Origin: Nakamurella sp. A5-74
GTDB lineage: Bacteria > Actinomycetota > Actinomycetes > Mycobacteriales > Nakamurellaceae
Length of the DNA stretch: 64,000 bases
Direction: 5' to 3'
NCBI RefSeq assembly: GCF_040438885.1
Contig: NZ_CP159218.1
Span: 620,001-684,000 of the forward strand
The stretch's first letter is position 1, and every line of letters begins with the position of its first letter. The notes under the pieces are model-generated. The model was given only the letters and a program-made list of their open reading frames with translations. It did not search any database and had not been told where the DNA came from. The position numbers were made by a program, and so were the translations under genes. This document shows, piece by piece, positions 1 through 64,000 of the stretch.

Positions 1-654
1 GCGGAGGTCTTCGCCTCCGGACTGGCGGTGCTGATCATGATCGGCGTCGGGGTGTTCATCGCGATCGAGGCGATCGACCGGTTGGTCCGGGGATCCGTTG
101 CTGCGCCCACCCCCACGACGATGATGGTCGTCGGTGTGATCGGGCTGGTGGTGAACCTGGTGTCCCTCGGCCTGCTCCGGGGTGGCGCTGCGGAGAGCCT
201 GAACGTCAAGGGGGCGTATCTGGAGGTGCTCTCCGATGCTGCGGGGTCGGTCGGGGTGTTGATCGCCGGTGTGCTCGTGGCGACCACCGGCGACGGCTGG
301 TGGGACAGCCTGCTCGCCCTGCTGGTCGCCGCCTTCGTCGGTGTGCGCGCCGTCATCCTGGGGCGCGAAGTACTGGCCGTGCTCGGCCAACACGCTCCGG
401 TGGGCATCGATCCGGCTGACGCCGATTCGGCGCTCGCCGAGGTCGCCGGCGTCCGAGAGGTGCACGACCTGCACCTGTGGACCCTGACCTCAGGGATGAA
501 CGTCGCCACCGCGCACCTGGTGATCGACCCCAGCTGCGATCCGAACGGGGTGCTGCAGGGGGCCAGAACGATGATGCGGCAGCGATTCTCCATCGAGCAC
601 GCCACCCTGCAGGTGGAGCCCGAGGACGCGGACTGCGGCGATCCGCACTGGTGA
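1..654 (+). CDS. Cation diffusion facilitator (CDF) metal exporter, 5'-truncated
   Basis: These are the last 217 residues of a CDF exporter, a proton-driven antiporter that moves divalent metals such as zinc, cobalt or cadmium out of the cytoplasm. The frame is open at base 1, so the start lies outside the window. Hydrophobic helices are seen at about fragment residues 1-28, 40-62 and 72-98. The metal-site helix reads EVLSD (about 75-79), where many CDF proteins have HxxxD, so the first ligand position is Glu here. The cytoplasmic C-terminal domain follows from about residue 135 and carries HDLHLW (about 155-160), which is typical of CDF dimerisation domains. The metal cannot be named from the fragment. 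A strong hairpin follows the stop codon. Confidence 0.9.
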   Translation, partial: AEVFASGLAVLIMIGVGVFIAIEAIDRLVRGSVAAPTPTTMMVVGVIGLVVNLVSLGLLRGGAAESLNVKGAYLEVLSDAAGSVGVLIAGVLVATTGDGWWDSLLALLVAAFVGVRAVILGREVLAVLGQHAPVGIDPADADSALAEVAGVREVHDLHLWTLTSGMNVATAHLVIDPSCDPNGVLQGARTMMRQRFSIEHATLQVEPEDADCGDPHW

Positions 655-698
655 CACCGGCGTCCCGGGCGATGCTGGGTCCGGAACGGGGTGGACGC

Positions 699-737
699 AC
701 CACAGCCCGGCTCCTCCAGGAGGAGCCGGGCTGTGGT
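699..737. terminator. Bidirectional hairpin terminator between convergent genes
   Basis: A near-perfect 17-bp stem (arms 699-715 and 721-737, core GCCCGGCTCCT/AGGAGCCGGGC) closes on a 5-base loop. It lies between the convergent stops of the CDF gene (654) and the fasciclin gene (768), so it can serve both strands. There is no clear U tract, as is common in high-GC actinobacteria. Confidence 0.8.
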
Positions 738-767
738 GGTGCCAGCTGATGATCGAACTGCAGGTGA

Positions 768-1523
768 TCAGGCAGCCGGCGGGGAGAGAACGGTGTCGAT
801 CAGGTAGACGGTCGCGTTGGCCGTCTTGACGCCGCCACAGATGACGGTGGAGTCGCCCACCTTGAGGTTGTCACCGGAACCGGTGACCGTGACCTCGCCA
901 CCCTCGAGGGTCTTGTGGGTGCCGACGATCTGGTCCGGGGACAGCTGACCGGCGATGACGTGGTAGGTCAGGATCTTGGTCAGCAGCTTGTCGTCGGTCT
1001 TCAGCGTGTTGACGGTGGCCGCCGGGAGCTTCTTGAACGCATCATCGACCGGGGCGAAGACGGTGAACTCGCTGCTGTTGAGGGTGTCGACCAGGTCGAC
1101 CTTCGGGTTGAGCTTCCCCGACACGGCAGCCACCAGAGTGGTGAGCAGCGGGTTCCCGGCAGCGGCTGCAGCGAGCTTGGCAGTCGCCATGCCGCCGACC
1201 GAGCCGGCGCCACTCGGGTTGGCCTCTGCGTAGGCAGCACAGCCGGCGCCGACGAGGTTCGCGGCCGGATCGTTCGAGCCGGAAGACATTCCGCCCGAGG
1301 ACTCCATGGGGGAGGACATGCCACCCGAGGATTCCATGGGGGAGGACATGCCACCCGAGGATTCCATGGGGGAGGACATGCCGGTCTCGGAGGCCATGGC
1401 CGAGGTGGTGGCGGCGGCCGCCGGGGTGTTGCCGGCGGTGGTCGCGGTGTCCGAACCGCAGGCTGCGGTGACGAACATGGTGGCGCCGATCGCGGCCGCG
1501 ATGACGATCTTCTTGATCTTCAT
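768..1523 (-). CDS. Fasciclin (FAS1) domain surface lipoprotein
   Basis: This 251-residue secreted protein has one FAS1 adhesion domain and resembles mycobacterial MPT70/MPT83. The N-terminus [20 protein letters not shown] ends in a lipobox with Cys22, so a lipid-anchored extracellular protein is expected. Residues 49-79 form a low-complexity stalk of the 10-residue repeat [10 protein letters not shown]. The FAS1 domain fills about residues 105-250, with the conserved phrases [10 protein letters not shown] and YHVIAGQ. The ATG at 1523 is chosen because it begins the signal peptide and follows GAGGAG at 6 bases; the frame stays open far upstream but without signal-peptide character. A SigK-like promoter is proposed further upstream. 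A role in adhesion is inferred from the family. Confidence 0.93.
1291..1380. repeat. Three tandem 30-bp repeats inside the fasciclin gene
   Basis: Three exact-length 30-bp units (1291-1320, 1321-1350, 1351-1380) encode the [10 protein letters not shown] stalk. The last two units are identical in DNA and the first differs at a few bases, which suggests recent slippage or duplication and possible length variation between strains. Confidence 0.95.
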
Positions 1524-2004
1524 GATGCTCCTCGTGGGGGTGTCGACGTCGTGTCGAGCTGGTGGGTGGAACTGCTGGTGCACAAAGGGTGTGCGCTGGT
1601 ATGAGGTTCTCGATCCGTCGAGCGGGGATGGACCCCGCCGGCGGGGATCTCCCCTCCCGACACCAGCAGTTCGGCACACCGCGACGCGCGGATGGGTGAA
1701 GCAATGGGAAAAGTCTTGCGGGACGGAATATATGGTGCTGGGGATCGAGCGTTGGTCCGGTGACGCTGCGGTGGCGCCGCACGTGGCCAGGGCGGAAGCA
1801 TTGTCCCGCAACAAGTTCAACGATTGAAACCTTCGGGCAACCCGGTTGACGGTGTGATGTCCATCATGAGCGACGGTGGCCGAATCGTGACCTGACAGTG
1901 CCCGATTGTGGGCAAGTCGGAGAGCCCGTTCGCCGCAGGGAGGGGACCGGACGGAAACGCCGGGTCCGATCTGGTGATCGGGCCCGGCGATGACCAGCGG
2001 CAGA
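1524..2004. other. Long intergenic region upstream of the fasciclin gene
   Basis: This 481-base gap separates the fasciclin start from the stop of the upstream sulfite-oxidase-type gene, both on the minus strand. The open frames that cross it have no ribosome site or recognisable protein. Apart from the possible promoter at 1668-1695 and an AT-rich patch (GGAATATATGG near 1726-1735) I see no defined element. Confidence 0.6.
1668..1695 (-). promoter_or_regulatory. Possible SigK-like promoter of the fasciclin gene
   Basis: Read on the minus strand, CCATCC (1695-1690) is followed after 16 bases by CGAACT (1673-1668). From memory this resembles the CCATCC/CGAA pattern of mycobacterial SigK promoters, which drive the fasciclin genes mpt70 and mpt83. 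It would leave a 5' leader of about 135 bases. No sigK or rskA gene lies in the window, so this is only a suggestion. Confidence 0.27.
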
Positions 2005-3606
2005 TCAGGTGACGGTGATCGTGCGCGAGTTCCAGCCGGAGGATCCGTCGGGGATCGGCTCGGCGCGCTGGTCGGTCTGCACCTTGCCGGCCGCGTCGGT
2101 CGCGCGGACGCGCAGCGTGCGAGGCCCGGAGCCCTTGGCCTTCCAGGTGTACTTCCACTGCACCCAGCTGTCCTTCGACAGCGGCTTCGACAGCGTCGCC
2201 TCGGCCCACGGGTCGTCGTCCACCTGGACCTCCACCTTGGCCACTCCGGTGTTCTGGGCCCAGGCCATCCCGCCGATGACGACGGACTCGCCAACAGCGA
2301 ACGAGGCGAACCCGGCCGGGGTGTCGATCCTGGACGAGAGCTTGATCGGGCCGTGGTCGGACCACCCGCGCTGGGTCCAGTAGGCGGACACCTTCGAGAA
2401 CGTGGTCAGCTCCATCGAGGCGATCCACTTGGTTGCCGAAACGAAGCCGTAGAGCCCCGGCACGACCATCCGGACCGGGAAACCGTGCTCGAACGGCAGC
2501 GGTTCTCCGTTCATGCCGACAGCGAAGAGCGCCTCGCGATCGTCCATCAGCGCTTCCAGCGGAGCAGACAGGGTGAAGCCGTTGACGTCGGTACAGAGCA
2601 CGCAGTCTGCGCCCTGCTGGACGCCTGCTTCCTGCAACACGGTCCGGATCGGGGTACCCAGCCACACCGCGTTGCCGACTAGCGTGCCGCCGACCTCGTT
2701 GGACACGCAGGTCAGCGTGATCGGCGCCTCGACCATCGGCCGGGCAGAGATGTCGGAGTAGGTCAGGGTCATCGGGTTGTCGACCAGGCCCTTGATCTGC
2801 ATGGACCAGGTGCCAGGGTTGATGATCGGCGGCTGGAAGGAGGCGTCGATCCGATAGAAGTCCTTGTTCGGTGTGACCAGTGCGGTGATGCCCGGAACGT
2901 CGAGAGAGCTGCCGGCCGGCACGACATACGGCTTCGCGGCCTTCGGCAGCACGATCTCGCTGCGGCTCTGGATGGCCGCGGCGCCGGTGGGGACGACCTT
3001 GGACAACCCGCCTGCCACCACGGCGCCCGCTGCAGTGAGCCCCGCCGAGCGGAAGAACTGACGACGGTCCGGCACGCCGGGCTTCGCCGGCGCACCGGTG
3101 GCCGTCCAGCGGGCGGGGAAGAACTTGTTGAAGACGATCAGTGCGAGCGCGATCCCGATGGCCAGCGGCAGCAGGTCGAAGATGGTCGCGTTCGCGCGGG
3201 TGATGACGGCGATGCCGACGATGACGGCGAGCACCACGACGGCGGCGAGGGCGATCTTCGTCCAGCGCGCGGCGATGAAACCGATCACCAGAGCGGCGAT
3301 CCCGATGGTGGCGTACATGCCGACCTCGAGCGCCACCTTGTCGTTGGTGCCGAACGTCACGATCGCGAAATGCTTGAGCCACTCCGGCGTGAGCACGATG
3401 AAGGTGTTGGCCAGCGAGGTGATCGGGGCGGCTGCGGGATTGAACAGACCGGCCCAGACTCCCAGGGCGGCAACGAGTTCGGTGGCGGCGAAGGCGACAA
3501 CCACGACGATCAACCCGGCAACCGGGGCCCACCACCGGGAGACGGTGTTCTCCGGGTTGCGTGCGGGTGCCGGTTGGGTGGGCGGTGTCGCGAGGTCGGT
3601 GGTCAC
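2005..3606 (-). CDS. Membrane-anchored sulfite-oxidase-family molybdopterin oxidoreductase
   Basis: This 533-residue protein combines an N-terminal membrane part with an extracytoplasmic molybdenum-cofactor domain of the sulfite oxidase/YedY family. About four hydrophobic helices are seen between residues 25 and 165. A twin-arginine-like RRQFF segment with a hydrophobic stretch follows near residue 185. The molybdopterin-binding domain then contains [11 protein letters not shown], whose Cys (about 299) is the expected Mo ligand. A C-terminal Ig-like Mo-co dimerisation domain contains VIGGMAW and the [10 protein letters not shown] strand. The GTG at 3606 is chosen because the residues before it look unlike protein and the next residues are hydrophilic before the first helix; no clear ribosome site is seen, so the start is uncertain. 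The substrate is unknown; sulfite, sulfoxide or protein methionine sulfoxide are possible. Confidence 0.88.
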
Positions 3607-3684
3607 AACAGTTGTTCGCGCCCGCGACGTGCGCAGATGGGTCCGCGGACCGGCGCTGAGTGCCTGTGTGTGCAACCTGCGGGC

Positions 3685-3690
3685 TATAGT
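3685..3690 (+). promoter_or_regulatory. Possible -10 box for the tRNA-Gly gene
   Basis: TATAGT stands 57 bases before the tRNA in otherwise GC-rich sequence. No convincing -35 hexamer is seen at 16-18 bases, so the call is weak. Confidence 0.3.
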
Positions 3691-3746
3691 TGTCCGAACC
3701 GAGCTCGGGTCCCTGCGGATGCACGTGGGCAACCGGGCCCGTGTGT

Positions 3747-3817
3747 GCGGGCGTAGTTCAGTGGCAGAACTTCAGCTTCCCAAGCTGATAGCGCGGGTTC
3801 GATTCCCGTCGCCCGCT
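3747..3817 (+). tRNA. tRNA-Gly (anticodon CCC)
   Basis: A full cloverleaf can be folded by eye. The acceptor arms are GCGGGCG (3747-3753) and CGCCCGC (3810-3816), with U as discriminator at 3817. The D stem is GTTC/GAAC, and the anticodon stem TCAGC/GCTGA encloses the loop TTCCCAA, giving anticodon CCC (3779-3781), which reads GGG. The T loop is TTCGATT on a 5-bp stem with one G-U pair. The CCA end is not encoded. Confidence 0.95.
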
Positions 3818-3833
3818 CTGCAAGTGGCTAGGA

Positions 3834-3857
3834 GCCGGGCCTCGTCCGAGGCCCGGC
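3834..3857 (+). terminator. Hairpin terminator after tRNA-Gly
   Basis: A perfect 10-bp stem GCCGGGCCTC/GAGGCCCGGC closes on the loop GTCC, 16 bases after the tRNA, and is followed by a short T-containing stretch. Confidence 0.75.
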
Positions 3858-3942
3858 CCGTTGCATTTCCAGCCCGGCCCAGCGGCGGCCGAGGGCCCGC
3901 GGGGTGGCCGTCCGCCGGCCGCCCAGTGCGTAGGCTCCCCCC

Positions 3943-4524
3943 ATGCTGCTGTCCGACAGGGATCTTCTGGCCTCGATCGACGCCGGGCGACTCGTTCTCG
4001 ATCCGTTCGATCCGACTCTCATCCAGCCGTCGAGCATCGACGTCCGGCTGGATCGGTACTTCCGGGTGTTCAACAACTCGCGGTACACGCACATCGACCC
4101 GTCGACCCAACAGGATGAACTGACGAGCCTGGTGGAGACGCAGGACGATGAGCCGTTCGTCCTGCATCCCGGTGAGTTCGTCCTCGGATCGACCTTCGAA
4201 GCGGTGACGCTGCCCGACGACCTCGCGGGCCGGCTCGAGGGCAAGTCCTCACTCGGTCGTCTCGGGCTGCTGACGCACTCCACCGCCGGGTTCATCGATC
4301 CCGGTTTCTCCGGACACATCACCCTCGAGCTGTCGAACGTCGCCAACCTGCCGATCACGCTTTGGTCGGGGATGAAGATCGGCCAGCTCTGCCTGTTCCG
4401 GCTCACCTCGCCCGCTCAGCATCCCTACGGCAGCGCTGTCTACGGGTCGCGCTACCAGGGCCAGCGGGGGCCGACCCCGTCCCGCGCGCACCTCAACTTC
4501 CGTCGGGACTCCACCGCCCGCTGA
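3943..4524 (+). CDS. dcd: dCTP deaminase
   Basis: This 193-residue enzyme deaminates dCTP to dUTP in pyrimidine deoxynucleotide synthesis; some actinobacterial members also cleave dUTP to dUMP. The length matches the family. The start MLLSDRDL is typical, and the diagnostic core [12 protein letters not shown] (about 99-110) and [17 protein letters not shown] (about 114-130) contains the conserved catalytic Glu. Whether the enzyme is mono- or bifunctional cannot be told by eye. The gene follows the tRNA terminator and ends before a set of tandem 93-bp repeats. Confidence 0.97.
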
Positions 4525-4544
4525 ACTGGGCCGTCGGTGGTCAG

Positions 4545-4800
4545 GGCCGGCGCATTCCAGTCTGTCGTTCGACGCCCGATTCGGGTGTTTCGGCGACACT
4601 TCGGAATGCGGCTGGCGGGGGTTGGGTCAGTGGTCCGGGCCGGCGCATTCCGGTCTGTCGTTCGGCGCCCGATTCGGGTGTTTCGGCGACACTCGGGAAT
4701 GCGGCTGGGTGGGCGGAGTCGGTGGTCGGGGCAGGCGAATTCCAGTCTGTCGTTCGGTGTCTGGTTCTGGCGTTTCGGTGCCATTCTGGAATGCGCCGGA
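4545..4800. repeat. Three tandem ~93-bp units, each with a 60-base inverted-end element
   Basis: Three units follow dcd. Each contains a 60-base element starting with CGCATTCC (4551; 4644; variant CGAATTCC at 4736) and ending with the inverted GGAATGCG (ending at 4610, 4703 and 4795). The internal text, for example GTCTGTCGTTCG and GGGTGTTTCGGCGACAC, is largely shared. Each element can fold as a hairpin. The array fills the gap between the convergent genes dcd and the LacI regulator. A diverged copy of the same length lies at 62714-62773. Confidence 0.9.
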
Positions 4801-4812
4801 CAGGCCTTGAGC

Positions 4813-5823
4813 TCAGGCAGAGGGGGGCTTTGCTGCCGAGCTGGCCCGGACGTGCAGGGTGGTGGGTAGCACGACGTGCCGCGCCGGCCCGGTGAAGCCG
4901 CCGATCCTGCTGAGCAGCAGCTTCGCGGTCTCCGTCCCGACCTCGTACGTCGGCTGCCCGATGGTGGTGAGCGGCGGACGCAGCAGGCTCGCCCACGAGA
5001 TGTCGTCGAACCCCACGACGGCAATGTCGTCCGGGACTCGCAGGCCGGCCTCGCTGATGCTGTCGAGGGCGCCGAGCGTCATCAGGTTGTTGGCAACGAA
5101 CACCGCATCGGGCGGCTGCGGCAGGGCCAGCAGCTCCTGCATCGCACGCCGGCCGGAGGCCTCCCGGAAATCGCCGTACCGGATCAGCTCCGGATCGACG
5201 TGCAGCCCGTGCGAGGTCAGGCCGGTGCGATAGCCGGACAGCCGTTCCTGTCCCGTCGAGACCTCGACCGGGCCGCTGACGCAGGCGATCCGGCGGTATC
5301 CCTGCTGCCACAGATGCTCGACCGCCTGGGCGGCTCCGCCCGAGTTGTCGATGAGTACCTCGTCGACCTGCTCGTCGATCAGGCGACGGTCGACCGTCAC
5401 CACCGGGATACCGACCTTGCTGAGCGCGGAGATGTCGGTGCCGTAGGGGAAGCCGGGGGCAAGGATGACGCCGGCCATGTTCTCGTCGACCGCCAGTGCC
5501 AGGTAGTCGGCCTCCTTGGTCTTGCTCAGGTCTGCGTTGCAGAGCACCAGGGAGTAGTTGTTGGCGAAGGCTATGTCCTCGATGCCGCGCAGCATGTCCA
5601 GGAAGAACGGGTTGCGGATGTCGGTGATGATCACCGCCCACACCGTGCTGCGGCGGGTGCGCAGTGATCGGGCCACCCTGCTGGGGCGGTAGTCGAGGTC
5701 TTCGATGGCCGAGCGCACCCGCGTCACCAGCTGGGGATCGACCTCGGCGTTGTGGTTGAGGACCCGCGAGACCGTCGCCGTGGAGACACCGGCCAGCCGT
5801 GCCACGTCGGCAATGGTCGCCAC
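4813..5823 (-). CDS. LacI-family transcriptional regulator
   Basis: This 336-residue regulator has an N-terminal LacI helix-turn-helix (IADVARLAGVSTATVSRVL, about 4-22) and the hinge helix [11 protein letters not shown] periplasmic-binding-protein-like effector domain follows with the usual ITDIRNPFF and GFDDISWASLLRPPLTTI phrases. The GTG at 5823 is chosen because it is preceded by AAGGAGG at 5 bases and directly starts the HTH; upstream in-frame codons would add an Arg-rich tail. It is divergent from the EtfD-like gene (152-base gap). The effector, probably a sugar, is unknown, and no transporter or sugar enzyme lies nearby. Confidence 0.94.
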   Translation of the reverse strand: MATIADVARLAGVSTATVSRVLNHNAEVDPQLVTRVRSAIEDLDYRPSRVARSLRTRRSTVWAVIITDIRNPFFLDMLRGIEDIAFANNYSLVLCNADLSKTKEADYLALAVDENMAGVILAPGFPYGTDISALSKVGIPVVTVDRRLIDEQVDEVLIDNSGGAAQAVEHLWQQGYRRIACVSGPVEVSTGQERLSGYRTGLTSHGLHVDPELIRYGDFREASGRRAMQELLALPQPPDAVFVANNLMTLGALDSISEAGLRVPDDIAVVGFDDISWASLLRPPLTTIGQPTYEVGTETAKLLLSRIGGFTGPARHVVLPTTLHVRASSAAKPPSA

Positions 5824-5919
5824 CGCATCCTCCTTGCGCGGCGCACCGGACGGCCGCACGTCGCTTCGTCGTGACGGCACGTTACCGTTCGAGCTCAGGG
5901 CCGTCCGTTCTCGCCGCAG

Positions 5920-5935
5920 GTTACTTGCCAGTAAC
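5920..5935. promoter_or_regulatory. Perfect palindrome GTTACT-TGCC-AGTAAC in a divergent promoter region
   Basis: A 6-bp perfect inverted repeat with a 4-base spacer lies 40 bases before the ATG of the EtfD-like gene and 97 bases before the LacI start. The form suits a dimeric regulator. It is not a CG-centred LacI operator, so a TetR- or GntR-type regulator of fatty-acid genes is as likely. Confidence 0.5.
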
Positions 5936-5975
5936 ATCGGCCTCCGATGCCGTCGGCGCACCGAGGAGGAAAACG

Positions 5976-8171
5976 ATGACGATCCTGCACTGGATTCTCG
6001 GGACGCTGTCCGTCCTCCTGATCGTGGTGGGCTTCGGAGCGCTGATCAGGGCGGGCCTGGCCATCTACCGCACGGTCCGGCTGGGCGCGCCCGATCCGAC
6101 CCGCGCGGCCCCTGGCCCGGCGCGCCTGAAGGCGATGGCCATCGAGGTCCTCGGCCACACCAAGATGCTGAAGTGGGGCATCGTCGGGGTCGCACACTGG
6201 TTCGTGATGGTCGGGTTCGGCGCGCTCGTGCTGACCCTGGTCGAGGCCGTGGGCGATACGATGAACCCGGGGTACGAGTTGCCCATCATCGGCCACTGGG
6301 CGGTGTGGGGCCTGTTCGTCGAGCTGATCGCGTTGACCACCGTACTGGGGATCGGCACCCTGATCGTCATCCGTCAGCGCTCTCATCCACGGAACACCAT
6401 GCGCCGCAGCCGGTTCGCCGGTTCCAACTTCGCGCAGGCCTACTTCGTCGAGTCGGTGATCGCGATCATCGGCGTCTGCATCTTCTTGATCAGGGCCTTC
6501 AAGGCTGCCAACGGCGATCTGCCGTATCCGACGTGGGCGGCGCCCATCTCGATCGGTCTGGGAGCGTTGCTGCCCGCATCGCTGGTGGCGGTGTCCGTGG
6601 TGGCCTTCGTCAAGGTCGCGGTGTCGATGGGCTGGGCCGTCGTGATCGCGAAGAACCTGACGATGGGCGTGGCCTGGCACCGGTTCACGGCGTTCTTCAA
6701 CATCTATTTCAAGCGTGAACCGGTGGCCAACAAGCCCGCGCTGGGTGCGCTCCGGCCGATGATGTCCGGCGGCGTGCCGCTCGACTTCGAGGAAGCAGAC
6801 CCCGAGAAGGACACCTTCGGAGCCGGCAAGGTCGAGGACTTCAGCTGGAAGGGCTGGTTGGACTTCACCACCTGCACCGAGTGCGGCCGCTGTCAGTCCC
6901 AGTGTCCTGCCTGGAACACGGCAAAGCCGTTGTCCCCCAAGCTGGTCATGCTCCAGTTGCGGGATCATGCCTTCGCCAAGGCGCCGTACCTGGCCGCTGG
7001 TGGCGGCAAGGACGCGTCGGGTGCGGAGAAGGCGACGCCGGAGCAGTTGGCCGGCGTGCCGGCGTCGGCACTGGCCGAGGCGGAGCGTCCGCTGATCGGC
7101 GGCGCCGACCTGGGCGGGATCATCGACCCCGAGGTGCTGTGGGACTGCACCACCTGCGGCGCCTGTGTGGAGCAGTGCCCGGTGGACATCGAGCACGTCG
7201 ACCACATCGTCGACATGCGCCGCTACCAGGTGATGATCGAATCCGAGTTCCCGAGCGAGCTCGGTGGGTTGTTCCGCAACCTGGAGAACAAGGGAAACCC
7301 GTGGGGGCAGAACAACTCCGATCGGATGGCCTGGGCGAAGGACCTCGACTTCGAGGTCCCCGTCGTCGGTCCGGCCGGTGACGGCGAGCTGCCGGACGAC
7401 CTCGAGTACCTGTTCTGGGTGGGCTGCGCCGGCGCGTTCGACGATCGTGCCCGCAAGACCACCAGGGCCGTGGCCGAGTTGCTGCACCTGGCGGGGGTGA
7501 AGTTCGGGGTGCTCGGCGAGGGGGAGACCTGTACCGGTGACCCGGCCCGCCGCGCCGGCAACGAGTTCCTGTTCCAGATGTTGGCCCAGCAGAACGTGGA
7601 GACCCTCGACGAGACCTTCGGTCGCCGCGCCGACCGCAAGATGATCGTCAGCTGTGCGCACTGCTTCAACACCTTCGCCAACGAGTACCCGCAGGTGGGC
7701 GGCGACTACCAGGTGCTGCACCACACCCAGCTCCTCAACAAGCTGGTGCGGGACAAGAAGTTGGTGCCCGTGGCTCCGGCGGATCGCGGCAGCACTGTCG
7801 GCGGAACACCGGTGACCTACCACGACCCCTGCTACCTGGGGCGCCACAACAAGGTCTACGCCCCGCCCCGCGAGCTGATCGAGGCGTCCGGGATGCAGCT
7901 GGCCGAGATGCCGCGCAACTCCTCCCGCGCGTTGTGCTGCGGCGCCGGCGGCGCCCGGATGTGGATGGAGGAGAAGATCGGCAAGCGGATCAACCTCGAG
8001 CGCATCGACGAGGCCATCTCCACCGGCGCCCAGCAGATCGGTACCGGCTGCCCGTTCTGCCGCGTCATGCTCACCGACGGGCTCACGGCCAGACAGAACG
8101 AGGGAGTGGCGGAGGACGTCGAGGTCGTCGACGTCGCCCAGATGCTGCTCGCCTCGGTGAAGGGCCGCTGA
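5976..8171 (+). CDS. Membrane iron-sulfur reductase, EtfD-like (heterodisulfide reductase-related)
   Basis: This 731-residue protein matches the layout of mycobacterial EtfD (Rv0338c), which is thought to pass electrons from ETF and acyl-CoA dehydrogenases to menaquinone. Several hydrophobic helices, resembling a nitrate-reductase gamma-type membrane domain, occupy about residues 4-235. Two [4Fe-4S] ferredoxin motifs follow: CTECGRCQSQC (about 300-310) and CTTCGACVEQCP (about 391-402). Two CCG domains then contain CTGDPARR (about 519) with CAHCFNTF, and CCGAGGARMW (about 654) with CPFC. The ATG at 5976 follows GAGGAGG at 6 bases. No etfAB lie in the window; beta-oxidation coupling is inferred from the family. 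Confidence 0.9.
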   Translation: MTILHWILGTLSVLLIVVGFGALIRAGLAIYRTVRLGAPDPTRAAPGPARLKAMAIEVLGHTKMLKWGIVGVAHWFVMVGFGALVLTLVEAVGDTMNPGYELPIIGHWAVWGLFVELIALTTVLGIGTLIVIRQRSHPRNTMRRSRFAGSNFAQAYFVESVIAIIGVCIFLIRAFKAANGDLPYPTWAAPISIGLGALLPASLVAVSVVAFVKVAVSMGWAVVIAKNLTMGVAWHRFTAFFNIYFKREPVANKPALGALRPMMSGGVPLDFEEADPEKDTFGAGKVEDFSWKGWLDFTTCTECGRCQSQCPAWNTAKPLSPKLVMLQLRDHAFAKAPYLAAGGGKDASGAEKATPEQLAGVPASALAEAERPLIGGADLGGIIDPEVLWDCTTCGACVEQCPVDIEHVDHIVDMRRYQVMIESEFPSELGGLFRNLENKGNPWGQNNSDRMAWAKDLDFEVPVVGPAGDGELPDDLEYLFWVGCAGAFDDRARKTTRAVAELLHLAGVKFGVLGEGETCTGDPARRAGNEFLFQMLAQQNVETLDETFGRRADRKMIVSCAHCFNTFANEYPQVGGDYQVLHHTQLLNKLVRDKKLVPVAPADRGSTVGGTPVTYHDPCYLGRHNKVYAPPRELIEASGMQLAEMPRNSSRALCCGAGGARMWMEEKIGKRINLERIDEAISTGAQQIGTGCPFCRVMLTDGLTARQNEGVAEDVEVVDVAQMLLASVKGR

Positions 8172-8215
8172 CGCACGAAGCGAGGCGGGAGGGGTCGGGT
8201 GAACATCCCGCAGCG

Positions 8216-8221
8216 TTGACA
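8216..8221 (+). promoter_or_regulatory. Possible -35 box (TTGACA) before the protein kinase
   Basis: A consensus TTGACA lies 74 bases before the kinase ATG. At 17-19 bases downstream only GC-rich text (CCCGATGG) is seen, so the -10 is poor and the promoter is tentative. Confidence 0.3.
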
Positions 8222-8294
8222 CTTGCGGCATCCCCGGACCCGATGGTGTGCGGGACCGGCTGCGTCGACGCGTTCGGGGTGACAAGCTGACCGG

Positions 8295-9716
8295 ATGAGT
8301 TCGCCTGCGGACGATCACGGGCAGCCGACCGCGCCGCCGGGTCCGGACGCGGGTCGGTTCCCGGTCCCGGCTGAGCCGCAGGATCGGCGAAACGCCCGGG
8401 TGGATCGCTGGGCCGGCCCGGCCACCGACGTGGTTGCCGGCCGCTATGCACTGTGCGATCCGCTCGAGAGCGGCGGCTCCGGAACCGTCTGGCGCGCCTA
8501 CGACCTGCAGCGGCGGCAGTACTGCGCGGCGAAGCTGCTGCGCCGCCGCGAGGCCGGACAACTGCTGCGGTTCGTGCGCGAGCAGGAGGTCAGGCTCACC
8601 GGACGGCACCTGGCCAGTCCCTATGCCTGGGCCGCGGAGGAAAGCGACGTCCTGATCGCCACCGAGCTCATCGACGGTGGTTCGCTGCACCGTCTGACCG
8701 CCGAGTACGGGGCGTTGGCCGAAGCCACCGTCGCCGCCGTCCTGGACCAGGTGCTCGACGGACTCGATGCGGTGCACCGCGCCGGCCTCGTCCATCGCGA
8801 CGTGAAGCCCGGGAACCTGTTGCTGCGGGCCACCCGCGGCGGTCCGCTGCACGTGCTGCTCATCGACTTCGGGCTGGCAATCGGCGCCGCAGATGCCAGG
8901 CTGACCGAACTCGGCATGGTGATCGGCACCCCTGGCTATCTGCCACCGGAGTTGGCGCGGGCCGATGCCGGGCCTGCTCCGGCCCAGGACCTGTTCGCAG
9001 CGGGCCGCGTGGCCGCTGCACTGTTGACCGCGCACGAGCCGAAACTCGGTGTGCCGCTGGAGGTTCCAATCACCGATCCGGTCCTGCGGGCGGTCGTGGC
9101 AGCGCTCGTGGACTTCGACCCGCAGCGCCGTCCCGCCGATGCTGCGACGGCCCGCCGGATGCTCGCCGGTGCCCGGATGGACCCGCACCCGCTCACCGCC
9201 GGCGGACAGCGGATCGACCTCGTCCCGCGGGTACCTCCGCTGCCGGCGGGATGGGACCCGGTGCACGGTCCGACCGCCGCAGCACACCCGGTCGACCCGC
9301 GGGCGGCAGCGCCCAGCAACCAACCGTCCACCCGGCTCGAACCGTCAGGGCCGCCCCACTCTGCCGGCCCGTCAGCGGGATCCGGGGTGGGTCCGACCCC
9401 GCAGTCGCCGGGTGTGCTGCGCGCCGGGCGGCCGTCCCGCTGGCCGGCGCTGGTGGGTGCGGTGGGCGGCGCGATGGCGATCGGTGGCCTGGTTCTTGCC
9501 CTGCTGCTGCACCAGGGGCCGACGACGTCGGACGGGCCGCTGGGCACCACCGTCCCCGCCAGCCCTCCCGCCGGACTGCCGGGGACCGTCGCCGTCGGCC
9601 CGCGACCCGGCCAGGAGTGCGACTGGTCGGACGAGGGGCGGACGAGTTCCGGACCCGAGGGAGCTGTCAGCTGCCGGGTGCGGGACGGCGGCTACCGCTG
9701 GATCGCCGCCGGCTGA
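8295..9716 (+). CDS. Ser/Thr protein kinase (PknB-like) with one transmembrane segment
   Basis: This 473-residue Hanks-type kinase has its catalytic domain at about residues 45-290. Visible are the glycine-rich loop LESGGSGTVW, the ATP-binding Lys in CAAKLL, HRDVKPGN (about 169-176), DFG (about 192-194) and GTPGYLPPE of the activation segment. A Pro-rich linker and one membrane helix (about 390-412) lead to a short, probably extracellular tail of about 60 residues containing two Cys; there are no PASTA repeats. The last 50 bases overlap, tail to tail, the end of the VWA gene on the other strand. Targets are unknown. Confidence 0.93.
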   Translation: MSSPADDHGQPTAPPGPDAGRFPVPAEPQDRRNARVDRWAGPATDVVAGRYALCDPLESGGSGTVWRAYDLQRRQYCAAKLLRRREAGQLLRFVREQEVRLTGRHLASPYAWAAEESDVLIATELIDGGSLHRLTAEYGALAEATVAAVLDQVLDGLDAVHRAGLVHRDVKPGNLLLRATRGGPLHVLLIDFGLAIGAADARLTELGMVIGTPGYLPPELARADAGPAPAQDLFAAGRVAAALLTAHEPKLGVPLEVPITDPVLRAVVAALVDFDPQRRPADAATARRMLAGARMDPHPLTAGGQRIDLVPRVPPLPAGWDPVHGPTAAAHPVDPRAAAPSNQPSTRLEPSGPPHSAGPSAGSGVGPTPQSPGVLRAGRPSRWPALVGAVGGAMAIGGLVLALLLHQGPTTSDGPLGTTVPASPPAGLPGTVAVGPRPGQECDWSDEGRTSSGPEGAVSCRVRDGGYRWIAAG

Positions 9717-11772
9717 TCAACATTGCTGCTGCCACCCCGAGCGTCAGGACCCCGAGCCCGCCCAGGGCCCAGGTCCAGGCTGGTGTCCCGGTCGCTCCGG
9801 AGGATTTCCCGGCGGCGATCGGGACCGCGGACGTCGCAGCGGAGGAGCCTGCTGTCGGTGTGGCGGGCGGGTCGTAGCCGGCCGCCCCGCCGGTGCCGGT
9901 GGCGTCGATGGCCTGCACCGTCAGGGTGTACGGCACGGTCGCGTCCGGTCCGTCCTGCGCGGGCGCCATGCTGAGCAAGACGAAATAGGTGCCCGGCAAC
10001 GCATAGCGGACGATCTCCGGGTCGTCCGAGGTGCGGTTGGCAGCGGCGACCGGCACGTCCGTCGACCCGGACAGGAACGAGTCCTCGTCCCGTTGGACGA
10101 ACGGCCCACCCTCCCCGCCGGTCACGGTGTGGACCGGGGTGGCCAGCGGATTGCGGATCTGGACGGCCACCGAAGCGGCCCGGTCGACCGGCGTGCCCTG
10201 TCCGATCGGCGTCACCCGATAGGCGAGGCGTTGCCCGAAACCGAGTCGGACCGCGAAGAACCTGGTCTCGCCGCCCACGATGGTGTCGGCGACGGTCGTA
10301 CCCGACGCGAGCAGCGGAGCAGTGGCGAAGTTGGTCCCACCGGAGATCGCCGACGGGGTGGTCGCGGTCGGCGGCGGCAATTCCGTCGAGGTGCTCAGCG
10401 CCCTCCCGGTCGCGTGCAGCGGAGGCTCGCTGCGGATCGTCAGCTGCACCGGGGTGGCCGTCCCGAAGCGGTACTCGCCGAGTCGCTCGACCCGCAGGTA
10501 CAGCGGCTCGGTCACTGCGCACGACTCCGACCAACCGTCCGCACCGGGGACGATGCCGCCGACCTGCGCGGTGACCATCGGCCGCGGCTCGCGCTCCCCG
10601 CCGCTCTCGGTCGCCTCGACGAGTGGCAGGCAGGGGTCGTCGTCGTTGTTGACCAGGCTCAGCCGGAGACCGAGTTGGCGGTACTCGTCCGAGCGCAGAT
10701 CGCCGATCGCGGTGGCCGAGGCCCAGGGCGTCATTCCCTCGCCCTGCGGCAGCGCGTAGTAACGCACGGTGCCGTTCTTCTGGGCGCCGTCTGCGTAGTA
10801 GCTGCCCCGGGTGAATCCCGGATCGAGGTAGTCACCGGGCACCAGCACCGGTGCGTCCTGCGCGGTCACCGTGCCGACAACCGGAGTTCCCGAGGGACGC
10901 AAACCCTCGGCTTCGCGTCGGTACCCGGCGGCCAGCACGGCTTCGAGGCGTTCCCGCGCGACCGACACCGAGGCACTCGAGGACGAGGCCTGCGCCGTGT
11001 CGACGGTGCTGGTGGAGGTGGGATCGGGATAGCGCAACGGGAGGTAGGTGCCGCCGGTGGCGGACGTGATGCAGCCGAACAGGGTGTCGGCGGCGGCATC
11101 CGGCTGGATCCCGATGACGCTGACGGTGAGTGCCGGGTTCGCGGCGATGGCATCCCGCGCGCTCGCGCACGGATCGGGATCGGTGCACAGGTCGAATCCG
11201 TCGCTGACCAGCAGGATCGAGGCGGGCGCATCGGTGGGCAGGGCGGCAGCCGCCTGGCCGATGGCCCGGCCGATCGGTGAGTACCCCGACGGGATCACCT
11301 CCTCGGCTGCTGCTTCCAGAGCATCCTGGTCGAACTGCGCGGGCGGGGCGAGCTCCGTGACGTCCCGGCAGCCGCGTTCCCGTTCGCTGACGTTCGGCCC
11401 GGTGCCGGTCCCGTAGGCCAGCAGGCCGACTGTCGCGTCGTCCGGCAGATCCGACAGGATGCCGGACAGCTGACGCCTGGCCTGATCGATCCGCTCACCC
11501 TCCGCGTCCTCCAGCTTCATCGAGCCGGATGCGTCCAGGATCACCATCAGTGGGGCGCGGCCGGTGAAGGCGCCTGGGAGGGCGCTGGGTGCGCCCGGTG
11601 CGGTTGTGGGTGTGGGTGTTTGTGTGCCCGTGTCCGCCAGGACCGGGCCTGCGGGGATCGGCCCCGCGACGACCAGCGCGGCGGCGGTCAGCGCGGTGCC
11701 GAGGGCACCCAGCAGGCGGCGAGTACCGACAACGGCCTCGGGCCGGCGACGGGATGCGGGAACGCGGGACAC
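9667..11772 (-). CDS. Secreted von Willebrand factor A domain protein with C-terminal membrane anchor
   Basis: This protein of about 701 residues has a signal peptide (LLGALGTALTAAALVVAG) and a Thr/Pro-rich linker. The VWA domain has the MIDAS motif DASGSMK (about residue 79) and the later strand SILLVSDGFDLC. A long beta-rich region follows, then a C-terminal membrane helix (TWALGGLGVLTLGVAAAML) and an Arg/Ser-rich tail. The GTG at 11772 is chosen because the residues before it are Arg/Pro/Glu repeat, antisense to the next gene's repeats. No ribosome site is seen, but CATAGT lies just upstream, so a leaderless mRNA is possible. Extracellular adhesion or envelope assembly is inferred. Confidence 0.85.
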   Translation of the reverse strand: MSRVPASRRRPEAVVGTRRLLGALGTALTAAALVVAGPIPAGPVLADTGTQTPTPTTAPGAPSALPGAFTGRAPLMVILDASGSMKLEDAEGERIDQARRQLSGILSDLPDDATVGLLAYGTGTGPNVSERERGCRDVTELAPPAQFDQDALEAAAEEVIPSGYSPIGRAIGQAAAALPTDAPASILLVSDGFDLCTDPDPCASARDAIAANPALTVSVIGIQPDAAADTLFGCITSATGGTYLPLRYPDPTSTSTVDTAQASSSSASVSVARERLEAVLAAGYRREAEGLRPSGTPVVGTVTAQDAPVLVPGDYLDPGFTRGSYYADGAQKNGTVRYYALPQGEGMTPWASATAIGDLRSDEYRQLGLRLSLVNNDDDPCLPLVEATESGGEREPRPMVTAQVGGIVPGADGWSESCAVTEPLYLRVERLGEYRFGTATPVQLTIRSEPPLHATGRALSTSTELPPPTATTPSAISGGTNFATAPLLASGTTVADTIVGGETRFFAVRLGFGQRLAYRVTPIGQGTPVDRAASVAVQIRNPLATPVHTVTGGEGGPFVQRDEDSFLSGSTDVPVAAANRTSDDPEIVRYALPGTYFVLLSMAPAQDGPDATVPYTLTVQAIDATGTGGAAGYDPPATPTAGSSAATSAVPIAAGKSSGATGTPAWTWALGGLGVLTLGVAAAMLISRRRSSGSRRPAPGS

Positions 11773-11861
11773 CGGACCACTATGGCGGCTGGGTCGGCGG
11801 CACGGGACCGATTCGGGCGGATCCACCGGTCCGCCGGGAGCAGGGGACGTAGCGTGGCGCC

Positions 11862-12323
11862 ATGGGCACACCTGATCCCGCTCCGGACGCGACTCCTGCT
11901 CCGGACGCGACTCCCGGTCCGGACGCGACTCCCGCTCCGGACGCGACTCCGGCTGCCGACGCACCGGCTCCCGCCACACCGGCTCCCGCCACACCCGCTC
12001 CTGACGTAGCTGGCTCGGACCCATCCGATCCGGACGCATCCGGCGAGGACGAGGTGATCGACGCGGAGTTGGTCCCGACACCCGACACCACCTTCACGCC
12101 ACAGGTGACGACGCCGGCTTTCGACTACACCGATGCCGGTGTTCCCACCCTCGACTACCTGCGCGACCGGATCGAGAAGCGACTCGGGACCGCTGAGGGC
12201 AGCGCTGAGCTCGCCGGTGCGCAGGACGCGCAGGAGCGTCAGCGCAAGGCCGACGAGGAGCGCGCCGAGAAGGCGGCCGCCAAGCTCGCGGAGATCCGCC
12301 GCCAGGTCACCGAGGGCCGCTGA
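11862..12323 (+). CDS. Small hypothetical protein with Pro/Ala/Asp repeats and helical C-terminus
   Basis: This 153-residue protein has no family I recognise. Residues 1-50 are a low-complexity repeat of PDATPA units from a 15-bp DNA repeat. A short acidic stretch GEDEVIDAELVP follows, similar to the acidic tail of the DnaK encoded at 21171-23030. The C-terminal part YLRDRIEKRLGTAEGSAELA and a charged Lys/Glu/Ala helix (about 115-150) look like a folded helix or short coiled coil. This strand is preferred because the opposite frame is only Arg/Glu/Ser repeat. No signal peptide is seen, so it is probably cytoplasmic. Confidence 0.65.
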   Translation: MGTPDPAPDATPAPDATPGPDATPAPDATPAADAPAPATPAPATPAPDVAGSDPSDPDASGEDEVIDAELVPTPDTTFTPQVTTPAFDYTDAGVPTLDYLRDRIEKRLGTAEGSAELAGAQDAQERQRKADEERAEKAAAKLAEIRRQVTEGR

Positions 12324-12394
12324 GCGATTCCGTGCCATGGATGGGGGCGCCGCTCCGTTCCCCGGCGCGAGTGGTGGTGCGCCGGGTCTCACCG

Positions 12395-12571
12395 ACGGTG
12401 ATCGCTCGACCCTCTCCGCTGATCGTGCAAGCGAGGAACGAGTGCGTCGAGATCCTGTTGTGCTGCAGCCGGTTTCGGCCGTAGCGGGGTCTCGTCTCCT
12501 TCGTCACTCGACCACCGTGGTGTTCGCTCGACCGCGGCTGTGATCGTTCGATCACCGTGGTGTTCGCTCGA
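12395..12571. repeat. Intergenic repeat cluster between convergent genes
   Basis: The gap between the small protein (stop 12323) and the GH15 gene (stop 12584) holds a degenerate member of the GTCGAG-type repeat family (about 12420-12510). It also holds a tandem duplication of the 18-base word ACCGTGGTGTTCGCTCGA (12514-12531 and 12554-12571). No gene is seen. Confidence 0.7.
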
Positions 12572-12583
12572 GCATCGACCCGG

Positions 12584-14518
12584 TCAGACCCGCTGGTTGG
12601 CCGGGCTGAAGTGGGAACCGTCGCCGTCCTCACGACCGGCACCGATGACGTGGGTGACGGCATTGATCAGGGCCAGGTGGGTGAAGGCCTGGGGGAAGTT
12701 GCCGAGGTGCCGGCCGGTGTGCGGCTCGATCTCCTCGCCGTACAGGCCGAGCGGAGAGGCGTGCGTCAGCAGCCGACCGCACAACCGCTCCGCGAGCTCG
12801 ACCTCGCCGATCTCGACCAGCGCCGAGACCAACCAGAACGAGCAGATGGTGAACGCGCCCTCCTCGCCGTCGAGGCCGTCGTCGGTCTGCTGCGTGCGGT
12901 ATCGCAGCACCATGCCGTCCTCGGTCAGCTCGTCGGCGATCGCCAGCACGGTGTTGCGGATGCGCTCGTCGTCGGCAGGCAGGAAGCGCACCAGCGGCAT
13001 CAACAGTACGGAGGCGTCCAGCGCGTCGGAGCCGTAGCGCTGCACGAAGACCCCGCGGGAGTCCATGCCGTTGGCCAGCACGTCCGCGTGGATCTCGTCC
13101 GCGATGCCCTGCCACTTCTCGGCGATCCTCGAGTCCCCGCGGGCGGTGGCAAGCCGGACGCCGCGGTCCAGCGCGACCCAGCACATCACCTTTGACGAGA
13201 CGAAGTGCTGCAATTCGCCGCGCACCTCCCACATCCCGGCATCCGGCTCCTGCCAGTTCGCCGCCGCCGACTCGACCTGCGCCACGATGATCGGCCACAG
13301 CTCTTCCGGGGTCCGGCGACGGGAGCGGCTGTGCAGGTAGATCGAGTCGAGCAGCGCGCCCCAGACATCGTGCTGGGCCTGGCCGTAGGCTCCGTTGCCG
13401 ATCCGGACCGGTTGTGCCCCCTCGTATCCCTCCAGATGGTCCAGGATCTTCTCGGTCAGCCGTTTCTCGCCGCCGATGCCGTACATGATCTGCAGGGAGT
13501 CGGGACTGTCGCGTGTCACGTCGTGGATGAAGTAGAAGAAGTCATCCGCCTCGCGGTCGAACCCCAGTGTGTACAGACCCCACAGGGCGAAGGTGGAGTC
13601 CCTGATCCAGGAGTATCGGTAGTCCCAGTTCCGTTGTCCACCAGGGGTTTCCGGTAGCGACGTGGTGGCCGCGGCGATCAGGGCACCGGTCGGTGCGTAG
13701 GTCAACCCCTTGAGCGCCAATGCCGACGTCTCCAAGTATTGGCGCCACGGATGGTCCGGGAAGGTGCCCTGGGTCAGCCACTCGCGCCAGAACTCGACAG
13801 TGTGCTCCACCCGACCCTCGGCCTCCGCGATCGAGCGCGGGGTTTCCTGCTCCGAGAAGGAGAACGCCACGAAGTGCTTCTCGCCGGCCGTCATCCTGGT
13901 CCTGGCAATGGCGGAGCGCCCTTCGACCCCGAACCGCAGGGAGGAGTTGATCCGCAGGGTCGGCTCCTGCGGGTGCGGTCCCATCTCACCCGACGGCCGC
14001 TGGGCCGTCGCCCGCAGGTCGTGGTAGCCGCCGTCGCGATAGGTCCACTCGGGCGGGATGGTGCCGTAGCCGAAAACGGGCTCGCAGTCCGCGGAGACGT
14101 CGACCGAGCCGTAGGTGCACTCCACGACGCGTACCAGGCAGTGCAGCGCGTCGTTGTCGGTGGGGGCGCGTCGGTGGCTGCCCGACCGCTGGTCCACGTC
14201 GTGCCAGGGCGCGACGACCAGCGCATCGCGGACCACCAACCAGCCGGTCGGTGTCTGCCAGGTCGTCTCCAGCACGAGGGTGCCGGGGATGTAGCGCCGC
14301 GCGTTGGGCACGGTGACGCCGACCGGACCGATCCCGAAGGAGCCGGCGCCGCGGTCCAGCATCGCGGTGAAGATGCTGGGGGAGTCCGGCCGGGGGATGC
14401 ACATCCACTCGACGGAGCCGTCGGGCGCGATCAGACAGTTCACCTCACAGTCGGACAGGAATGCGTAGTCCGAGATCTGCGGGAAGGTCATCGCGGCGGA
14501 GGCAGCGTTCTCGGGCAT
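12584..14518 (-). CDS. Glycoside hydrolase family 15 protein (trehalase/glucoamylase type)
   Basis: This 644-residue enzyme has the GH15 layout: an N-terminal beta-sandwich (about 1-250) and an (alpha/alpha)6 barrel with GGQRNWDYRYSWIRDSTFAL (about 290-310), the family signature near the active site. Actinobacterial homologues include the phosphate-dependent trehalase of mycobacteria, so alpha,alpha-trehalose hydrolysis in the cytoplasm is the likeliest activity; glucoamylase-type action on other alpha-glucosides is possible. No signal peptide is seen. The start MPENAASAAMTF (14518) is one of several close Met or GTG codons. Its 3' end faces the repeat cluster before 12584. Confidence 0.88.
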   Translation of the reverse strand: MPENAASAAMTFPQISDYAFLSDCEVNCLIAPDGSVEWMCIPRPDSPSIFTAMLDRGAGSFGIGPVGVTVPNARRYIPGTLVLETTWQTPTGWLVVRDALVVAPWHDVDQRSGSHRRAPTDNDALHCLVRVVECTYGSVDVSADCEPVFGYGTIPPEWTYRDGGYHDLRATAQRPSGEMGPHPQEPTLRINSSLRFGVEGRSAIARTRMTAGEKHFVAFSFSEQETPRSIAEAEGRVEHTVEFWREWLTQGTFPDHPWRQYLETSALALKGLTYAPTGALIAAATTSLPETPGGQRNWDYRYSWIRDSTFALWGLYTLGFDREADDFFYFIHDVTRDSPDSLQIMYGIGGEKRLTEKILDHLEGYEGAQPVRIGNGAYGQAQHDVWGALLDSIYLHSRSRRRTPEELWPIIVAQVESAAANWQEPDAGMWEVRGELQHFVSSKVMCWVALDRGVRLATARGDSRIAEKWQGIADEIHADVLANGMDSRGVFVQRYGSDALDASVLLMPLVRFLPADDERIRNTVLAIADELTEDGMVLRYRTQQTDDGLDGEEGAFTICSFWLVSALVEIGEVELAERLCGRLLTHASPLGLYGEEIEPHTGRHLGNFPQAFTHLALINAVTHVIGAGREDGDGSHFSPANQRV

Positions 14519-14578
14519 CCGCCGATTGTGCACCGCGAGGATCGGTGACGCGTCACCGGCGCCGGGGAACAGCAGGAG

Positions 14579-15058
14579 TCAGCTGGTGACCTGGGCCGCC
14601 GTGTCGCTGATGGTCTCGCCGGCGTGCCGCACGGCCCGCCGGGCGCGCCAACCGACAGACGGCTTGCCGGCAGTGTCCACCGCAGCCAGCAGCAGACCGC
14701 CGGTCATCGACGCGTTCTTCAACAGGTGCAGGGTGTGCGCCTTCTTCGCCGCGGGGTCCTCGGTCTCCCACGGGCGGTGTCCGGCCAGCGTCGTCGGCAC
14801 CAGGCTGGCGATCAGGGCCAGCGCGGCCACCCGCGGGAACTTGCCGAGGGCGAGCATCGTGCCGGCGATCACCTTGACCGCACCGTCCAGCTGGACGAGC
14901 TGCTGGGTGCTCGATACCACCGGTAGCTTCGCCGGGAGGTCGCCGATGAGCTTCTCCGCCGCGGGCGTCTTGGACGCCGGATTGCGGAAGGCATCGAAGC
15001 CGCCGAAAACCAGCGTGGAAGCGAGCAGGGGGCGAGCGATCGCGCGTACCAGGGCCAT
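14579..15058 (-). CDS. DoxX family membrane protein
   Basis: This 159-residue protein has four hydrophobic segments and the start ARPLLASTLVFGGFDAFRNP typical of DoxX proteins. In mycobacteria DoxX works with SodA and SseA in oxidant defence; that role is only an analogy here. The ATG at 15058 directly begins the conserved N-terminus; an upstream Met would add an atypical 11 residues. It lies 60 bases upstream of the GH15 gene on the same strand and is divergent from mshB (119-base gap), a thiol-redox gene. Confidence 0.85.
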   Translation of the reverse strand: MALVRAIARPLLASTLVFGGFDAFRNPASKTPAAEKLIGDLPAKLPVVSSTQQLVQLDGAVKVIAGTMLALGKFPRVAALALIASLVPTTLAGHRPWETEDPAAKKAHTLHLLKNASMTGGLLLAAVDTAGKPSVGWRARRAVRHAGETISDTAAQVTS

Positions 15059-15177
15059 GGCTCCACGATATCCCTTCGACCCGCAGTCCAACCGTGCGCA
15101 GTCGGGACGTTCCGCCGAGGGATGAAGGGGACGGGGGAGCTGGAGGACGTCGGTCCGGATCGCCTAGCGTCTCAGGG

Positions 15178-16086
15178 ATGACCGATCGGCGATTGATGCT
15201 CGTGCATGCCCACCCGGACGACGAGACCTCCAGCACGGCCGCGACGATGGCCGATGCGATGGCCACCGGGGGCCAGGTCACGCTGGTGACCTGCACCCTG
15301 GGTGAGCGCGGCTCGGTGGTGCTGCCCGAGTTGCTGCACCTGCACCACGAGCAGGACGACGGATTGGGCCCCCACCGGCTCGGTGAGCTGGCGGCCGCGA
15401 TGGGCGCCCTCGGGGTGACCGACTTCGTCCGGCTGGGTGGCGACGGCCGATGGAGCGATTCCGGCATGGTCGACACCGACGAGGGTCTGGCCACGGTCGG
15501 CGACGACGTCCCCGAGAACGCCTTCTGGAACGCCGATCTGCTCGAGGCCGCCACCGAGCTGGTCGCGCTCATCCGCGACCGCCGCCCGCAGGTACTGATC
15601 ACCTACGACGAGAAGGGCGGTTACGGCCATCCCGACCACGTCCAGGCGCACCGGGTCGCGATGTACGCGACCGCACTGGCCGGCGCGCTGACATTCCGGC
15701 CGGATCTCGGTGCTGCCTGGACGATCCAGCGAGTGCTGTGGACGGCGATCCCCGCCAGCGCGATGCGGATGATGATCGCGGGCGCTCGCGCGGCCGGCGA
15801 GGAGTTCTTCGCGGGCTTCGACCTGGAATCGGACGCGATCCCGCCGATGTGCGTGGCGGACGAGTACATCGCGGTCAAGGTGGACGGCAGTGCGTACCGC
15901 AGGCAGCGGTTCGCGGCACTGCGCGCCCACCGCACCCAGATCCCTGCCGACAGCTTCTTCTTCTGGGGGGAGCACGAGGAGAGCGGGGTGGCAGTCTTCG
16001 CGGCCGAATCGTTCACCCTCGCAGCCGGATCCGCCCCGCCGCCGGGCGCCACCGACGTCTTCGCTGGTCTGCTTCCCGAGGGCTGA
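15178..16086 (+). CDS. mshB: N-acetyl-GlcN-inositol deacetylase (mycothiol biosynthesis)
   Basis: This 302-residue zinc deacetylase removes acetate from GlcNAc-Ins in the second enzymatic step of mycothiol synthesis. It has the metal-binding AHPDDE motif (about 11-16) and HPDH (about 152-155), and its length is close to M. tuberculosis MshB. Mycothiol conjugate amidase (Mca) is a paralogue with the same motifs; the MshB call rests on length and on TYDEKGGYGHPDH. It implies an actinobacterial host that uses mycothiol. It ends 13 bases before the convergent glycosyltransferase operon. Confidence 0.88.
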   Translation: MTDRRLMLVHAHPDDETSSTAATMADAMATGGQVTLVTCTLGERGSVVLPELLHLHHEQDDGLGPHRLGELAAAMGALGVTDFVRLGGDGRWSDSGMVDTDEGLATVGDDVPENAFWNADLLEAATELVALIRDRRPQVLITYDEKGGYGHPDHVQAHRVAMYATALAGALTFRPDLGAAWTIQRVLWTAIPASAMRMMIAGARAAGEEFFAGFDLESDAIPPMCVADEYIAVKVDGSAYRRQRFAALRAHRTQIPADSFFFWGEHEESGVAVFAAESFTLAAGSAPPPGATDVFAGLLPEG

Positions 16087-16099
16087 GGGCAGCAGAGGG

Positions 16100-16867
16100 T
16101 CAGGATGCCGTGCCGCTGGACGCTCCCAGCCGTTGGTCCTCATGCAACGAACGGAGCAGGTCGGCCAGTCCGCCCGGAGCCCGGCCGCGCAGCCGGGACG
16201 AGGTCTGGACAACGGGCCGCAGCACCGGAACCACCCGGAACGATGCGGCACGCAGATCGTTCAGCAGTGCGTGTTCCTCGCCGTGCTCGACCGCGCGGAA
16301 TCCGCCGACCGCGCGGTAGGCGGCCATCCGGACGGCGAGGTTGGCCGCATAGACGTGGCGATGACCGTCACTCGTCATGCCGGCGGCGACGATCGCCCGG
16401 TAGCGCTGCAAGGCCTCCTGGCTGCCGTGCCAGCCGACCAGCTCGACGGGTCCGGCGAGCGCATCGGCTCCGCGACTCGCGCCGATCCGCATCAGGTCGG
16501 TCACCCAGTTCTCCGGGACGATCGAGTCGGCGTCGGTGCTCAGCACCCAGTCCGTCGACGGGCCGGGTAGTGCTGCGAGGCGGTCGATCAACCGGGCGCG
16601 GACAGCGCCCACCCTGGACGGGATCTCGTCTCGGGCGACCACCCCGGTGACGTGGTCCGGCAGCGTCGAGAACTCCAGCACGGCGGACGCCCGCGCCGCG
16701 GTCCGGTCCGTGCACCGATGTGCCGCCACGCCGATGGTCGCGGAGCGGATCTGCCCCGCGTCGAGTGCGACCCGGACAGCGGCGAGCACCGCGCGAACAC
16801 ACGTCACGACGCTGCTCTGCTCGTCGTGCGCCGGCACGGCCACCAGGATCGCGGGTGGCGCGGTCAC
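16100..16867 (-). CDS. Family 2 glycosyltransferase, last gene of the PIG-L operon
   Basis: This 255-residue protein is a GT-A-fold glycosyltransferase. It begins ILVAVPAHDEQ and has the nucleotide/metal motif LSTDADSIVPENW (about 110-122). AGPVELVGW and AYRAVGGF (about 180-187) are typical of polyprenol- or acceptor-facing GT2 enzymes. No membrane helix is evident, so it is probably cytosolic. Its GTG start overlaps the stop of the acyl-CoA dehydrogenase-like gene by 4 bases (GTGA), which implies translational coupling. Donor and acceptor sugars are unknown. Its 3' end faces mshB. Confidence 0.85.
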   Translation of the reverse strand: MTAPPAILVAVPAHDEQSSVVTCVRAVLAAVRVALDAGQIRSATIGVAAHRCTDRTAARASAVLEFSTLPDHVTGVVARDEIPSRVGAVRARLIDRLAALPGPSTDWVLSTDADSIVPENWVTDLMRIGASRGADALAGPVELVGWHGSQEALQRYRAIVAAGMTSDGHRHVYAANLAVRMAAYRAVGGFRAVEHGEEHALLNDLRAASFRVVPVLRPVVQTSSRLRGRAPGGLADLLRSLHEDQRLGASSGTAS

Positions 16868-17835
16868 CCCGCCACGGCCTGTCGGGCCAGGGCGAACAGG
16901 TCGCGATCGGCATGTTGTTGGCGCACATAGAGATCGAGATCTGCGATGACCCCGGAGAGCTGGGGGACGTGCGCGGCACCGGCCGGGCCGGCGCAGTCCC
17001 TGGCGGTCTGCAGCGCGCGTCTGACCGCAGCGGCGATACCGGCCCGGGTGAAGGTGCACAAGGCGGCGGTCTCGTCGGGTGTCAGCTCGGCCGGACCGTC
17101 GAGAGCGACGGCGGCACGGTCCAGCAGTGCGCAGCAGGTGTCGACCTCCAGGGCGATAGCGCCGATCCGCAGCGACTGAACCTGATCGAGCGTGCCGGCG
17201 GACAGCCAGCCGACGAGCACGTCCAGCACGGCCTGCGCGCCGCCGGTCCACACTGCGGCGACGCCGACACCGCCGGGGAGGAAAGCCGGCCGCTCGAGAT
17301 AGAAGCCAGGTCCGCCGACCACGGCGTCGGCCGGGACCGGCTCGGCGTCCAGTTGCAGGGTGAAGGAACGACTGACCGACATGGCGTCGCTGCACCACGA
17401 GTGGTGGTCGTACTTCCAGTGCTCTACCGGTGCGTCCACGAGCAGGCTCTGCGGAGGCTCCGTGTCGGTGACGACGGTGACCAGCGACCGGTCGATCACC
17501 CCGCACCCGGACGCGAACGGCATGGATCCGGAGAGCACCAGTGCGCCGTCGTTCTCGTCCGCTGGGCTTGCCGTCACCGCGGCGCCGCGGGAGCGAGAGG
17601 CCCAGACCCCGTACAGTGCACCAGGTTTTGGTACCCGGCCGGCCTGCTGCAGGATCCGCAGAGCGTCGACGTGGCCCTCGGCAAGTCGGCCGCCCGGAAC
17701 GCTGCGTCGTCCCAGCTTCCGCAGCTCGACGAACAGGTCGGTCCAGCTCAATTCCGCCCAGGCGATCGGACCGACCAACTGCCGGACCATCTCAGCAATA
17801 CCGGTGGTGTCGTCGGCGCGGGGTGGAGCGATCAA
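16864..17835 (-). CDS. Short acyl-CoA dehydrogenase-like protein
   Basis: This 323-residue protein resembles acyl-CoA dehydrogenases but is shorter than the usual 380. Seen are an LSGSMPFASGCGVIDRSLV beta-domain segment (about 115-133), a flavin-facing middle domain, and a helical C-terminal bundle with many Ala, ending LFALARQAVAG. I cannot point to the catalytic Glu. The TTG at 17835 is preferred because it gives a 4-base TTGA overlap with the methyltransferase stop, matching the other junctions; the first in-frame ATG would drop about 24 residues. It may oxidise an acyl chain or a sugar-linked carbon in the pathway of its neighbours. Confidence 0.75.
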   Translation of the reverse strand: MIAPPRADDTTGIAEMVRQLVGPIAWAELSWTDLFVELRKLGRRSVPGGRLAEGHVDALRILQQAGRVPKPGALYGVWASRSRGAAVTASPADENDGALVLSGSMPFASGCGVIDRSLVTVVTDTEPPQSLLVDAPVEHWKYDHHSWCSDAMSVSRSFTLQLDAEPVPADAVVGGPGFYLERPAFLPGGVGVAAVWTGGAQAVLDVLVGWLSAGTLDQVQSLRIGAIALEVDTCCALLDRAAVALDGPAELTPDETAALCTFTRAGIAAAVRRALQTARDCAGPAGAAHVPQLSGVIADLDLYVRQQHADRDLFALARQAVAG

Positions 17836-18437
17836 CGGGCACGCACCCAGGAACGCAGCACGAAATCGGCATCGTCGTGACGGACGGCGAGCGCCCACCC
17901 GTCCTCGGTGAGTGCCGCGTCGAGCAGTCCGGCGGCGTGCTCGCCGGACCGCGGAGCATCATGCGGATGGTGTCGCCAGTTCACCAGGACGACCTCGCTC
18001 CCGTCCGGTGTCGCCGACCCGAGCAGGGTTGCCGGCAGCGCGAGCAGATCGAGCGTCGGCAGGTAGTAGACGACCTCGGACAGGACGATCAGGTCGAACT
18101 CGTGGTTCCCCAACGACTCCGGCAATCCGTGCACCTGCGTCGTCACCTCGGCCCGGCCGTCGTCGGGTTCCGAAGCCAGGCGCGCCGCGGTCAACTCGAC
18201 GGCGCGGGGCGACAGGTCCGAGGCGACCAGGGAGTCGCACCGATCCGCGAGGGAGCGGGTCAGATGCCCTGTGCCGCAAGCGGTATCCCAGATCCGTTGG
18301 TATCGTTGCTGGGTGAGGGAGGCAACCGTGATGTCGATCTTTCGCTGCTCGTACCAGCTGGAGCCGACGTCGAACGGATCGTCATCGGCCCGGTAGGCGG
18401 CATCGAAGTCAGGACGGGACGGGTGCGCGGCGGTCAC
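17832..18437 (-). CDS. NodS-like SAM-dependent methyltransferase
   Basis: This 201-residue class I methyltransferase has the NodS-type N-terminus DAAYRADDDPFDVGSSWYE and KIDITVASL, then the SAM-binding motif WDTACGTGHLT (about 50-60) and an acidic strand end VASDLSP. A catalytic-face segment FDLIVLSEVVYYL follows. In rhizobia NodS N-methylates the deacetylated glucosamine of Nod factors; here the upstream gene is itself a deacetylase, which suits N-methylation of a freshly made amine. The GTG start (18437) overlaps the PIG-L stop by 4 bases. Confidence 0.85.
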   Translation of the reverse strand: MTAAHPSRPDFDAAYRADDDPFDVGSSWYEQRKIDITVASLTQQRYQRIWDTACGTGHLTRSLADRCDSLVASDLSPRAVELTAARLASEPDDGRAEVTTQVHGLPESLGNHEFDLIVLSEVVYYLPTLDLLALPATLLGSATPDGSEVVLVNWRHHPHDAPRSGEHAAGLLDAALTEDGWALAVRHDDADFVLRSWVRAR

Positions 18438-19291
18438 AGAAAGTCTCCACTGTCATGGGGTCGGACACTGTCATGGGGTCGGACACTGTCATCGGGTCGG
18501 ACGCTGTCATGGGGTCGGAACGCAAATGCTCGTCGGTGGTGCTCCAGCATCGAGTCCGGAACCACCGGGCCGAGACCTGCGAAGAAGGACGAGTACTGGC
18601 TGGGATAGCAGCGGATCGCGGCCTCGCGTCGGTCTTCGTCCACGGGGTCCGCCGGCAACAGGGACAACCGGGCGGACGTCGCCTCGTCCCGGGGCGGATG
18701 CTTCCAGAAGGATGCCCAGACGGGGTATTCGACGAGGGGGATCGAGTGCCGTGCGGCAACCTCGGCTGCGGCCGCTCCCACCGCGGCGTGGTCCGGGTGC
18801 GGGTCCGATGCCCAGGGAGCTGCGAGCAGCACCGGCCGGCACCTGGACACCGCGCAGTCGAGCTCCACGACGACCCGGTAGGGGAAGTCTGCCAGCGCCG
18901 AGTCGGGGAGATCCCGACACCGGGTCGACCTGACACCCAACGCCGCGCCCGCGCGGGTGAATTCGTCACGGCGGAGATTGCCGATCGCCGCACGGGTGAC
19001 CGTGGGCAGGGGGAATGGGGAGCTTCGGGTGATCGCGTCCAGACAGGCCTCGCCGGCAGTGAGGGTGAGGAGGTCGACCGGTCCGGATGTGCGGGCCCAC
19101 CGCGCGATCGACCTGCCGAAGCCGATCGTCTCGTCGTCCGGATGGGCGGAGAGGACCAGCAGCGGTCCGTCCCCGACCGAAGCCGGATCCCAGACGGGCG
19201 CGCCGGTCAACGCGTGCGCCCAGACGGCGGGCGACAAGCCGTCCGGGGTCACGGCAACTACGGGCGCTGTACCCACTGCGTCGGCTGACAT
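18434..19291 (-). CDS. PIG-L family N-acetyl-sugar deacetylase, first gene of the operon
   Basis: This 285-residue LmbE/PIG-L protein carries the zinc motif SAHPDDE (about 50-56) and DPHPDHAAVG (about 165-174), so it should remove an N-acetyl group from a glucosamine-like substrate. It is distinct from MshB in length and sequence. The C-terminus contains four copies of a six-residue repeat (RPHDSV/RPDDSV) encoded by tandem 18-bp DNA units, outside the catalytic fold. The ATG at 19291 follows GGGAG at 5 bases; a GTG 12 bases earlier is possible. It starts an operon of four genes with 4-base overlaps. Confidence 0.88.
   Translation of the reverse strand: MSADAVGTAPVVAVTPDGLSPAVWAHALTGAPVWDPASVGDGPLLVLSAHPDDETIGFGRSIARWARTSGPVDLLTLTAGEACLDAITRSSPFPLPTVTRAAIGNLRRDEFTRAGAALGVRSTRCRDLPDSALADFPYRVVVELDCAVSRCRPVLLAAPWASDPHPDHAAVGAAAAEVAARHSIPLVEYPVWASFWKHPPRDEATSARLSLLPADPVDEDRREAAIRCYPSQYSSFFAGLGPVVPDSMLEHHRRAFAFRPHDSVRPDDSVRPHDSVRPHDSGDFL
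18451..18519. repeat. Tandem 18-bp repeats in the PIG-L 3' end
   Basis: Nearly four units of an 18-bp word (TGTCATGGGGTCGGACAC on the plus strand) lie in the last 90 bases of the PIG-L gene. The first two units are identical. They encode a hydrophilic Asp/His/Arg tail. Confidence 0.9.
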
Positions 19292-19528
19292 GGCTGCTCC
19301 CACCGGACGGCTCGTTCAAACTTGGATCGCGTGTGACTGACGTGCGACGGAGGGGCTCTGCGCCGCATCTCCGTCGGGCCCGGTTGGCTGTGGACGGCAC
19401 TCCGTTCGTACCCACCCCCGGGCCGATCATGCACCTGGCCGCCGTGCATGCGATCGCCGATGACGGGTACTGGACCGATGACCCGAGTGAACGCCGTCGA
19501 CGCGTTCTCCGCGAAGGAAAGGACCCCC

Positions 19529-20104
19529 ATGCCCCGCACGCCGAAGTTCACCGTTCCCGGAATGTCCATCAAGGAGGGTGGCGCCGTCGCCAAGATCTTG
19601 CAGCTGCGCCTGCATGCGCTGAACGACCTCCAGCTCACCCTCAAGCACGTGCACTGGAACGTGGTCGGGCCGAACTTCATCGGCGTCCACGAGATGCTGG
19701 ACCCGCAGATCGAGGAGGTCCGCGGATTCGCCGACGAGACCGCTGAGCGGATCGCGACCTTGGGCGCGGACGTGCTGGGCACCCCGGGCAGCATCGTGCG
19801 CGACCGGCCGTGGGATGACTACTCGCTCGGCCGCGCCGACACCATTTCCCACCTCGCGGCGCTCGACCAGGTGTATCGGGGCGTCATCGCCGACCATCGC
19901 GAAGCGGCGGACGATGTCGCCGATCCCGATCCGGTGTCCGAGGACATGTTGATCGGCCACCTGCGCTCGCTCGAGCTGTTCCACTGGTTCATCCGGGCAC
20001 ACCTGGAGAACTCGGGTGGGGCGCTGGCCGACGAGGGTGCGACCACCGAGAAGGGCGCCGCCCGCAAGGCCGCCGCCGCGCGACCGGCTGCGTCCACCGG
20101 ATGA
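19529..20104 (+). CDS. dps: Dps family DNA-binding ferritin-like protein
   Basis: This 191-residue protein forms the Dps dodecamer that stores iron, consumes peroxide and coats DNA. The ferroxidase residues are visible in LKHVHWNVVG (His42 region) and VHEMLD (His54, Asp58), with Asp69 and Glu73 in ADETAERI. The C-terminus is a Lys/Arg/Ala tail (KGAARKAAAARPA), a likely DNA-binding extension as in mycobacterial Dps. The ATG at 19529 follows AAGGAAAGGA; the frame is open about 80 bases upstream but has no better start. It is divergent from the PIG-L operon (237-base gap). Confidence 0.93.
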   Translation: MPRTPKFTVPGMSIKEGGAVAKILQLRLHALNDLQLTLKHVHWNVVGPNFIGVHEMLDPQIEEVRGFADETAERIATLGADVLGTPGSIVRDRPWDDYSLGRADTISHLAALDQVYRGVIADHREAADDVADPDPVSEDMLIGHLRSLELFHWFIRAHLENSGGALADEGATTEKGAARKAAAARPAASTG

Positions 20105-20178
20105 GGTGAGTCCACCCTTGTCGCGCAGCGGCCGGTGGAGGGTGGCCCTGGAGAAGCACACGGGCTGACGGCTCCGTA

Positions 20179-20234
20179 CCCGGTGTCCCGCATCGGATCT
20201 GCAGGTTTCTGCCGATCCGCCGCGGGGTACCGGG
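20179..20234. other. 56-base, nearly fully paired intergenic hairpin
   Basis: An outer stem of 13 pairs (20179-20191 with 20222-20234, including G-U pairs) encloses a two-base internal loop. An inner stem with 10 of 11 pairs (20194-20204 with 20209-20219) closes on the loop GTTT. It lies 74 bases after dps and 48 bases before a small open reading frame. It could be a dps terminator without a U tract, a processing site or a small structured RNA. Confidence 0.6.
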
Positions 20235-20282
20235 TGGATGTCACCTCACCGTCGAGGTGCTGAATCGGAGGTCAGCGAAATC

Positions 20283-20498
20283 ATGGCTTCACATCAAACT
20301 CCCGTCAGCGGTACCGACACCGAATCTGCGTCCGAGCAGTTGCTCCACCCTGCGGATGCACCGGCCGACGGCAGCGGCAATGCCGGCCCCGACTGTTTCT
20401 GGCTTCCTGCGGGGAGCCGCCCGCCGACGCCGAGGATCGCTGCGGTGCACTCGCTCGACCAGCAGCCCAAGCCGCCCCGCCCGGCGCTGTCCTCCTGA
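20283..20498 (+). CDS. Possible small protein, 71 residues
   Basis: This open frame (MASHQTPVSGTDTESA...) has a possible ribosome site GGAGG about 11 bases before its ATG. Its stop codon lies inside a hairpin terminator shared with the convergent gene, which supports it being a gene. The sequence is hydrophilic and Pro/Ser-rich, with one Cys-Phe-Trp patch and no signal peptide or membrane segment. I recognise no family. Confidence 0.4.
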   Translation: MASHQTPVSGTDTESASEQLLHPADAPADGSGNAGPDCFWLPAGSRPPTPRIAAVHSLDQQPKPPRPALSS

Positions 20499-20540
20499 TC
20501 CCGAAGGCCGTCAGGACTCCTGCCTGACCGCCGGGATCAG
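20495..20540. terminator. Bidirectional hairpin spanning two convergent stop codons
   Basis: The outer arms CTGATCCC/GGGATCAG (20495-20502, 20533-20540) and inner arms GTCAGG/CCTGAC (20510-20515, 20523-20528) form a two-part hairpin. The stop of the small plus-strand gene (20496-20498) and the stop of the minus-strand gene (20537-20539) both lie in its arms. Confidence 0.7.
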
Positions 20541-20857
20541 TCCGGCCTGAAGGGCCGTCTCGGCCGATCGGAGCTGCCGCGATCACGGCCGCCGCCGCGC
20601 CCCGGATTTCCCTCGTCCCGCCGCGCGACCACCCGGATCGCGAACGCGACGACGACGATCCCGACCACGATCAGCAACCAGGACGGAACGCCCTGGAATG
20701 GTGACGGGGCGACCGCGTCCCCGGTCAGGTCGGCGGCCGAGCTGGGCGCCGACGATCCGGTGGACGGTGCGGCCCCGGCGACACCCTGGCCGGTCAGCAT
20801 CGCCACGAGCGTGGCCGCGGCCTGGGTCAACACCGTGCGAGCACGCGAGGCATCCAT
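20537..20857 (-). CDS. Small secreted protein with one C-terminal membrane helix
   Basis: This 106-residue protein has an N-terminal hydrophobic region like a signal peptide (VLTQAAATLVAMLTGQGVAG), a Ser/Ala/Pro-rich stretch, a membrane helix (WLLIVVGIVVVAFAIRVV) and a basic Arg/Gly/Asp tail. The ATG at 20857 is chosen because AGGA lies 7 bases upstream; a Met 9 residues earlier is possible. No family is recognised. It is divergent from dnaK, and the HAIR elements lie in the shared upstream region. Confidence 0.6.
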   Translation of the reverse strand: MDASRARTVLTQAAATLVAMLTGQGVAGAAPSTGSSAPSSAADLTGDAVAPSPFQGVPSWLLIVVGIVVVAFAIRVVARRDEGNPGRGGGRDRGSSDRPRRPFRPD

Positions 20858-20990
20858 CCCGTCATCCTGCCCGCTGACCGCCATGCGCTGGACCGGGCCG
20901 TTCCTGTAGATCCGCCCGGCGGCCAGCTGGACGAGCCCGATCCCGGGCCGGGAACAGAAGGCCGGGTCGCCGCGTTCTCCAGGACAGTAA

Positions 20991-21011
20991 GTTGAGTCAC
21001 GCGCGCTCAGG
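20991..21011. promoter_or_regulatory. HAIR-like HspR operator 1 upstream of dnaK
   Basis: GTTGAGT-N7-GCTCAGG fits the HspR inverted repeat CTTGAGT-N7-ACTCAAG with the right spacing and three mismatches. It lies 160 bases before the dnaK ATG. Confidence 0.65.
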
Positions 21012-21055
21012 TCTTGTTGCCCGACGCAGAGCATTTTGGCACTATGGAGTCAGTA

Positions 21056-21076
21056 CTTGAGTCGATCAGGCTCAGG
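21056..21076. promoter_or_regulatory. HAIR-like HspR operator 2 upstream of dnaK
   Basis: CTTGAGT-N7-GCTCAGG matches the HspR consensus with two mismatches, 45 bases after operator 1 and 94 bases before the dnaK ATG. The hspR gene is the fourth gene of the operon, so this is an autoregulatory loop. Confidence 0.8.
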
Positions 21077-21170
21077 GCCGGACAGACCATTCAGCAGGAC
21101 GGCGATCCGCGCAGACAGCGCGAGCCGGTGGAGAGAACGGCACGCACGAGTGCCGGAGGAAAGGATTCAC

Positions 21171-23030
<1,860 letters not shown>

Positions 23031-23032
23031 TC

Positions 23033-23731
23033 GTGACGGGTTCCGAACCAGACAACGAGAGCGGAGCGGACAAGCCGTTCCAGTTCAGGGATCGCCGTCG
23101 GATCGACCCGCAGACCGGTGCCGTCCGTGACCCTGCTGCAGCCACCGCTGCGGCAGGATCGGCGGGGCCGTTCCCGGCGGCGGGCGATCCGGGCGATCCG
23201 GCGCAGGCTGCCCAGCCGTTGGACGTCACCCAGGATGATGACCGGGTGACTCTCGCGCAGTTGGAGGCGGCCGAACTCAAGGGTGATCTGCAACGGGTGA
23301 GCGCCGAATACGCGAACTACCGCAAGCGGGTCGACCGTGATCGCGAGCAGGTGGTGCTGGCCGCGAAGTCGGCGGTGGTCACCGACTTCCTGGCCGTGCT
23401 CGACGACGTCGATCGGGCCGAGGCGCACGGCGATCTCACCGGTGCATTCAAGACGGTCGCCGACAAGCTCGGCGGCATCCTGGGCAAGCTCGGTGTCGAG
23501 CGGGTCGGCGCCACGGGTGAGAAGTTCGATCCGGCGCTGCACGAGGCGGTGCAGTTCGCCACCTCCGACGAGGTGACCGAGCAGACCGTCACCGGCGTGC
23601 TGCGGGTGGGGTATTCGATCTCGGGGCGCCTGGTGCGTCCGGCGGTCGTGGTCGTCACCGGGCCGGAGCACGAGCCGGACGGCACTGGAGACATTGACAG
23701 CGTCACGGTCGAACAGGTCGACCCGGCTTGA
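23033..23731 (+). CDS. grpE: Nucleotide exchange factor GrpE
   Basis: This 232-residue co-chaperone releases ADP from DnaK. A disordered N-terminus (1-75) precedes the coiled-coil helix ([20 protein letters not shown], about 72-91, then [14 protein letters not shown]) and the C-terminal beta domain with [12 protein letters not shown] (about 162-173) and LVRPAVVVV. The GTG start is 2 bases after the dnaK stop, so the two genes are surely co-translated. The C-terminus is longer and more acidic than the E. coli form. Confidence 0.98.
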
Positions 23732-23762
23732 GACATTTCGTCGCCGACGGGATGACCGGGTG

Positions 23763-23793
23763 CGGAACGGCCGCGATCGATGCGGCCGTTCCG
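23763..23793 (+). terminator. Perfect 12-bp hairpin between grpE and dnaJ
   Basis: The arms CGGAACGGCCGC and GCGGCCGTTCCG enclose a 7-base loop in the 153-base gap between grpE and dnaJ. A full terminator would cut hspR off from its autoregulated promoter, so an attenuator, a processing site or a site that tunes DnaJ against DnaK is more likely. Confidence 0.6.
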
Positions 23794-23884
23794 GCACCGG
23801 CGGCGCAGGTGTGCACGACAATCAGAGCAACAGCACGTACCCGGGTGCACCGCGCCGGGATCGAGAGCCAGGAAGGAGGCTGAG

Positions 23885-25075
23885 GTGGCCGCCCAGGACT
23901 ACTACGAGAAGGACTACTACGCAGAGCTCGGGGTGCCGAAGACGGCGACCGCAGCCGAGATCAAGAAGACCTACCGCAAGCTGGCCAGGGATCTGCACCC
24001 CGACAAGAACCCCGGCAACACGCAGGCGGAGGAGCGGTTCAAGGCTGTCTCCGAGGCCAACGATGTGCTCTCCGACGACGCCAAGCGCAAGGAGTACGAC
24101 GAGGCCAGGGAGCTGGCAGCCTCCGGTGCCTTCCGTGGCTTCTCCGGTGGGAACGGTGGCGGCGCAGGCGGTTTCGATCTCGGTGACCTGCTCCGCAATG
24201 CCCGCAGCGGTGGTGCCGGCGGCGAGGGCGGATTGGGCGATCTCTTCGGGGGGCTGTTCAACCGGGGCGGCGCCGGGCAGCAGCGGCCGCGCGCGCGGCG
24301 GGGTGCGGATGTCGAGACCGAGGTTGCGCTGAGCTTCGACCAAGCGGTGCACGGCGAGACCGTCCCGCTGCAGTTGACCGAACGGATGACCTGCGACACC
24401 TGCCACGGCACCGGGGCGAAACCGGGCACCAGCCCGCACACCTGTGGGGTGTGTGGCGGATCCGGGCTGACCACCCGCAATCAGGGATCGTTCGCCTTCT
24501 CCGAACCATGCACGAACTGCGGCGGCACCGGCAGTGTCATCGACCAGAAGTGTCCGACGTGCCACGGCGACCGGACCGTGCTGCGGACCCGCACGCTGCG
24601 CACCAGGATTCCGGCCGGCGTCTCGGACGGGCAACGGATCAAGCTGGCGGGCAAGGGCGAACCCGGTCTGGGTGGCGGACCGGCCGGAGATCTCTACGTC
24701 GTCGTCCACGTCGGTAAGCACGAGCTGTTCGGCCGCACCGGCGACAATCTGACATTGACGGTGCCCGTCACCTTCCCGGAGCTGGTGGGCGGCACCACGA
24801 TCACCGTCCCGACGCTCACCGGGTCGGTGTCGTTGCGGGTCGCCCCCGGCACGGCAAGTGGTCGGAAGCTGCGCGTCAAGGGCGCGGGCGTGGCCCGCAC
24901 CGGTCACGCCGGGGATCTCATCGTGACGGTCGAAGTGTCCGTCCCGCAACGGATCTCGGCGGAGGCCGCCGAGGCTCTCGCAGCCTTTGCCGACGCGGTC
25001 GAAGAGGACCCGCGGCCGCAGATCAGCCGGATGGTCGGCCGGTCCGGCCGGCACGCCGCCCGGGACGACGCATGA
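23885..25075 (+). CDS. dnaJ: Hsp40 co-chaperone DnaJ (type I)
   Basis: This 396-residue protein stimulates DnaK ATPase activity. It has a J domain at about residues 7-75 with the HPD motif in RDLHPDKNPGN, a Gly/Phe-rich linker (about 78-130), and four CxxCxGxG-type zinc motifs: CDTCHGTG, CGVCGGSG, CTNCGGTG and CPTCHGDR (about 170-230). The C-terminal substrate domains follow. The GTG at 23885 is chosen because AAGGAGG lies 5 bases upstream and it directly begins the conserved N-terminus. Its stop overlaps the hspR start (ATGA). Confidence 0.98.
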   Translation: MAAQDYYEKDYYAELGVPKTATAAEIKKTYRKLARDLHPDKNPGNTQAEERFKAVSEANDVLSDDAKRKEYDEARELAASGAFRGFSGGNGGGAGGFDLGDLLRNARSGGAGGEGGLGDLFGGLFNRGGAGQQRPRARRGADVETEVALSFDQAVHGETVPLQLTERMTCDTCHGTGAKPGTSPHTCGVCGGSGLTTRNQGSFAFSEPCTNCGGTGSVIDQKCPTCHGDRTVLRTRTLRTRIPAGVSDGQRIKLAGKGEPGLGGGPAGDLYVVVHVGKHELFGRTGDNLTLTVPVTFPELVGGTTITVPTLTGSVSLRVAPGTASGRKLRVKGAGVARTGHAGDLIVTVEVSVPQRISAEAAEALAAFADAVEEDPRPQISRMVGRSGRHAARDDA

Positions 25076-25545
25076 TGCCGACCGATCCCCACCGGCCGCC
25101 ACTGGGCCCTGGTGCCGACGGCCTGGTCGACGATGCCGCGACGCATCTCATCTCGGTGGCGGCGCAGCTCGCCGGGATGCACGCCCAGACCCTGCGGTCC
25201 TACGACCGCGAGGGTCTGGTGTCGCCCGAGCGCACCTCCGGCGGCGGCCGGCGGTATTCGGGCCGTGACATCGAGTTGCTGCGGGAAGTGCACCGACTGT
25301 CGCAGGACGACGGGGTCAACCGTGCGGGCATCCGGCGCATCATCGAGCTGGAGGCGCAGGTCGATGCGCTCCGTTCCAGACTCGACGAGATGCAGCACGA
25401 GAACACCGCGCTGACGACCGAGCTGGCGACGGCGCGGATCGACGCTGCCGGTGCAGCGGCCGCTGCGGTGGCCGGGATGCGGCGCGATCTCGTGCCGTAC
25501 ACCCCGACCACCGCGGTGGTCAGATGGCGCCCACGCCAGCGCTGA
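25072..25545 (+). CDS. hspR: MerR-type heat-shock repressor HspR
   Basis: This 157-residue repressor binds HAIR operators and represses the dnaK operon and clpB, with DnaK as co-repressor in Streptomyces. The MerR helix-turn-helix lies at about residues 26-65 (ISVAAQLAGMHAQTLRSYDR, then EGLVSPERTSGGGRRYSGRD). It is followed by a coiled coil (IIELEAQVDALRSRLDEM) and an Ala-rich C-terminus. The ATG overlaps the dnaJ stop by 4 bases. HAIR-like sites occur at 20991, 21056 and 31774 in this window. Confidence 0.96.
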   Translation: MMPTDPHRPPLGPGADGLVDDAATHLISVAAQLAGMHAQTLRSYDREGLVSPERTSGGGRRYSGRDIELLREVHRLSQDDGVNRAGIRRIIELEAQVDALRSRLDEMQHENTALTTELATARIDAAGAAAAAVAGMRRDLVPYTPTTAVVRWRPRQR

Positions 25546-25577
25546 TCACCCAGCACGGACCCGGGAACCCCTGTGGC

Positions 25578-26393
25578 TCAACACATGACGTCGAGCGTCC
25601 AGTAGAGGTTCGTCAGCGCGCCACCCGGGGCGTAGGTGTTGGCGTAGATGTACCCGCCGCTGACATAGGCGCTGGCGAAGTAGGCAGACCCGAAGATCGA
25701 CGCGATGGGTGTGCAGTCGGTCGGATCGATGTCGAGCTGCACGCGGTAGCTGCCGGCCCCGAGGTTGGTGCTGGACAGCACCCGGGGAGAACCGGAGTAG
25801 ATGCCGCCGGTCGAGTTCAGCACGGCGTGGATCTGCGGCCGGTAGTAGCCGGTGACATCGATGGCCAGATCGGTGGGACCACCCGAGTTCTTGACGTTCA
25901 GCTGCGCAGCGGCGCCGAGCGCGAGACCGACGGTAGCGCCTGACGTGATGCCCTGGGTGCCGTAGTTGAGCACCGTGACCTTGGCGATTGCGTTGTCCGA
26001 CGGCCACGCCTGCAGGAAGCCCGGGTTGCTCGGATCGATGGCGCTGACCGACACACTGACCGAGGTCGCGCCCAGTGGAACGCCGCAGCCGCCGGTCTTG
26101 CCGCCCTGTGGAGCGAAGCCGAAAGTGCCCGCCACGTAGAAGCTCCGGGTCGAGCCGGACGCCAGCGGAGTGGTGTTGCGGGTGTCGACGATCCGGCACG
26201 GTGCGATGGGTGAGTACAGCATCTGCTGCTTCGAGACCGGAGTGACACCGGCCGGTGCGACCACCGCCGGCCCGTCACCGCTGGGACCGGCGTTGGGCGA
26301 CACAGGCCCGCCCGAGGATGCGAGAGCTGCACCGCCCATCGCCAGCGACGCGGTGAGCAGCACCCCGAGACCGAAGGATCGAAGAGACTTCAT
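25578..26393 (-). CDS. Secreted beta-rich protein with PCRIVDTR-type domain
   Basis: This 271-residue exported protein has a signal peptide (SLRSFGLGVLLTASLAMGGA). The domain begins IAPCRIVDTR and continues with GCGVPLGATSVSVSVSAI, VTVLNYGTQ and DLAIDVTGYYR. This arrangement recurs in secreted or surface proteins of actinobacteria and some other phyla, but I know no assigned function. A unique C-terminal part of about 70 residues ends in Cys. The ATG at 26393 follows AAGGAG at 5 bases. It is divergent from the antiporter gene (185-base gap). Confidence 0.8.
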   Translation of the reverse strand: MKSLRSFGLGVLLTASLAMGGAALASSGGPVSPNAGPSGDGPAVVAPAGVTPVSKQQMLYSPIAPCRIVDTRNTTPLASGSTRSFYVAGTFGFAPQGGKTGGCGVPLGATSVSVSVSAIDPSNPGFLQAWPSDNAIAKVTVLNYGTQGITSGATVGLALGAAAQLNVKNSGGPTDLAIDVTGYYRPQIHAVLNSTGGIYSGSPRVLSSTNLGAGSYRVQLDIDPTDCTPIASIFGSAYFASAYVSGGYIYANTYAPGGALTNLYWTLDVMC

Positions 26394-26578
26394 GGCGACT
26401 CCTTGTCGTGGGACCCACGATGGGTACCTGGGAGTGGGAGTGGTCGTCGTCGCCGTCGGATACAGCTGCTCGGAGCCAGTTCCGCCCAGGAACGTCGGTG
26501 TTGCCCGGCCGACGCCGGAGGCGATCTGTGAGGATGTCCTCCGGCCCGCTGCCTTCAGCATCACGAGAGGACTACGAC

Positions 26579-28159
26579 ATGGACGTACTGGCTCTGGTCG
26601 TCGCTCTCGTCATCGGCGTCGTGGCGCTCACCCCGTTGGCCGATGCCATCCGCATCCCCCAGCCCGTGCTGCTCACTGTGTTCGGGTTGTTGCTCGCGTT
26701 GTTGCCGTTCACCCCGGAACTGGCGATCGAGCCCGAGATCGTGCTGCCGGTCGTGTTGCCGCCGCTGCTGTTCGCGGCAACCCAACGCACCTCCGCGCGC
26801 GAGTTCCGCAACCACGCGACAGCTGTGCTCACCCTCGCAGTAGGTCTGACGCTGGCGACCGTCGCGGTGGTGGCCGTCGTCGCCCACGCCCTCGGCGTCC
26901 CGTGGATCGCGGCCTGGGTGCTCGGCGCGATCGTGTCACCGCCCGATCCGGTGGCGGCCACTGCGGTGGCGCGGCGGCTGCAGCTCCCGGGACGGTTGGT
27001 GACGATCCTCGAAGGGGAGGGGATGTTCAACGACGCCACCGCGCTCGTCGCCTTCAAGGTGACGTTGGCGGCGGCCGTCGGGGGCGGACTGTCGTGGGGT
27101 GGCACGCTGCTGGAGTTGGCACTCGCGGTCGGTGTGGGCGGGGTCGTCGGTCTCGCGCTCGGCTGGCTCGCCACCCGTGCGCTCGGCCGTATCCACGACA
27201 GCGCCGCCGAGACCACGATCACCCTGCTGGTGCCCTACCTCGGGTACGTCGGAGCGGAGCGATTCGGCGGCTCCGGTGTGCTGGCAGTCCTCGTGCTCGG
27301 CCTCTACCTGACGACGTTCAGCCATGGCAGCACGACGTCCGAGGGCTGGCTGCTCGGACGCTCCGTCTGGTCCTACGTCGACTTCCTGCTCACCAGCCTC
27401 GTCTTCGCGCTGCTCGGATTCGAGCTCGTGAAGGTGATCGGCCAGACTTCCGTCGACGGGCACACCGTTGTGCTGGCCCTCGTCGTGGCGATCACGTTGA
27501 TCTTCTTCAGGTTCGTGTGGATCTTCCCTGCCGTTGCGCTGGTCAACTTCCGCGCTCGACGACGTGATGCGCAACTCCCGGCGAACTGGCGGGAGTCGGT
27601 TGTGGTGTCCTGGGCCGGAATGCGCGGAGTGGTCACCGTCGCCGGGGCGCTGTCGATCCCGCTGCTGACCGATGTGGGTGACCTCTTCCCGGACCGCTCC
27701 CAGGTCGTCGTGGTGTCGCTGACCTGTGTGCTGTTGACCTTGGTGCTGCAGGGACTCACTCTCGGACCGCTGGCGTCGCAGCTCGGCGTCGGCGGGTCGT
27801 CCATGGATGCCGAGCAGGAGCTGGTGGTGTTGCGTCGACGGGCCGCGGAGGCGGCGCTGCACTTCATCCGGCGCTCGATCGATGACGACGCGGAGGGCGT
27901 GCCGACGACCGTGCGGCAGGCAGTGCTGGAGCAGTACGAGGGCCTGATCGCCTCGCAGCAAGCCCTGCAGGACCTGCGGGCGGCCGACCTCGGCCGCGAC
28001 GTGGATGCGGCCGGGGTGCTCACGATGTGGATGCGCCGGGCCAGTGACGCCGAGCGGACCTTCGTCATCGACGCGCGGCGCCAGGGGCAGGTGAGTCCGG
28101 AGGTCGCGGACGACGCACTGCGCGAAATCGAGGGTCGGGCGCGACGCGCCGGCTACTGA
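26579..28159 (+). CDS. CPA1-family Na+/H+ (or K+/H+) antiporter
   Basis: This 526-residue protein has about 12 membrane helices over residues 3-420 and a cytosolic helical tail of about 110 residues. Family residues are visible: SPPDPVAATAV (120-130) and EGEGMFNDATAL (145-156), whose Asn-Asp pair (151-152) is the ion-binding site of electroneutral CPA1 exchangers such as NhaP. ESVVVSWAGMRGVVT (about 338-352) is also typical. The ATG at 26579 follows GAGAGGA. It should export Na+ or K+ for protons and help with pH and salt balance. Confidence 0.93.
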   Translation: MDVLALVVALVIGVVALTPLADAIRIPQPVLLTVFGLLLALLPFTPELAIEPEIVLPVVLPPLLFAATQRTSAREFRNHATAVLTLAVGLTLATVAVVAVVAHALGVPWIAAWVLGAIVSPPDPVAATAVARRLQLPGRLVTILEGEGMFNDATALVAFKVTLAAAVGGGLSWGGTLLELALAVGVGGVVGLALGWLATRALGRIHDSAAETTITLLVPYLGYVGAERFGGSGVLAVLVLGLYLTTFSHGSTTSEGWLLGRSVWSYVDFLLTSLVFALLGFELVKVIGQTSVDGHTVVLALVVAITLIFFRFVWIFPAVALVNFRARRRDAQLPANWRESVVVSWAGMRGVVTVAGALSIPLLTDVGDLFPDRSQVVVVSLTCVLLTLVLQGLTLGPLASQLGVGGSSMDAEQELVVLRRRAAEAALHFIRRSIDDDAEGVPTTVRQAVLEQYEGLIASQQALQDLRAADLGRDVDAAGVLTMWMRRASDAERTFVIDARRQGQVSPEVADDALREIEGRARRAGY

Positions 28160-28181
28160 CCGGCCCGCTCGGGTACGGCGA

Positions 28182-29789
28182 TCAGCCGGCGACGCTGATC
28201 GACAGGCGGGTCTCGCCGAGCTCGTCCCAGACGTCGCCGAAGTCCTCCAGGGCGCCGTGCTGGGTGCTGATCATCAGGGCGTAGAGCCGGCCGAGCACGA
28301 AACCCACCGGACCGTCCGTCATCGGATCGTCGGCGAGCGTCTCCACCAACGTCGCGGCCTTGCGGGCATCCCGGTGCACGGCCAGCGCCGCGATCACCGT
28401 GTCGAGCGCGCCCACCGTGTCCTCTGCGTCCATCTGCGCGTCGGGCACGAACTCGGGCATCAGAGCCAGCAGACAGTCCCTCGCCAGGACCGCCGCGCCG
28501 TGCGCATCGGCCACCGCCGAGGAGAAATCGGGATCGGACAGCGCGGCGTCGACAGCGTCCTGCAGGTCGTGCCAGATCGCGTCTATGCGCTCTTCGATCC
28601 GATCGGCTTCGATCACCGGTGTGGCGCCGCCGTCGGCGAGCTCGTCCCAGTCCTTCAGCAGCGCAAAATGCTCCTCCGAGTCGAGTTGCGACGTGATCGC
28701 TTCCGCCAGTCGTCGCTCGCGACGGTTCAGCTCGAGTTCGACGATGCCGTGCGCCTGATCCGCATGTCTGACGTGGGTGTCGGTGAGTTCTCCGAGCAGC
28801 AACGCCCGGCCCACCTGCACGTCGCGTTCGCCGGAGACCACCCGCTCCCACTGGTGCAGGGCCGCCGCGGCCGGCCGATCGGCGGCGCCGAGCAGTTCCG
28901 AGACCGCTCGCGCCGAGCGGATGGCCGAGAACGCCAGCGGGGCAGCGTTTCCCACGTCCATCCGCAGCGATCGGTCCGCGGTCACCAGACTGTCCCTGGA
29001 TCGACGGAGCAGCCGTCCGGCCAGGGTGTGTGCCGCTTCGGGAAGGGTGGACGGGGTGAGTACGGTGCCGACCTTGGAGGGTCGGCGGGACACGGTCGCC
29101 CCGCGGGAGGTCAGGTGGTCGACCACCGCGTGGAGCTGATCGGTCGTTCCCTCGAGGAGCTCCACCTCGACCTCGCGCCAGGTGACGGTGTCCTCGTCCC
29201 CGTACCGCTGGCCGCTCACCCGGTCGTCGGCGATCTCCAGCAACGGTGTGCCGTCGGCACCCTCCAGCACGGTCACGGTCCGTTCGGTGTGCAGCCTGGC
29301 GACCGGACCGATCCAGCGTCCACGTGCGGTGCCGATCACAGCGCGGAGCAGCGGTGCCGGCACTGATCTCGCCGAGCGGTCGCCGGTACCCGCGCTCCCG
29401 CGCTCCCGGACTGTGTCGCTGCTCGCAGCAGCGGGCTGGTCGGCAGTGAACGGGATGTGCCATTCCCGACGCTCCTCCGCCTGTTGGGGCAATTTCGGAT
29501 GGTCCGAAGCGCGGGGATCCTCCTGGCGTGCCGGCAGTTTCAGGTGCCACCCGGCATCGTGTCCACCGGTGCGGCGCCGGAGCGTCACCCGGGAGGACAG
29601 CAGATCGAGCGACTCGGTGTCGTAGTACTGGGCATCGAGCTGATGCGTCTCGGTCGGGCGTCTGCCGGCGATGCCGATGGCGGTCACGGCCGGATCCTCG
29701 GTGGGATCCGGGATCTCCGCCCAGTCGGGGCCGTCAGGGACCTCGAGCTTGGTCTCGATCTCGCGATGCCCGATCAGTGGTGTGCTCAC
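28182..29789 (-). CDS. CYTH domain protein with degenerate CHAD domain
   Basis: This 535-residue protein begins with a CYTH domain. The EIETKLEVP motif (about 10-18), RVTLRRRTGG, WHLKLP and WREVEVELLEG form the triphosphate-tunnel fold, which binds polyphosphate or nucleotide triphosphates. The C-terminal half (about 290-530) is helical like CHAD, but the usual first-helix motif with His and several Arg (VHxxRVxxRRLR) reads DVGNAAPLAFSAIRSAR, so the basic polyphosphate-binding face is reduced. The GTG at 29789 overlaps the AI-2E family stop by 4 bases. A role in polyphosphate metabolism is inferred. Confidence 0.85.
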   Translation of the reverse strand: MSTPLIGHREIETKLEVPDGPDWAEIPDPTEDPAVTAIGIAGRRPTETHQLDAQYYDTESLDLLSSRVTLRRRTGGHDAGWHLKLPARQEDPRASDHPKLPQQAEERREWHIPFTADQPAAASSDTVRERGSAGTGDRSARSVPAPLLRAVIGTARGRWIGPVARLHTERTVTVLEGADGTPLLEIADDRVSGQRYGDEDTVTWREVEVELLEGTTDQLHAVVDHLTSRGATVSRRPSKVGTVLTPSTLPEAAHTLAGRLLRRSRDSLVTADRSLRMDVGNAAPLAFSAIRSARAVSELLGAADRPAAAALHQWERVVSGERDVQVGRALLLGELTDTHVRHADQAHGIVELELNRRERRLAEAITSQLDSEEHFALLKDWDELADGGATPVIEADRIEERIDAIWHDLQDAVDAALSDPDFSSAVADAHGAAVLARDCLLALMPEFVPDAQMDAEDTVGALDTVIAALAVHRDARKAATLVETLADDPMTDGPVGFVLGRLYALMISTQHGALEDFGDVWDELGETRLSISVAG

Positions 29790-31087
29790 GGCGAGTCCGG
29801 CACGGTGGTCCCGTCCCCGCCGGCTGCACCGCTCCGCTCCTGCGGGCCGAGCGGTCTCTCCGGTCGACCCGCCTTCGGCAGCGGACCGTCGCCCAGGGCC
29901 GGGAACGGATCGAGGTCGTGGTAGTAGCGCACCATGCTGTTGATCACGGCGAGGAAAGGCACCGCGAACAGTGCACCGACGATGCCCAGCAAAGACGACC
30001 CGATCACCACTCCCAGGATCACCGCCAGCGGGTGCAGCGAGACCGCCCTGCCCATCAGAACTGGCTGCAGGACATGGGATTCCAGCTGCTGCACAGCCAG
30101 CACGACGGCGATCATCACCAGTGCGGAGACCGGTCCGTGCGTCACCAGCGCGACCAGCACGGCGACCGCGCCGGAAGCGATCGCACCGACGATCGGAATG
30201 AACGACGCCAGGAACACCAGCAGCGCGAGCGCGATCACGAACGGCAACTGCAGTACCAGCGCTCCGATCCCGATGCCCACCGCGTCGACGGCAGCCACCA
30301 GTATCTGGACCCGGATGTAGGAGGTGAGGCTGACCCACCCGCGACGGCCTGCCTGATAGGTGGGCTGCTGCGCCTTGTGCGGCATCAACGCGATGAGGAA
30401 GACCGCGATCCGTTCCCCCTGCGCCAGGAAGAAGAACGTCGCGAACAGCGCGATGACGACGCCGGCGAAGAAGTGTCCAGCGGTACCGGCCCATTCGGTG
30501 CCGCGACTGATCCAACTGCCGCTCCCGCTGCCGGAGAACGAGTCCTTGGCTTTCTGGTAATAGTCGTCGAGTTGCTGCTCGCTCAGGTGCAGCGGCCCGT
30601 CCTTGAGCCAGTTGACGATCTGGTCGAGTCCCCCCTTGGCGCTGTCCAGCATTCCGGACATGCCGCTCGCGATCTGCGCGCCGGCGAACGTCAGCAGACC
30701 GACGACGACCGCCAGGAACACGACCAGCGCTGCGGCGGTCGCAGCGGCCCGGGGGAACTTCCACCTGCCGTGCAGGAACGTCACCACCGGCGACAGCAGG
30801 GCGGTCAGCAGCAGTGCGATGGCCAGTGGGACGACGACCATGCTGAGCGCCTGCAGACCGAGGTTGAGCAGTGCGATCGCCGCCAGCACGACGATGATCC
30901 GCCACGACCAGCCGGCAGCCAGTACCAGCGGATACGGCAGGTGGTCAGGATCCGGATCAGCCCTGGAGGGACGACGTCGACCGGAGCGGCCGACGGTCGT
31001 CATCGGAGCCTCGGACGCCCGATGCGCGGGGGAGCTGCTGTCGGCTGGCTGCTCCTGTGGCGCTGCTGCTGACTCGGAGCCGGACAC
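29786..31087 (-). CDS. AI-2E family transporter (PerM/YdiK type)
   Basis: This 433-residue permease has about eight membrane helices. The central region LFATFFFLAQGERIAVFLIA and the late helices SFIPIVGAIASG and VQQLESHVLQPVLMGRAVSLHPLAVIL are diagnostic of the AI-2E exporter family. The N-terminal 50 residues are disordered and hydrophilic. The GTG at 31087 follows AGGGGG; a Met about 28 residues in is an alternative. The transported compound is unknown; some relatives are Na+/H+ antiporters rather than AI-2 exporters. It is coupled to the downstream CYTH gene. Confidence 0.9.
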   Translation of the reverse strand: MSGSESAAAPQEQPADSSSPAHRASEAPMTTVGRSGRRRPSRADPDPDHLPYPLVLAAGWSWRIIVVLAAIALLNLGLQALSMVVVPLAIALLLTALLSPVVTFLHGRWKFPRAAATAAALVVFLAVVVGLLTFAGAQIASGMSGMLDSAKGGLDQIVNWLKDGPLHLSEQQLDDYYQKAKDSFSGSGSGSWISRGTEWAGTAGHFFAGVVIALFATFFFLAQGERIAVFLIALMPHKAQQPTYQAGRRGWVSLTSYIRVQILVAAVDAVGIGIGALVLQLPFVIALALLVFLASFIPIVGAIASGAVAVLVALVTHGPVSALVMIAVVLAVQQLESHVLQPVLMGRAVSLHPLAVILGVVIGSSLLGIVGALFAVPFLAVINSMVRYYHDLDPFPALGDGPLPKAGRPERPLGPQERSGAAGGDGTTVPDSP

Positions 31088-31142
31088 GGTTCCCCCTGGG
31101 AGCTGACGGTGGGCGGATCGGTGGACCCGGCACGAGCGTAGA

Positions 31143-31592
31143 TCAGGGCTTCCTGCTCGACGACAGTCCGTTCAGCACGTCGGACATCTGGTCCTCGGTG
31201 TCGTTGCCCAGTTTCTCGAAGACCACCTTCACGATCGGGGTGGCCAGCTTGGCCACTCCGTGCATCTCCAGGTCGGCGGTGTAGGTGATCCGGCTGCCCG
31301 CACCGTTGGGGACGACCTCCATGGTGTCGGTGGAGGTGGCGCTGTCGTTCCTGCCCTCGAGCACCACCCGGGAAGCGGTGCTCTCCCTCAGCGTGTAGGT
31401 GAGCTCCACCTCGCGGCCGATGAACTTCGAGACGTTGCGCCAGGACGAGCCGATCGTGACCGGCCCGCTGTCCAGACGGGTGCAGCTGACCGTGCCGGGA
31501 TCCCACTGCTCGGCGTTGCCGAAGTCGGCCAGGTACTCCAGCACCTCAGCCGGCTTCGGGACGACGGTGAAGGTGCGGGTGGTGACGGTCAT
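31143..31592 (-). CDS. SRPBCC (START-like) family protein
   Basis: This 149-residue protein has the helix-grip fold of the SRPBCC superfamily: VPKPAEVLEYLADFGNAEQW at the start, GREVELTYTLRE and GSRITYTADLEMHG strands, and a long C-terminal helix (VKVVFEKLGNDTEDQMSDVL). Such proteins bind lipids or other hydrophobic ligands. The ATG at 31592 follows GGAGG at 7 bases. It lies 55 bases upstream of the AI-2E gene on the same strand, perhaps in one transcript. Confidence 0.87.
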   Translation of the reverse strand: MTVTTRTFTVVPKPAEVLEYLADFGNAEQWDPGTVSCTRLDSGPVTIGSSWRNVSKFIGREVELTYTLRESTASRVVLEGRNDSATSTDTMEVVPNGAGSRITYTADLEMHGVAKLATPIVKVVFEKLGNDTEDQMSDVLNGLSSSRKP

Positions 31593-31683
31593 GGTCGATC
31601 CTCCGGGCCTGGCGGCCGGTCGCAGTGCGCGGGTGGGTCGCTGCGCCGGTACCCGCCCCACCTCGCGCTCACGCTTCCGAGCT

Positions 31684-31772
31684 CCGGTGGTCGAGCAGCG
31701 AGGAACTAGCGTGACGAGACCCCATCGCGGATCGATCGGGATCTCGTCTCCTTCGCCGCTCGATCGCCGATC
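31684..31772. repeat. GGTCGAG-family intergenic repeat upstream of clpB
   Basis: GGTGGTCGAGCAGCGAGGAA and the inverted segment GATCTCGTCTCCTTCGCCGC are a degenerate copy of the repeat family also found at about 12.4, 34.6, 39.9, 44.0 and 52.3 kb. It fills most of the gap between the SRPBCC and clpB genes together with the HAIR element. Confidence 0.7.
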
Positions 31773-31773
31773 A

Positions 31774-31796
31774 AGTTGAGCGGAACACACTCAACT
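31774..31796. promoter_or_regulatory. HAIR-like HspR operator upstream of clpB
   Basis: AGTTGAG-N9-CTCAACT is a perfect 7-bp inverted repeat. In HAIR register it reads GTTGAGC-N7-ACTCAAC, close to CTTGAGT-N7-ACTCAAG. It lies about 102 bases before the clpB ATG. Confidence 0.75.
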
Positions 31797-31898
31797 CTGT
31801 GGACGTTGACACCTCTGGATGCGTCAGCGGCAGCAATTCACCCGTGTCCGGCGCACAGATCCGTCCCCGATCGACACCCGCAGGAGAACACTTCACCC

Positions 31899-34559
<2,661 letters not shown>

Positions 34560-34596
34560 GCGCCACCATCCGTCAGACCACACCCGTCGGCGCTGT

Positions 34597-34710
34597 GACG
34601 GGGTCTCGACGCGCTCGTTCCTCGCGTGCTCCCTGTCCTGAGCGACGGAGGAGACGAAGGGGACCACCGAATTCTCCGTTGATCGAGCGACGGAGGAGTC
34701 GAGATCCCGT
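34597..34710. repeat. GTCGAG-family repeat; first 72 bases copied in inverse at 52.2 kb
   Basis: Bases 34597-34668 are the reverse complement of 52247-52318 with five differences in 72. A further related segment (34680-34705, GATCGAGCGACGGAGGAGTC) follows. No gene is seen in the gap 34560-34864. Confidence 0.9.
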
Positions 34711-34864
34711 GGTGACGGCACCGGTTGTTGATCTCGACCACCCGAATGCGCCAGATCTACGACGCCACAGGCTCATCCGTGCCTACGCTCTGTGCGGCTG
34801 CTCAACGGAGCGGTCATGAGACTGCGCGGTGACCCACCGCACCAGGACACAGTGGAGTGTGGAC

Positions 34865-35416
34865 ATGTCTCAGACACCCAGCATGAATGCGCCTTACGGA
34901 CAGCAACCTGAGGAGGTGGATGCCAGGGTTAGCGCTGAACTTTCCGCTCGGCGCGCCAACTTGCCTGCCGGAACGCTACAGATCATCGGCGGCGCGGTCG
35001 CCATCGTCGCTGCGTTCCTGAGCTGGGCCTCATTGCGTGCGAACTCCGTCTCGATCTCGGTGAACGGCATGGGCGACGTCAGCGGTCTGCCCGCCGGAGC
35101 GGAGCTGCCGGAGACCAATATTGGTGATGGGTGGTTCGTGATCGGAGCGGGAGCAGTTGCAGCGCTTGGAGGGGTTCTCCTGGTGGTCCTTAAGCAAGGG
35201 GCGCTGAGTGTTCTGGGACTGATCGGTGGCTTGGGAGTGCTCGGCCTCGGTGTCTACGAGCTGGTCCAAATTGAAACCGTGATTGGTCGGTTCGAAGCAT
35301 TGGGTTCGGGCGCTTCGGGGGCGGTCGGGATTGGAATCTGGCTGCTCATCGCTGGAGGTGCCGTCACTCTCATCGGCGTCGATCCGAGATTTGGCGTAGG
35401 CCCGCGGACCTCCTGA
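34865..35416 (+). CDS. Four-helix membrane protein of unknown function
   Basis: This 183-residue protein has a hydrophilic, Gln/Pro-rich N-terminus (1-38) and four likely membrane helices (about 40-60, 88-108, 115-135 and 148-170), with a Gly/Ser-rich outside loop NSVSISVNGMGDVSGLPAG after helix 1. Its codon use is less GC-biased than its neighbours (AAG CAA, ATT GAA), which may mean later acquisition. The ATG at 34865 has GGAG about 9 bases upstream. A strong terminator follows. I recognise no family. Confidence 0.75.
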   Translation: MSQTPSMNAPYGQQPEEVDARVSAELSARRANLPAGTLQIIGGAVAIVAAFLSWASLRANSVSISVNGMGDVSGLPAGAELPETNIGDGWFVIGAGAVAALGGVLLVVLKQGALSVLGLIGGLGVLGLGVYELVQIETVIGRFEALGSGASGAVGIGIWLLIAGGAVTLIGVDPRFGVGPRTS

Positions 35417-35441
35417 GTCCTGCCCGACGGACTCACCACCG

Positions 35442-35476
35442 GAGATCCCGGGTCGCGCACCGCGACCCGGGATCTC
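35442..35476 (+). terminator. 16-bp perfect hairpin terminator
   Basis: The arms GAGATCCCGGGTCGCG and CGCGACCCGGGATCTC enclose a 3-base loop, 25 bases after the stop of the membrane protein, followed by TGTCGTCAT. It separates that gene from the lipid operon. Confidence 0.85.
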
Positions 35477-35595
35477 TGTCGTCATGGGTCAGCGACGATT
35501 CGGAACCTCGTGCGCTGGATACTGAGCGGGCGATCCACGATCCCGGGAGAACCAGTGTCGGCAATCCGATATGTCCGCTGTTGCGAAACACCGGC

Positions 35596-36912
35596 ATGAC
35601 CAGTACCGCTCAGCGCATCACGTCCGCCGCAGCGGAACTGCTCGGCTCACCGCTCCCCATCGGCGTCCGCTCCTGGGACGGGTCGGAGGTGCCGGCGCCG
35701 GTCGGTTCGCCCCTCGACGGCCCCGATGCCCCGCGACTGGTGTTCCGTTCCCAGCGTGCACTGCGCCGGCTGGTGTGGGCTCCCGGCGAGCTCGGCCTCG
35801 CCGAGGCATACATCAGCGGTGATCTCGACGTCGAGGGTGACCTGTTGGCCGCACTCGGCGCCATCTGGGCGCCCAGCACCGAGACGCCCGTCAAGCGGTC
35901 CGTGAAGAAGTTGCTGCCGCTGCTCGGCGATGCTGTCCGCCTCGGTGCCATCGGTACCAAGCCGCCGCGTCCCGGACAGGCGGCCAAGCTCCGCGGCCGC
36001 CGACACACGCAGGACCGCGACCGGGCCGCCATTGCCCACCACTACGACGTCGGCAACGAGTTCTACGAGCTGTTGCTCGACGACTCGATGGCCTACTCCT
36101 GCGGCTATTACACCCAAGGACCAGACGGCTCTCTGGTCGACGCCCAACAGGCGAAGCTCGACCTGATCTGCCGCAAGCTCGGGCTCAAGGAAGGCCAACG
36201 CCACCTCGATGTCGGCTGCGGCTGGGGATCGCTGATCTGCCATGCGGCGGCCCACTACGGCACCCGGTCGGTCGGCGTCACGCTGTCGCGTCAGCAGTAC
36301 GAGTACGTCACCAAACGCGTCGCCGATGCCGGGCTGGCCGATCTGGTGACCGTCGTGCACGCGGACTACCGCGACCTCGACAAGCCGGAGATCCTCGATC
36401 GCATCGGCGGGAGCAGCTTCGACTCCGTCACCGCGATCGAGATGGGCGAGCACGTCGGCGAGGACGAGTACCCGGCGTTCGCCGCTCTGCTCCGCGACCG
36501 CGTCCGCCCCGGCGGCCGGATCCTGGTCCAGCAGATGTCCCGCGGTGAGAACGCTCCCGGCGGCGGCGCGTTCATCGAGACGTACATCGCTCCCGACATG
36601 CACATGAAGCCGCTCTCGGTGACTCTCGGACACTTCGGCCGGGCAGGTCTCGAGGTTCGCGACGTGCACGCCCTGCGTGAGCACTACGCGTGGACCTGCG
36701 ACGACTGGACGGAGATCCTCGAGGCGCACTGGGAGCGTGCCGTGGCGATGCTCGGTGAGACCGGCGCGCGGATCTGGCGCCTCTACCTGGTCGGCGCATC
36801 GCTGGCCTTCACCTCCGGCCGGATGGGTGTCGACCAGATCCTGCTGACCCGCCCCCATTCCGACGGCAGCGCCGAACTGCCGGCCGGCCGCGCCGTCTGG
36901 GAGCAGTCGTGA
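35596..36912 (+). CDS. Cyclopropane-fatty-acid synthase-like methyltransferase
   Basis: This 438-residue enzyme belongs to the Cfa/UfaA1 family, which transfers a methyl(ene) group from SAM to unsaturated acyl chains in membrane phospholipids. Visible are a lipid-binding N-terminal domain, the entry motif AHHYDVGNEFYELLLDDSM (about 148-166), the SAM site LDVGCGWGSL (about 204-213), VTLSRQQYEYV and the later AIEMGEHVGEDEY. The ATG at 35596 is chosen; a TTG 15 bases earlier is possible. Its stop overlaps the next start (GTGA). Product choice (cyclopropane, 10-methyl or precursor of furan acid) cannot be read from sequence. Confidence 0.92.
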   Translation: MTSTAQRITSAAAELLGSPLPIGVRSWDGSEVPAPVGSPLDGPDAPRLVFRSQRALRRLVWAPGELGLAEAYISGDLDVEGDLLAALGAIWAPSTETPVKRSVKKLLPLLGDAVRLGAIGTKPPRPGQAAKLRGRRHTQDRDRAAIAHHYDVGNEFYELLLDDSMAYSCGYYTQGPDGSLVDAQQAKLDLICRKLGLKEGQRHLDVGCGWGSLICHAAAHYGTRSVGVTLSRQQYEYVTKRVADAGLADLVTVVHADYRDLDKPEILDRIGGSSFDSVTAIEMGEHVGEDEYPAFAALLRDRVRPGGRILVQQMSRGENAPGGGAFIETYIAPDMHMKPLSVTLGHFGRAGLEVRDVHALREHYAWTCDDWTEILEAHWERAVAMLGETGARIWRLYLVGASLAFTSGRMGVDQILLTRPHSDGSAELPAGRAVWEQS

Positions 36913-37718
36913 CCCCGTTCTGGGCAGTGCTGCTGTCGGCTCTCGGGGCCGTCCTGCTGATCATGGCCGCGAGCTTCGTCGTCGGCCGGATCACCGGGAA
37001 GTACTCGATCATCGACGCGGTCTGGGGACCCGGCTTCGTCGTCGTCGCCTGGGTGTCGTTCCTGGTGACCCTCGGCGACGGAACACCGACGCTGCGCTGG
37101 ATCGTGCTGGCGATGGTGACCATCTGGGGCCTGCGGCTGGGGATCTACATCCTGCTGCGCAACCACGGGCTGCCCGAGGATGAGCGCTACACGGAGATGC
37201 TGCAGGACTCCGGTCCGAGCGCCATCGTCCGGAAGGTCCAGCTGCCGCAGGGCCTGGCGATGTGGTTCGTCTCGATCCCGGTGCAGCTGGCCATGCTGCT
37301 CGAGCGACCGGCGTGGTGGGTCGTCGTCATCGGGATCGTCGTGTGGGCCATCGGGTTGTTCTTCGAATCGGTGGGTGACTCCCAGCTGGCCGCGTTCAAG
37401 AAGGACTCCGCCAACAAGGGCAAGGTCATGCGCTTCGGCCTGTGGCGCTACACCCGGCACCCCAACTACTTCGGCGACGCAGCGGTGTGGACGGGCATCT
37501 TCCTGACCGTTGCCTGGACCTGGGTCGGGTGGCTCACGGTGCTGTCACCGGTGGCGATGATCTATCTGCTCGTGAACAAGACCGGCAAGGCCCTCACCGA
37601 GAAACGGATGAGCAAGAGCAAGCCCGGCTATGCCGAGTACGTCGAAGCCACCTCCGGATTCTTCCCACTGCCCCCGAAGAAGGGGCCCCTGCAGCAGATC
37701 GAGAAGAGCCCGTCATGA
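36909..37718 (+). CDS. DUF1295 integral membrane protein (steroid 5-alpha-reductase-like)
   Basis: This 269-residue protein has about six membrane helices. The C-terminal part FGLWRYTRHPNYFGDAAVW (about 177-195) and GYAEYVEATSGFFP match the DUF1295/steroid-reductase/ICMT-like fold, in which HPNYFG-type residues bind a cofactor such as NAD(P)H. It is the second gene of a four-gene operon, coupled on both sides by 4-base overlaps, so it probably reduces or otherwise modifies the same lipid acted on by the methyltransferase and the FAD protein. Confidence 0.9.
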   Translation: MTPFWAVLLSALGAVLLIMAASFVVGRITGKYSIIDAVWGPGFVVVAWVSFLVTLGDGTPTLRWIVLAMVTIWGLRLGIYILLRNHGLPEDERYTEMLQDSGPSAIVRKVQLPQGLAMWFVSIPVQLAMLLERPAWWVVVIGIVVWAIGLFFESVGDSQLAAFKKDSANKGKVMRFGLWRYTRHPNYFGDAAVWTGIFLTVAWTWVGWLTVLSPVAMIYLLVNKTGKALTEKRMSKSKPGYAEYVEATSGFFPLPPKKGPLQQIEKSPS

Positions 37719-38995
37719 GTACCCGTCCCACCGCCGCAGTGATCGGCGCAGGTGTGTCCGGTCTGACCGCCGCGTACCTGCTGCGCAAGACTCACGACGT
37801 CACGCTGTTCGAGGTGGAGTCCCGCCTGGGCGGTCATGCGCACACCCACCAGGTCGACGACGGTCGCGGCCGGATGATCGGCGTCGACTCCGGATTCATC
37901 GTGCACAACGACCGGACGTACCCACTGCTGCGCAAGTTGTTCGGAGAACTCGGCATCCAGGCCCGTGAGGCCGAGATGAGCATGAGCATCCGGCACGAGA
38001 TCAGCGGTCTGGAGTACGCCGGCGGTCGCGGCCTGGCCGGGGTGCTGGCCCAGCCGCGGCAGCTGCTGTCGCCGAAGTTCCTCGGGTTGATCGCCCAGGT
38101 GCGTCGGTTCCACCGGACGGCCTCCGCGTTCCTTCGCTCGTCCACCGATGACGACGAGACCACCTACGGGGACTTCTTGCGCAGCAACAAGTTCTCGGCC
38201 GGCTTCATCGAGCTGTATGCCGTCCCGGTGGTGGCCTGCGTGTGGTCGTGCGGGTCGGGTCTGGCACTGGAGTACCCGGCGCGTTTCCTGTTCAGGTTCC
38301 TGGAGCACCACGGACTGTTGAGCGTCACCGGCTCGCCGCGATGGCTCACCATCCCGGGAGGATCGGGCACCTATGTCGAGGCGATCCACCAGGTGCTGAC
38401 GAAGGACGGCCACACCGTGCGGGCCGGGCGCAAGGTGACGCAGGTGATGCGCACCCCGGGCGGGGTCGACATCACCGACGACTCAGGCGTCGCCGCCCCC
38501 TTCGACAAGGTCGTGATCGCGACCCACGCCGATCAGGCACTGTCGCTGCTCGGCGACCCGTCGGCCGACGAACAGCGCATCCTGGCCGCATTCCAGTACA
38601 CCCCCAATCACACCGTGTTGCACAGCGACACCTCGCTGCTGCCCAGGGCACGCGGCGCCCAGGCGTCCTGGAACTATCTCGTCCCCGAGTCGCCGTCGGC
38701 GGACGACGGCCCGATCGTCACCTACTGGATGAACAAGTTGCAGAGCCTCGACGCGCCGCGACCGTTCCTGGTCACGTTGAACGCGTCCGATCGGATCGAT
38801 CCGCAGACGATCATCGCGGAGATGGAGTATCAGCACCCGGTCTACGACCTGGCATCCGGTCGGGCGAGAGTACAACTGCCGCAACTGAACACGGCCGTCA
38901 CCGCGTTCGCCGGTGCGTACCACGGGTGGGGTTTCCACGAAGACGGGTGCCGGTCGGGTGTGGAAGCCGCCGCAGCCCTGGGGGCCGGGTGGTGA
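37715..38995 (+). CDS. FAD-dependent amine-oxidase-like protein of the lipid operon
   Basis: This 426-residue flavoprotein has an N-terminal dinucleotide fold (AAVIGAGVSGLTAAYLL, about 7-23), the FAD-binding ESRLGGHAHTH and DSGFIVHNDRTYPLL. The second half contains SVTGSPRWLTIPGGSGTYVE and the C-terminal FAD motif GAYHGWGFHEDGCRSG. Proteins of this type sit beside Cfa-like enzymes in many bacteria, and UfaD-like relatives are linked to furan fatty acid synthesis in alphaproteobacteria (from memory). The ATG overlaps the DUF1295 stop (ATGA) and its own stop overlaps the DUF1365 start (GTGA). Confidence 0.9.
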   Translation: MSTRPTAAVIGAGVSGLTAAYLLRKTHDVTLFEVESRLGGHAHTHQVDDGRGRMIGVDSGFIVHNDRTYPLLRKLFGELGIQAREAEMSMSIRHEISGLEYAGGRGLAGVLAQPRQLLSPKFLGLIAQVRRFHRTASAFLRSSTDDDETTYGDFLRSNKFSAGFIELYAVPVVACVWSCGSGLALEYPARFLFRFLEHHGLLSVTGSPRWLTIPGGSGTYVEAIHQVLTKDGHTVRAGRKVTQVMRTPGGVDITDDSGVAAPFDKVVIATHADQALSLLGDPSADEQRILAAFQYTPNHTVLHSDTSLLPRARGAQASWNYLVPESPSADDGPIVTYWMNKLQSLDAPRPFLVTLNASDRIDPQTIIAEMEYQHPVYDLASGRARVQLPQLNTAVTAFAGAYHGWGFHEDGCRSGVEAAAALGAGW

Positions 38996-39747
38996 GCATT
39001 CCAGTGGTGCCGGCGATCGTCCCCGGTGAGGTCATGCACCGTCGCAGGATCGAGCGGGCGGATCACTTCAGCTATGCAAGCCTGCACTGGCTGGTGGACG
39101 TCGACGACCTGCCGACGGTGCGGATCGGCCGCACCCGCTACGACCTCGACCCGGCGGATCATCTACGCGGCAACGGTTTTCGCCACGATCTCGACGAGCT
39201 GCTGATGGAGGCGGGACAGCAGGTGCTCGGAAACGACACGGTGCTGCTGTTCGCCCAGCCGCGGGTCGCAGGCAAGGTGTTCGACCCGCTGTCGGTGCTC
39301 TGGGTGTACGACTCCAGGGGTGACGTCCGGGTGATGGTCCTGGAGGTGCACAACACCTACGGCGAGCGCAACGCGTACGTGCTTCCCGGTGCGCAGCAGC
39401 AGCACCGCGTCGACAAGGACTTCTACGTCTCCCCGTTCAACGACCTCAACGGTGAGTACCGGGTGAGCTGGACCCTCGATGACGGTGCGCTACGAGTCAC
39501 CGTCAATCTGCACCGCGACGGCGCGCTGGTGCTGGCGGCCACGGTCGGTGGCCCATTGCAGCCGTTGACCTCGACCACGATGCGCCGCGCGCTGCGCCGG
39601 GTTCCCGGGCGCAGCTGGCGGGTGCCGGCCCTGATCCGCTGGCGGGGGATCCTGCTGTGGGCCCGCCGCCTGAAGGTGCAGCGTCGCCCCGAGAACGGCG
39701 GCAACCTCTCCCGCCCCGCCGAGACCCCGAGTTCCACCCGCCCGTAG
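38992..39747 (+). CDS. DUF1365 family protein of the lipid operon
   Basis: This 251-residue protein matches DUF1365: MHRRRIERADHFSYASLHWL near the N-terminus, then VLLFAQPRVAGKVFDPLSV, VLEVHNTYGERNAYVLP, and DKDFYVSPFNDLNGEYR. These proteins nearly always accompany Cfa-like and FAD amine-oxidase-like genes, as here. The fold resembles acyl-binding proteins but no reaction is established. A basic Arg-rich C-terminus may contact the membrane. The GTG overlaps the previous stop by 4 bases. Confidence 0.9.
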   Translation: MSIPVVPAIVPGEVMHRRRIERADHFSYASLHWLVDVDDLPTVRIGRTRYDLDPADHLRGNGFRHDLDELLMEAGQQVLGNDTVLLFAQPRVAGKVFDPLSVLWVYDSRGDVRVMVLEVHNTYGERNAYVLPGAQQQHRVDKDFYVSPFNDLNGEYRVSWTLDDGALRVTVNLHRDGALVLAATVGGPLQPLTSTTMRRALRRVPGRSWRVPALIRWRGILLWARRLKVQRRPENGGNLSRPAETPSSTRP

Positions 39748-39906
39748 CCCCGGTGCGTGGATCGGGGCGCTGCTCCGCAGCCTTCGCTGGATCCTTCGGT
39801 TCGCAGGCTCACCGGCGGATCTGACGCGCTGCAGAGGGCTGCGCATCGCCCCCATCCACGGCCCCACCAGTACACAGCCAAGCGGCACATGCGAGCACTT
39901 GATGCC

Positions 39907-39933
39907 GGTCGAGCGAGCGCAGCGAGTCGAGAC
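39907..39933. repeat. Short GGTCGAG...GTCGAGAC family repeat
   Basis: A 27-base imperfect palindrome (GGTCGAGCGAGC then AGCGAGTCGAGAC) lies just before the stop of the minus-strand acyl-CoA dehydrogenase gene, in the convergent gap after the lipid operon. It is the most compact member of the family. Confidence 0.75.
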
Positions 39934-39937
39934 TGTC

Positions 39938-41098
39938 TCAGGCGGGCCCGAGGAGGTTCGTCGCGACGGTCGAGTGGATCGACTCGGTGTCGGAGGGATG
40001 GAAGATCCCGGCCAACACGTCCCGCTGCAGTCGGGCGAGCTCGGCGGAGTTGCGGTAGCCGCCTCCACCGCTGACCCTGGCAGCACGATCCACCGCGCGG
40101 CGGGCCGTCTCCGTGGCGCGGTGTTTCGCGCCGGTGAGGTAGCGGAACCAGTCGGCGCCGTGATCGCGCACCGCGTCGACGTCGGCGGCCAGCGTCTCCA
40201 ACTCCGGCCGCAGCGCGTCCACCGACAGCGCGATGTCGGCGACCTGCCAACGGATGTCCGGATCGGCGGCGTAGGCAGCCCCGGTGCGCAGGCTCGTGCG
40301 CCGGTGCGTCGCCTCGACGGCCAGCTCCAGCGCCCGGTCGGCGATGCCGGCGTACACCGCGGCGATCGACAGCAGGAAGGTCGCGAAGATCCCGAACACG
40401 AACGGGTCGGCGTTCGGCCCGACCGGCAGGAACCGGCTCACCCGGTTCGCGGCGACGACAGCGTTGTCCAGCACGGTCGTGTGGCTCTGGGTCGCGCGCA
40501 TGCCGAGGGTGTCCCAGTCCTCCAGGGACCGCCAGCCGGGGGTGTCCCTGGTGAGGAACCCGTGCACCAGGCGCGGTCCGTCCGGTCCGTCCTGCTGCTT
40601 GCCGAAGATTCCCAGCCGGGTCCAGGCGGGGGAGAGCGAGGTGAAGATCTTGGTGCCGGTGAAGGAGAACCCGCCGTCGTCCGCCGCTGTGGCAGTGGTC
40701 AGTGAGTCCCAGAGCACCAGGTCGTTACCGGGTTCGCTGTTGCCGAAGGCGAACAGTTCTCCCGCGTCAGCCTCGTCCGACACCCACTGCAACGAGTGGT
40801 CACCGCGGGCCGCGAGCACTCTGGCGACGCCGACCCAGACGAGGTGCATGTTGAGGCCCAGCGCGGTCGCAGGTGCGTGGGCGGCCAGCAGGCGTTGGTC
40901 GCGCACCACCTGCAGCAACGGCCGCGGTCGCAGGTAGCCGGCGGCTCGCAGCTCGTCGAGATCCTCGGTGAAGAAGCTGTTCTCCCGGTCGTAGCGCTCG
41001 GCGCGGCCGCGAATGCGTTCCAGGAGTGTGGGTTCTGAGGCCCCGCCGAGTGCCGGCGAGGTGGCGAGGACGGATTCCGGGATGGGCTGGCTCACCAC
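39938..41098 (-). CDS. Acyl-CoA dehydrogenase family protein
   Basis: This 386-residue protein resembles acyl-CoA dehydrogenase or related flavin monooxygenases. It has RYDRENSFFTEDLDELRAAG at the N-terminus, FTGTKIFTSLSP and WDTLGMRATQSHTTVLDN in the beta domain (about 150-225), a helical C-terminal domain (from about 245) and VSGGGGYRNSAELARLQRDV. After AAGYL the usual segment with a PTELGGxG-type flavin contact seems to be missing (it reads LRPRPLLQVVRDQ), so about 10 residues may be deleted. Start choice among adjacent GTG codons is open. No neighbour explains its substrate. Confidence 0.85.
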   Translation of the reverse strand: MVSQPIPESVLATSPALGGASEPTLLERIRGRAERYDRENSFFTEDLDELRAAGYLRPRPLLQVVRDQRLLAAHAPATALGLNMHLVWVGVARVLAARGDHSLQWVSDEADAGELFAFGNSEPGNDLVLWDSLTTATAADDGGFSFTGTKIFTSLSPAWTRLGIFGKQQDGPDGPRLVHGFLTRDTPGWRSLEDWDTLGMRATQSHTTVLDNAVVAANRVSRFLPVGPNADPFVFGIFATFLLSIAAVYAGIADRALELAVEATHRRTSLRTGAAYAADPDIRWQVADIALSVDALRPELETLAADVDAVRDHGADWFRYLTGAKHRATETARRAVDRAARVSGGGGYRNSAELARLQRDVLAGIFHPSDTESIHSTVATNLLGPA

Positions 41099-41130
41099 GC
41101 CAATCTACGGCTGTCGGCGAGCTCGCAGGC

Positions 41131-41442
41131 TCAGTCGTGCGCCGGGAAGCCGCGGAACAGCAGGTGCTCGGCGACCCGCTGGATGTCCCCCGGCAGCGGG
41201 AGCTCGTCGGTCACCTTGGTGATCTCGGCTCCGATGTGGGTCGAGCCGACCGCCGCGTCCGGGTCGGCCGGCAGCAGTCCGGAGGCCCGCAGTTCGGTCG
41301 CGATCTCCGCCACTTCGCTGTCCGTGAGACGCCGTCGGAGGAGCGCCAGCACAGGAATCGTGTCCTGGGCAGGGATCCCAGCCGGGTACCCCTCACGCAG
41401 CCAGTCGACGACCCGGCTGAGAAATCCGGTCATGGTTGCCAT
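41131..41442 (-). CDS. DUF3349 family small protein (Rv0543c-like)
   Basis: This 103-residue cytosolic protein matches DUF3349: LSRVVDWLREGYPAGIPAQD, PVLALLRRRLTDSEVAEIA, then IGAEITKVTDELPLPGDIQR. In M. tuberculosis the same protein (Rv0543c) lies downstream of Rv0544c and pitA, exactly as here. No function is known. It lies 9 bases after the stop of the preceding small membrane protein. Confidence 0.9.
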   Translation of the reverse strand: MATMTGFLSRVVDWLREGYPAGIPAQDTIPVLALLRRRLTDSEVAEIATELRASGLLPADPDAAVGSTHIGAEITKVTDELPLPGDIQRVAEHLLFRGFPAHD

Positions 41443-41451
41443 GTCCCGCGC

Positions 41452-41748
41452 CTACTTGTCGACGAACGTCGGGAAGACGTGCTGGAAGCTGATGGTCTTG
41501 CCCATCCCCGAGGCGATGATGAACGCGACCCCGGTGAGCGCGACAGCGATCACCAACGCGAAGCAGAGGATCGCGACGACCCGGCCGACGGGATGCGGCG
41601 CCGTTGCGGTCGTGGTGCTGCCGTGAGAAGTCCCCCAGGACAACGATTTCATGCCGAGGGCGAAGACAGCCGGTAGGCCGGCGCCGAGCAGCAGCCCGTA
41701 GAGCAATACCTTCCAGGCTCCACCCAGGGCGAGTGAGACGTTGTGCAC
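41452..41748 (-). CDS. Two-helix membrane protein (Rv0544c-like) next to PitA
   Basis: This 98-residue protein has two membrane helices (about 10-32 and 55-78) joined by a Ser/Thr/His-rich loop. Its place between pitA and the DUF3349 gene matches Rv0544c of M. tuberculosis. It starts 10 bases after the pitA stop, so it is likely co-transcribed and may assist phosphate uptake; that is inferred from context only. Confidence 0.85.
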   Translation of the reverse strand: MHNVSLALGGAWKVLLYGLLLGAGLPAVFALGMKSLSWGTSHGSTTTATAPHPVGRVVAILCFALVIAVALTGVAFIIASGMGKTISFQHVFPTFVDK

Positions 41749-41758
41749 GGTGTGCCTC

Positions 41759-42982
41759 TCAGTGGGTGCTGGTGAGGGTGGGTGCGGACGTTTCCCGCTT
41801 CGCGTCGGCCCAGTCGTCGTTCACGTTGCCGGCGTGGACGGCGGTCCTGCGCGACCGCAGGTACATGTACGTCGCGGCAGCGGCGAGCAGGGCGAAGATG
41901 AGCAGCGCGCCACCGAGGCCACCGATGGTGTGACCGATGAACCAGGTGAGTGCACCGACGATCGCGGCGGCCGGCAGCGTGATCAGCCAGGCCAGGGCCA
42001 TCCGGCCGGCGACCTTCCAGCGGACCTCTGCGCCCTTCTTCCCGATGCCACTGCCCAGGATGGAACCGGTGGCCACATGGGTCGTGGAGAGCGCGAATCC
42101 CAGATGGCTGGACACCAGGATGACGGCAGCGGACGAGCTCTCGGCGGCCATGCCCTGCGGCGAGCTGATCTCGACCAGGCCCTTGCCGAGGGTGCGGATC
42201 ACCCGCCAGCCGCCGATGTAGGTGCCCAGGGCGATGGCCAGCGCGCAGCTGATCTTGACCCAGAACGGCACGGCGGTGGTGGACGTCCAGTGACCGGAGG
42301 CCAGCAGCGCCAGGGTGATGACGCCCATCGTCTTCTGCGCGTCATTGGTGCCGTGGGCGAGCGAGACCATCGACGCCGAGCCGATCTGGCCCCAGCGGAA
42401 GCCTGCTTCCCGGTAGCGATCGGTCACCGTGCGGGTGATGCGGTGGATCAGGTAGGTACCCGCCGCGGCGATCGCGGCCGCGATGACGGGGGAGAACAGT
42501 GCAGGGAGGATCACCTTGCCGACCACGCCGTCCAACTTCGTGCCATCCCCGACCCAGTTGACGCCACCGAAGCCGACCGCGGCGATCCCGGCGCCGACCA
42601 GGCCGCCGAACAACGCGTGGGACGAGCTGGACGGGAGCCCCAGCAGCCAGGTGGCGAGGTTCCAGATGATCCCGCCGACGAGGCCGGCGAGCACGATCAT
42701 CAGGAGCGAGGAGCCACCGTCGGCCAGGAACTCGGGCTTCGGTGCCCCCGACTTGTCCTGGATCTTGATCACCGCGTTCGTGACGGTGAGGGCGACCTCG
42801 ACGGACAGGAATGCTCCGACCAGGTTGAGCACCGCGGAAAGCGTGACCGCCACCTTCGGCTTGAGTGCGCCGGTCGCGATGGACGTGGCCATCGCGTTCC
42901 CGGTGTCGTGGAATCCGTTGGTGAAGTCGAAGGCCAGGGCCGTGACGACCACCAGGATCAGGATCAAGAACTCTGCGTTCAT
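41759..42982 (-). CDS. pitA: Low-affinity inorganic phosphate transporter PitA
   Basis: This 407-residue permease takes up metal-phosphate with protons. It has about ten membrane helices and both repeats of the Pit signature: [20 protein letters not shown] (about 19-38) and [19 protein letters not shown] (about 205-223), with [16 protein letters not shown] between them. Downstream lie the Rv0544c-like and DUF3349 genes. A PHO-box-like direct repeat stands about 50 bases upstream of the ATG. Confidence 0.96.
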
Positions 42983-43032
42983 CAGATCAGTGTGCGGCTC
43001 GCAGTTCGGTGCCCGAAGCCATCAAAGGCTTG

Positions 43033-43054
43033 GTTCACCGAGTGTTCATCCAAC
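43033..43054. promoter_or_regulatory. PHO-box-like direct repeat upstream of pitA
   Basis: GTTCACCGAGT followed directly by GTTCATCCAAC are two 11-base units in the pattern of actinobacterial PhoP/RegX3 boxes; a degenerate third unit may follow. It is 51 bases before pitA (read on the opposite strand) and about 150 bases before msrA. The orientation relative to pitA is reversed from the usual drawing. Confidence 0.5.
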
Positions 43055-43195
43055 ATGTCGGAGTGTTCCGTCGAGCGTGTCGCGGCCGGGTCCCCACCGG
43101 CATGCCCGCGGTCCGACCACCGGCTTCACCGGACCTCTCCGGGGCAGCCCCCACCTGCGCCGATCCGGGAATACCCCGACGGCGCGCAACGCTCG

Positions 43196-43201
43196 TACAG
43201 T
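43196..43201 (+). promoter_or_regulatory. Possible -10 box of a leaderless msrA transcript
   Basis: TACAGT ends 4 bases before the double ATG of msrA and no ribosome site is visible. Transcription would begin near 43207-43209, at the start codon itself. Confidence 0.45.
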
Positions 43202-43205
43202 GGTG

Positions 43206-43913
43206 ATGATGAACCTCTTCTCCCGGAACTCGCCGACGGTCGACAAGGACTCAGCCCTGCCCGGCCGCGATACTCCAGTGCCGGTCGCCGGTCGGCACAC
43301 CGTGCTCCACACGCCGATGGTTGCTCCGTTCGAACCGACCGGCACTGCCGAGATCCTGTACGTCGCGTTCGGCTGTTTCTGGGGCGCCGAGCGCATCATG
43401 TGGAAGCTTCCGGGTGTGGTCTCCACCGCGGTCGGCTATCAGGGCGGATTCACCCCGAACCCCACGTACGAGGAGGTGTGCACCGGTCGGACCGGGCATG
43501 CCGAAGCTGTACTGGTCGCGTTCGATCCTGCGCAGACCTCCGCCGAGCAGTTGCTCAAGGCGTTCTGGGAGAACCACGATCCGACCCAGCTCAACCGCCA
43601 GGGCAACGACGTCGGCACCCAGTACCGCTCAGCGATCTACACCACCACCCCGCAGCAGCAGCAGGCCGCGCTGAGTACCCGGGATGCGTTCGCGAAGGTG
43701 TTGCGCGACAACGGATACGATGCACCTGCGACCGAGATTCGGTCGGCGGAGGACGCCGGGCCGTTCTACTACGCCGAGGACTACCACCAGCAGTACCTGG
43801 ACAAGAACCCCGGTGGCTACTGCAACCACGGCCCGAACGGGCTGACGTGTCCCGTCGGCATCGTCCGCCAGGATCAGCTCCCCGCGCAGCAGGACGTGCT
43901 CCCCGCGACCTGA
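43206..43913 (+). CDS. msrA: Peptide methionine sulfoxide reductase A
   Basis: This 235-residue enzyme reduces methionine-S-sulfoxide in proteins. The catalytic motif [10 protein letters not shown] is at residues 55-64 (Cys57), followed by [31 protein letters not shown] and [11 protein letters not shown]. The tail [15 protein letters not shown] contains two further Cys that may resolve the disulfide. The N-terminal 45 residues exceed the core fold, as is usual in long MsrA forms. Two adjacent ATG codons (43206 and 43209) are possible starts. Confidence 0.96.
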
Positions 43914-43996
43914 TCGCTGCCCGACTCCTCGGGCGTGCTCCGACTCGATGCCCACCCGGCCGTGACGCGGGTGGGCATCGCCGTTCCGGCTTCCGG

Positions 43997-44212
43997 CTCG
44001 TTCCTCGCTCGATCAGCAAAAGGGCCCGCTCGATCACCCTCGAACTCCGGTGGTCGAGCAAGCGACGAAGGAGCGCGTCGAGACCCACTCAGATCTGGAA
44101 CTTGCTGTGGCGCAACGGGATCTCGACTCGTTCCTCGCTCGATCAGCAAAGGGCCCGCTCGATCACCCTCGAACTCCGGTGGTCGAGCAAGCGACGAAGG
44201 AGCGCGTCGAGA
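43997..44212. repeat. Two nearly identical ~87-bp GTCGAG-family repeats
   Basis: Copy A (43997-44083) and copy B (44127-44212) differ by a single base in an A run. Each holds TCGCTCGATCAGCAAA, GGGCCCGCTCGATC and GGTGGTCGAGCAAGCGACGA. They fill the 321-base convergent gap between msrA and the GMC oxidoreductase; no gene is seen. Confidence 0.95.
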
Positions 44213-44234
44213 TCCCGTCATGTCGGGGGGAACC

Positions 44235-45800
44235 TCAGAGGTTGCCGGCGGCCAGCTCCTGCAGGATGTGGTCGGCCTGTCGCATCGCCAGCGCGACGAT
44301 CGTCAGTGTCGGGTTCGCGGACCCGCCGGTCGTCATCAGTGAACCGTCGCTGACGAACAGGTTGACCACGTCATGGGTGCGGCCCCACCGGTCGGTGACG
44401 CCGTCCTCCGCCTTGTCGCTCATCCGGCTGGTTCCCAGGTTGTGGGTCGATGGATACGGCGGGGTGTGGTGCGTGCCGATCGCCCCGACGGCCGTGTAGA
44501 GCTCGTCGGCCTTGCCGTAGCCGTAGGCACGCATGGCGACGTCATTGGGGTGGTCGTCGAAGTTCACGTTGGCGACGGGCAACCCGTGGTGGTCCTTCAC
44601 CTCGGTGTTCAGGGTGATCCGGTTGGACTCCTGTGGCATGTCCTCGCCGACGATCCACATCCCGGCGGTGTGTGAGTACGCCTCCATCTTCTCGGTGAAG
44701 GACCGTCCCCATTCGCCGGGCTCGACGAAGCTGGCCAGGAAGGCCGGCCCCAACGAGAGCGTCTCCAGGTAGAAGCCGCCGACGAAACCGCGGCTCGGAT
44801 CGTGCTTCGCCTCGTCGGCGATGATCCCGGCCATCGTCTCGCCGCGATACATCCGCACCGGATCCTCGAAGCGGGCATACACAGAACCGGTGAGGTGGCG
44901 CAGGTAGTTCCTGCCGACCTGGCCGGAAGAGTTCGCCAGACCATCTGCATGACCCTTGGTCGCACTCATCAACAGCAGACGCGGCGTCTCGATGGAATTG
45001 CCTGCGACGCAGACGATCCGGGCAGCCTGGTGATGCAGGTTGCCGGCCGAGTCGAGGTATTCGACGCCGTCGACCTTGCCATCCGCGCCGACCGTCACCC
45101 TGGTGGCCTGGCACTCCGGACGCAGGTCCAGATTGCCGGTGGCCAGCGCCCGTGGGATCTCCCTGACCAGCGTCGACCACTTGGCACCCTGTTTGTCGCC
45201 CTGGAAGTTGAAGCCGTCCTGGATCGATGCCGGTCGCCCGTCGTACGGCTCCGCGTTGGTCGCATAGGGGCCGGTGGCGTAGTACCGGTACCCGATCTTG
45301 TCGGCGCCGTTCGCGAACACCATGTAGTTGTTGTTCGCCGGCAACGGCGGCCTACCGTGTCGATGGCTGGATCCCATGGCGATCTCGGCCTTGTCGTACC
45401 AGGGTGCCAACTCCGCCAGGTCGATCGGCCAGTCCAGCAGGTGGGCGCCGTCGAGGTCGCCGTAGGTGGTGCCGGCCTTGAACTCGTGCTCCATGAACCG
45501 GGGGGTGGCGCCCGACCAGTGCGTGGTCGAACCGCCGACGGCCTTGACGATCCAGGCCGGGAGGTTCGGGAAATCCGTTGCCACCCGCCAGCTTCCGCTG
45601 GTGGTGCGCATGTCCAACCAGGCCATCTGGTTGAACGCACGCCACTCGTCGTTCTCGTAGTCCTCACCCGTCAGGTGCGGTCCGGCTTCCAGCACGACGC
45701 ACTTCACCCCCTGGGTGCACAGCTCGTGCGCCATCGTGCCGCCACCGGCCCCGGAACCGATGATGACGACAACGGGGTCCTTCTCATCGATCCTGGTCAT
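44235..45800 (-). CDS. GMC-type flavin oxidoreductase (gluconate/sorbitol dehydrogenase-like large subunit)
   Basis: This 521-residue enzyme has the N-terminal FAD fold VVVIIGSGAGGGTMAHEL (about 9-26), VGGSTTHWSGATPRF, CVAGNSIETPRLLL (about 260-273), and the C-terminal THNLGTSRM and TGGSANPTLTIVALAMR. These match the flavoprotein subunits of gluconate 2-dehydrogenase-type complexes, which oxidise a polyol or sugar acid. The ATG at 45800 follows GGAG. It starts 1 base after the stop of the subunit 3 gene, so the two form a pair. The substrate is unknown. Confidence 0.92.
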   Translation of the reverse strand: MTRIDEKDPVVVIIGSGAGGGTMAHELCTQGVKCVVLEAGPHLTGEDYENDEWRAFNQMAWLDMRTTSGSWRVATDFPNLPAWIVKAVGGSTTHWSGATPRFMEHEFKAGTTYGDLDGAHLLDWPIDLAELAPWYDKAEIAMGSSHRHGRPPLPANNNYMVFANGADKIGYRYYATGPYATNAEPYDGRPASIQDGFNFQGDKQGAKWSTLVREIPRALATGNLDLRPECQATRVTVGADGKVDGVEYLDSAGNLHHQAARIVCVAGNSIETPRLLLMSATKGHADGLANSSGQVGRNYLRHLTGSVYARFEDPVRMYRGETMAGIIADEAKHDPSRGFVGGFYLETLSLGPAFLASFVEPGEWGRSFTEKMEAYSHTAGMWIVGEDMPQESNRITLNTEVKDHHGLPVANVNFDDHPNDVAMRAYGYGKADELYTAVGAIGTHHTPPYPSTHNLGTSRMSDKAEDGVTDRWGRTHDVVNLFVSDGSLMTTGGSANPTLTIVALAMRQADHILQELAAGNL

Positions 45801-45801
45801 C

Positions 45802-46377
45802 TCAGTCTCCCTGTGCGGCAGCAGAAGTAGCGGTCGGGGCGTTGTCCGGCTCCGTGACGAGCTCGACGCGCGGTTCGCCGGAGTACTCCTCGATCCGCGG
45901 CGTGGGGAGCCAGTCGAGGTCGTCCAACCCGCGGTGCAGATAGCCGCCCTTGGCGAACGAGCTGCCCTCATAGCCCAGCAGGTCCCAGACCTCGTGGTCG
46001 TCGTACAGGGCCACGACGGTCGTCGAGTGCACCAGCGCGAAGAACGGGGTGTCGGCGATCTGCCGGATCACCTCGGTGGCGGCTGCGTCGTCCAGCGAGC
46101 AGAAATCGCCGTCGGCGCGGCGGTCGAGGTCGGCCAGGCCTCCAGGCAACAGGTCGGCCGAACCGTCGGTCGCCTGGATGGCGGCAGCGCTGCGGCGGTA
46201 GGGCCCGTCGGGGAAGGACGGATGCGGATAGGTGACTCGCAGCAGCCGGTGCAGGACCTGCGTGTGGTGGTCGGAGAGTTCGCCCTCGGCGCCGTCACCG
46301 ACGGCCCGGTCTTCCGCGGAACTCGGCGCGGTGTCGCGCTGCAGTTCGACTTGGTCCTGGGGCGGGTTGGCGGTCAC
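45802..46377 (-). CDS. Gluconate 2-dehydrogenase subunit 3 family protein
   Basis: This 191-residue protein belongs to the small-subunit family that pairs with GMC flavoproteins. It has LSDHHTQVLHRLLRVTYPH near the N-terminus, then DTPFFALVHSTTVVALYDD, HEVWDLLGYEGSSFAKGGYL and LDDLDWLPTPR. Classical members carry a Tat signal; none is evident here. The GTG at 46377 follows GAGGAGG at 6 bases. It lies 88 bases downstream of an IclR regulator on the same strand. Confidence 0.88.
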   Translation of the reverse strand: MTANPPQDQVELQRDTAPSSAEDRAVGDGAEGELSDHHTQVLHRLLRVTYPHPSFPDGPYRRSAAAIQATDGSADLLPGGLADLDRRADGDFCSLDDAAATEVIRQIADTPFFALVHSTTVVALYDDHEVWDLLGYEGSSFAKGGYLHRGLDDLDWLPTPRIEEYSGEPRVELVTEPDNAPTATSAAAQGD

Positions 46378-46465
46378 GTGGTGCCTCCTCGTGCGCACGG
46401 TCGCATCGTTGCGACCTGGATCACACGGTACGAGTCCGATCCGACCGGCGACAGGGTCGTTCTCA

Positions 46466-47233
46466 TCAGGTGAGAGAACCGCGAATCAGCGCTCCCACCC
46501 GGGACGCCACCTGCCGGAGGCGGGTCTCAGTGACCGCCTCCCGGGCGTCGAAACTCGCCGGCCGCGCAGATACCGCGACCGCCCCGATGAGTGCGGCGTC
46601 GGCACCGCGGACCGGGGCGGCCGCGCAGGCCCAACCGGCCAGGAACTCCTCGTGCTCCCACGCGATCCCGCGTCGGCCGACATTCTGCAGCTCGTACGCG
46701 AGTCGGTCGCGCTCGGTGGTGGTGCGGGCAGTCAGGGCGCGCAGACCGTGCCTGGCCAAGTACTCGTCGCGCGAGTCCGGCCCCCACTCGGCGAGCAGGA
46801 TCTTGCCGAACGCGGTGGCGTGCGGGACTTCGTGGAAACCGAAGCGCAATGGCTGCAACCTGGGGCAATCCGGTGAGTCGACCACGTGCACGAGCACCAG
46901 TTCGGCGCCCCGCAGGACCGCCAGATAGGCGGCAAAGCCGGTGGAGGAGTGCAGCCGGGCGATCTCCGCCGTCACCGGCCTCGACAGGCCGAGCTGCCGA
47001 TGCAGGGAAAGGCCCAATTGGTGCAGCTTGTGGCCGAGTTCGTAGCGACGCTCGTGCCGGATGTGCACCAGGTAGTCGCTCTCGACGAGATCCCTGGCCA
47101 ATCGATAGACGGTCGGCAGCGCGAGATCCAGCGCGTCGGCGATCTCCTTGGCGCCGGCGCCGCCGCGGTCGGCGACGACCTCCAGGATCGCCAGCGATCG
47201 GGCCACCGGGCCGACCGCTGCCGGGGTGGACAT
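46466..47233 (-). CDS. IclR-family transcriptional regulator
   Basis: This 255-residue regulator has an N-terminal winged helix (AKEIADALDLALPTVYRLAR, about 28-47) and a GAF-like effector domain with the conserved PHATAFGKILLA (about 136-147) and a late small-molecule face around AAPVRGADAALIGAVAVS. It lies just upstream of the subunit 3/GMC pair on the same strand and is divergent from the ABM gene, so it probably controls one or both in response to the GMC substrate or product. Confidence 0.93.
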   Translation of the reverse strand: MSTPAAVGPVARSLAILEVVADRGGAGAKEIADALDLALPTVYRLARDLVESDYLVHIRHERRYELGHKLHQLGLSLHRQLGLSRPVTAEIARLHSSTGFAAYLAVLRGAELVLVHVVDSPDCPRLQPLRFGFHEVPHATAFGKILLAEWGPDSRDEYLARHGLRALTARTTTERDRLAYELQNVGRRGIAWEHEEFLAGWACAAAPVRGADAALIGAVAVSARPASFDAREAVTETRLRQVASRVGALIRGSLT

Positions 47234-47343
47234 GCCTCCATCCTGCCCGTGCTTCCTTGACGGGGGAAGGGACGGTGGCGACCATGGAACTCCGGTCGCC
47301 TCGTGGCCGGATCACACATCGGCAGCGCCGCCCAGGAGGCACC

Positions 47344-47664
47344 GTGTACTTCATCGTCGTGAAATTCAAGGCCAGGCCCGAGCACACCGACACCTTCCTG
47401 GACAGTGTCGACGAGTTCACCCGAGCCACCCGTCAGGAGCCGGGAAACCTGTGGTTCGAGTGGTCCCGCAGCGTCGAGGAACCGGACACCTTCGTCCTGG
47501 TCGAAGCTTTCACCGACGACGGTGCCGGGCCCCACGTCAACTCCGACCACTTCAGGAAGGCGATGGTCGACATGAAGCCGCTGGTCGCTGAGACCCCGAA
47601 GATTGTCTCCAGGCAGGTCGAGGGCGACGGTTGGGGCGAGATGGGTGAGCTGCAGGTCGACTGA
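47344..47664 (+). CDS. ABM-domain antibiotic biosynthesis monooxygenase-like protein
   Basis: This 106-residue protein is a dimeric alpha-beta barrel with FIVVKFKARPEHTDTFLDSV at the start, LWFEWSRSVEEPDTFVLVEAF in the middle and HVNSDHFRKAM at the end. The layout matches small cofactor-free monooxygenases such as YgiN. The GTG at 47344 follows AGGAGG at 4 bases. It is divergent from the IclR gene (110-base gap). Confidence 0.9.
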   Translation: MYFIVVKFKARPEHTDTFLDSVDEFTRATRQEPGNLWFEWSRSVEEPDTFVLVEAFTDDGAGPHVNSDHFRKAMVDMKPLVAETPKIVSRQVEGDGWGEMGELQVD

Positions 47665-47700
47665 CCGGGCACGGCCCTGAGGTGGCAGGGGGCTTGTCTG

Positions 47701-47784
47701 AACGCTGGCCAAACCGGCAGACGCTGGCAAAGTTCTGCCAGCGTTCGTGCCTTCTGCCAGCGTTCAGGTCCTTCGCCAGCGTTC
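47701..47784. repeat. Nested palindrome built from the word CGCTGGC
   Basis: Two direct copies (AACGCTGGC at 47701, ACGCTGGCA at 47721) are followed by inverted copies (TGCCAGCGT at 47736, GCCAGCGTT at 47756, and a third at 47775). The inner pair forms a perfect 9-bp hairpin with a 6-base loop, and the outer pair can stack outside it. It fills the convergent gap between the ABM and FUSC genes and probably ends transcription. Confidence 0.85.
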
Positions 47785-47827
47785 GGGCGCCAAGTTCCGG
47801 GCGCCGAAGACCGCCGCCGACGGCGGC

Positions 47828-50101
47828 TCAGCGGCCGCGTGGGCTGAGCAGCGACAGTGCGTCGGCCAACCGACCGAGCTGCAGCCCGACGGGTGACACC
47901 GGGCCGGCGGGCCGCGCCTGCTCGGGGTAGTGCACCAGCTCCAGCAGATCGCCCACCCGGTCGCCCAGGTCGCTGCCGCCGTCCTCGGCGTTGATCAGGT
48001 GCTCTGCCCCGGCCAACCGGCGACAGTCCGTCGCCAACAGTTCGCAGATCTGAGCCAGCTGTTCGTGGGCCCCGGTCGATCTGGCGTCGTCACCGGTGTC
48101 TGCCGGCTCGTGGGCCGCCGTCACGGCGATCTTGCGGCAGGTGGCCGCGATGCTGCCGATGACGGCGACCCGATGGCGCAGCCCCTGACGACGGGAGCCG
48201 AAGAACCGGGCATGGACCAGGGATTCGGCCAACGCCTCCAGCTGCCGGGCGGCGTCGTCCAGCCGGATGGCGGACGTCAGGAGCCCCGGGTCGTCGTCAC
48301 CCGTGCGCAGCACTCCAGCAGCACCGTCCAACAGATCGGCCGCGGTGTTCAACAGCGTGCGGCGCGCGGTGCGCACGGTGTCGAGGGTGCTGGTGGGCAG
48401 CACGGCCAGGCCCACCACCGCGCCGATCACCGCGCCGGCGATCGTCTCCTCCAGGCGCAGCACCAGGAATTCATCGGAGAACGTTCGCAGCAGACCGTAG
48501 AGCTGTCCGAGGGCGACGGTGATCATCAGGACCATGCCGGCGTAGCTGAAGGAGAAGAAGTACCAGGCGAGCGCGAGCGCACCGAGCAGCACTGCGAACG
48601 CCAGCGGGACGTTGCCGGCGGTCACGTTCGCCAGCGCCACGGCGATCACCAGGCCGGCGGTGGTGCCGAGCACTCGTGCGATGCTGCGGCGAAGCGTCTC
48701 GCTGGCGGTGGCAGCGTTGGTGAAGGAGATGAACGCGGCGATCACCGCCCAGTAGTAGCGCTGCGGGGAGATGAGGTGTCCGACCAGGATCGCCAGGGCC
48801 GCAGCCAGCGCGGCTTGGATGGCCTGTCGGGTGGTCAGGGGCAGGGCCAGGATCGCGTCGGACGCGCGTCGGCGCAGCGATCGGGGTCCGCCGGCACGCT
48901 CTGCCAACCGGTCGGCCAGTGCTTCCTCGGCCAGCTGCGCGGTTCCCGGCAGACGGCCGGCCCGCAACGTCACCACCGACTCGTAGTCCTCGAGATCTTC
49001 TGCCGCGTCGTCGGTTCCGGCAGTGAGCACCTCGCCCGAACGCCACTCCTGGGACAGCCGCAGGAGCCGGTCGGCGGCCCGCCCGACCCGCTGCAGGGCC
49101 GCCGGACGCTCGCCGTCCAACAGCGCGGCCACCTCGGAAGCGGCGAGGTCGTACTCGGCCCAGCCCAACGATTCCAGCATCCGGCGGAGTTCCTGCGACT
49201 CGGACACCTGCAGACCCTCGACCGCCGGGGCGGTGACGCCGCGGAGCAGATCGTCGGTGGCGATCTCCAGGTCGATCACCCACTGCCGCACCCGCGTGGG
49301 GGACACCCCCTCGGGAAGCGTCCGGGCCTCCGAGAGCTGGCCGTCGATCAGCAGCGCGATCTCACCCAGCTGGACGAGCTGGCTGCGCAGCCGTCTCGCC
49401 GGATTGCTCGGATGCTCGTCGTCGGCGGCGTCGAGCACGGAGATCAACTCGGCGATGGCCGAACGGCACCGGGCCCGGAAGGCGTTGACCGTGCTGAGCA
49501 GCCGACTTGCGGGGTCTTCGTAAAGCACGGTGCACAGCAGCAGCGACACCCAGGCGACCGAGGCGGTGATCACCAGCAGGATGTCCGGCAGCTCCCGCAC
49601 CGGAGGATCCAGGAACAGGATGAAGAAGAACGACTGCCAGCACAGCATCCCGTACGACACCCAGGCTCCGCCGAAGCGTCGGACCCAGACCACCAGGAAC
49701 GAGACGCCGACGAACAGCACCAGCTCGGCGGTGTGCCACGGCGCGGTGAGGGTGGCCAGCGAGGCTCCGATCAGGGCAGCAGGTAGACCGGGCAGGGCGG
49801 TGAGAATCGTTCTGCGCCTCGTGTTCTCGCGGACGCCTGAGGACAGCAGCATGGCGACGACAGCGCCCAGCAGCATGGCCAGGACCGGCGGCTGGCCGAG
49901 CGCGATCGCGAGCAACCACTGCAGCAGCAACGTGCTGGCGATGCAGGTGGCGACCTTGATCCCCAGGCGTAGATGCGTCAGGCCAGGGTCGGAGGCGATC
50001 ACCCGGTCGACGAGGTCGCGGCGACGGATCCCCAGTCGCGCTCGGCTCAGCGGGGTGCGGGCGAGCTGCTCCCGCACCATCTGCCGCCCGGGGATCTGCA
50101 C
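47828..50101 (-). CDS. FUSC-family inner membrane protein (YccS/aromatic acid exporter type)
   Basis: This 757-residue protein has an N-terminal block of about six helices (about 40-200), a long cytosolic helical region with Glu/Ala-rich segments, and a second block of about six helices (about 410-590) containing LTTRQAIQAALAAALAILVG and YYWAVIAAFISFTNAATASE, typical of FUSC proteins. A C-terminal cytosolic helical domain ends LSLLSPRGR. Members such as AaeB export aromatic acids; the substrate here is unknown. The GTG at 50101 follows GAGGAC. It lies 37 bases after the response regulator stop and may share its transcript. Confidence 0.88.
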   Translation of the reverse strand: MQIPGRQMVREQLARTPLSRARLGIRRRDLVDRVIASDPGLTHLRLGIKVATCIASTLLLQWLLAIALGQPPVLAMLLGAVVAMLLSSGVRENTRRRTILTALPGLPAALIGASLATLTAPWHTAELVLFVGVSFLVVWVRRFGGAWVSYGMLCWQSFFFILFLDPPVRELPDILLVITASVAWVSLLLCTVLYEDPASRLLSTVNAFRARCRSAIAELISVLDAADDEHPSNPARRLRSQLVQLGEIALLIDGQLSEARTLPEGVSPTRVRQWVIDLEIATDDLLRGVTAPAVEGLQVSESQELRRMLESLGWAEYDLAASEVAALLDGERPAALQRVGRAADRLLRLSQEWRSGEVLTAGTDDAAEDLEDYESVVTLRAGRLPGTAQLAEEALADRLAERAGGPRSLRRRASDAILALPLTTRQAIQAALAAALAILVGHLISPQRYYWAVIAAFISFTNAATASETLRRSIARVLGTTAGLVIAVALANVTAGNVPLAFAVLLGALALAWYFFSFSYAGMVLMITVALGQLYGLLRTFSDEFLVLRLEETIAGAVIGAVVGLAVLPTSTLDTVRTARRTLLNTAADLLDGAAGVLRTGDDDPGLLTSAIRLDDAARQLEALAESLVHARFFGSRRQGLRHRVAVIGSIAATCRKIAVTAAHEPADTGDDARSTGAHEQLAQICELLATDCRRLAGAEHLINAEDGGSDLGDRVGDLLELVHYPEQARPAGPVSPVGLQLGRLADALSLLSPRGR

Positions 50102-50138
50102 GTCCTCACTCTTCCACCGCGGGTGTCGCGGCCGGTGC

Positions 50139-50783
50139 TCAGGAGCGTAGGAACTCCAGGACCGCCAACACTCTGCGGTTGGCCGAGTCGTCCTGGTGCA
50201 GACCGAGCTTGCCGAAGATCCGCTGGATGTGTTTGGTCACGGCACCTTCGGTCACGACCATGGCCTCCGCGATGGACAGGTTGGACTTGCCCTGGGCCAT
50301 CAACGAAATGACCTCACGCTCACGGGGGGTGAGCTGCTCGACCGGTGACGAGCGCCGACGGGCGGCCATCACCTGCGCAACCACCTGGGGATCGAGAACG
50401 GTACCGCCGGCGGCAACCCGCTCCACGGAGTCCAGGAACTCCTCGATGTCCGACACCCGATCCTTCAGCAGGTAGCCGATGCTGCCGGAACCGGTGGCCA
50501 ACAGCTCGTCGGCATAAGAGATCTCCACGTACTGCGAGAGCACGAGAATGGGTGCAGCAGACCAACTCCGGCGCACCTCGACGGCCGCGCGCATGCCTTC
50601 GTCGGTGTGTGACGGTGGCATCCGGACGTCGACCAGGGCGACGTCCGGACGGTGCCGCAGTACGGCGCTGACGAACGACAGCCCGTCACCGACCGCTTCG
50701 AGGACCTCGTGACCGCTCTCGACGAGCAGCCGCTCCAGACCCTCCCGGAGCAACAACGAGTCGTCAGCCATCACGATGCGCAT
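50139..50783 (-). CDS. NarL/LuxR-family response regulator
   Basis: This 214-residue regulator has a receiver domain with the acidic pair Asp7-Asp8, the phosphoacceptor Asp52 in VALVDVRMP, and a conserved Lys in GYLLKDRV (about 105). A GerE-type helix-turn-helix follows (LTPREREVISLMAQGKSNLS, about 145-164, then IAEAMVVTEGAVTKHIQRI). The ATG lies 13 bases inside the end of the sensor kinase gene, so the pair is coupled. The FUSC permease downstream may be a target. Confidence 0.95.
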   Translation of the reverse strand: MRIVMADDSLLLREGLERLLVESGHEVLEAVGDGLSFVSAVLRHRPDVALVDVRMPPSHTDEGMRAAVEVRRSWSAAPILVLSQYVEISYADELLATGSGSIGYLLKDRVSDIEEFLDSVERVAAGGTVLDPQVVAQVMAARRRSSPVEQLTPREREVISLMAQGKSNLSIAEAMVVTEGAVTKHIQRIFGKLGLHQDDSANRRVLAVLEFLRS

Positions 50784-52144
50784 GGAATCTCCGCTACCAG
50801 TTCCGTTGGCCCACCGATCGGCGAGCTGAGGTTCATGATGCCGTCCACCCCGCGGATCCGGTCCGACAGGCCGACCAGGCCGTGCCCCTTCGCGAGGGTG
50901 GCCCCGCCGAGCCCGTTGTCGCTGACGCTCAACCGGAGCGTTCGATCGAGCATCTCGACGGTCACCACCACGTAGTCGGCCCTGGCGTGCTTGGCGATGT
51001 TGGTCAGCGCCTCGGAGATGACGAAGTAGACAGCGGTCTCGACATGGTCGGGGAGCTTCGGGGGTGCGTCGATGGTCAGGTGGACCGGCACCGCGCTGCG
51101 GGCGATGACCTCCTCGAGGGCAGCCTGCAGGCCGCGATCGGCGAGCACCGGCGGGGCGATTCCGCGGCTCAGGCTGCGCAACTCGTCGAGGGTGTCGCGG
51201 GTCTGGGCGATGGCCTCGTCGATCGTCTGTCGTGCTCGTTCCGGGTCGGTGCCCAACTGGCGCTTCGCCCGACCCAGATCCATCCCCAGCCGCACCAGTC
51301 GCTGCTGCGGCCCGTCATGGATGTCGCGCTCGAGACGACGCAACGAACCGGATTCGGCGATCCGTGCCGCCTCCTTACCCTGCACCTGGTACTGGATTTC
51401 CTGTTGCAGCGCAGCACGTCCGGAGAGCAGCAGGAGTGCCGGACCGGCGTCCAGCCAGACCGTGGCCCGGGCGACGAACGGCAGCGTCAGCAGGAACAGG
51501 ACGCCGAGCGCGGTGTAGAAGGCGAGCTGGGTCAGGTAGTCGCCGGACAGCCCCATCAGTTCCGGCAGCGATGTGTTGCCCTCCCCGTCCGGCAGCGACC
51601 AGCTCCACAGGATCCAGGTGATCCCACTCAGTGCTGCGGTCCACCAGGCCGCCAGCACGGAGAAGGAGATCGTCGCGGTGATGAAGCCGAACATCGCGTG
51701 CACGATGTCGAGCCAGGACTGTGGGTCCACCAGAGTGGTCAGCGCACGTCTGAGCGGGCCGCGTTCACTGCGGTGGTAGACCGGCGACGGCGCGTGCTGG
51801 TTCAAGGTCGCGCGGATCAGCCGGCGGCGGGTGACGGCGAATGCTCTGCCGATGTACGCGCAGAACGCGAGCACTGGCAGACCGACGACGATGAAGGACA
51901 GACCGAGTCCGACGCCGAAGAAGGCCCAGATGACCGGCACCGCGACGAGCGCGAGCGGGAACACCGCGAGGACGTAGCCGGTGTCCCGCAGGGTGCGCCG
52001 GACGAGACCGGGCCGTGGCCGCTGCTGGGTGCCGAGGCTCTCGTGTCCTGCCTGCGGATGGACGGTCACAGTGCTCAGTGTGCGCGGGTCGATCGGGCCC
52101 CACCCGTCGTCCGGCGCAGCGTGCACGAATTCTGCCGTGTTCAT
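50771..52144 (-). CDS. Sensor histidine kinase (HisKA_3 type) with membrane sensor domain
   Basis: This 457-residue kinase has a hydrophilic N-terminus (1-55), two helix pairs (about 60-105 and 145-250) forming a membrane sensor region, a dimerisation/phosphoacceptor helix with LERDIHDGPQQRLVRLGMDL (His near 275), and an HATPase domain with VISEALTNIAKHARA (about 380) and VSDNGLGG. It phosphorylates the overlapping response regulator. A Met two codons earlier (52150) is possible. The signal is unknown; cell-envelope stress is a common input for this class. Confidence 0.93.
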   Translation of the reverse strand: MNTAEFVHAAPDDGWGPIDPRTLSTVTVHPQAGHESLGTQQRPRPGLVRRTLRDTGYVLAVFPLALVAVPVIWAFFGVGLGLSFIVVGLPVLAFCAYIGRAFAVTRRRLIRATLNQHAPSPVYHRSERGPLRRALTTLVDPQSWLDIVHAMFGFITATISFSVLAAWWTAALSGITWILWSWSLPDGEGNTSLPELMGLSGDYLTQLAFYTALGVLFLLTLPFVARATVWLDAGPALLLLSGRAALQQEIQYQVQGKEAARIAESGSLRRLERDIHDGPQQRLVRLGMDLGRAKRQLGTDPERARQTIDEAIAQTRDTLDELRSLSRGIAPPVLADRGLQAALEEVIARSAVPVHLTIDAPPKLPDHVETAVYFVISEALTNIAKHARADYVVVTVEMLDRTLRLSVSDNGLGGATLAKGHGLVGLSDRIRGVDGIMNLSSPIGGPTELVAEIPCAS

Positions 52145-52246
52145 GCCCATGACGGTAGGCAGCGGGATGACGCCCGGACATCCCGTCGACCCCCCGATCC
52201 GATGTCCACCCAGCTGCACATCAGCCCCGCCGCACCGGCCCCTTAC

Positions 52247-52375
52247 GGTGGTCCCCTTCGACTCCTTCGTCGCTCAGGACAAGGAGCAAGCGAGGGACGA
52301 GCGCGTCGAGACCCCGTCAGCTGATCGACCGGTCGTCATCGATCGGGATCTCGACTCGTTCCTCGCTCGATCACC
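52247..52375. repeat. GTCGAG-family repeat; inverse copy of 34597-34668
   Basis: Bases 52247-52318 match the reverse complement of 34597-34668 at 67 of 72 positions. A second family segment (GATCTCGACTCGTTCCTCGC, near 52350-52369) follows, shared with the pair at 43997-44212. No gene is seen between the kinase start and the stop at 52379. Confidence 0.9.
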
Positions 52376-52378
52376 GAC

Positions 52379-53140
52379 TCAGCGCGCGCCCCAACCGCCG
52401 TCCATGACGAGGTCCGATCCGGTGATGGATGCACTGGCCGGACCGCAGAGGAAAGCGACCGCCGCGGCGATCTCGGCGGGCTCCATCAGACGCTTCACCG
52501 GTGAGGACGCGAGGATCACCTTCTCCAGCACCTCGTCCTCCGGCATCCCGTGCGCCTTCGCCTGGTCGACGATCTGCTTCTGCACGAGCGGTGTGCGGAC
52601 GTAGCCGGGGTTGACGCAGTTGCTCGTCACCCCCTTGTCGGCACCCTCGAGGGCGATCACCTTGGAGAGCCCTTCGAGGCCATGCTTCGCCGTGACGTAG
52701 GCGGACTTGAACGGACTGGCGCGACGACCGTGGGCGGAGGAGATGTGCACCACCCGCCCCCAGCCGCGCTCATACATCCCGGGCAGCACCGCCCGGGTCA
52801 GCACGAACGGAGCGGTGAGCATCAACCGCTGGATGAACTCGAACTTCTCGATCGGGAAGTCCTGGATCGGTGCGACGTGCTGGACGCCGGCATTGTTGAC
52901 CAGGATGTCGACGCCGCCGGCCACATCGGCGACCGCGTCCGGCAGCCCGGCGATGTCCGACAGGTCGATGCCGAGCGCCCGTGCTCCGAGCTCGTCGACC
53001 AGCGGTTGCAGGCGGTCGGTGTCCAGGTCGACGACGATCACCGCGGCCCCCTGTTCGGCCAGTGTGCGGGCAACGGCGGCACCGATCCCGCTCGCAGCGC
53101 CGGTGACGAGGGCGGTCCTGCCGGAGAGCTCAGCTGTCAT
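52379..53140 (-). CDS. 3-hydroxybutyrate dehydrogenase (SDR)
   Basis: This 253-residue short-chain dehydrogenase has the NAD motif TGAASGIG (about 13-20), NNAG (about 85-88) and the catalytic HISSAHGRRASPFKSAYVTAKHG with Ser, Tyr and Lys in place. The last segment VKRLMEPAEIAAAVAFLCGP and ITGSDLVMDGGWGA match D-3-hydroxybutyrate dehydrogenases, which make acetoacetate from 3-hydroxybutyrate in PHB or ketone-body use. Other hydroxyacid substrates are possible. The ATG at 53140 is preferred over a GTG 9 bases earlier. Confidence 0.88.
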   Translation of the reverse strand: MTAELSGRTALVTGAASGIGAAVARTLAEQGAAVIVVDLDTDRLQPLVDELGARALGIDLSDIAGLPDAVADVAGGVDILVNNAGVQHVAPIQDFPIEKFEFIQRLMLTAPFVLTRAVLPGMYERGWGRVVHISSAHGRRASPFKSAYVTAKHGLEGLSKVIALEGADKGVTSNCVNPGYVRTPLVQKQIVDQAKAHGMPEDEVLEKVILASSPVKRLMEPAEIAAAVAFLCGPASASITGSDLVMDGGWGAR

Positions 53141-53179
53141 GACGACCACAGTAGATCCGCGCGTTACGTTGCCAGGGTT

Positions 53180-53674
53180 TCAGAATCCGCGGGAGCCGTC
53201 GATGCTCTCGCGGATGATGTCGGCGTGCCCGGCATGACGGGCTGTCTCCTCGATCAGGTGGAACAACACGTACCGCACGTTGCACACGATGATGTCCGCA
53301 CGGGCGCAGGGATCGTCCAACTCCCGCGCTGCGACGACGGCGTGGGAGCGCTCGATCTCCTGCCGATAGCGGCCGACCCAGTGTTGGACGGTGTCGCTCT
53401 CGTCGACGAAGCAGTCGGCATCCCGCGGCTCAGGACGCACCTCGGGCCAGCCGTCGGACGATTCGCCGCCGGCCATCACCACGTGGAACCATCGCTCCTC
53501 CCAGGTCGCTGCGTGCTTGATCAGGCCCAGCAGCGACAGTGCACTGGCGGTGGGGGCCGACCGCGCCTGTGGGTCGTCCAGGCCGAGGATCTTCTTGATC
53601 AGCCCCTCGCGCTGCTGGTCCAGGAAGCTGCTCAGCGCGGACCGCTCGGAGGTCAGGCTCAGCTGCTCGTCCAT
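53180..53674 (-). CDS. DinB-like (DUF664) protein, copy 1
   Basis: This 164-residue protein is a four-helix DinB-like protein. It has LLGLIKHAATWEERWF with the first metal-site His (about 55), and the C-terminal HLIEETARHAGHADIIRESI (about 140-159) with the second and third His. Such proteins bind Zn or Ni and act in mycothiol- or bacillithiol-dependent reactions in several actinobacteria. A paralogue with the same ending lies at 54341-54847. The MshB call in this window fits a mycothiol link, but the substrate is unknown. Confidence 0.87.
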   Translation of the reverse strand: MDEQLSLTSERSALSSFLDQQREGLIKKILGLDDPQARSAPTASALSLLGLIKHAATWEERWFHVVMAGGESSDGWPEVRPEPRDADCFVDESDTVQHWVGRYRQEIERSHAVVAARELDDPCARADIIVCNVRYVLFHLIEETARHAGHADIIRESIDGSRGF

Positions 53675-53749
53675 GGGTGCGAATCTACGGGGAACCGGCG
53701 AACCCGCGCCGAGATGCAGCCCGGACCGGGCGGACGGAGACTGGTCGGC

Positions 53750-54325
53750 GTGACGACCAGGGAACATGCCGAGGCCGCGATGCGCAGGATGCTACCGGGA
53801 ACGACGCGCTGGGCGGTCATCGCTGCGCACGCCGCGATGTGGAGCGTGGTGCCGTCAGCGATCTGGCGCACGGCAGTAGGCGTCGGCATCCCCCTCGGCT
53901 GGACCCAGGAACACCTGGACCGCGAACGGATCCCAGGCTTCGGCACCGTCTACGTGATCACGCTCAGCGTGCTGTCGATCGCCGCCGCGTCGCTCACCAT
54001 CGGTCTCATCCGTCCGTGGGGAGAACGGTTCCCGCGTGGGATCCCGGTGGTCGGTGGACGGCGGTTGCCCATCGCGCCGATCGCGGCTGTGGCGATGATC
54101 GGGGCTGTGGTGGTCGCGGTGATCGTCGTGCAGAGCATCGCCCACTGGTCGTCGGTGAGCGGTTTCGCCGACCGGCCGGTGTCGTTCTGGTCGGTGCTGA
54201 TGCTGCTGTGTTACCTGCCGGCGATCGCCTGGTCCCCGCTGCTGGCGGCAGTCACGGTCGCGTACGTGCGCCGGCGGACGGCGTACCGGGAAGCCGAGGT
54301 TGCTTCTCCGGTGGTTCGTTCATAG
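53750..54325 (+). CDS. Four-helix membrane protein of unknown function
   Basis: This 191-residue protein has four likely membrane helices (about 22-42, 63-85, 108-128 and 145-165) and the Arg-rich tail AYVRRRTAYREAEVA. The N-terminal Met codons at several places leave the start open; the GTG at 53750 gives the longest plausible form. I recognise no family. It sits between two DinB-like genes that face it from the other strand. Confidence 0.7.
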   Translation: MTTREHAEAAMRRMLPGTTRWAVIAAHAAMWSVVPSAIWRTAVGVGIPLGWTQEHLDRERIPGFGTVYVITLSVLSIAAASLTIGLIRPWGERFPRGIPVVGGRRLPIAPIAAVAMIGAVVVAVIVVQSIAHWSSVSGFADRPVSFWSVLMLLCYLPAIAWSPLLAAVTVAYVRRRTAYREAEVASPVVRS

Positions 54326-54340
54326 CCGCGCGCTCGGCCC

Positions 54341-54847
54341 TCATTCCCCGGTGACCCCGTCGATCGACTGCCGGATCAGGTCGGCGTGCCCCGCGTGCCG
54401 GCCGTACTCCTCGATGAGATGGGTGAGCACCCAGCGGGCGGAGAAGTGCATTCCCCGGCTGTTGGCGCGGGCACTGATCCGGTCGAGATCGGTGGGGAAG
54501 TCCGTCCGGGACGTCTCGACGGTGGCCCGCCAGAGGCTGCGGGTCTGCTCGGGGGAGTCGTCGGCTGCCGAGTGCCAGTCCCAGTCGGCATCGTCGTCCC
54601 ACGGAGCGGAATCCCACGGCGCGGCCGGTTCACGGCCGAGCAGGATGTGGCCCACCCAGTAGTCCTCGACGTAGGCGAGGTGCTTGAGCATGCCGCCGAG
54701 TGTCATGTCCGATGGCGCCAGCGTCACGGCCAGGCCGGCGGAGTCCAGCCCTTCCGTTTTGAGCCAGATGGTTTCCCGGAGGAAGTCGGCGAACCCGCTG
54801 AGGGTCTCGAACTCGGTGCCGTCGAGCGGGGGGTCTGTGCGCGCCAT
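54341..54847 (-). CDS. DinB-like (DUF664) protein, copy 2
   Basis: This 168-residue protein has the same layout as the one at 53180-53674: LGGMLKHLAYVEDYWVGHIL with a His near residue 56, and the ending HLIEEYGRHAGHADLIRQSI (about 144-163). Four-helix bundle and metal site are both kept. The two copies are similar only in the conserved blocks, so the duplication is not recent. The Fpg/Nei gene starts 93 bases away on the other strand. Confidence 0.87.
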   Translation of the reverse strand: MARTDPPLDGTEFETLSGFADFLRETIWLKTEGLDSAGLAVTLAPSDMTLGGMLKHLAYVEDYWVGHILLGREPAAPWDSAPWDDDADWDWHSAADDSPEQTRSLWRATVETSRTDFPTDLDRISARANSRGMHFSARWVLTHLIEEYGRHAGHADLIRQSIDGVTGE

Positions 54848-54940
54848 GGTGCCCAGCAGACCAGACGGACCTCGCGCCGTGCCACTGGGTTGTCGAGCGC
54901 ACCTCTGGCGCGCCGGCCCCGGACCGGATTGACTGGACCC

Positions 54941-55789
54941 GTGCCCGAACTGCCGGAGGTGACCGCGCTCGCCGCGTTCCTGCGCGAACATGCCGGCGGC
55001 CAGCAGGTCACGAGCGCCGTCATCACCTCGCTCAACGTGCTGACCACCTACGACCCGCCGTTCTCGACGCTGGTCGGCCGGACTCTGGACGACGCGACCC
55101 GGCACGGCAAGTTCCTCGATCTGACCTTCGGCGATCTGCACCTGGTCCTGCACCTCGCGCGGGCGGGCTGGCTGCGCTGGACGGATGCGCCCAGCGCCAA
55201 ACCGCCGCGCATGGGCGGCCCGATCCACCTGCGGGTGGTGTTCACGAACGGCGGATTCGACATCACCGAGGCAGGCACGAAGAAGTCCGTCACCGCAGCG
55301 TTGGTGCACGATCCACAGGAGGTGCTGGGTGTCGCCCGACTGGGGCCCGACGCCATGAGCCTGGACCGCAGGTCGCTGGAGACGGCGCTCGCCGGACAGA
55401 CCGGTCGCCTCAAGAACGTGATCGTCGACCAGAAGATCATCGCCGGGATCGGCAACGCCTACTCTGACGAGATCCTGCATGCTGCACGGCTTTCGCCGTT
55501 CGCGACGGCCGGCAAGCTGACCTCCGACCAGCTCGACGCGCTGTACGAGGCGGTCGCCGAGATCCTCACCGACGCGATGGTCCGCTCGGTCGGTGGCGAG
55601 GCGGCCCGGCTCAAGGGCGAGAAGCGCAGCGGACTGCGCGTGCACGCCCGCACCGGCCTGCCCTGTCCGGTCTGCGGCGACACCGTAGCCGAGGTGAGCT
55701 TCGCCGACCGTTCGTTCCAGTACTGCCCGACCTGCCAGACCGGCGGCAGGAAGCTGGCCGACCGGCGGATGTCGCGCCTGCTGCGCTGA
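54941..55789 (+). CDS. Fpg/Nei-family DNA glycosylase
   Basis: This 282-residue base-excision-repair enzyme removes oxidised bases and cleaves the abasic site. After Met removal the N-terminus is PELPEV, with the catalytic Pro and Glu; HGKFLDL supplies the conserved Lys. The H2TH region contains KNVIVDQKIIAGIGNAYSDE (about 162-181). The C-terminal zinc finger is CPVCGDTVAEVSFADRSFQY followed by CPTC (about 244-267). The Nei-like subgroup seems likely but cannot be fixed by eye. The GTG at 54941 starts the family signature. Confidence 0.93.
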   Translation: MPELPEVTALAAFLREHAGGQQVTSAVITSLNVLTTYDPPFSTLVGRTLDDATRHGKFLDLTFGDLHLVLHLARAGWLRWTDAPSAKPPRMGGPIHLRVVFTNGGFDITEAGTKKSVTAALVHDPQEVLGVARLGPDAMSLDRRSLETALAGQTGRLKNVIVDQKIIAGIGNAYSDEILHAARLSPFATAGKLTSDQLDALYEAVAEILTDAMVRSVGGEAARLKGEKRSGLRVHARTGLPCPVCGDTVAEVSFADRSFQYCPTCQTGGRKLADRRMSRLLR

Positions 55790-55830
55790 CCGTGCGCGAG
55801 CGTCCCGACGAAACCCTCCACCACGGTTCC

Positions 55831-55900
55831 CGCTGGTGTTATGGGCATCCGCTGGCAACAAGGACGCCCTTCCCGCCAGCGACAGCACTCAAGACCAGCG
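55831..55900. repeat. Nested palindrome: two CGCTGG words followed by two inverted copies
   Basis: CGCTGGT (55831) and CGCTGGC (55850) are followed by GCCAGCG (55875) and ACCAGCG (55894). The inner pair and the outer pair are each perfect complements. The architecture and the word match the element at 47701-47784. It lies between the Fpg/Nei gene and rhodanese, both on the plus strand. Confidence 0.8.
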
Positions 55901-55997
55901 ACGAGGCAGGGGGCGTTCGTGTCGGCGGCGACCGGGCCGATGTGCTTGCCGCCGGGTTCCGCCACGCCGGTGCGAGGGCGGGTGGAACACTGGACGG

Positions 55998-56321
55998 ATG
56001 AGTGAACTCCCCGAAGTTGCCGTCACCGAGGTTCCCGCCGATGCCGTCCTGCTGGACGTCCGGGAGGACGACGAGTGGGCCGCCGGTCATGCTGCCGGCG
56101 CCACCCACGTCCCGCTGCCGCAGCTGGCGGAGCGGCTCGCCGAGGTCCCCGAGGGCGATCCGGTCTACGTCGTCTGTCGCAGCGGCGGGCGGTCGGCCAA
56201 GGCAACCGAGTTCTTGAACGCCAACGGCTGGGACGCCGTCAACGTCGCGGGTGGGATGTCGCAGTGGGCGGCCGCCGGCAAGCCGATCGAGTCCGCGAGC
56301 GGTACCCCCGAGATCATCTGA
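55998..56321 (+). CDS. Single-domain rhodanese-like sulfurtransferase
   Basis: This 107-residue rhodanese has the active-site loop VVCRSGGRSA with Cys60, the N-terminal VLLDVREDDEWAAGHAAGA and the C-terminal NVAGGMSQWAAAG. It may transfer sulfur from thiosulfate or persulfide to thiols. The ATG follows GGACGG, a weak ribosome site. The next gene begins 5 bases after its stop, so they probably share an mRNA. Confidence 0.93.
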   Translation: MSELPEVAVTEVPADAVLLDVREDDEWAAGHAAGATHVPLPQLAERLAEVPEGDPVYVVCRSGGRSAKATEFLNANGWDAVNVAGGMSQWAAAGKPIESASGTPEII

Positions 56322-56326
56322 GCCGG

Positions 56327-57472
56327 ATGGACCCCAGCGACCCACGCACCGGGCCGATTCCCGCCGTGCCGGCCGCCGGTGCGGGCTGGGGCGCTGGTCG
56401 ACGTGCGGTCCCTGCCCCCCCGCGGCTGACCTGTCGGCGTTGCGGCCGGGTCCAGCCGCCGCTGCCTACAGGAGTGCGGCACTGTCTGTACTGCGGCACC
56501 GCGCTCACCGTGCGCAGATGGGCCGCCCACCCGCCGCCGGCAGCTCCGGGCCCGCGGCGTCGGGTGTACCCGCCGGCGGGCGCCACCCCGCGCTACCCGG
56601 TGATCCCGCGCTGGGGCTTCCCGGCCTCGATCTGGGTGCGTGACCGGGCTCGCACGAGCGACGTCCGCCCGATGCCGCTCACGGGTCTCCGGGTCGGAGC
56701 CATCGCGTGCGTGGTCACCGCGGTGCTGGCCCTGGTCGCCGGTGGCGCCGAGCTGTGGCGGTTCTTGCTGGTGCTGCGGGGACGTACGGAGGTGCTGGAC
56801 GCCGGTGTGGTCCGCGCCTCCGATCTGCTGGTGGTGATCGCCGGATGGGCTCTGCTGGTGGTGGGTCTGGCCACGGCGGTGGGCGTCGCGGCCACCCTGG
56901 TCAGCGCCCATCCGGCAGCGCACCAGTTCGCCGGCGCAACTCCGCCGCGCCGACCGTTCGGACTGTGGTTACCGCTGTTCGTTCCCGGCTGGAACGTCTG
57001 GGGTGCCGGCCGGATCGTCGTCGAGACCGAGGCGATGGTGGGCGGCCGCTTGTCTCCGGACGGACGGCCGCGCAGTGCTGCCGTGAGTCGGTGGTGGTGG
57101 GCGAGTTTCGTGCTCTCCGAAGTGCTGGTGGTGGCGACGTTGCTGCGTTCTCTGGGCCGCTCGGACCAGGCCCTCGCTGACGCCATCGAGTTGCGCATCG
57201 CGCTCGACCTGGTGGCGGCGCTGCTCGCCGTCGTCACCGCGGTGCTGTTCCGTCGGATTCGGCGACGGGTGCATCCGCGGGCCGAGCTGCCCCGCGGTTG
57301 GACGGTCCGCTCTCCCGACCCCACCCGCATTGCCGTCGCCGACCCTGCGGCGGCGCGTCGCCGGTCCGGGGTCCTGCCGCCCACCGGCCCGACCATCCTG
57401 CCCCGGCTCGAGGACCTACCGGTGGCGCCGCTCGAGCCGACAGCGGGCGAGGCAGTGGCACATCGGTCGTGA
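56327..57472 (+). CDS. DUF4328 membrane protein with N-terminal zinc-ribbon-like motif
   Basis: This 381-residue protein has a Pro/Ala-rich N-terminus with a zinc-ribbon-like pair CRRCG and CLYCG (about 36-58). Four membrane helices follow (about 124-144, 163-187, 207-225 with GLWLPLFVPGWNVWGA, and 250-300). The block RWWWASFVLSEVLVVATLL is typical of DUF4328. The C-terminal 70 residues are disordered. Function is unknown. A 17-bp tandem repeat overlaps its stop codon. Confidence 0.8.
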   Translation: MDPSDPRTGPIPAVPAAGAGWGAGRRAVPAPPRLTCRRCGRVQPPLPTGVRHCLYCGTALTVRRWAAHPPPAAPGPRRRVYPPAGATPRYPVIPRWGFPASIWVRDRARTSDVRPMPLTGLRVGAIACVVTAVLALVAGGAELWRFLLVLRGRTEVLDAGVVRASDLLVVIAGWALLVVGLATAVGVAATLVSAHPAAHQFAGATPPRRPFGLWLPLFVPGWNVWGAGRIVVETEAMVGGRLSPDGRPRSAAVSRWWWASFVLSEVLVVATLLRSLGRSDQALADAIELRIALDLVAALLAVVTAVLFRRIRRRVHPRAELPRGWTVRSPDPTRIAVADPAAARRRSGVLPPTGPTILPRLEDLPVAPLEPTAGEAVAHRS

Positions 57473-57532
57473 ACGCGCAGCGGTCCTGAATGCGCAGCGG
57501 TCCTGAACGCACATCACCGGAGTGCGGTTCAG
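57471..57532. repeat. 17-bp tandem repeats plus inverted end between convergent genes
   Basis: GAACGCGCAGCGGTCCT (57471-57487) is repeated as GAATGCGCAGCGGTCCT (57488-57504), followed by a partial third unit. CTGAACGCAC (57503-57512) then pairs imperfectly with GTGCGGTTCAG (57522-57532), which contains the DipZ stop. It probably works as a bidirectional terminator. Confidence 0.7.
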
Positions 57533-58941
57533 CCGGCGGGCTCGAGCGGCGCCGCCAGCGTCACCGAGGGGGTTGCGCTCACCAGCAGTTCCCGGATCAG
57601 ACGCTCGGTGATGCCGTAGCCGCCCTCGCCGATCTGCAGGTGCCGGATCGTCCCGGTGGCATCGATCAGGTACATCGCCGGCCACCACCGGTTGTGATAG
57701 CCCGTCCAGGTCTGTGCCAGGTTGTCCAACGCCACCGGATAGGTGATCTCCATGTCGTCGATGCTGGCAGCGACGTTGTCGGGTTCCCGCTCGAAGGCGA
57801 ACTCGGGGGTGTGGACGCCGATCACCTGCAGTCCTACGGATCGGTACGCGGCATCCCACTGCTTCACGTGCGGAAGTGCCCGCTGACAGTTGATGCAGGA
57901 GAACGCCCAGAACTCGACGAGGACGACCTTTCCCCGGAGCCCGTCAAGGCTCAACGCGACCCCGTCCTGGGTGTTGAACCAGCGGTTGACACCGCGGATG
58001 GCGGGCGCCGGGCCACAGTTCGTCAGGACCGGCGCACCCGAGGTGCACTCCTGGCTCGGGCTCGACGGCTGTGTTGATCCTGATCCAGCGGATGTCGATG
58101 AGGGAGCCGGCGAGTCCGAGCTGGAAGGTTCCAGATCGGCCAGCGCATCCAGGGCTGCAGGATTCGCCTGCACCCGCTCCTGCAGGGCCTGCGTGTAGTC
58201 GGGCAGGGCGCGCTGCAGCCGATCGGTGAGGTTGAAGGCGAGCCCGACGGCGAGCACCACCATCATGACGCCGCCGACAACCCGGAATCGACGGGCTCGC
58301 GTCCGGTACCGGGCAACCCGTCTGCCGATCCCACGTCCGGCGAGGGCGAAGCCGAACAGGGGGACGGCCATACCGATGGCGAAGGCCACCGTCAACACCA
58401 CGACGCCGCCGGTGATCGATCCGGAGGCTCCCGCGATGGTGATGGCGGCCAGCACTGGTCCGGCGCAGGGTACGTACAGCGTGCCGAGCCCCAGACCCAG
58501 GACGAAGGCGTTTCCTCGTCCCGCCCGGCCGATGCGAGGGAGCCGTCGGAACGGTCGTTGGAGCAGTTCCTCCAGCTGCGGGAAGATCAGACTGGCGCCG
58601 ACCACCAACAGCGCCAGCAGGCCCGCCCCACGCAGGAAACCCTGGGGTAGCCCGAGCGCTGTCAACAGCAGCGAGCCGATCAACGCGAACACCGAGAAGC
58701 TCAGGACGAGCCCGCTCACGATCAGGGCCGGCCGGGTCGACGAGCGCCGGGGTGCAGCGGCAACCGATGTGGGCGGCGGCCGGGCGAGGTCCAGATCCAC
58801 CTTCGGTGGTTCCCGGTCCGGTCGCGCCGGGGTCGATTCGGTGCCGCTGGCGAAGAAGATGATCGGCAACATCGGCAGGACACACGGGGAGACTCCGGTG
58901 ACCAGACCGCCTACAAGGCCGATGAGGATCAAGGTCCACAT
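57529..58941 (-). CDS. dipZ: DipZ-like fusion of CcdA membrane domain and TlpA thioredoxin domain
   Basis: This 470-residue protein carries reducing power across the membrane to extracytoplasmic thiols. The N-terminal CcdA/DsbD domain has six to seven helices (about 4-240) and the redox Cys pair Cys20 (GVSPCVLP) and Cys159 (LYVPCAGP). A Ser-rich linker (about 270-300) leads to the thioredoxin-like domain with FWAFSCINCQR (Cys349, Cys352) and a cis-Pro loop WWPAMYLID. This order matches DipZ of M. tuberculosis (Rv2874). The ATG at 58941 is chosen; a GTG 9 bases earlier is possible. Confidence 0.93.
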   Translation of the reverse strand: MWTLILIGLVGGLVTGVSPCVLPMLPIIFFASGTESTPARPDREPPKVDLDLARPPPTSVAAAPRRSSTRPALIVSGLVLSFSVFALIGSLLLTALGLPQGFLRGAGLLALLVVGASLIFPQLEELLQRPFRRLPRIGRAGRGNAFVLGLGLGTLYVPCAGPVLAAITIAGASGSITGGVVVLTVAFAIGMAVPLFGFALAGRGIGRRVARYRTRARRFRVVGGVMMVVLAVGLAFNLTDRLQRALPDYTQALQERVQANPAALDALADLEPSSSDSPAPSSTSAGSGSTQPSSPSQECTSGAPVLTNCGPAPAIRGVNRWFNTQDGVALSLDGLRGKVVLVEFWAFSCINCQRALPHVKQWDAAYRSVGLQVIGVHTPEFAFEREPDNVAASIDDMEITYPVALDNLAQTWTGYHNRWWPAMYLIDATGTIRHLQIGEGGYGITERLIRELLVSATPSVTLAAPLEPAG

Positions 58942-59049
58942 GCTCGTCACGTCCGCGTGTCGAAGTGGGGCAGCAACTAGTGCCGATGCAGAGGATTCGT
59001 CACCACCGGGCGTGCGGATGGGGGTCGCGGGCTCGCGTACCGTGACCGG

Positions 59050-59982
59050 GTGGCCAAGAAGTCGTCGATGAACACCGTCCCTGATGCCGTTGGTGGAAAC
59101 CCGCGGCGCCCCTGCGACTGCGGAAGCGGGCGGCGGTGGAAGAACTGCCACGGCAGCTCCGATGCCGGCGAGCTGATCGTCACCCGGCCGTTCGAAGGGC
59201 TGAAGGCCGAAGTCGAGCTGATCGCCCTCCGCGAGTTCGTCCCCTCCGCCACAGCGCCGTTGACCCTGGCGCAGGCCGACGAGAACTCACCGAGCGTGAC
59301 GCTGTGCACCGTCCTTCCGGGTGCGGCTGCCGCGCTGACCCGGTCCGACGGATCGATCCTCATCGGCGTCCAGACCCAGCTGCATTCGGGCGACCTGTCC
59401 CGCGACCTGGGTGCGGCGCTGCAGTGGGCGCTCGAGGCCGGACCCTCTGCGGTACTGCCGGTATCGGCGGGGCGCGCGACCGATCCCCGCCTGCACGACC
59501 TGATCGAGGACACCGAGCTCGAGGTCAGCGTGCACGACGACTTCGCCTGGTGGCTGGAGACCAAGGCAGCGGAGGGCAGCGAGGTCGCGATGTCGCTCGA
59601 ACAGGCCAACAAGGCGATCCTGCCGACGGCAGCGCTGGCAGGCCTGCCCGGTGCGTACTGGGTGGACGCCGGCGAGAAGGCCCATCTGCGCTGGGTGCGA
59701 CCCGAGGAGGAGCCGCAGGTGATGGCCGCGCTGGCGCGCCTGGCCGTGCTCGGCGCCCTGGACCTCGGTGAGGGCTCGCGCTACGTCGGTTCGTTCCGGG
59801 CCCACGGTCGGCTGGTGCCGGTCTGGGATCTCGACCACGATGCGCACCCAACCGAATGGAACGGGCCGGCTGCTGAGTTCGCGGCCCGCTACGACGCGGC
59901 GGTGAGCGACCCGGCATCCCTCACCGACGCCGAGCGGCGGGCCCGTGACGGCATCCTGGGTCGCCAGTTCACCCTGCGCTGA
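59050..59982 (+). CDS. DUF5926 protein with SEC-C zinc motif
   Basis: This 310-residue cytosolic protein is typical of actinobacteria. The N-terminal SEC-C motif (PCDCGSGRRWKNCHG, about 22-36) has the CxC...CH zinc ligands found at the end of SecA. The rest is an alpha/beta domain with conserved REFVPSATAPL, TVLPGAAAALTR and GSFRAHGRLVPVWDLD. A SecA-related chaperone-binding role for the zinc finger is inferred; the main domain has no known function. The GTG at 59050 directly starts AKKSSMNTV. Confidence 0.9.
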   Translation: MAKKSSMNTVPDAVGGNPRRPCDCGSGRRWKNCHGSSDAGELIVTRPFEGLKAEVELIALREFVPSATAPLTLAQADENSPSVTLCTVLPGAAAALTRSDGSILIGVQTQLHSGDLSRDLGAALQWALEAGPSAVLPVSAGRATDPRLHDLIEDTELEVSVHDDFAWWLETKAAEGSEVAMSLEQANKAILPTAALAGLPGAYWVDAGEKAHLRWVRPEEEPQVMAALARLAVLGALDLGEGSRYVGSFRAHGRLVPVWDLDHDAHPTEWNGPAAEFAARYDAAVSDPASLTDAERRARDGILGRQFTLR

Positions 59983-60044
59983 CCGCGACCCATCCGCGGA
60001 CCGACTGCTCTTCCCTGCGCACAACGACTGACCTGGACGGCGCC

Positions 60045-60890
60045 ATGACCACCGACATGCCCCTGTGGCACGCGATCCTGCTCGGCATCCTCGAGGGGTT
60101 CACCGAGTTCCTGCCGATCTCCTCGACCGGTCATCTGACCATCGCGGAGAAAGTGCTCGGATACCAGATCGACGATCCGGGAGTCACGGCGTTCACCGCG
60201 ATCATCCAGGTCGGTGCCGTGCTCGCCACCCTGATCTACCTCCGCAAGGACATCGTCAGGGTGCTCGGGGCGTGGTTCCGCGGACTTGCGAACAAAGATC
60301 GGCGGGGCGACGACTACCGCTTCGGCTGGGCGGTCATCCTCGGCTGCATCCCGATCGCCGTCATCGGCCTGGCGTTCAAGGACCAGATCGAGACGACGCT
60401 GCGCAGTCTGTGGTGGGTGGGCGGCATGCTGCTGGGTTTCTCGTTCGTGATGTGGTTCGCCGACAGTCGTGCGACGCAGACCCGTCACGAGAAGGACATC
60501 ACCTGGCGCGACACGCTGATCATCGGTGTCGTGCAATGCCTGTCGCTGATCCCCGGCGTTTCCCGGTCCGGTGCGACGATGTCCGCAGGACTGCTCCGCG
60601 GGCTCGACCGGCTGACTGTCACCCGGCTGTCGTTCTTCCTGTCGATCCCGGCACTCACGGCCGCGACGATCCTGCAGGTGGCCAGCAAGTACGACGAGAT
60701 CAGCGGCGGGGTCGGCTGGACGGCGACGATCGTCGCGACCGTGGTGTCGTTCGTGGTGGCCTACTTCACCGTCGACTGGCTGCTGAAGTTCATCGCCGGT
60801 CACACCTACTCGATCTTCATCCTCTACCGGATCATCCTGGGTGCCGTCGTGCTGTTGTTGTTGTCGCTCAACGTCATCTCCGCGACCTGA
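60045..60890 (+). CDS. uppP: Undecaprenyl-diphosphatase (bacitracin resistance)
   Basis: This 281-residue membrane enzyme recycles undecaprenyl pyrophosphate to the monophosphate carrier for peptidoglycan. The two catalytic motifs EGFTEFLPISSTGHL (about 17-31) and IPGVSRSGATMSAGL (about 169-183) are complete, with Glu17/Glu21 and the second-motif Arg in place. About eight helices are seen. It is 62 bases downstream of the SEC-C gene. The APH-like gene converges on its end with a gap of 21 bases. Confidence 0.97.
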   Translation: MTTDMPLWHAILLGILEGFTEFLPISSTGHLTIAEKVLGYQIDDPGVTAFTAIIQVGAVLATLIYLRKDIVRVLGAWFRGLANKDRRGDDYRFGWAVILGCIPIAVIGLAFKDQIETTLRSLWWVGGMLLGFSFVMWFADSRATQTRHEKDITWRDTLIIGVVQCLSLIPGVSRSGATMSAGLLRGLDRLTVTRLSFFLSIPALTAATILQVASKYDEISGGVGWTATIVATVVSFVVAYFTVDWLLKFIAGHTYSIFILYRIILGAVVLLLLSLNVISAT

Positions 60891-60911
60891 TCCTGCTGCG
60901 GCCGGGGGGCC

Positions 60912-61691
60912 TCACATCCGAGCTCTCAACGCGTCCACCTCCGAACCGGCCGCGAACGGGTCGTACCCGTGCTCGACCAGCCAGCGGATCCCGAGGAGTC
61001 CGCGCACCGACCACCACGCGCGGATGACGTCGACATCGAGGTCGACGCCGTAGCCGGCGAGGACGTCGTCGAGGTGCTGTGGGTGTCCGACGGTCAGCAC
61101 GGCGAGGTCGTAGTGCGGGTCGCCGCGGCCGGCTTCCGACCAGTCGATGATCCCGGTGACCTCGTCGCCGACGACGAACACGTGGTCGATCTGCAGGTCG
61201 CCGTGGATGAACGCCGACCGCCAGGGGCGGATCACTTCTTCGGCGATCTGGCGGTTGCGTGTGACCAGCTTGGCCGGGAGGACGTCGTTCGCCAGGATCC
61301 ACCCGCACTCGCGGTCCAGTTCTGCCGCCAAATCCTCGGGGCTGCGACCGGACCAGGGCGGCAGTGGTGCGTCGTGCAGCTGCCGGACAGTGGCCCCCGC
61401 CGCGGCCCATGCGGCAGCGGATGCCGTCGACGGCTGACCGAGCCGGCCGAGTGCCGCACCCCGCACGGCGGCGAGCGCGAGCACTGGCGGGTTCCGCCAC
61501 AGGATCTCCGGAGTCGGGATCGGCGCCAGCGCCATCGCCTCGACCTCGATGTCGGTGCGCCCGGGGTCGATGTCGATCTTGAGGAACACGCCGCCGACCC
61601 GCAGGGTCGCGCGTTCGGGATGGGCAACGACGATCTCGATCTGGTCCACCCGCTGATTGTGGGGTGGAACGTCCGCCACCGTCATCCACAT
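60912..61691 (-). CDS. Aminoglycoside phosphotransferase-like kinase
   Basis: This 259-residue protein has the APH kinase fold. The catalytic loop FIHGDLQIDHVFV (about 168-180) has Asp in HGD, and the metal-binding GIIDWSEAGRGDPHYDLAVL follows (about 188-207). The N-lobe TLRVGGVFLKIDID contains the ATP-binding Lys. Family members phosphorylate aminoglycosides, choline, hydroxyurea or other small molecules, so the substrate is not implied. Starts at 61691 or 61685 are possible. Confidence 0.88.
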   Translation of the reverse strand: MWMTVADVPPHNQRVDQIEIVVAHPERATLRVGGVFLKIDIDPGRTDIEVEAMALAPIPTPEILWRNPPVLALAAVRGAALGRLGQPSTASAAAWAAAGATVRQLHDAPLPPWSGRSPEDLAAELDRECGWILANDVLPAKLVTRNRQIAEEVIRPWRSAFIHGDLQIDHVFVVGDEVTGIIDWSEAGRGDPHYDLAVLTVGHPQHLDDVLAGYGVDLDVDVIRAWWSVRGLLGIRWLVEHGYDPFAAGSEVDALRARM

Positions 61692-61727
61692 TGTTGTCAA
61701 TGCCCCACGGTGCACCGGTCTCGAGTC

Positions 61728-61793
61728 AGCCGCTCACGTTCCGGTCAGCCGCTCACGATCAGACAGGAGCGGCTGACGCGAACGTGAGCGGCT
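61728..61793. repeat. Nested palindrome built from AGCCGCTCACG
   Basis: Two direct copies (61728-61741 and 61744-61754) are followed by two inverted copies (61767-61777 and 61780-61793). The outer arms AGCCGCTCACGTTC/GAACGTGAGCGGCT are a perfect 14-bp match, and the inner arms GTCAGCCGCTC/GAGCGGCTGAC a perfect 11-bp match. It lies between two minus-strand genes (APH-like kinase and CPBP protease). Confidence 0.92.
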
Positions 61794-61811
61794 GCGGCAT
61801 CGGCGGGCGGA

Positions 61812-62624
61812 TCAGGGAACCCAACCCCAGCTCTTGGCGAGCGGATATCCGATGAACGTCACGGTGTCGAGCAGGGTGTGGGCGATCACCAGGGGCCAGA
61901 TCCGCCGCCAGTGCAGGAACACCAACGCGAACACCACACCCATCGCCAGGTTTCCGACGAAGCCGCCGAAGCCCTGGTAGAGGTGGTAGCTCCCGCGGAG
62001 GACTGCACTGAAGGCCACCATCGCGACCACCGGCAATCGCAGCTGCTCCAGCCGGGTGAGCAGGTACCCGATCACCAGGAACTCCTCGGCGACACCGTTC
62101 TGCAGCGCGGCCAGGATGAGGACCGGGATCCGCCACCAGACGTCGTTCAGTGCTGCTGCCTGGACCTGCAGGCTGAAACCCAGCGCGTACGACAGCATGT
62201 ACAGCCCGAGGCCGGGGATGCCGATCAGCGCTGCCAGCCCGAGACCCGGCGGGACGTCTCGCCAGCCGCCCCGCAGGCCGAGTCGGTCGGCCAGGTTCAC
62301 CCCGCCGCGCCACAGCAGGTACACACCCAGTGCGCCCCATGCGATCCCGAGCGCGATGCTGCAGAGCTGCCGCAGCAGATCCAGGAAGTCTGCCTGGGCC
62401 TGCGGGGCGACGATCGTCACCGACTGCGAGGCCAGTGGCACGGGGGAGGTCAGCGAGTCCAGCAGCGACAGCAACGAGCGCAGACCGCTCATCCCGAGCG
62501 TGATGGTGAAGACGAGCGCGATCTCCCACCACATCGCCCGCCGGCTCAACGGGCGTGGGGCATCCGCCTCCGGGTCGCGGGACAAGCGCGCGCGGGAGAG
62601 CACGGGGCGGGGCAGTTTCGGCAT
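61812..62624 (-). CDS. CPBP-family intramembrane metalloprotease (Rce1-like)
   Basis: This 270-residue membrane protein has about seven helices. The CPBP motifs are present but not canonical: NGVAEEFLVIGYLLTRL (about 172-188) keeps the Glu-Glu pair but has Tyr at the position where many members have Arg; GSYHLYQGFGG (about 207-217) and VIAHTLLDTV (about 240-249) give the His ligands. Such proteins cleave prenylated or peptide substrates in the membrane or protect against bacteriocins. The substrate here is unknown. The ATG starts a hydrophilic Arg/Pro-rich N-tail. Confidence 0.88.
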   Translation of the reverse strand: MPKLPRPVLSRARLSRDPEADAPRPLSRRAMWWEIALVFTITLGMSGLRSLLSLLDSLTSPVPLASQSVTIVAPQAQADFLDLLRQLCSIALGIAWGALGVYLLWRGGVNLADRLGLRGGWRDVPPGLGLAALIGIPGLGLYMLSYALGFSLQVQAAALNDVWWRIPVLILAALQNGVAEEFLVIGYLLTRLEQLRLPVVAMVAFSAVLRGSYHLYQGFGGFVGNLAMGVVFALVFLHWRRIWPLVIAHTLLDTVTFIGYPLAKSWGWVP

Positions 62625-62713
62625 GACGCCAGCAAGCGTAGGCGGGCCGGCATGGGAGACGGATCAGAGCCCGATGAGCGCTCGCCCCACCGGGCGCATG
62701 CTGATCGGCCCGG

Positions 62714-62835
62714 CGCATGCCGGATGGGTGTCTGCGTCTCGATCGCAGCCTCGGGACGACACACGGGAATGCGCCGCGCACACGGGAATGCGCCGCGCAC
62801 ACGGGATGCGCCGCGCACACGGGATGCGCCGCGCG
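62714..62835. repeat. 60-base inverted-end element followed by tandem short repeats
   Basis: Bases 62714-62773 begin CGCATGCCGG and end GACACACGGGAATGCG, matching the ends and the length of the 60-base elements at 4551-4795. Shortened repeats of CGCGCACACGGGAATGC then continue to about 62835. The gap 62625-62947 otherwise holds only the terminator at 62866-62898. Confidence 0.75.
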
Positions 62836-62865
62836 CGATACCGAGGTCCGGCCCAGGAAAGGCCA

Positions 62866-62898
62866 CAGCGGCGGCCCGGGAGAACCGGACCGCCGCTG
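62866..62898 (-). terminator. Hairpin after the sugar-binding protein gene
   Basis: CAGCGGCGG/CCGCCGCTG form 9 pairs, one mismatch and 3 more pairs around the loop GGAGAAC. On the minus strand this lies 50 bases after the stop of the substrate-binding protein. Confidence 0.6.
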
Positions 62899-62947
62899 CG
62901 GGGTACTGGGGAGCGCTCAGTGACGGGAGGCCGTCATGAGCTGTGCG

Positions 62948-64000
62948 TCAGGAGCAGTCGGCGACGTAGGCGTCCTTCGTGTCGTTGACGTTGTCGGCGG
63001 TGATGACCGAGAACCCGGTCTGGATGTCCTTGGTCACCGGGCCACCGTCGAGCGCGGCGATGGCCTGGTCGACACCGTCGGTACCGATGGTGCCCGGCTG
63101 CTGGGCGACGAGCGCCTGCACGGTGCCCGCCTTCAGCGCATCGATCTGTGCCGGACCGGCATCGAAGCCGACGACCTTGACCTTGCCGGCCTTACCGGCC
63201 TGCTGGATACCCGTGGCGCTGCCCTGGGCGGCGAACAGGTTGGTGGCGAAGATACCGACGATGTCGGGATCCTTCTGCAGGGCCGCGGTGACGATCTGGG
63301 CGGCTGTCGCCGGATCATTGTGCGAATACTGCACATCGAGAGGCGTGTAGGTGCCGTCGGCCGCAGCCGCGTCGTTGAAACCCTTGGCCCTTGCATCGGT
63401 GGTGGAGATACCGGGATCGACCGAAACCACGAGCACCTTGCCGCCACCGGGGGCGAGCTGCTTGACCGCATCGAACGCAGCCTTGCCGCCACCGAGGTTG
63501 TCGGAGGCGATGGCCGAGGCCGCATAGGACGGATCACTGGTGGTGGTGTCCACCAGGATGATCTTGATGCCGGCCGCCGCGGCCTGGGCGAGCGGCGCCT
63601 GCATGGCGTCGACGCTGGTCGGGGCGATCAGGATCGCGTCCGGCTTGTTCTGCACCACCGAGTCGAGGATCGGCTTCTGCAGGGTCGGGTCGAACTTGGC
63701 CGGGCCCTGGGTGGTGACGGTGACGCCGAGCTTCTTCGCCTCGGCCTCGATGCCGCACTGCATGGTGATGTAGAAGTTGTCGCCGGTGACGCCCTGGATG
63801 AAGGCCAGGTTGTAGTTCTTGGACGCCTTGCTGGGAGCCACGACCGGCGACGAGGATTCCGAACCGGTCGAGCTACCGGGTGCGGAGCTTTCGGACGACG
63901 ACATCTCGGACGACGACTTCTCCGACGGCGATGTCTCGGACGACGACATCTCCGACGACGAAATCTCGGACGACGACATCTCGGACGACCCGGTCTCCGA
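62948..64000 (-). CDS. Sugar ABC transporter substrate-binding protein, 5'-truncated
   Basis: The frame runs off the window, so the signal peptide and lipobox are missing. The first 45 visible residues are a low-complexity Ser/Glu/Met linker (repeated SSSEM), like the stalk of the fasciclin lipoprotein. The rest is a Peripla_BP_4-type domain with NYNLAFIQGVTGDNFYITMQ, ILDSVVQNKPDAILIAPTSV, VDTTTSD and VVGFDAGPAQIDALKAGT, as in ribose/xylose-type binding proteins. The stop is followed by a hairpin. Permease and ATPase genes, if present, are outside the window. Confidence 0.9.
   Translation of the reverse strand, partial: SETGSSEMSSSEISSSEMSSSETSPSEKSSSEMSSSESSAPGSSTGSESSSPVVAPSKASKNYNLAFIQGVTGDNFYITMQCGIEAEAKKLGVTVTTQGPAKFDPTLQKPILDSVVQNKPDAILIAPTSVDAMQAPLAQAAAAGIKIILVDTTTSDPSYAASAIASDNLGGGKAAFDAVKQLAPGGGKVLVVSVDPGISTTDARAKGFNDAAAADGTYTPLDVQYSHNDPATAAQIVTAALQKDPDIVGIFATNLFAAQGSATGIQQAGKAGKVKVVGFDAGPAQIDALKAGTVQALVAQQPGTIGTDGVDQAIAALDGGPVTKDIQTGFSVITADNVNDTKDAYVADCS

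Follow-up and report, generated by a model that had tools for sequence, protein, structure and literature searches.

A widely shared operon of PIG-L deacetylase, NodS-like methyltransferase, ACAD-fold flavoprotein and GT2-like glycosyltransferase genes, a candidate sugar-tailoring pathway

Organisation of the operon in Nakamurella

The window analysed here is a stretch of 64,000 nucleotides from Nakamurella sp. A5-74 (contig NZ_CP159218.1, positions 620,001 to 684,000). Between positions 16100 and 19291, the sequence and its list of open reading frames reveal four minus-strand genes in which neighbours overlap by 4-base stop/start junctions. This confirms the one-direction run with three such overlaps (GTGA, TTGA and GTGA) described in an earlier note on the same DNA. 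The first gene (18434..19291, minus strand) encodes a PIG-L family deacetylase of 285 aa, which scores 75.8 bits against Pfam PF02585 (cut-off 28.2) and carries the motif AHPDDE and a second motif, DPHPDH. Next comes a NodS-like SAM-dependent methyltransferase of 201 aa (17832..18437, minus strand), whose GTG start lies within the deacetylase stop and whose score against the Pfam NodS model PF05401 is 40.4 bits, above the cut-off of 24. The third gene (16864..17835, minus strand) starts with TTG and encodes a flavoprotein of 323 aa with the fold of the acyl-CoA dehydrogenase (ACAD) superfamily, in which Q occupies the C-terminal catalytic column. The operon ends with a GT2-like glycosyltransferase of 255 aa (16100..16867, minus strand), with a GT-A fold, a DxD-type motif and no predicted membrane helices. 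The motifs of the deacetylase and the glycosyltransferase and the SAM motif of the methyltransferase are all intact. No reductase gene lies inside the window operon.

The operon is separated from a divergent Dps-like gene by an intergenic region (19292..19528, no strand) that is the probable promoter region; its boundary follows from taking the ATG at 19529 as the Dps-like start, whereas the longest open reading frame would begin at 19448. A motif scan for stress sigma factors was uninformative as to control by such factors, giving one weak match to a SigB-like pattern in the window and EcfG-like patterns in 2 of 31 loci. At the other end, a true mshB, a gene of its own, converges on the operon at a distance of 13 bases.

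Families of the four proteins

Among 34 aligned PIG-L rows, HP is followed by DD in 28, by GD in four and by HD in one, and the pattern missed the remaining row. The family profile ranks TT1542, the diacetylchitobiose deacetylases and BshB1 nearest, with TT1542 and the diacetylchitobiose enzymes in first place. The window protein has its superfamily and metal-binding motif in common with the diacetylchitobiose deacetylases, MshB and BshB of the PIG-L family (CE14).

Ten divergent loci (L129-L138), examined out of 17 genomes of this type, have no PIG-L gene near the ACAD-like gene and instead carry a CE4 (NodB-type) deacetylase in the operon. The TFDDG and HxxxH motifs are found in all ten, and the protein of L133 scores 84 bits against PF01522. 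PIG-L and CE4 deacetylases are unrelated families. That a non-homologous CE4 enzyme replaces PIG-L makes it very probable that the pathway does de-N-acetylate a sugar, and lends strong support to the deacetylation proposed in the earlier note. Two further features are new here. More specifically, the deacetylase and methyltransferase are fused in a single open frame in 9 of 115 pairs, a total that includes a few places counted twice, and every one of the ten CE4-type operons contains a Pyr_redox_2 enzyme, an FAD/NAD(P)H reductase.

The kinship of the methyltransferase with NodS, also put forward previously, holds at the level of the family. The NodS model is matched at E<=1e-8 by 33 of 34 members, and in profile comparison NodS (2.1e-28) is the nearest characterised relative, ranking behind the solved structure 4ISC (2e-67) and ahead of the next match (8.8e-15). 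The window protein itself scores 50.8 bits against the NCBIfam NodS equivalog, far under the cut-off of 300. For this enzyme, N-methylation is a plausible prediction from homology. The 164-residue chain of 4ISC, which presumably comes from a Pseudomonas, is named just 'Methyltransferase', a name that gives no function. Over its full length it aligns with a cluster protein from Pseudomonas (247 bits), so the family already has a solved structure.

The third protein had been described as acyl-CoA dehydrogenase-like. This stands for the fold, and seven of 25 members match Acyl-CoA_dh_1, the Pfam model of the dehydrogenase C-terminal region (two match the type-2 model, Acyl-CoA_dh_2), but it does not extend to the C-terminal catalytic residue. 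The C-terminal catalytic Glu at the YEGT position is present in 0 of 54 and 0 of 30 family rows, whereas 17 of 29 comparators keep it. The YLxR stretch does contain a Glu in 12 of 84 rows, including that of the window protein (YLERPAF), in a column that is not conserved; we take this residue to lie near the alternative catalytic base position of some dehydrogenases, such as isovaleryl-CoA dehydrogenase. Among proteins of solved structure, DszC/TdsC, MsuC and nitrososynthases are some of the family's best sequence matches, and several dehydrogenases also appear in the profile results. Against NCBIfam, single members match SfnB and DszC best. In fold comparison, dehydrogenases tie with monooxygenases, the top row being butyryl-CoA dehydrogenase. 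In the tree the family is a separate clade, grouped at a support of only 94/70 with enzymes that lack the Glu, and one DszC-like comparator is placed among the dehydrogenases. The protein is unlikely to be an ordinary acyl-CoA dehydrogenase and, judged from its sequence relatives, with the fold tied and the tree weak, may be a flavin monooxygenase. With the group D flavin monooxygenases (DszC, MsuC and the amino-sugar nitrososynthases), for which PMC6165268 describes N-hydroxylation, the family has in common a fold that fits dehydrogenases equally well, the best profile matches and the lack of the C-terminal catalytic Glu. It differs from them in forming its own clade, in its length in the window (323 aa against roughly 390-450 aa) and in having no dedicated reductase there.

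Spread and genomic context

In relatives from Actinomycetota and from Pseudomonadota alike, the four families stay linked, as the reading in the earlier note required. All four genes lie on one strand in 12 of 15 Actinomycetota loci, in 14 of 22 loci of an evenly drawn Pseudomonadota sample, and in 57 of 80 loci of a genome_contigs set; these 80 are the top-scoring ones among at least 548 relatives and are biased to the 13 seed sequences of a narrower ACAD alignment; a further set gave four-gene linkage in 5 of 9. These samples were treated apart, with the ten CE4-type loci counted separately, and a few places recur across loci (L008/L139, L009/L140, L015/L171, L018/L170 and perhaps L095/L147). 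Outside the CE4 type, the glycosyltransferase is absent near the ACAD-like gene in 33 of 126 loci, one of which has it on the opposite strand; the misses in linkage include contig or locus ends (e.g., L057, L062 and L080).

In genome searches at 1e-20 and 1e-22, with at most seven candidates scored per genome, the family was carried by 31 of 296 sampled Actinomycetota genomes (about a tenth) and by 23 of 299 sampled Pseudomonadota genomes (8%), with the partners beside it in most loci examined. Among the 31 Actinomycetota genomes, 23 loci and the window were examined; the other seven all belong to family f32, so that the CE4 type was observed in ten of its 17 genomes. Complete or nearly complete clusters are present in Pseudomonas, Sphingomonas, Legionella and Nostoc as well. 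A phage origin of the ACAD-like gene was rejected, as a phage collection gave no match to it. A literature search restricted to open-licence papers found no study of this gene cluster.

Also new here is the stress-gene context of the operon. Genes for trehalose or glucan metabolism, catalase, Dps-like, DUF892 and DUF2383 proteins lie near the cluster, in an occurrence list compiled without matched control genes. In Pseudomonas loci, malQ-like and treY-like genes (14 of 16 each) and glgX-like genes (15 of 16) stand upstream of the cluster on the same strand. A Legionella lytica locus has a trehalose-phosphatase and a GH65 protein nearby, GT20 appears three times among 138 neighbours, L158 has a sucrose-phosphate-synthase-like protein, and a GH15-type protein lies near the window operon. 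Neighbours of this trehalose or solute type are missing at most Actinomycetota loci. Neighbouring genes were called with a simple ORF picker, and the set of 138 neighbours takes in proteins shorter than 1000 aa from 21 Pseudomonadota loci (all of that sample except L167).

A proposed pathway and its alternatives

We propose, with a probability of roughly 0.55, that the operon encodes a widely shared, uncharacterised sugar-tailoring pathway that follows the logic of nodC-nodB-nodS, a segment of Nod factor biosynthesis. The GT2-like enzyme would join an N-acetylamino sugar of the GlcNAc type to a small acceptor, the PIG-L enzyme would take off the N-acetyl group, and the NodS-like enzyme would methylate the freed amine. 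The ACAD-fold flavoprotein would then oxidise the sugar or its nitrogen, with electrons supplied by one of the cell's flavin or NAD(P)H reductases, and the product would probably be used in stress survival. Here we infer which sugar and acceptor take part, in what order the steps run, that the methylation falls on nitrogen, the chemistry of the fourth step and the role. Like nodC-nodB-nodS, the operon combines a GT2 enzyme with a putative GlcNAc deacetylase and a putative N-methyltransferase of the NodS type, and its ten CE4-type relatives even have a NodB-type deacetylase. In contrast to the Nod system, its glycosyltransferase is short and predicted to be soluble, most operons use PIG-L rather than CE4, a redox enzyme is added, and the window methyltransferase falls far below the NodS equivalog level.

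The same core could instead lead to an acylated, lipid-like amino-sugar glycoside if the fourth step were carried out by an ordinary FAD dehydrogenase or oxidase whose substrate is an acyl group attached to CoA or to a carrier. The equal match of acyl-CoA dehydrogenases in fold, the seven members recognised by Acyl-CoA_dh_1 and the dehydrogenases among the profile matches all speak for this reading. We nevertheless regard it as unlikely, given that the C-terminal catalytic Glu is missing from every row checked, that SfnB and DszC are the best single-member matches, and that no acyltransferase, acyl carrier protein or CoA ligase is among the recurring neighbours listed. The trehalose and glucan genes of the Pseudomonas loci, the Legionella lytica pair, the GT20 neighbours and the protein at L158 are consistent with an operon that makes or degrades a compatible solute, in which the glycosyltransferase and its partners would work on a solute such as trehalose and the redox and methyl steps would convert an amino sugar into a charged osmolyte, or PIG-L would open the breakdown of a cell-wall sugar. 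With such neighbours lacking at most Actinomycetota loci, and with a GH15-type protein yet no identified synthesis gene near the window operon, we consider this quite improbable.

A branch of the mycothiol pathway, or of another low-molecular-weight thiol pathway, beside MshB would fit the closeness of the convergent mshB and the 'small thiol' that the earlier note had suggested as a product. The window PIG-L falls far short of every thiol equivalog cut-off (MshB, 38.6 against 224 bits; Mca, 21.2 against 277; BshB1, 47.4 against 182.5; BshB2, 40 against 195), on which ground we rejected the thiol pathway. Furthermore, Pseudomonas, Sphingomonas, Legionella and Nostoc, which have the cluster or most of it, are not known to make mycothiol, and the thiol reading is very improbable indeed.

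Within the proposed sugar-tailoring pathway, a more specific and rather unlikely version has the product as a widespread stress metabolite, an amino sugar that would be de-N-acetylated, N-methylated and N-oxygenated, and linked by the GT2-like enzyme to a small acceptor, for instance trehalose or a different compatible solute. The N-oxygenated form would be an N-hydroxy compound, a nitrone or an amine oxide, made by a nitrososynthase-like ACAD-fold enzyme. We know of N-oxygenated amino-sugar chemistry only from antibiotics; if this version were true, such chemistry would enter the stress physiology of several phyla. For annotation, the label 'acyl-CoA dehydrogenase' in clusters of this kind probably misassigns the reaction. 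As a whole, the gene set, the exchange of PIG-L for CE4 and the fusions lead to testable chemical predictions for a common, uncharacterised metabolite.

Linkage of the four genes across bacteria

A protein search of 61 genomes, comprising the window's own and those of its genus and order, detected the family of the operon's acyl-CoA-dehydrogenase-fold (ACAD) protein in 33 genomes at E<=1e-15, and in 13 of the 17 genomes of the window's genus; the matches at weaker E-values look like ordinary ACADs. The PIG-L deacetylase and methyltransferase genes usually adjoin the ACAD gene in the short loci of 20 genus and order matches. With centre genomes counted, 31 of 296 evenly sampled Actinomycetota genomes (E<=1e-20) and 23 of 299 evenly sampled Pseudomonadota genomes (E<=1e-22) carry the family.

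Linkage was scored with family profiles as all four genes on the same strand, within 3.5 kb of the ACAD gene. A genome_contigs scan with the ACAD family yielded at least 548 relatives, and 57 of the 80 loci retained carry the same-strand set. The earlier note had proposed checking co-occurrence across actinobacteria and proteobacteria, and the four families were indeed found together in both: in 8/10 and 4/5 loci of two Actinomycetota sets (12/15) and in 14/22 evenly drawn Pseudomonadota loci. Among 126 pooled loci, PIG-L lies near the ACAD gene on the same strand in 110, the methyltransferase in 110 and the GT2-like glycosyltransferase (GT) in 93. By the same profiles, gene order varies among groups, so that linkage has been retained through rearrangement. 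Five of nine plasmid loci have all four genes on the same strand (Sphingomonas, Legionella lytica, Sulfitobacter, Pandoraea and Kitasatospora); the Nostoc locus has GT on the opposite strand, the Deinococcus locus is without GT, the Cupriavidus locus has PIG-L separated from the rest and the Methylobacterium locus has only the ACAD gene. Erosion of the cluster seems to be under way in eight Mycobacterium loci, where the ACAD gene persists longest: it stands alone in L055, L082, L099 and L107 and is accompanied by PIG-L in L054, L063, L064 and L087.

Probable deacetylation and methylation steps

The de-N-acetylation step is strongly evidenced by the replacement of its enzyme. PIG-L was not found in the stretches of ten Actinomycetota loci (L129-L138; nine from family f32, one from f23, with seven further f32 genomes outside the set), where the place ahead of the ACAD gene is taken by a gene for a CE4 polysaccharide deacetylase (PF01522; the L133 protein scores 84 bits). 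All ten CE4 proteins carry the TFDDG and HxxxH motifs, and a CE4 query found none in L008-L128, L139, L140 and L146-L173. Two unrelated folds with nothing but de-N-acylation in common fill one slot. Among solved structures, the PIG-L family profile comes closest to TT1542, diacetylchitobiose deacetylases and BshB1, relatives that suggest GlcNAc-type glycosides as the putative substrate.

The methyltransferase family profile matches 4isc, itself a family member (2e-67), then NodS (2.1e-28) and, from 8.8e-15, phospho(methyl)ethanolamine N-methyltransferases. The NodS model matches 33 of 34 family members at E<=1e-8; however, the window protein does not rank as a NodS equivalog, scoring 50.8 against a cut-off of 300 bits. 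Judged by these relatives, N-methylation is the likely reaction. Both the deacetylation step and the NodS kinship advanced in the earlier note are supported. PIG-L and methyltransferase are fused in a single open frame in 9 of 115 adjacent pairs, six from the window's own genus, which supports a shared substrate.

Several local features accompany these genes. At 18448-18519 of the window, the PIG-L gene holds at its 3' end four in-frame copies of an 18-base tandem repeat, encoding an RPHDSV-like repeated C-terminal tail right before the methyltransferase start. A true mycothiol deacetylase gene, mshB (15178-16086), runs towards the operon and is separated from the operon's end by 13 bases, so that the two neighbouring PIG-L genes have different roles. 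A variant block in L158 (2775-8791) has methyltransferase and ACAD genes without PIG-L; ahead of both come genes for a sucrose-phosphate-synthase/phosphatase-like protein, for a protein of 392 aa that matches no Pfam family and for a different GT2. In L127 (7533-9782), the gene immediately preceding that of the methyltransferase, in the same orientation, encodes a DNA photolyase-domain protein.

The ACAD-like protein as a possible dehydrogenase or monooxygenase

The first seven solved relatives of the ACAD profile are two entries named as acyl-CoA dehydrogenase type 2 domain proteins, four TdsC/DszC entries and one methanesulfinate monooxygenase, followed by dehydrogenases, a nitrososynthase and DnmZ. 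We take 3m9v/4kcf to be the amino-sugar enzyme KijD3. The NCBIfam model SfnB is matched by 28 of 54 family members and DszC by 4, and the window protein has no match at the threshold used for these members. Pfam, with Acyl-CoA_dh_1 in 7 and Acyl-CoA_dh_2 in 2 of 25 members, speaks for neither type, or slightly for a dehydrogenase.

The column of the C-terminal catalytic Glu holds Glu in 17 of 29 comparators vs none of 30 family members, and reads S 37, H 16 and Q 1 in the 54-row alignment; a Glu in the YLERPAF stretch of the window protein is not conserved (12/84 rows). A 59-row tree recovers the family as a single clade (support 100/99), grouped weakly with eight Glu-less enzymes (94/70). We infer that the protein may be a flavin oxygenase whose target is the amino sugar or the nitrogen on that sugar. 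Group D monooxygenases have an ACAD-type domain, are capable of N-hydroxylation and require a reductase, according to PMC6165268; PMC7347517 describes flavin enzymes that N-hydroxylate amino sugars.

A Pyr_redox_2 oxidoreductase gene lies between methyltransferase and GT in L129-L138, where the L130 contig stops before GT. Querying the non-CE4 loci (L008-L128, L139, L140, L146-L173) with this reductase returned only L089 (8951-10081), from a Mycobacterium MAG; this relative of the FAD reductase of the CE4-type operons, 44% identical, adjoins the ACAD gene on the opposite strand and again hints at a redox partner. In L033 (5546-7885), on a plasmid of Deinococcus radiodurans, a protein of 779 aa carries the ACAD domain as its C-terminal portion; its first ~400 residues have no Pfam family match. 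Another ACAD-superfamily gene, also without the catalytic Glu when aligned with comparators, lies outside the operon at 40010-40372 of the window (minus strand).

Genomic neighbourhood and a possible stress context

Genes named from Pfam domains and gene order lie upstream of the cluster on the same strand in Pseudomonas: malQ-like and treY-like genes in 14 of 16 loci and a glgX-like gene in 15. The P. syringae treY/Z operon is described as PSPTO3125-3130, with glgX as its last gene. A strongly scoring second PIG-L lies downstream of the cluster in 12 of the 16 loci, and follows GT in L083 (11152-11925), L086 (11158-11931), L103 (11098-11874) and L110 (11040-11810). In the alignment, these four proteins show HPGDE at the position of the HPDDE motif, losing the presumed catalytic Asp; the second copy is possibly a pseudo-deacetylase kept beside the active one.

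GT4 types lead the 138 neighbours counted at 21 Pseudomonadota loci; next come DUF892 (4), alpha-amylase (4), GT20 (3), DUF2383 (3) and PAS_9 (3), with catalase and manganese catalase at two each. Sigma-70 domains (up to 4) are commonest at 15 Actinomycetota loci, where SpoIIE and Asp23 each occur twice. Several of these families presumably mark stress regulons, and the counts are no more than suggestive of a tie between operon and stress. As far as literature searches reach, the pathway is undescribed; the operon represents a real, conserved pathway with Nod-like logic.
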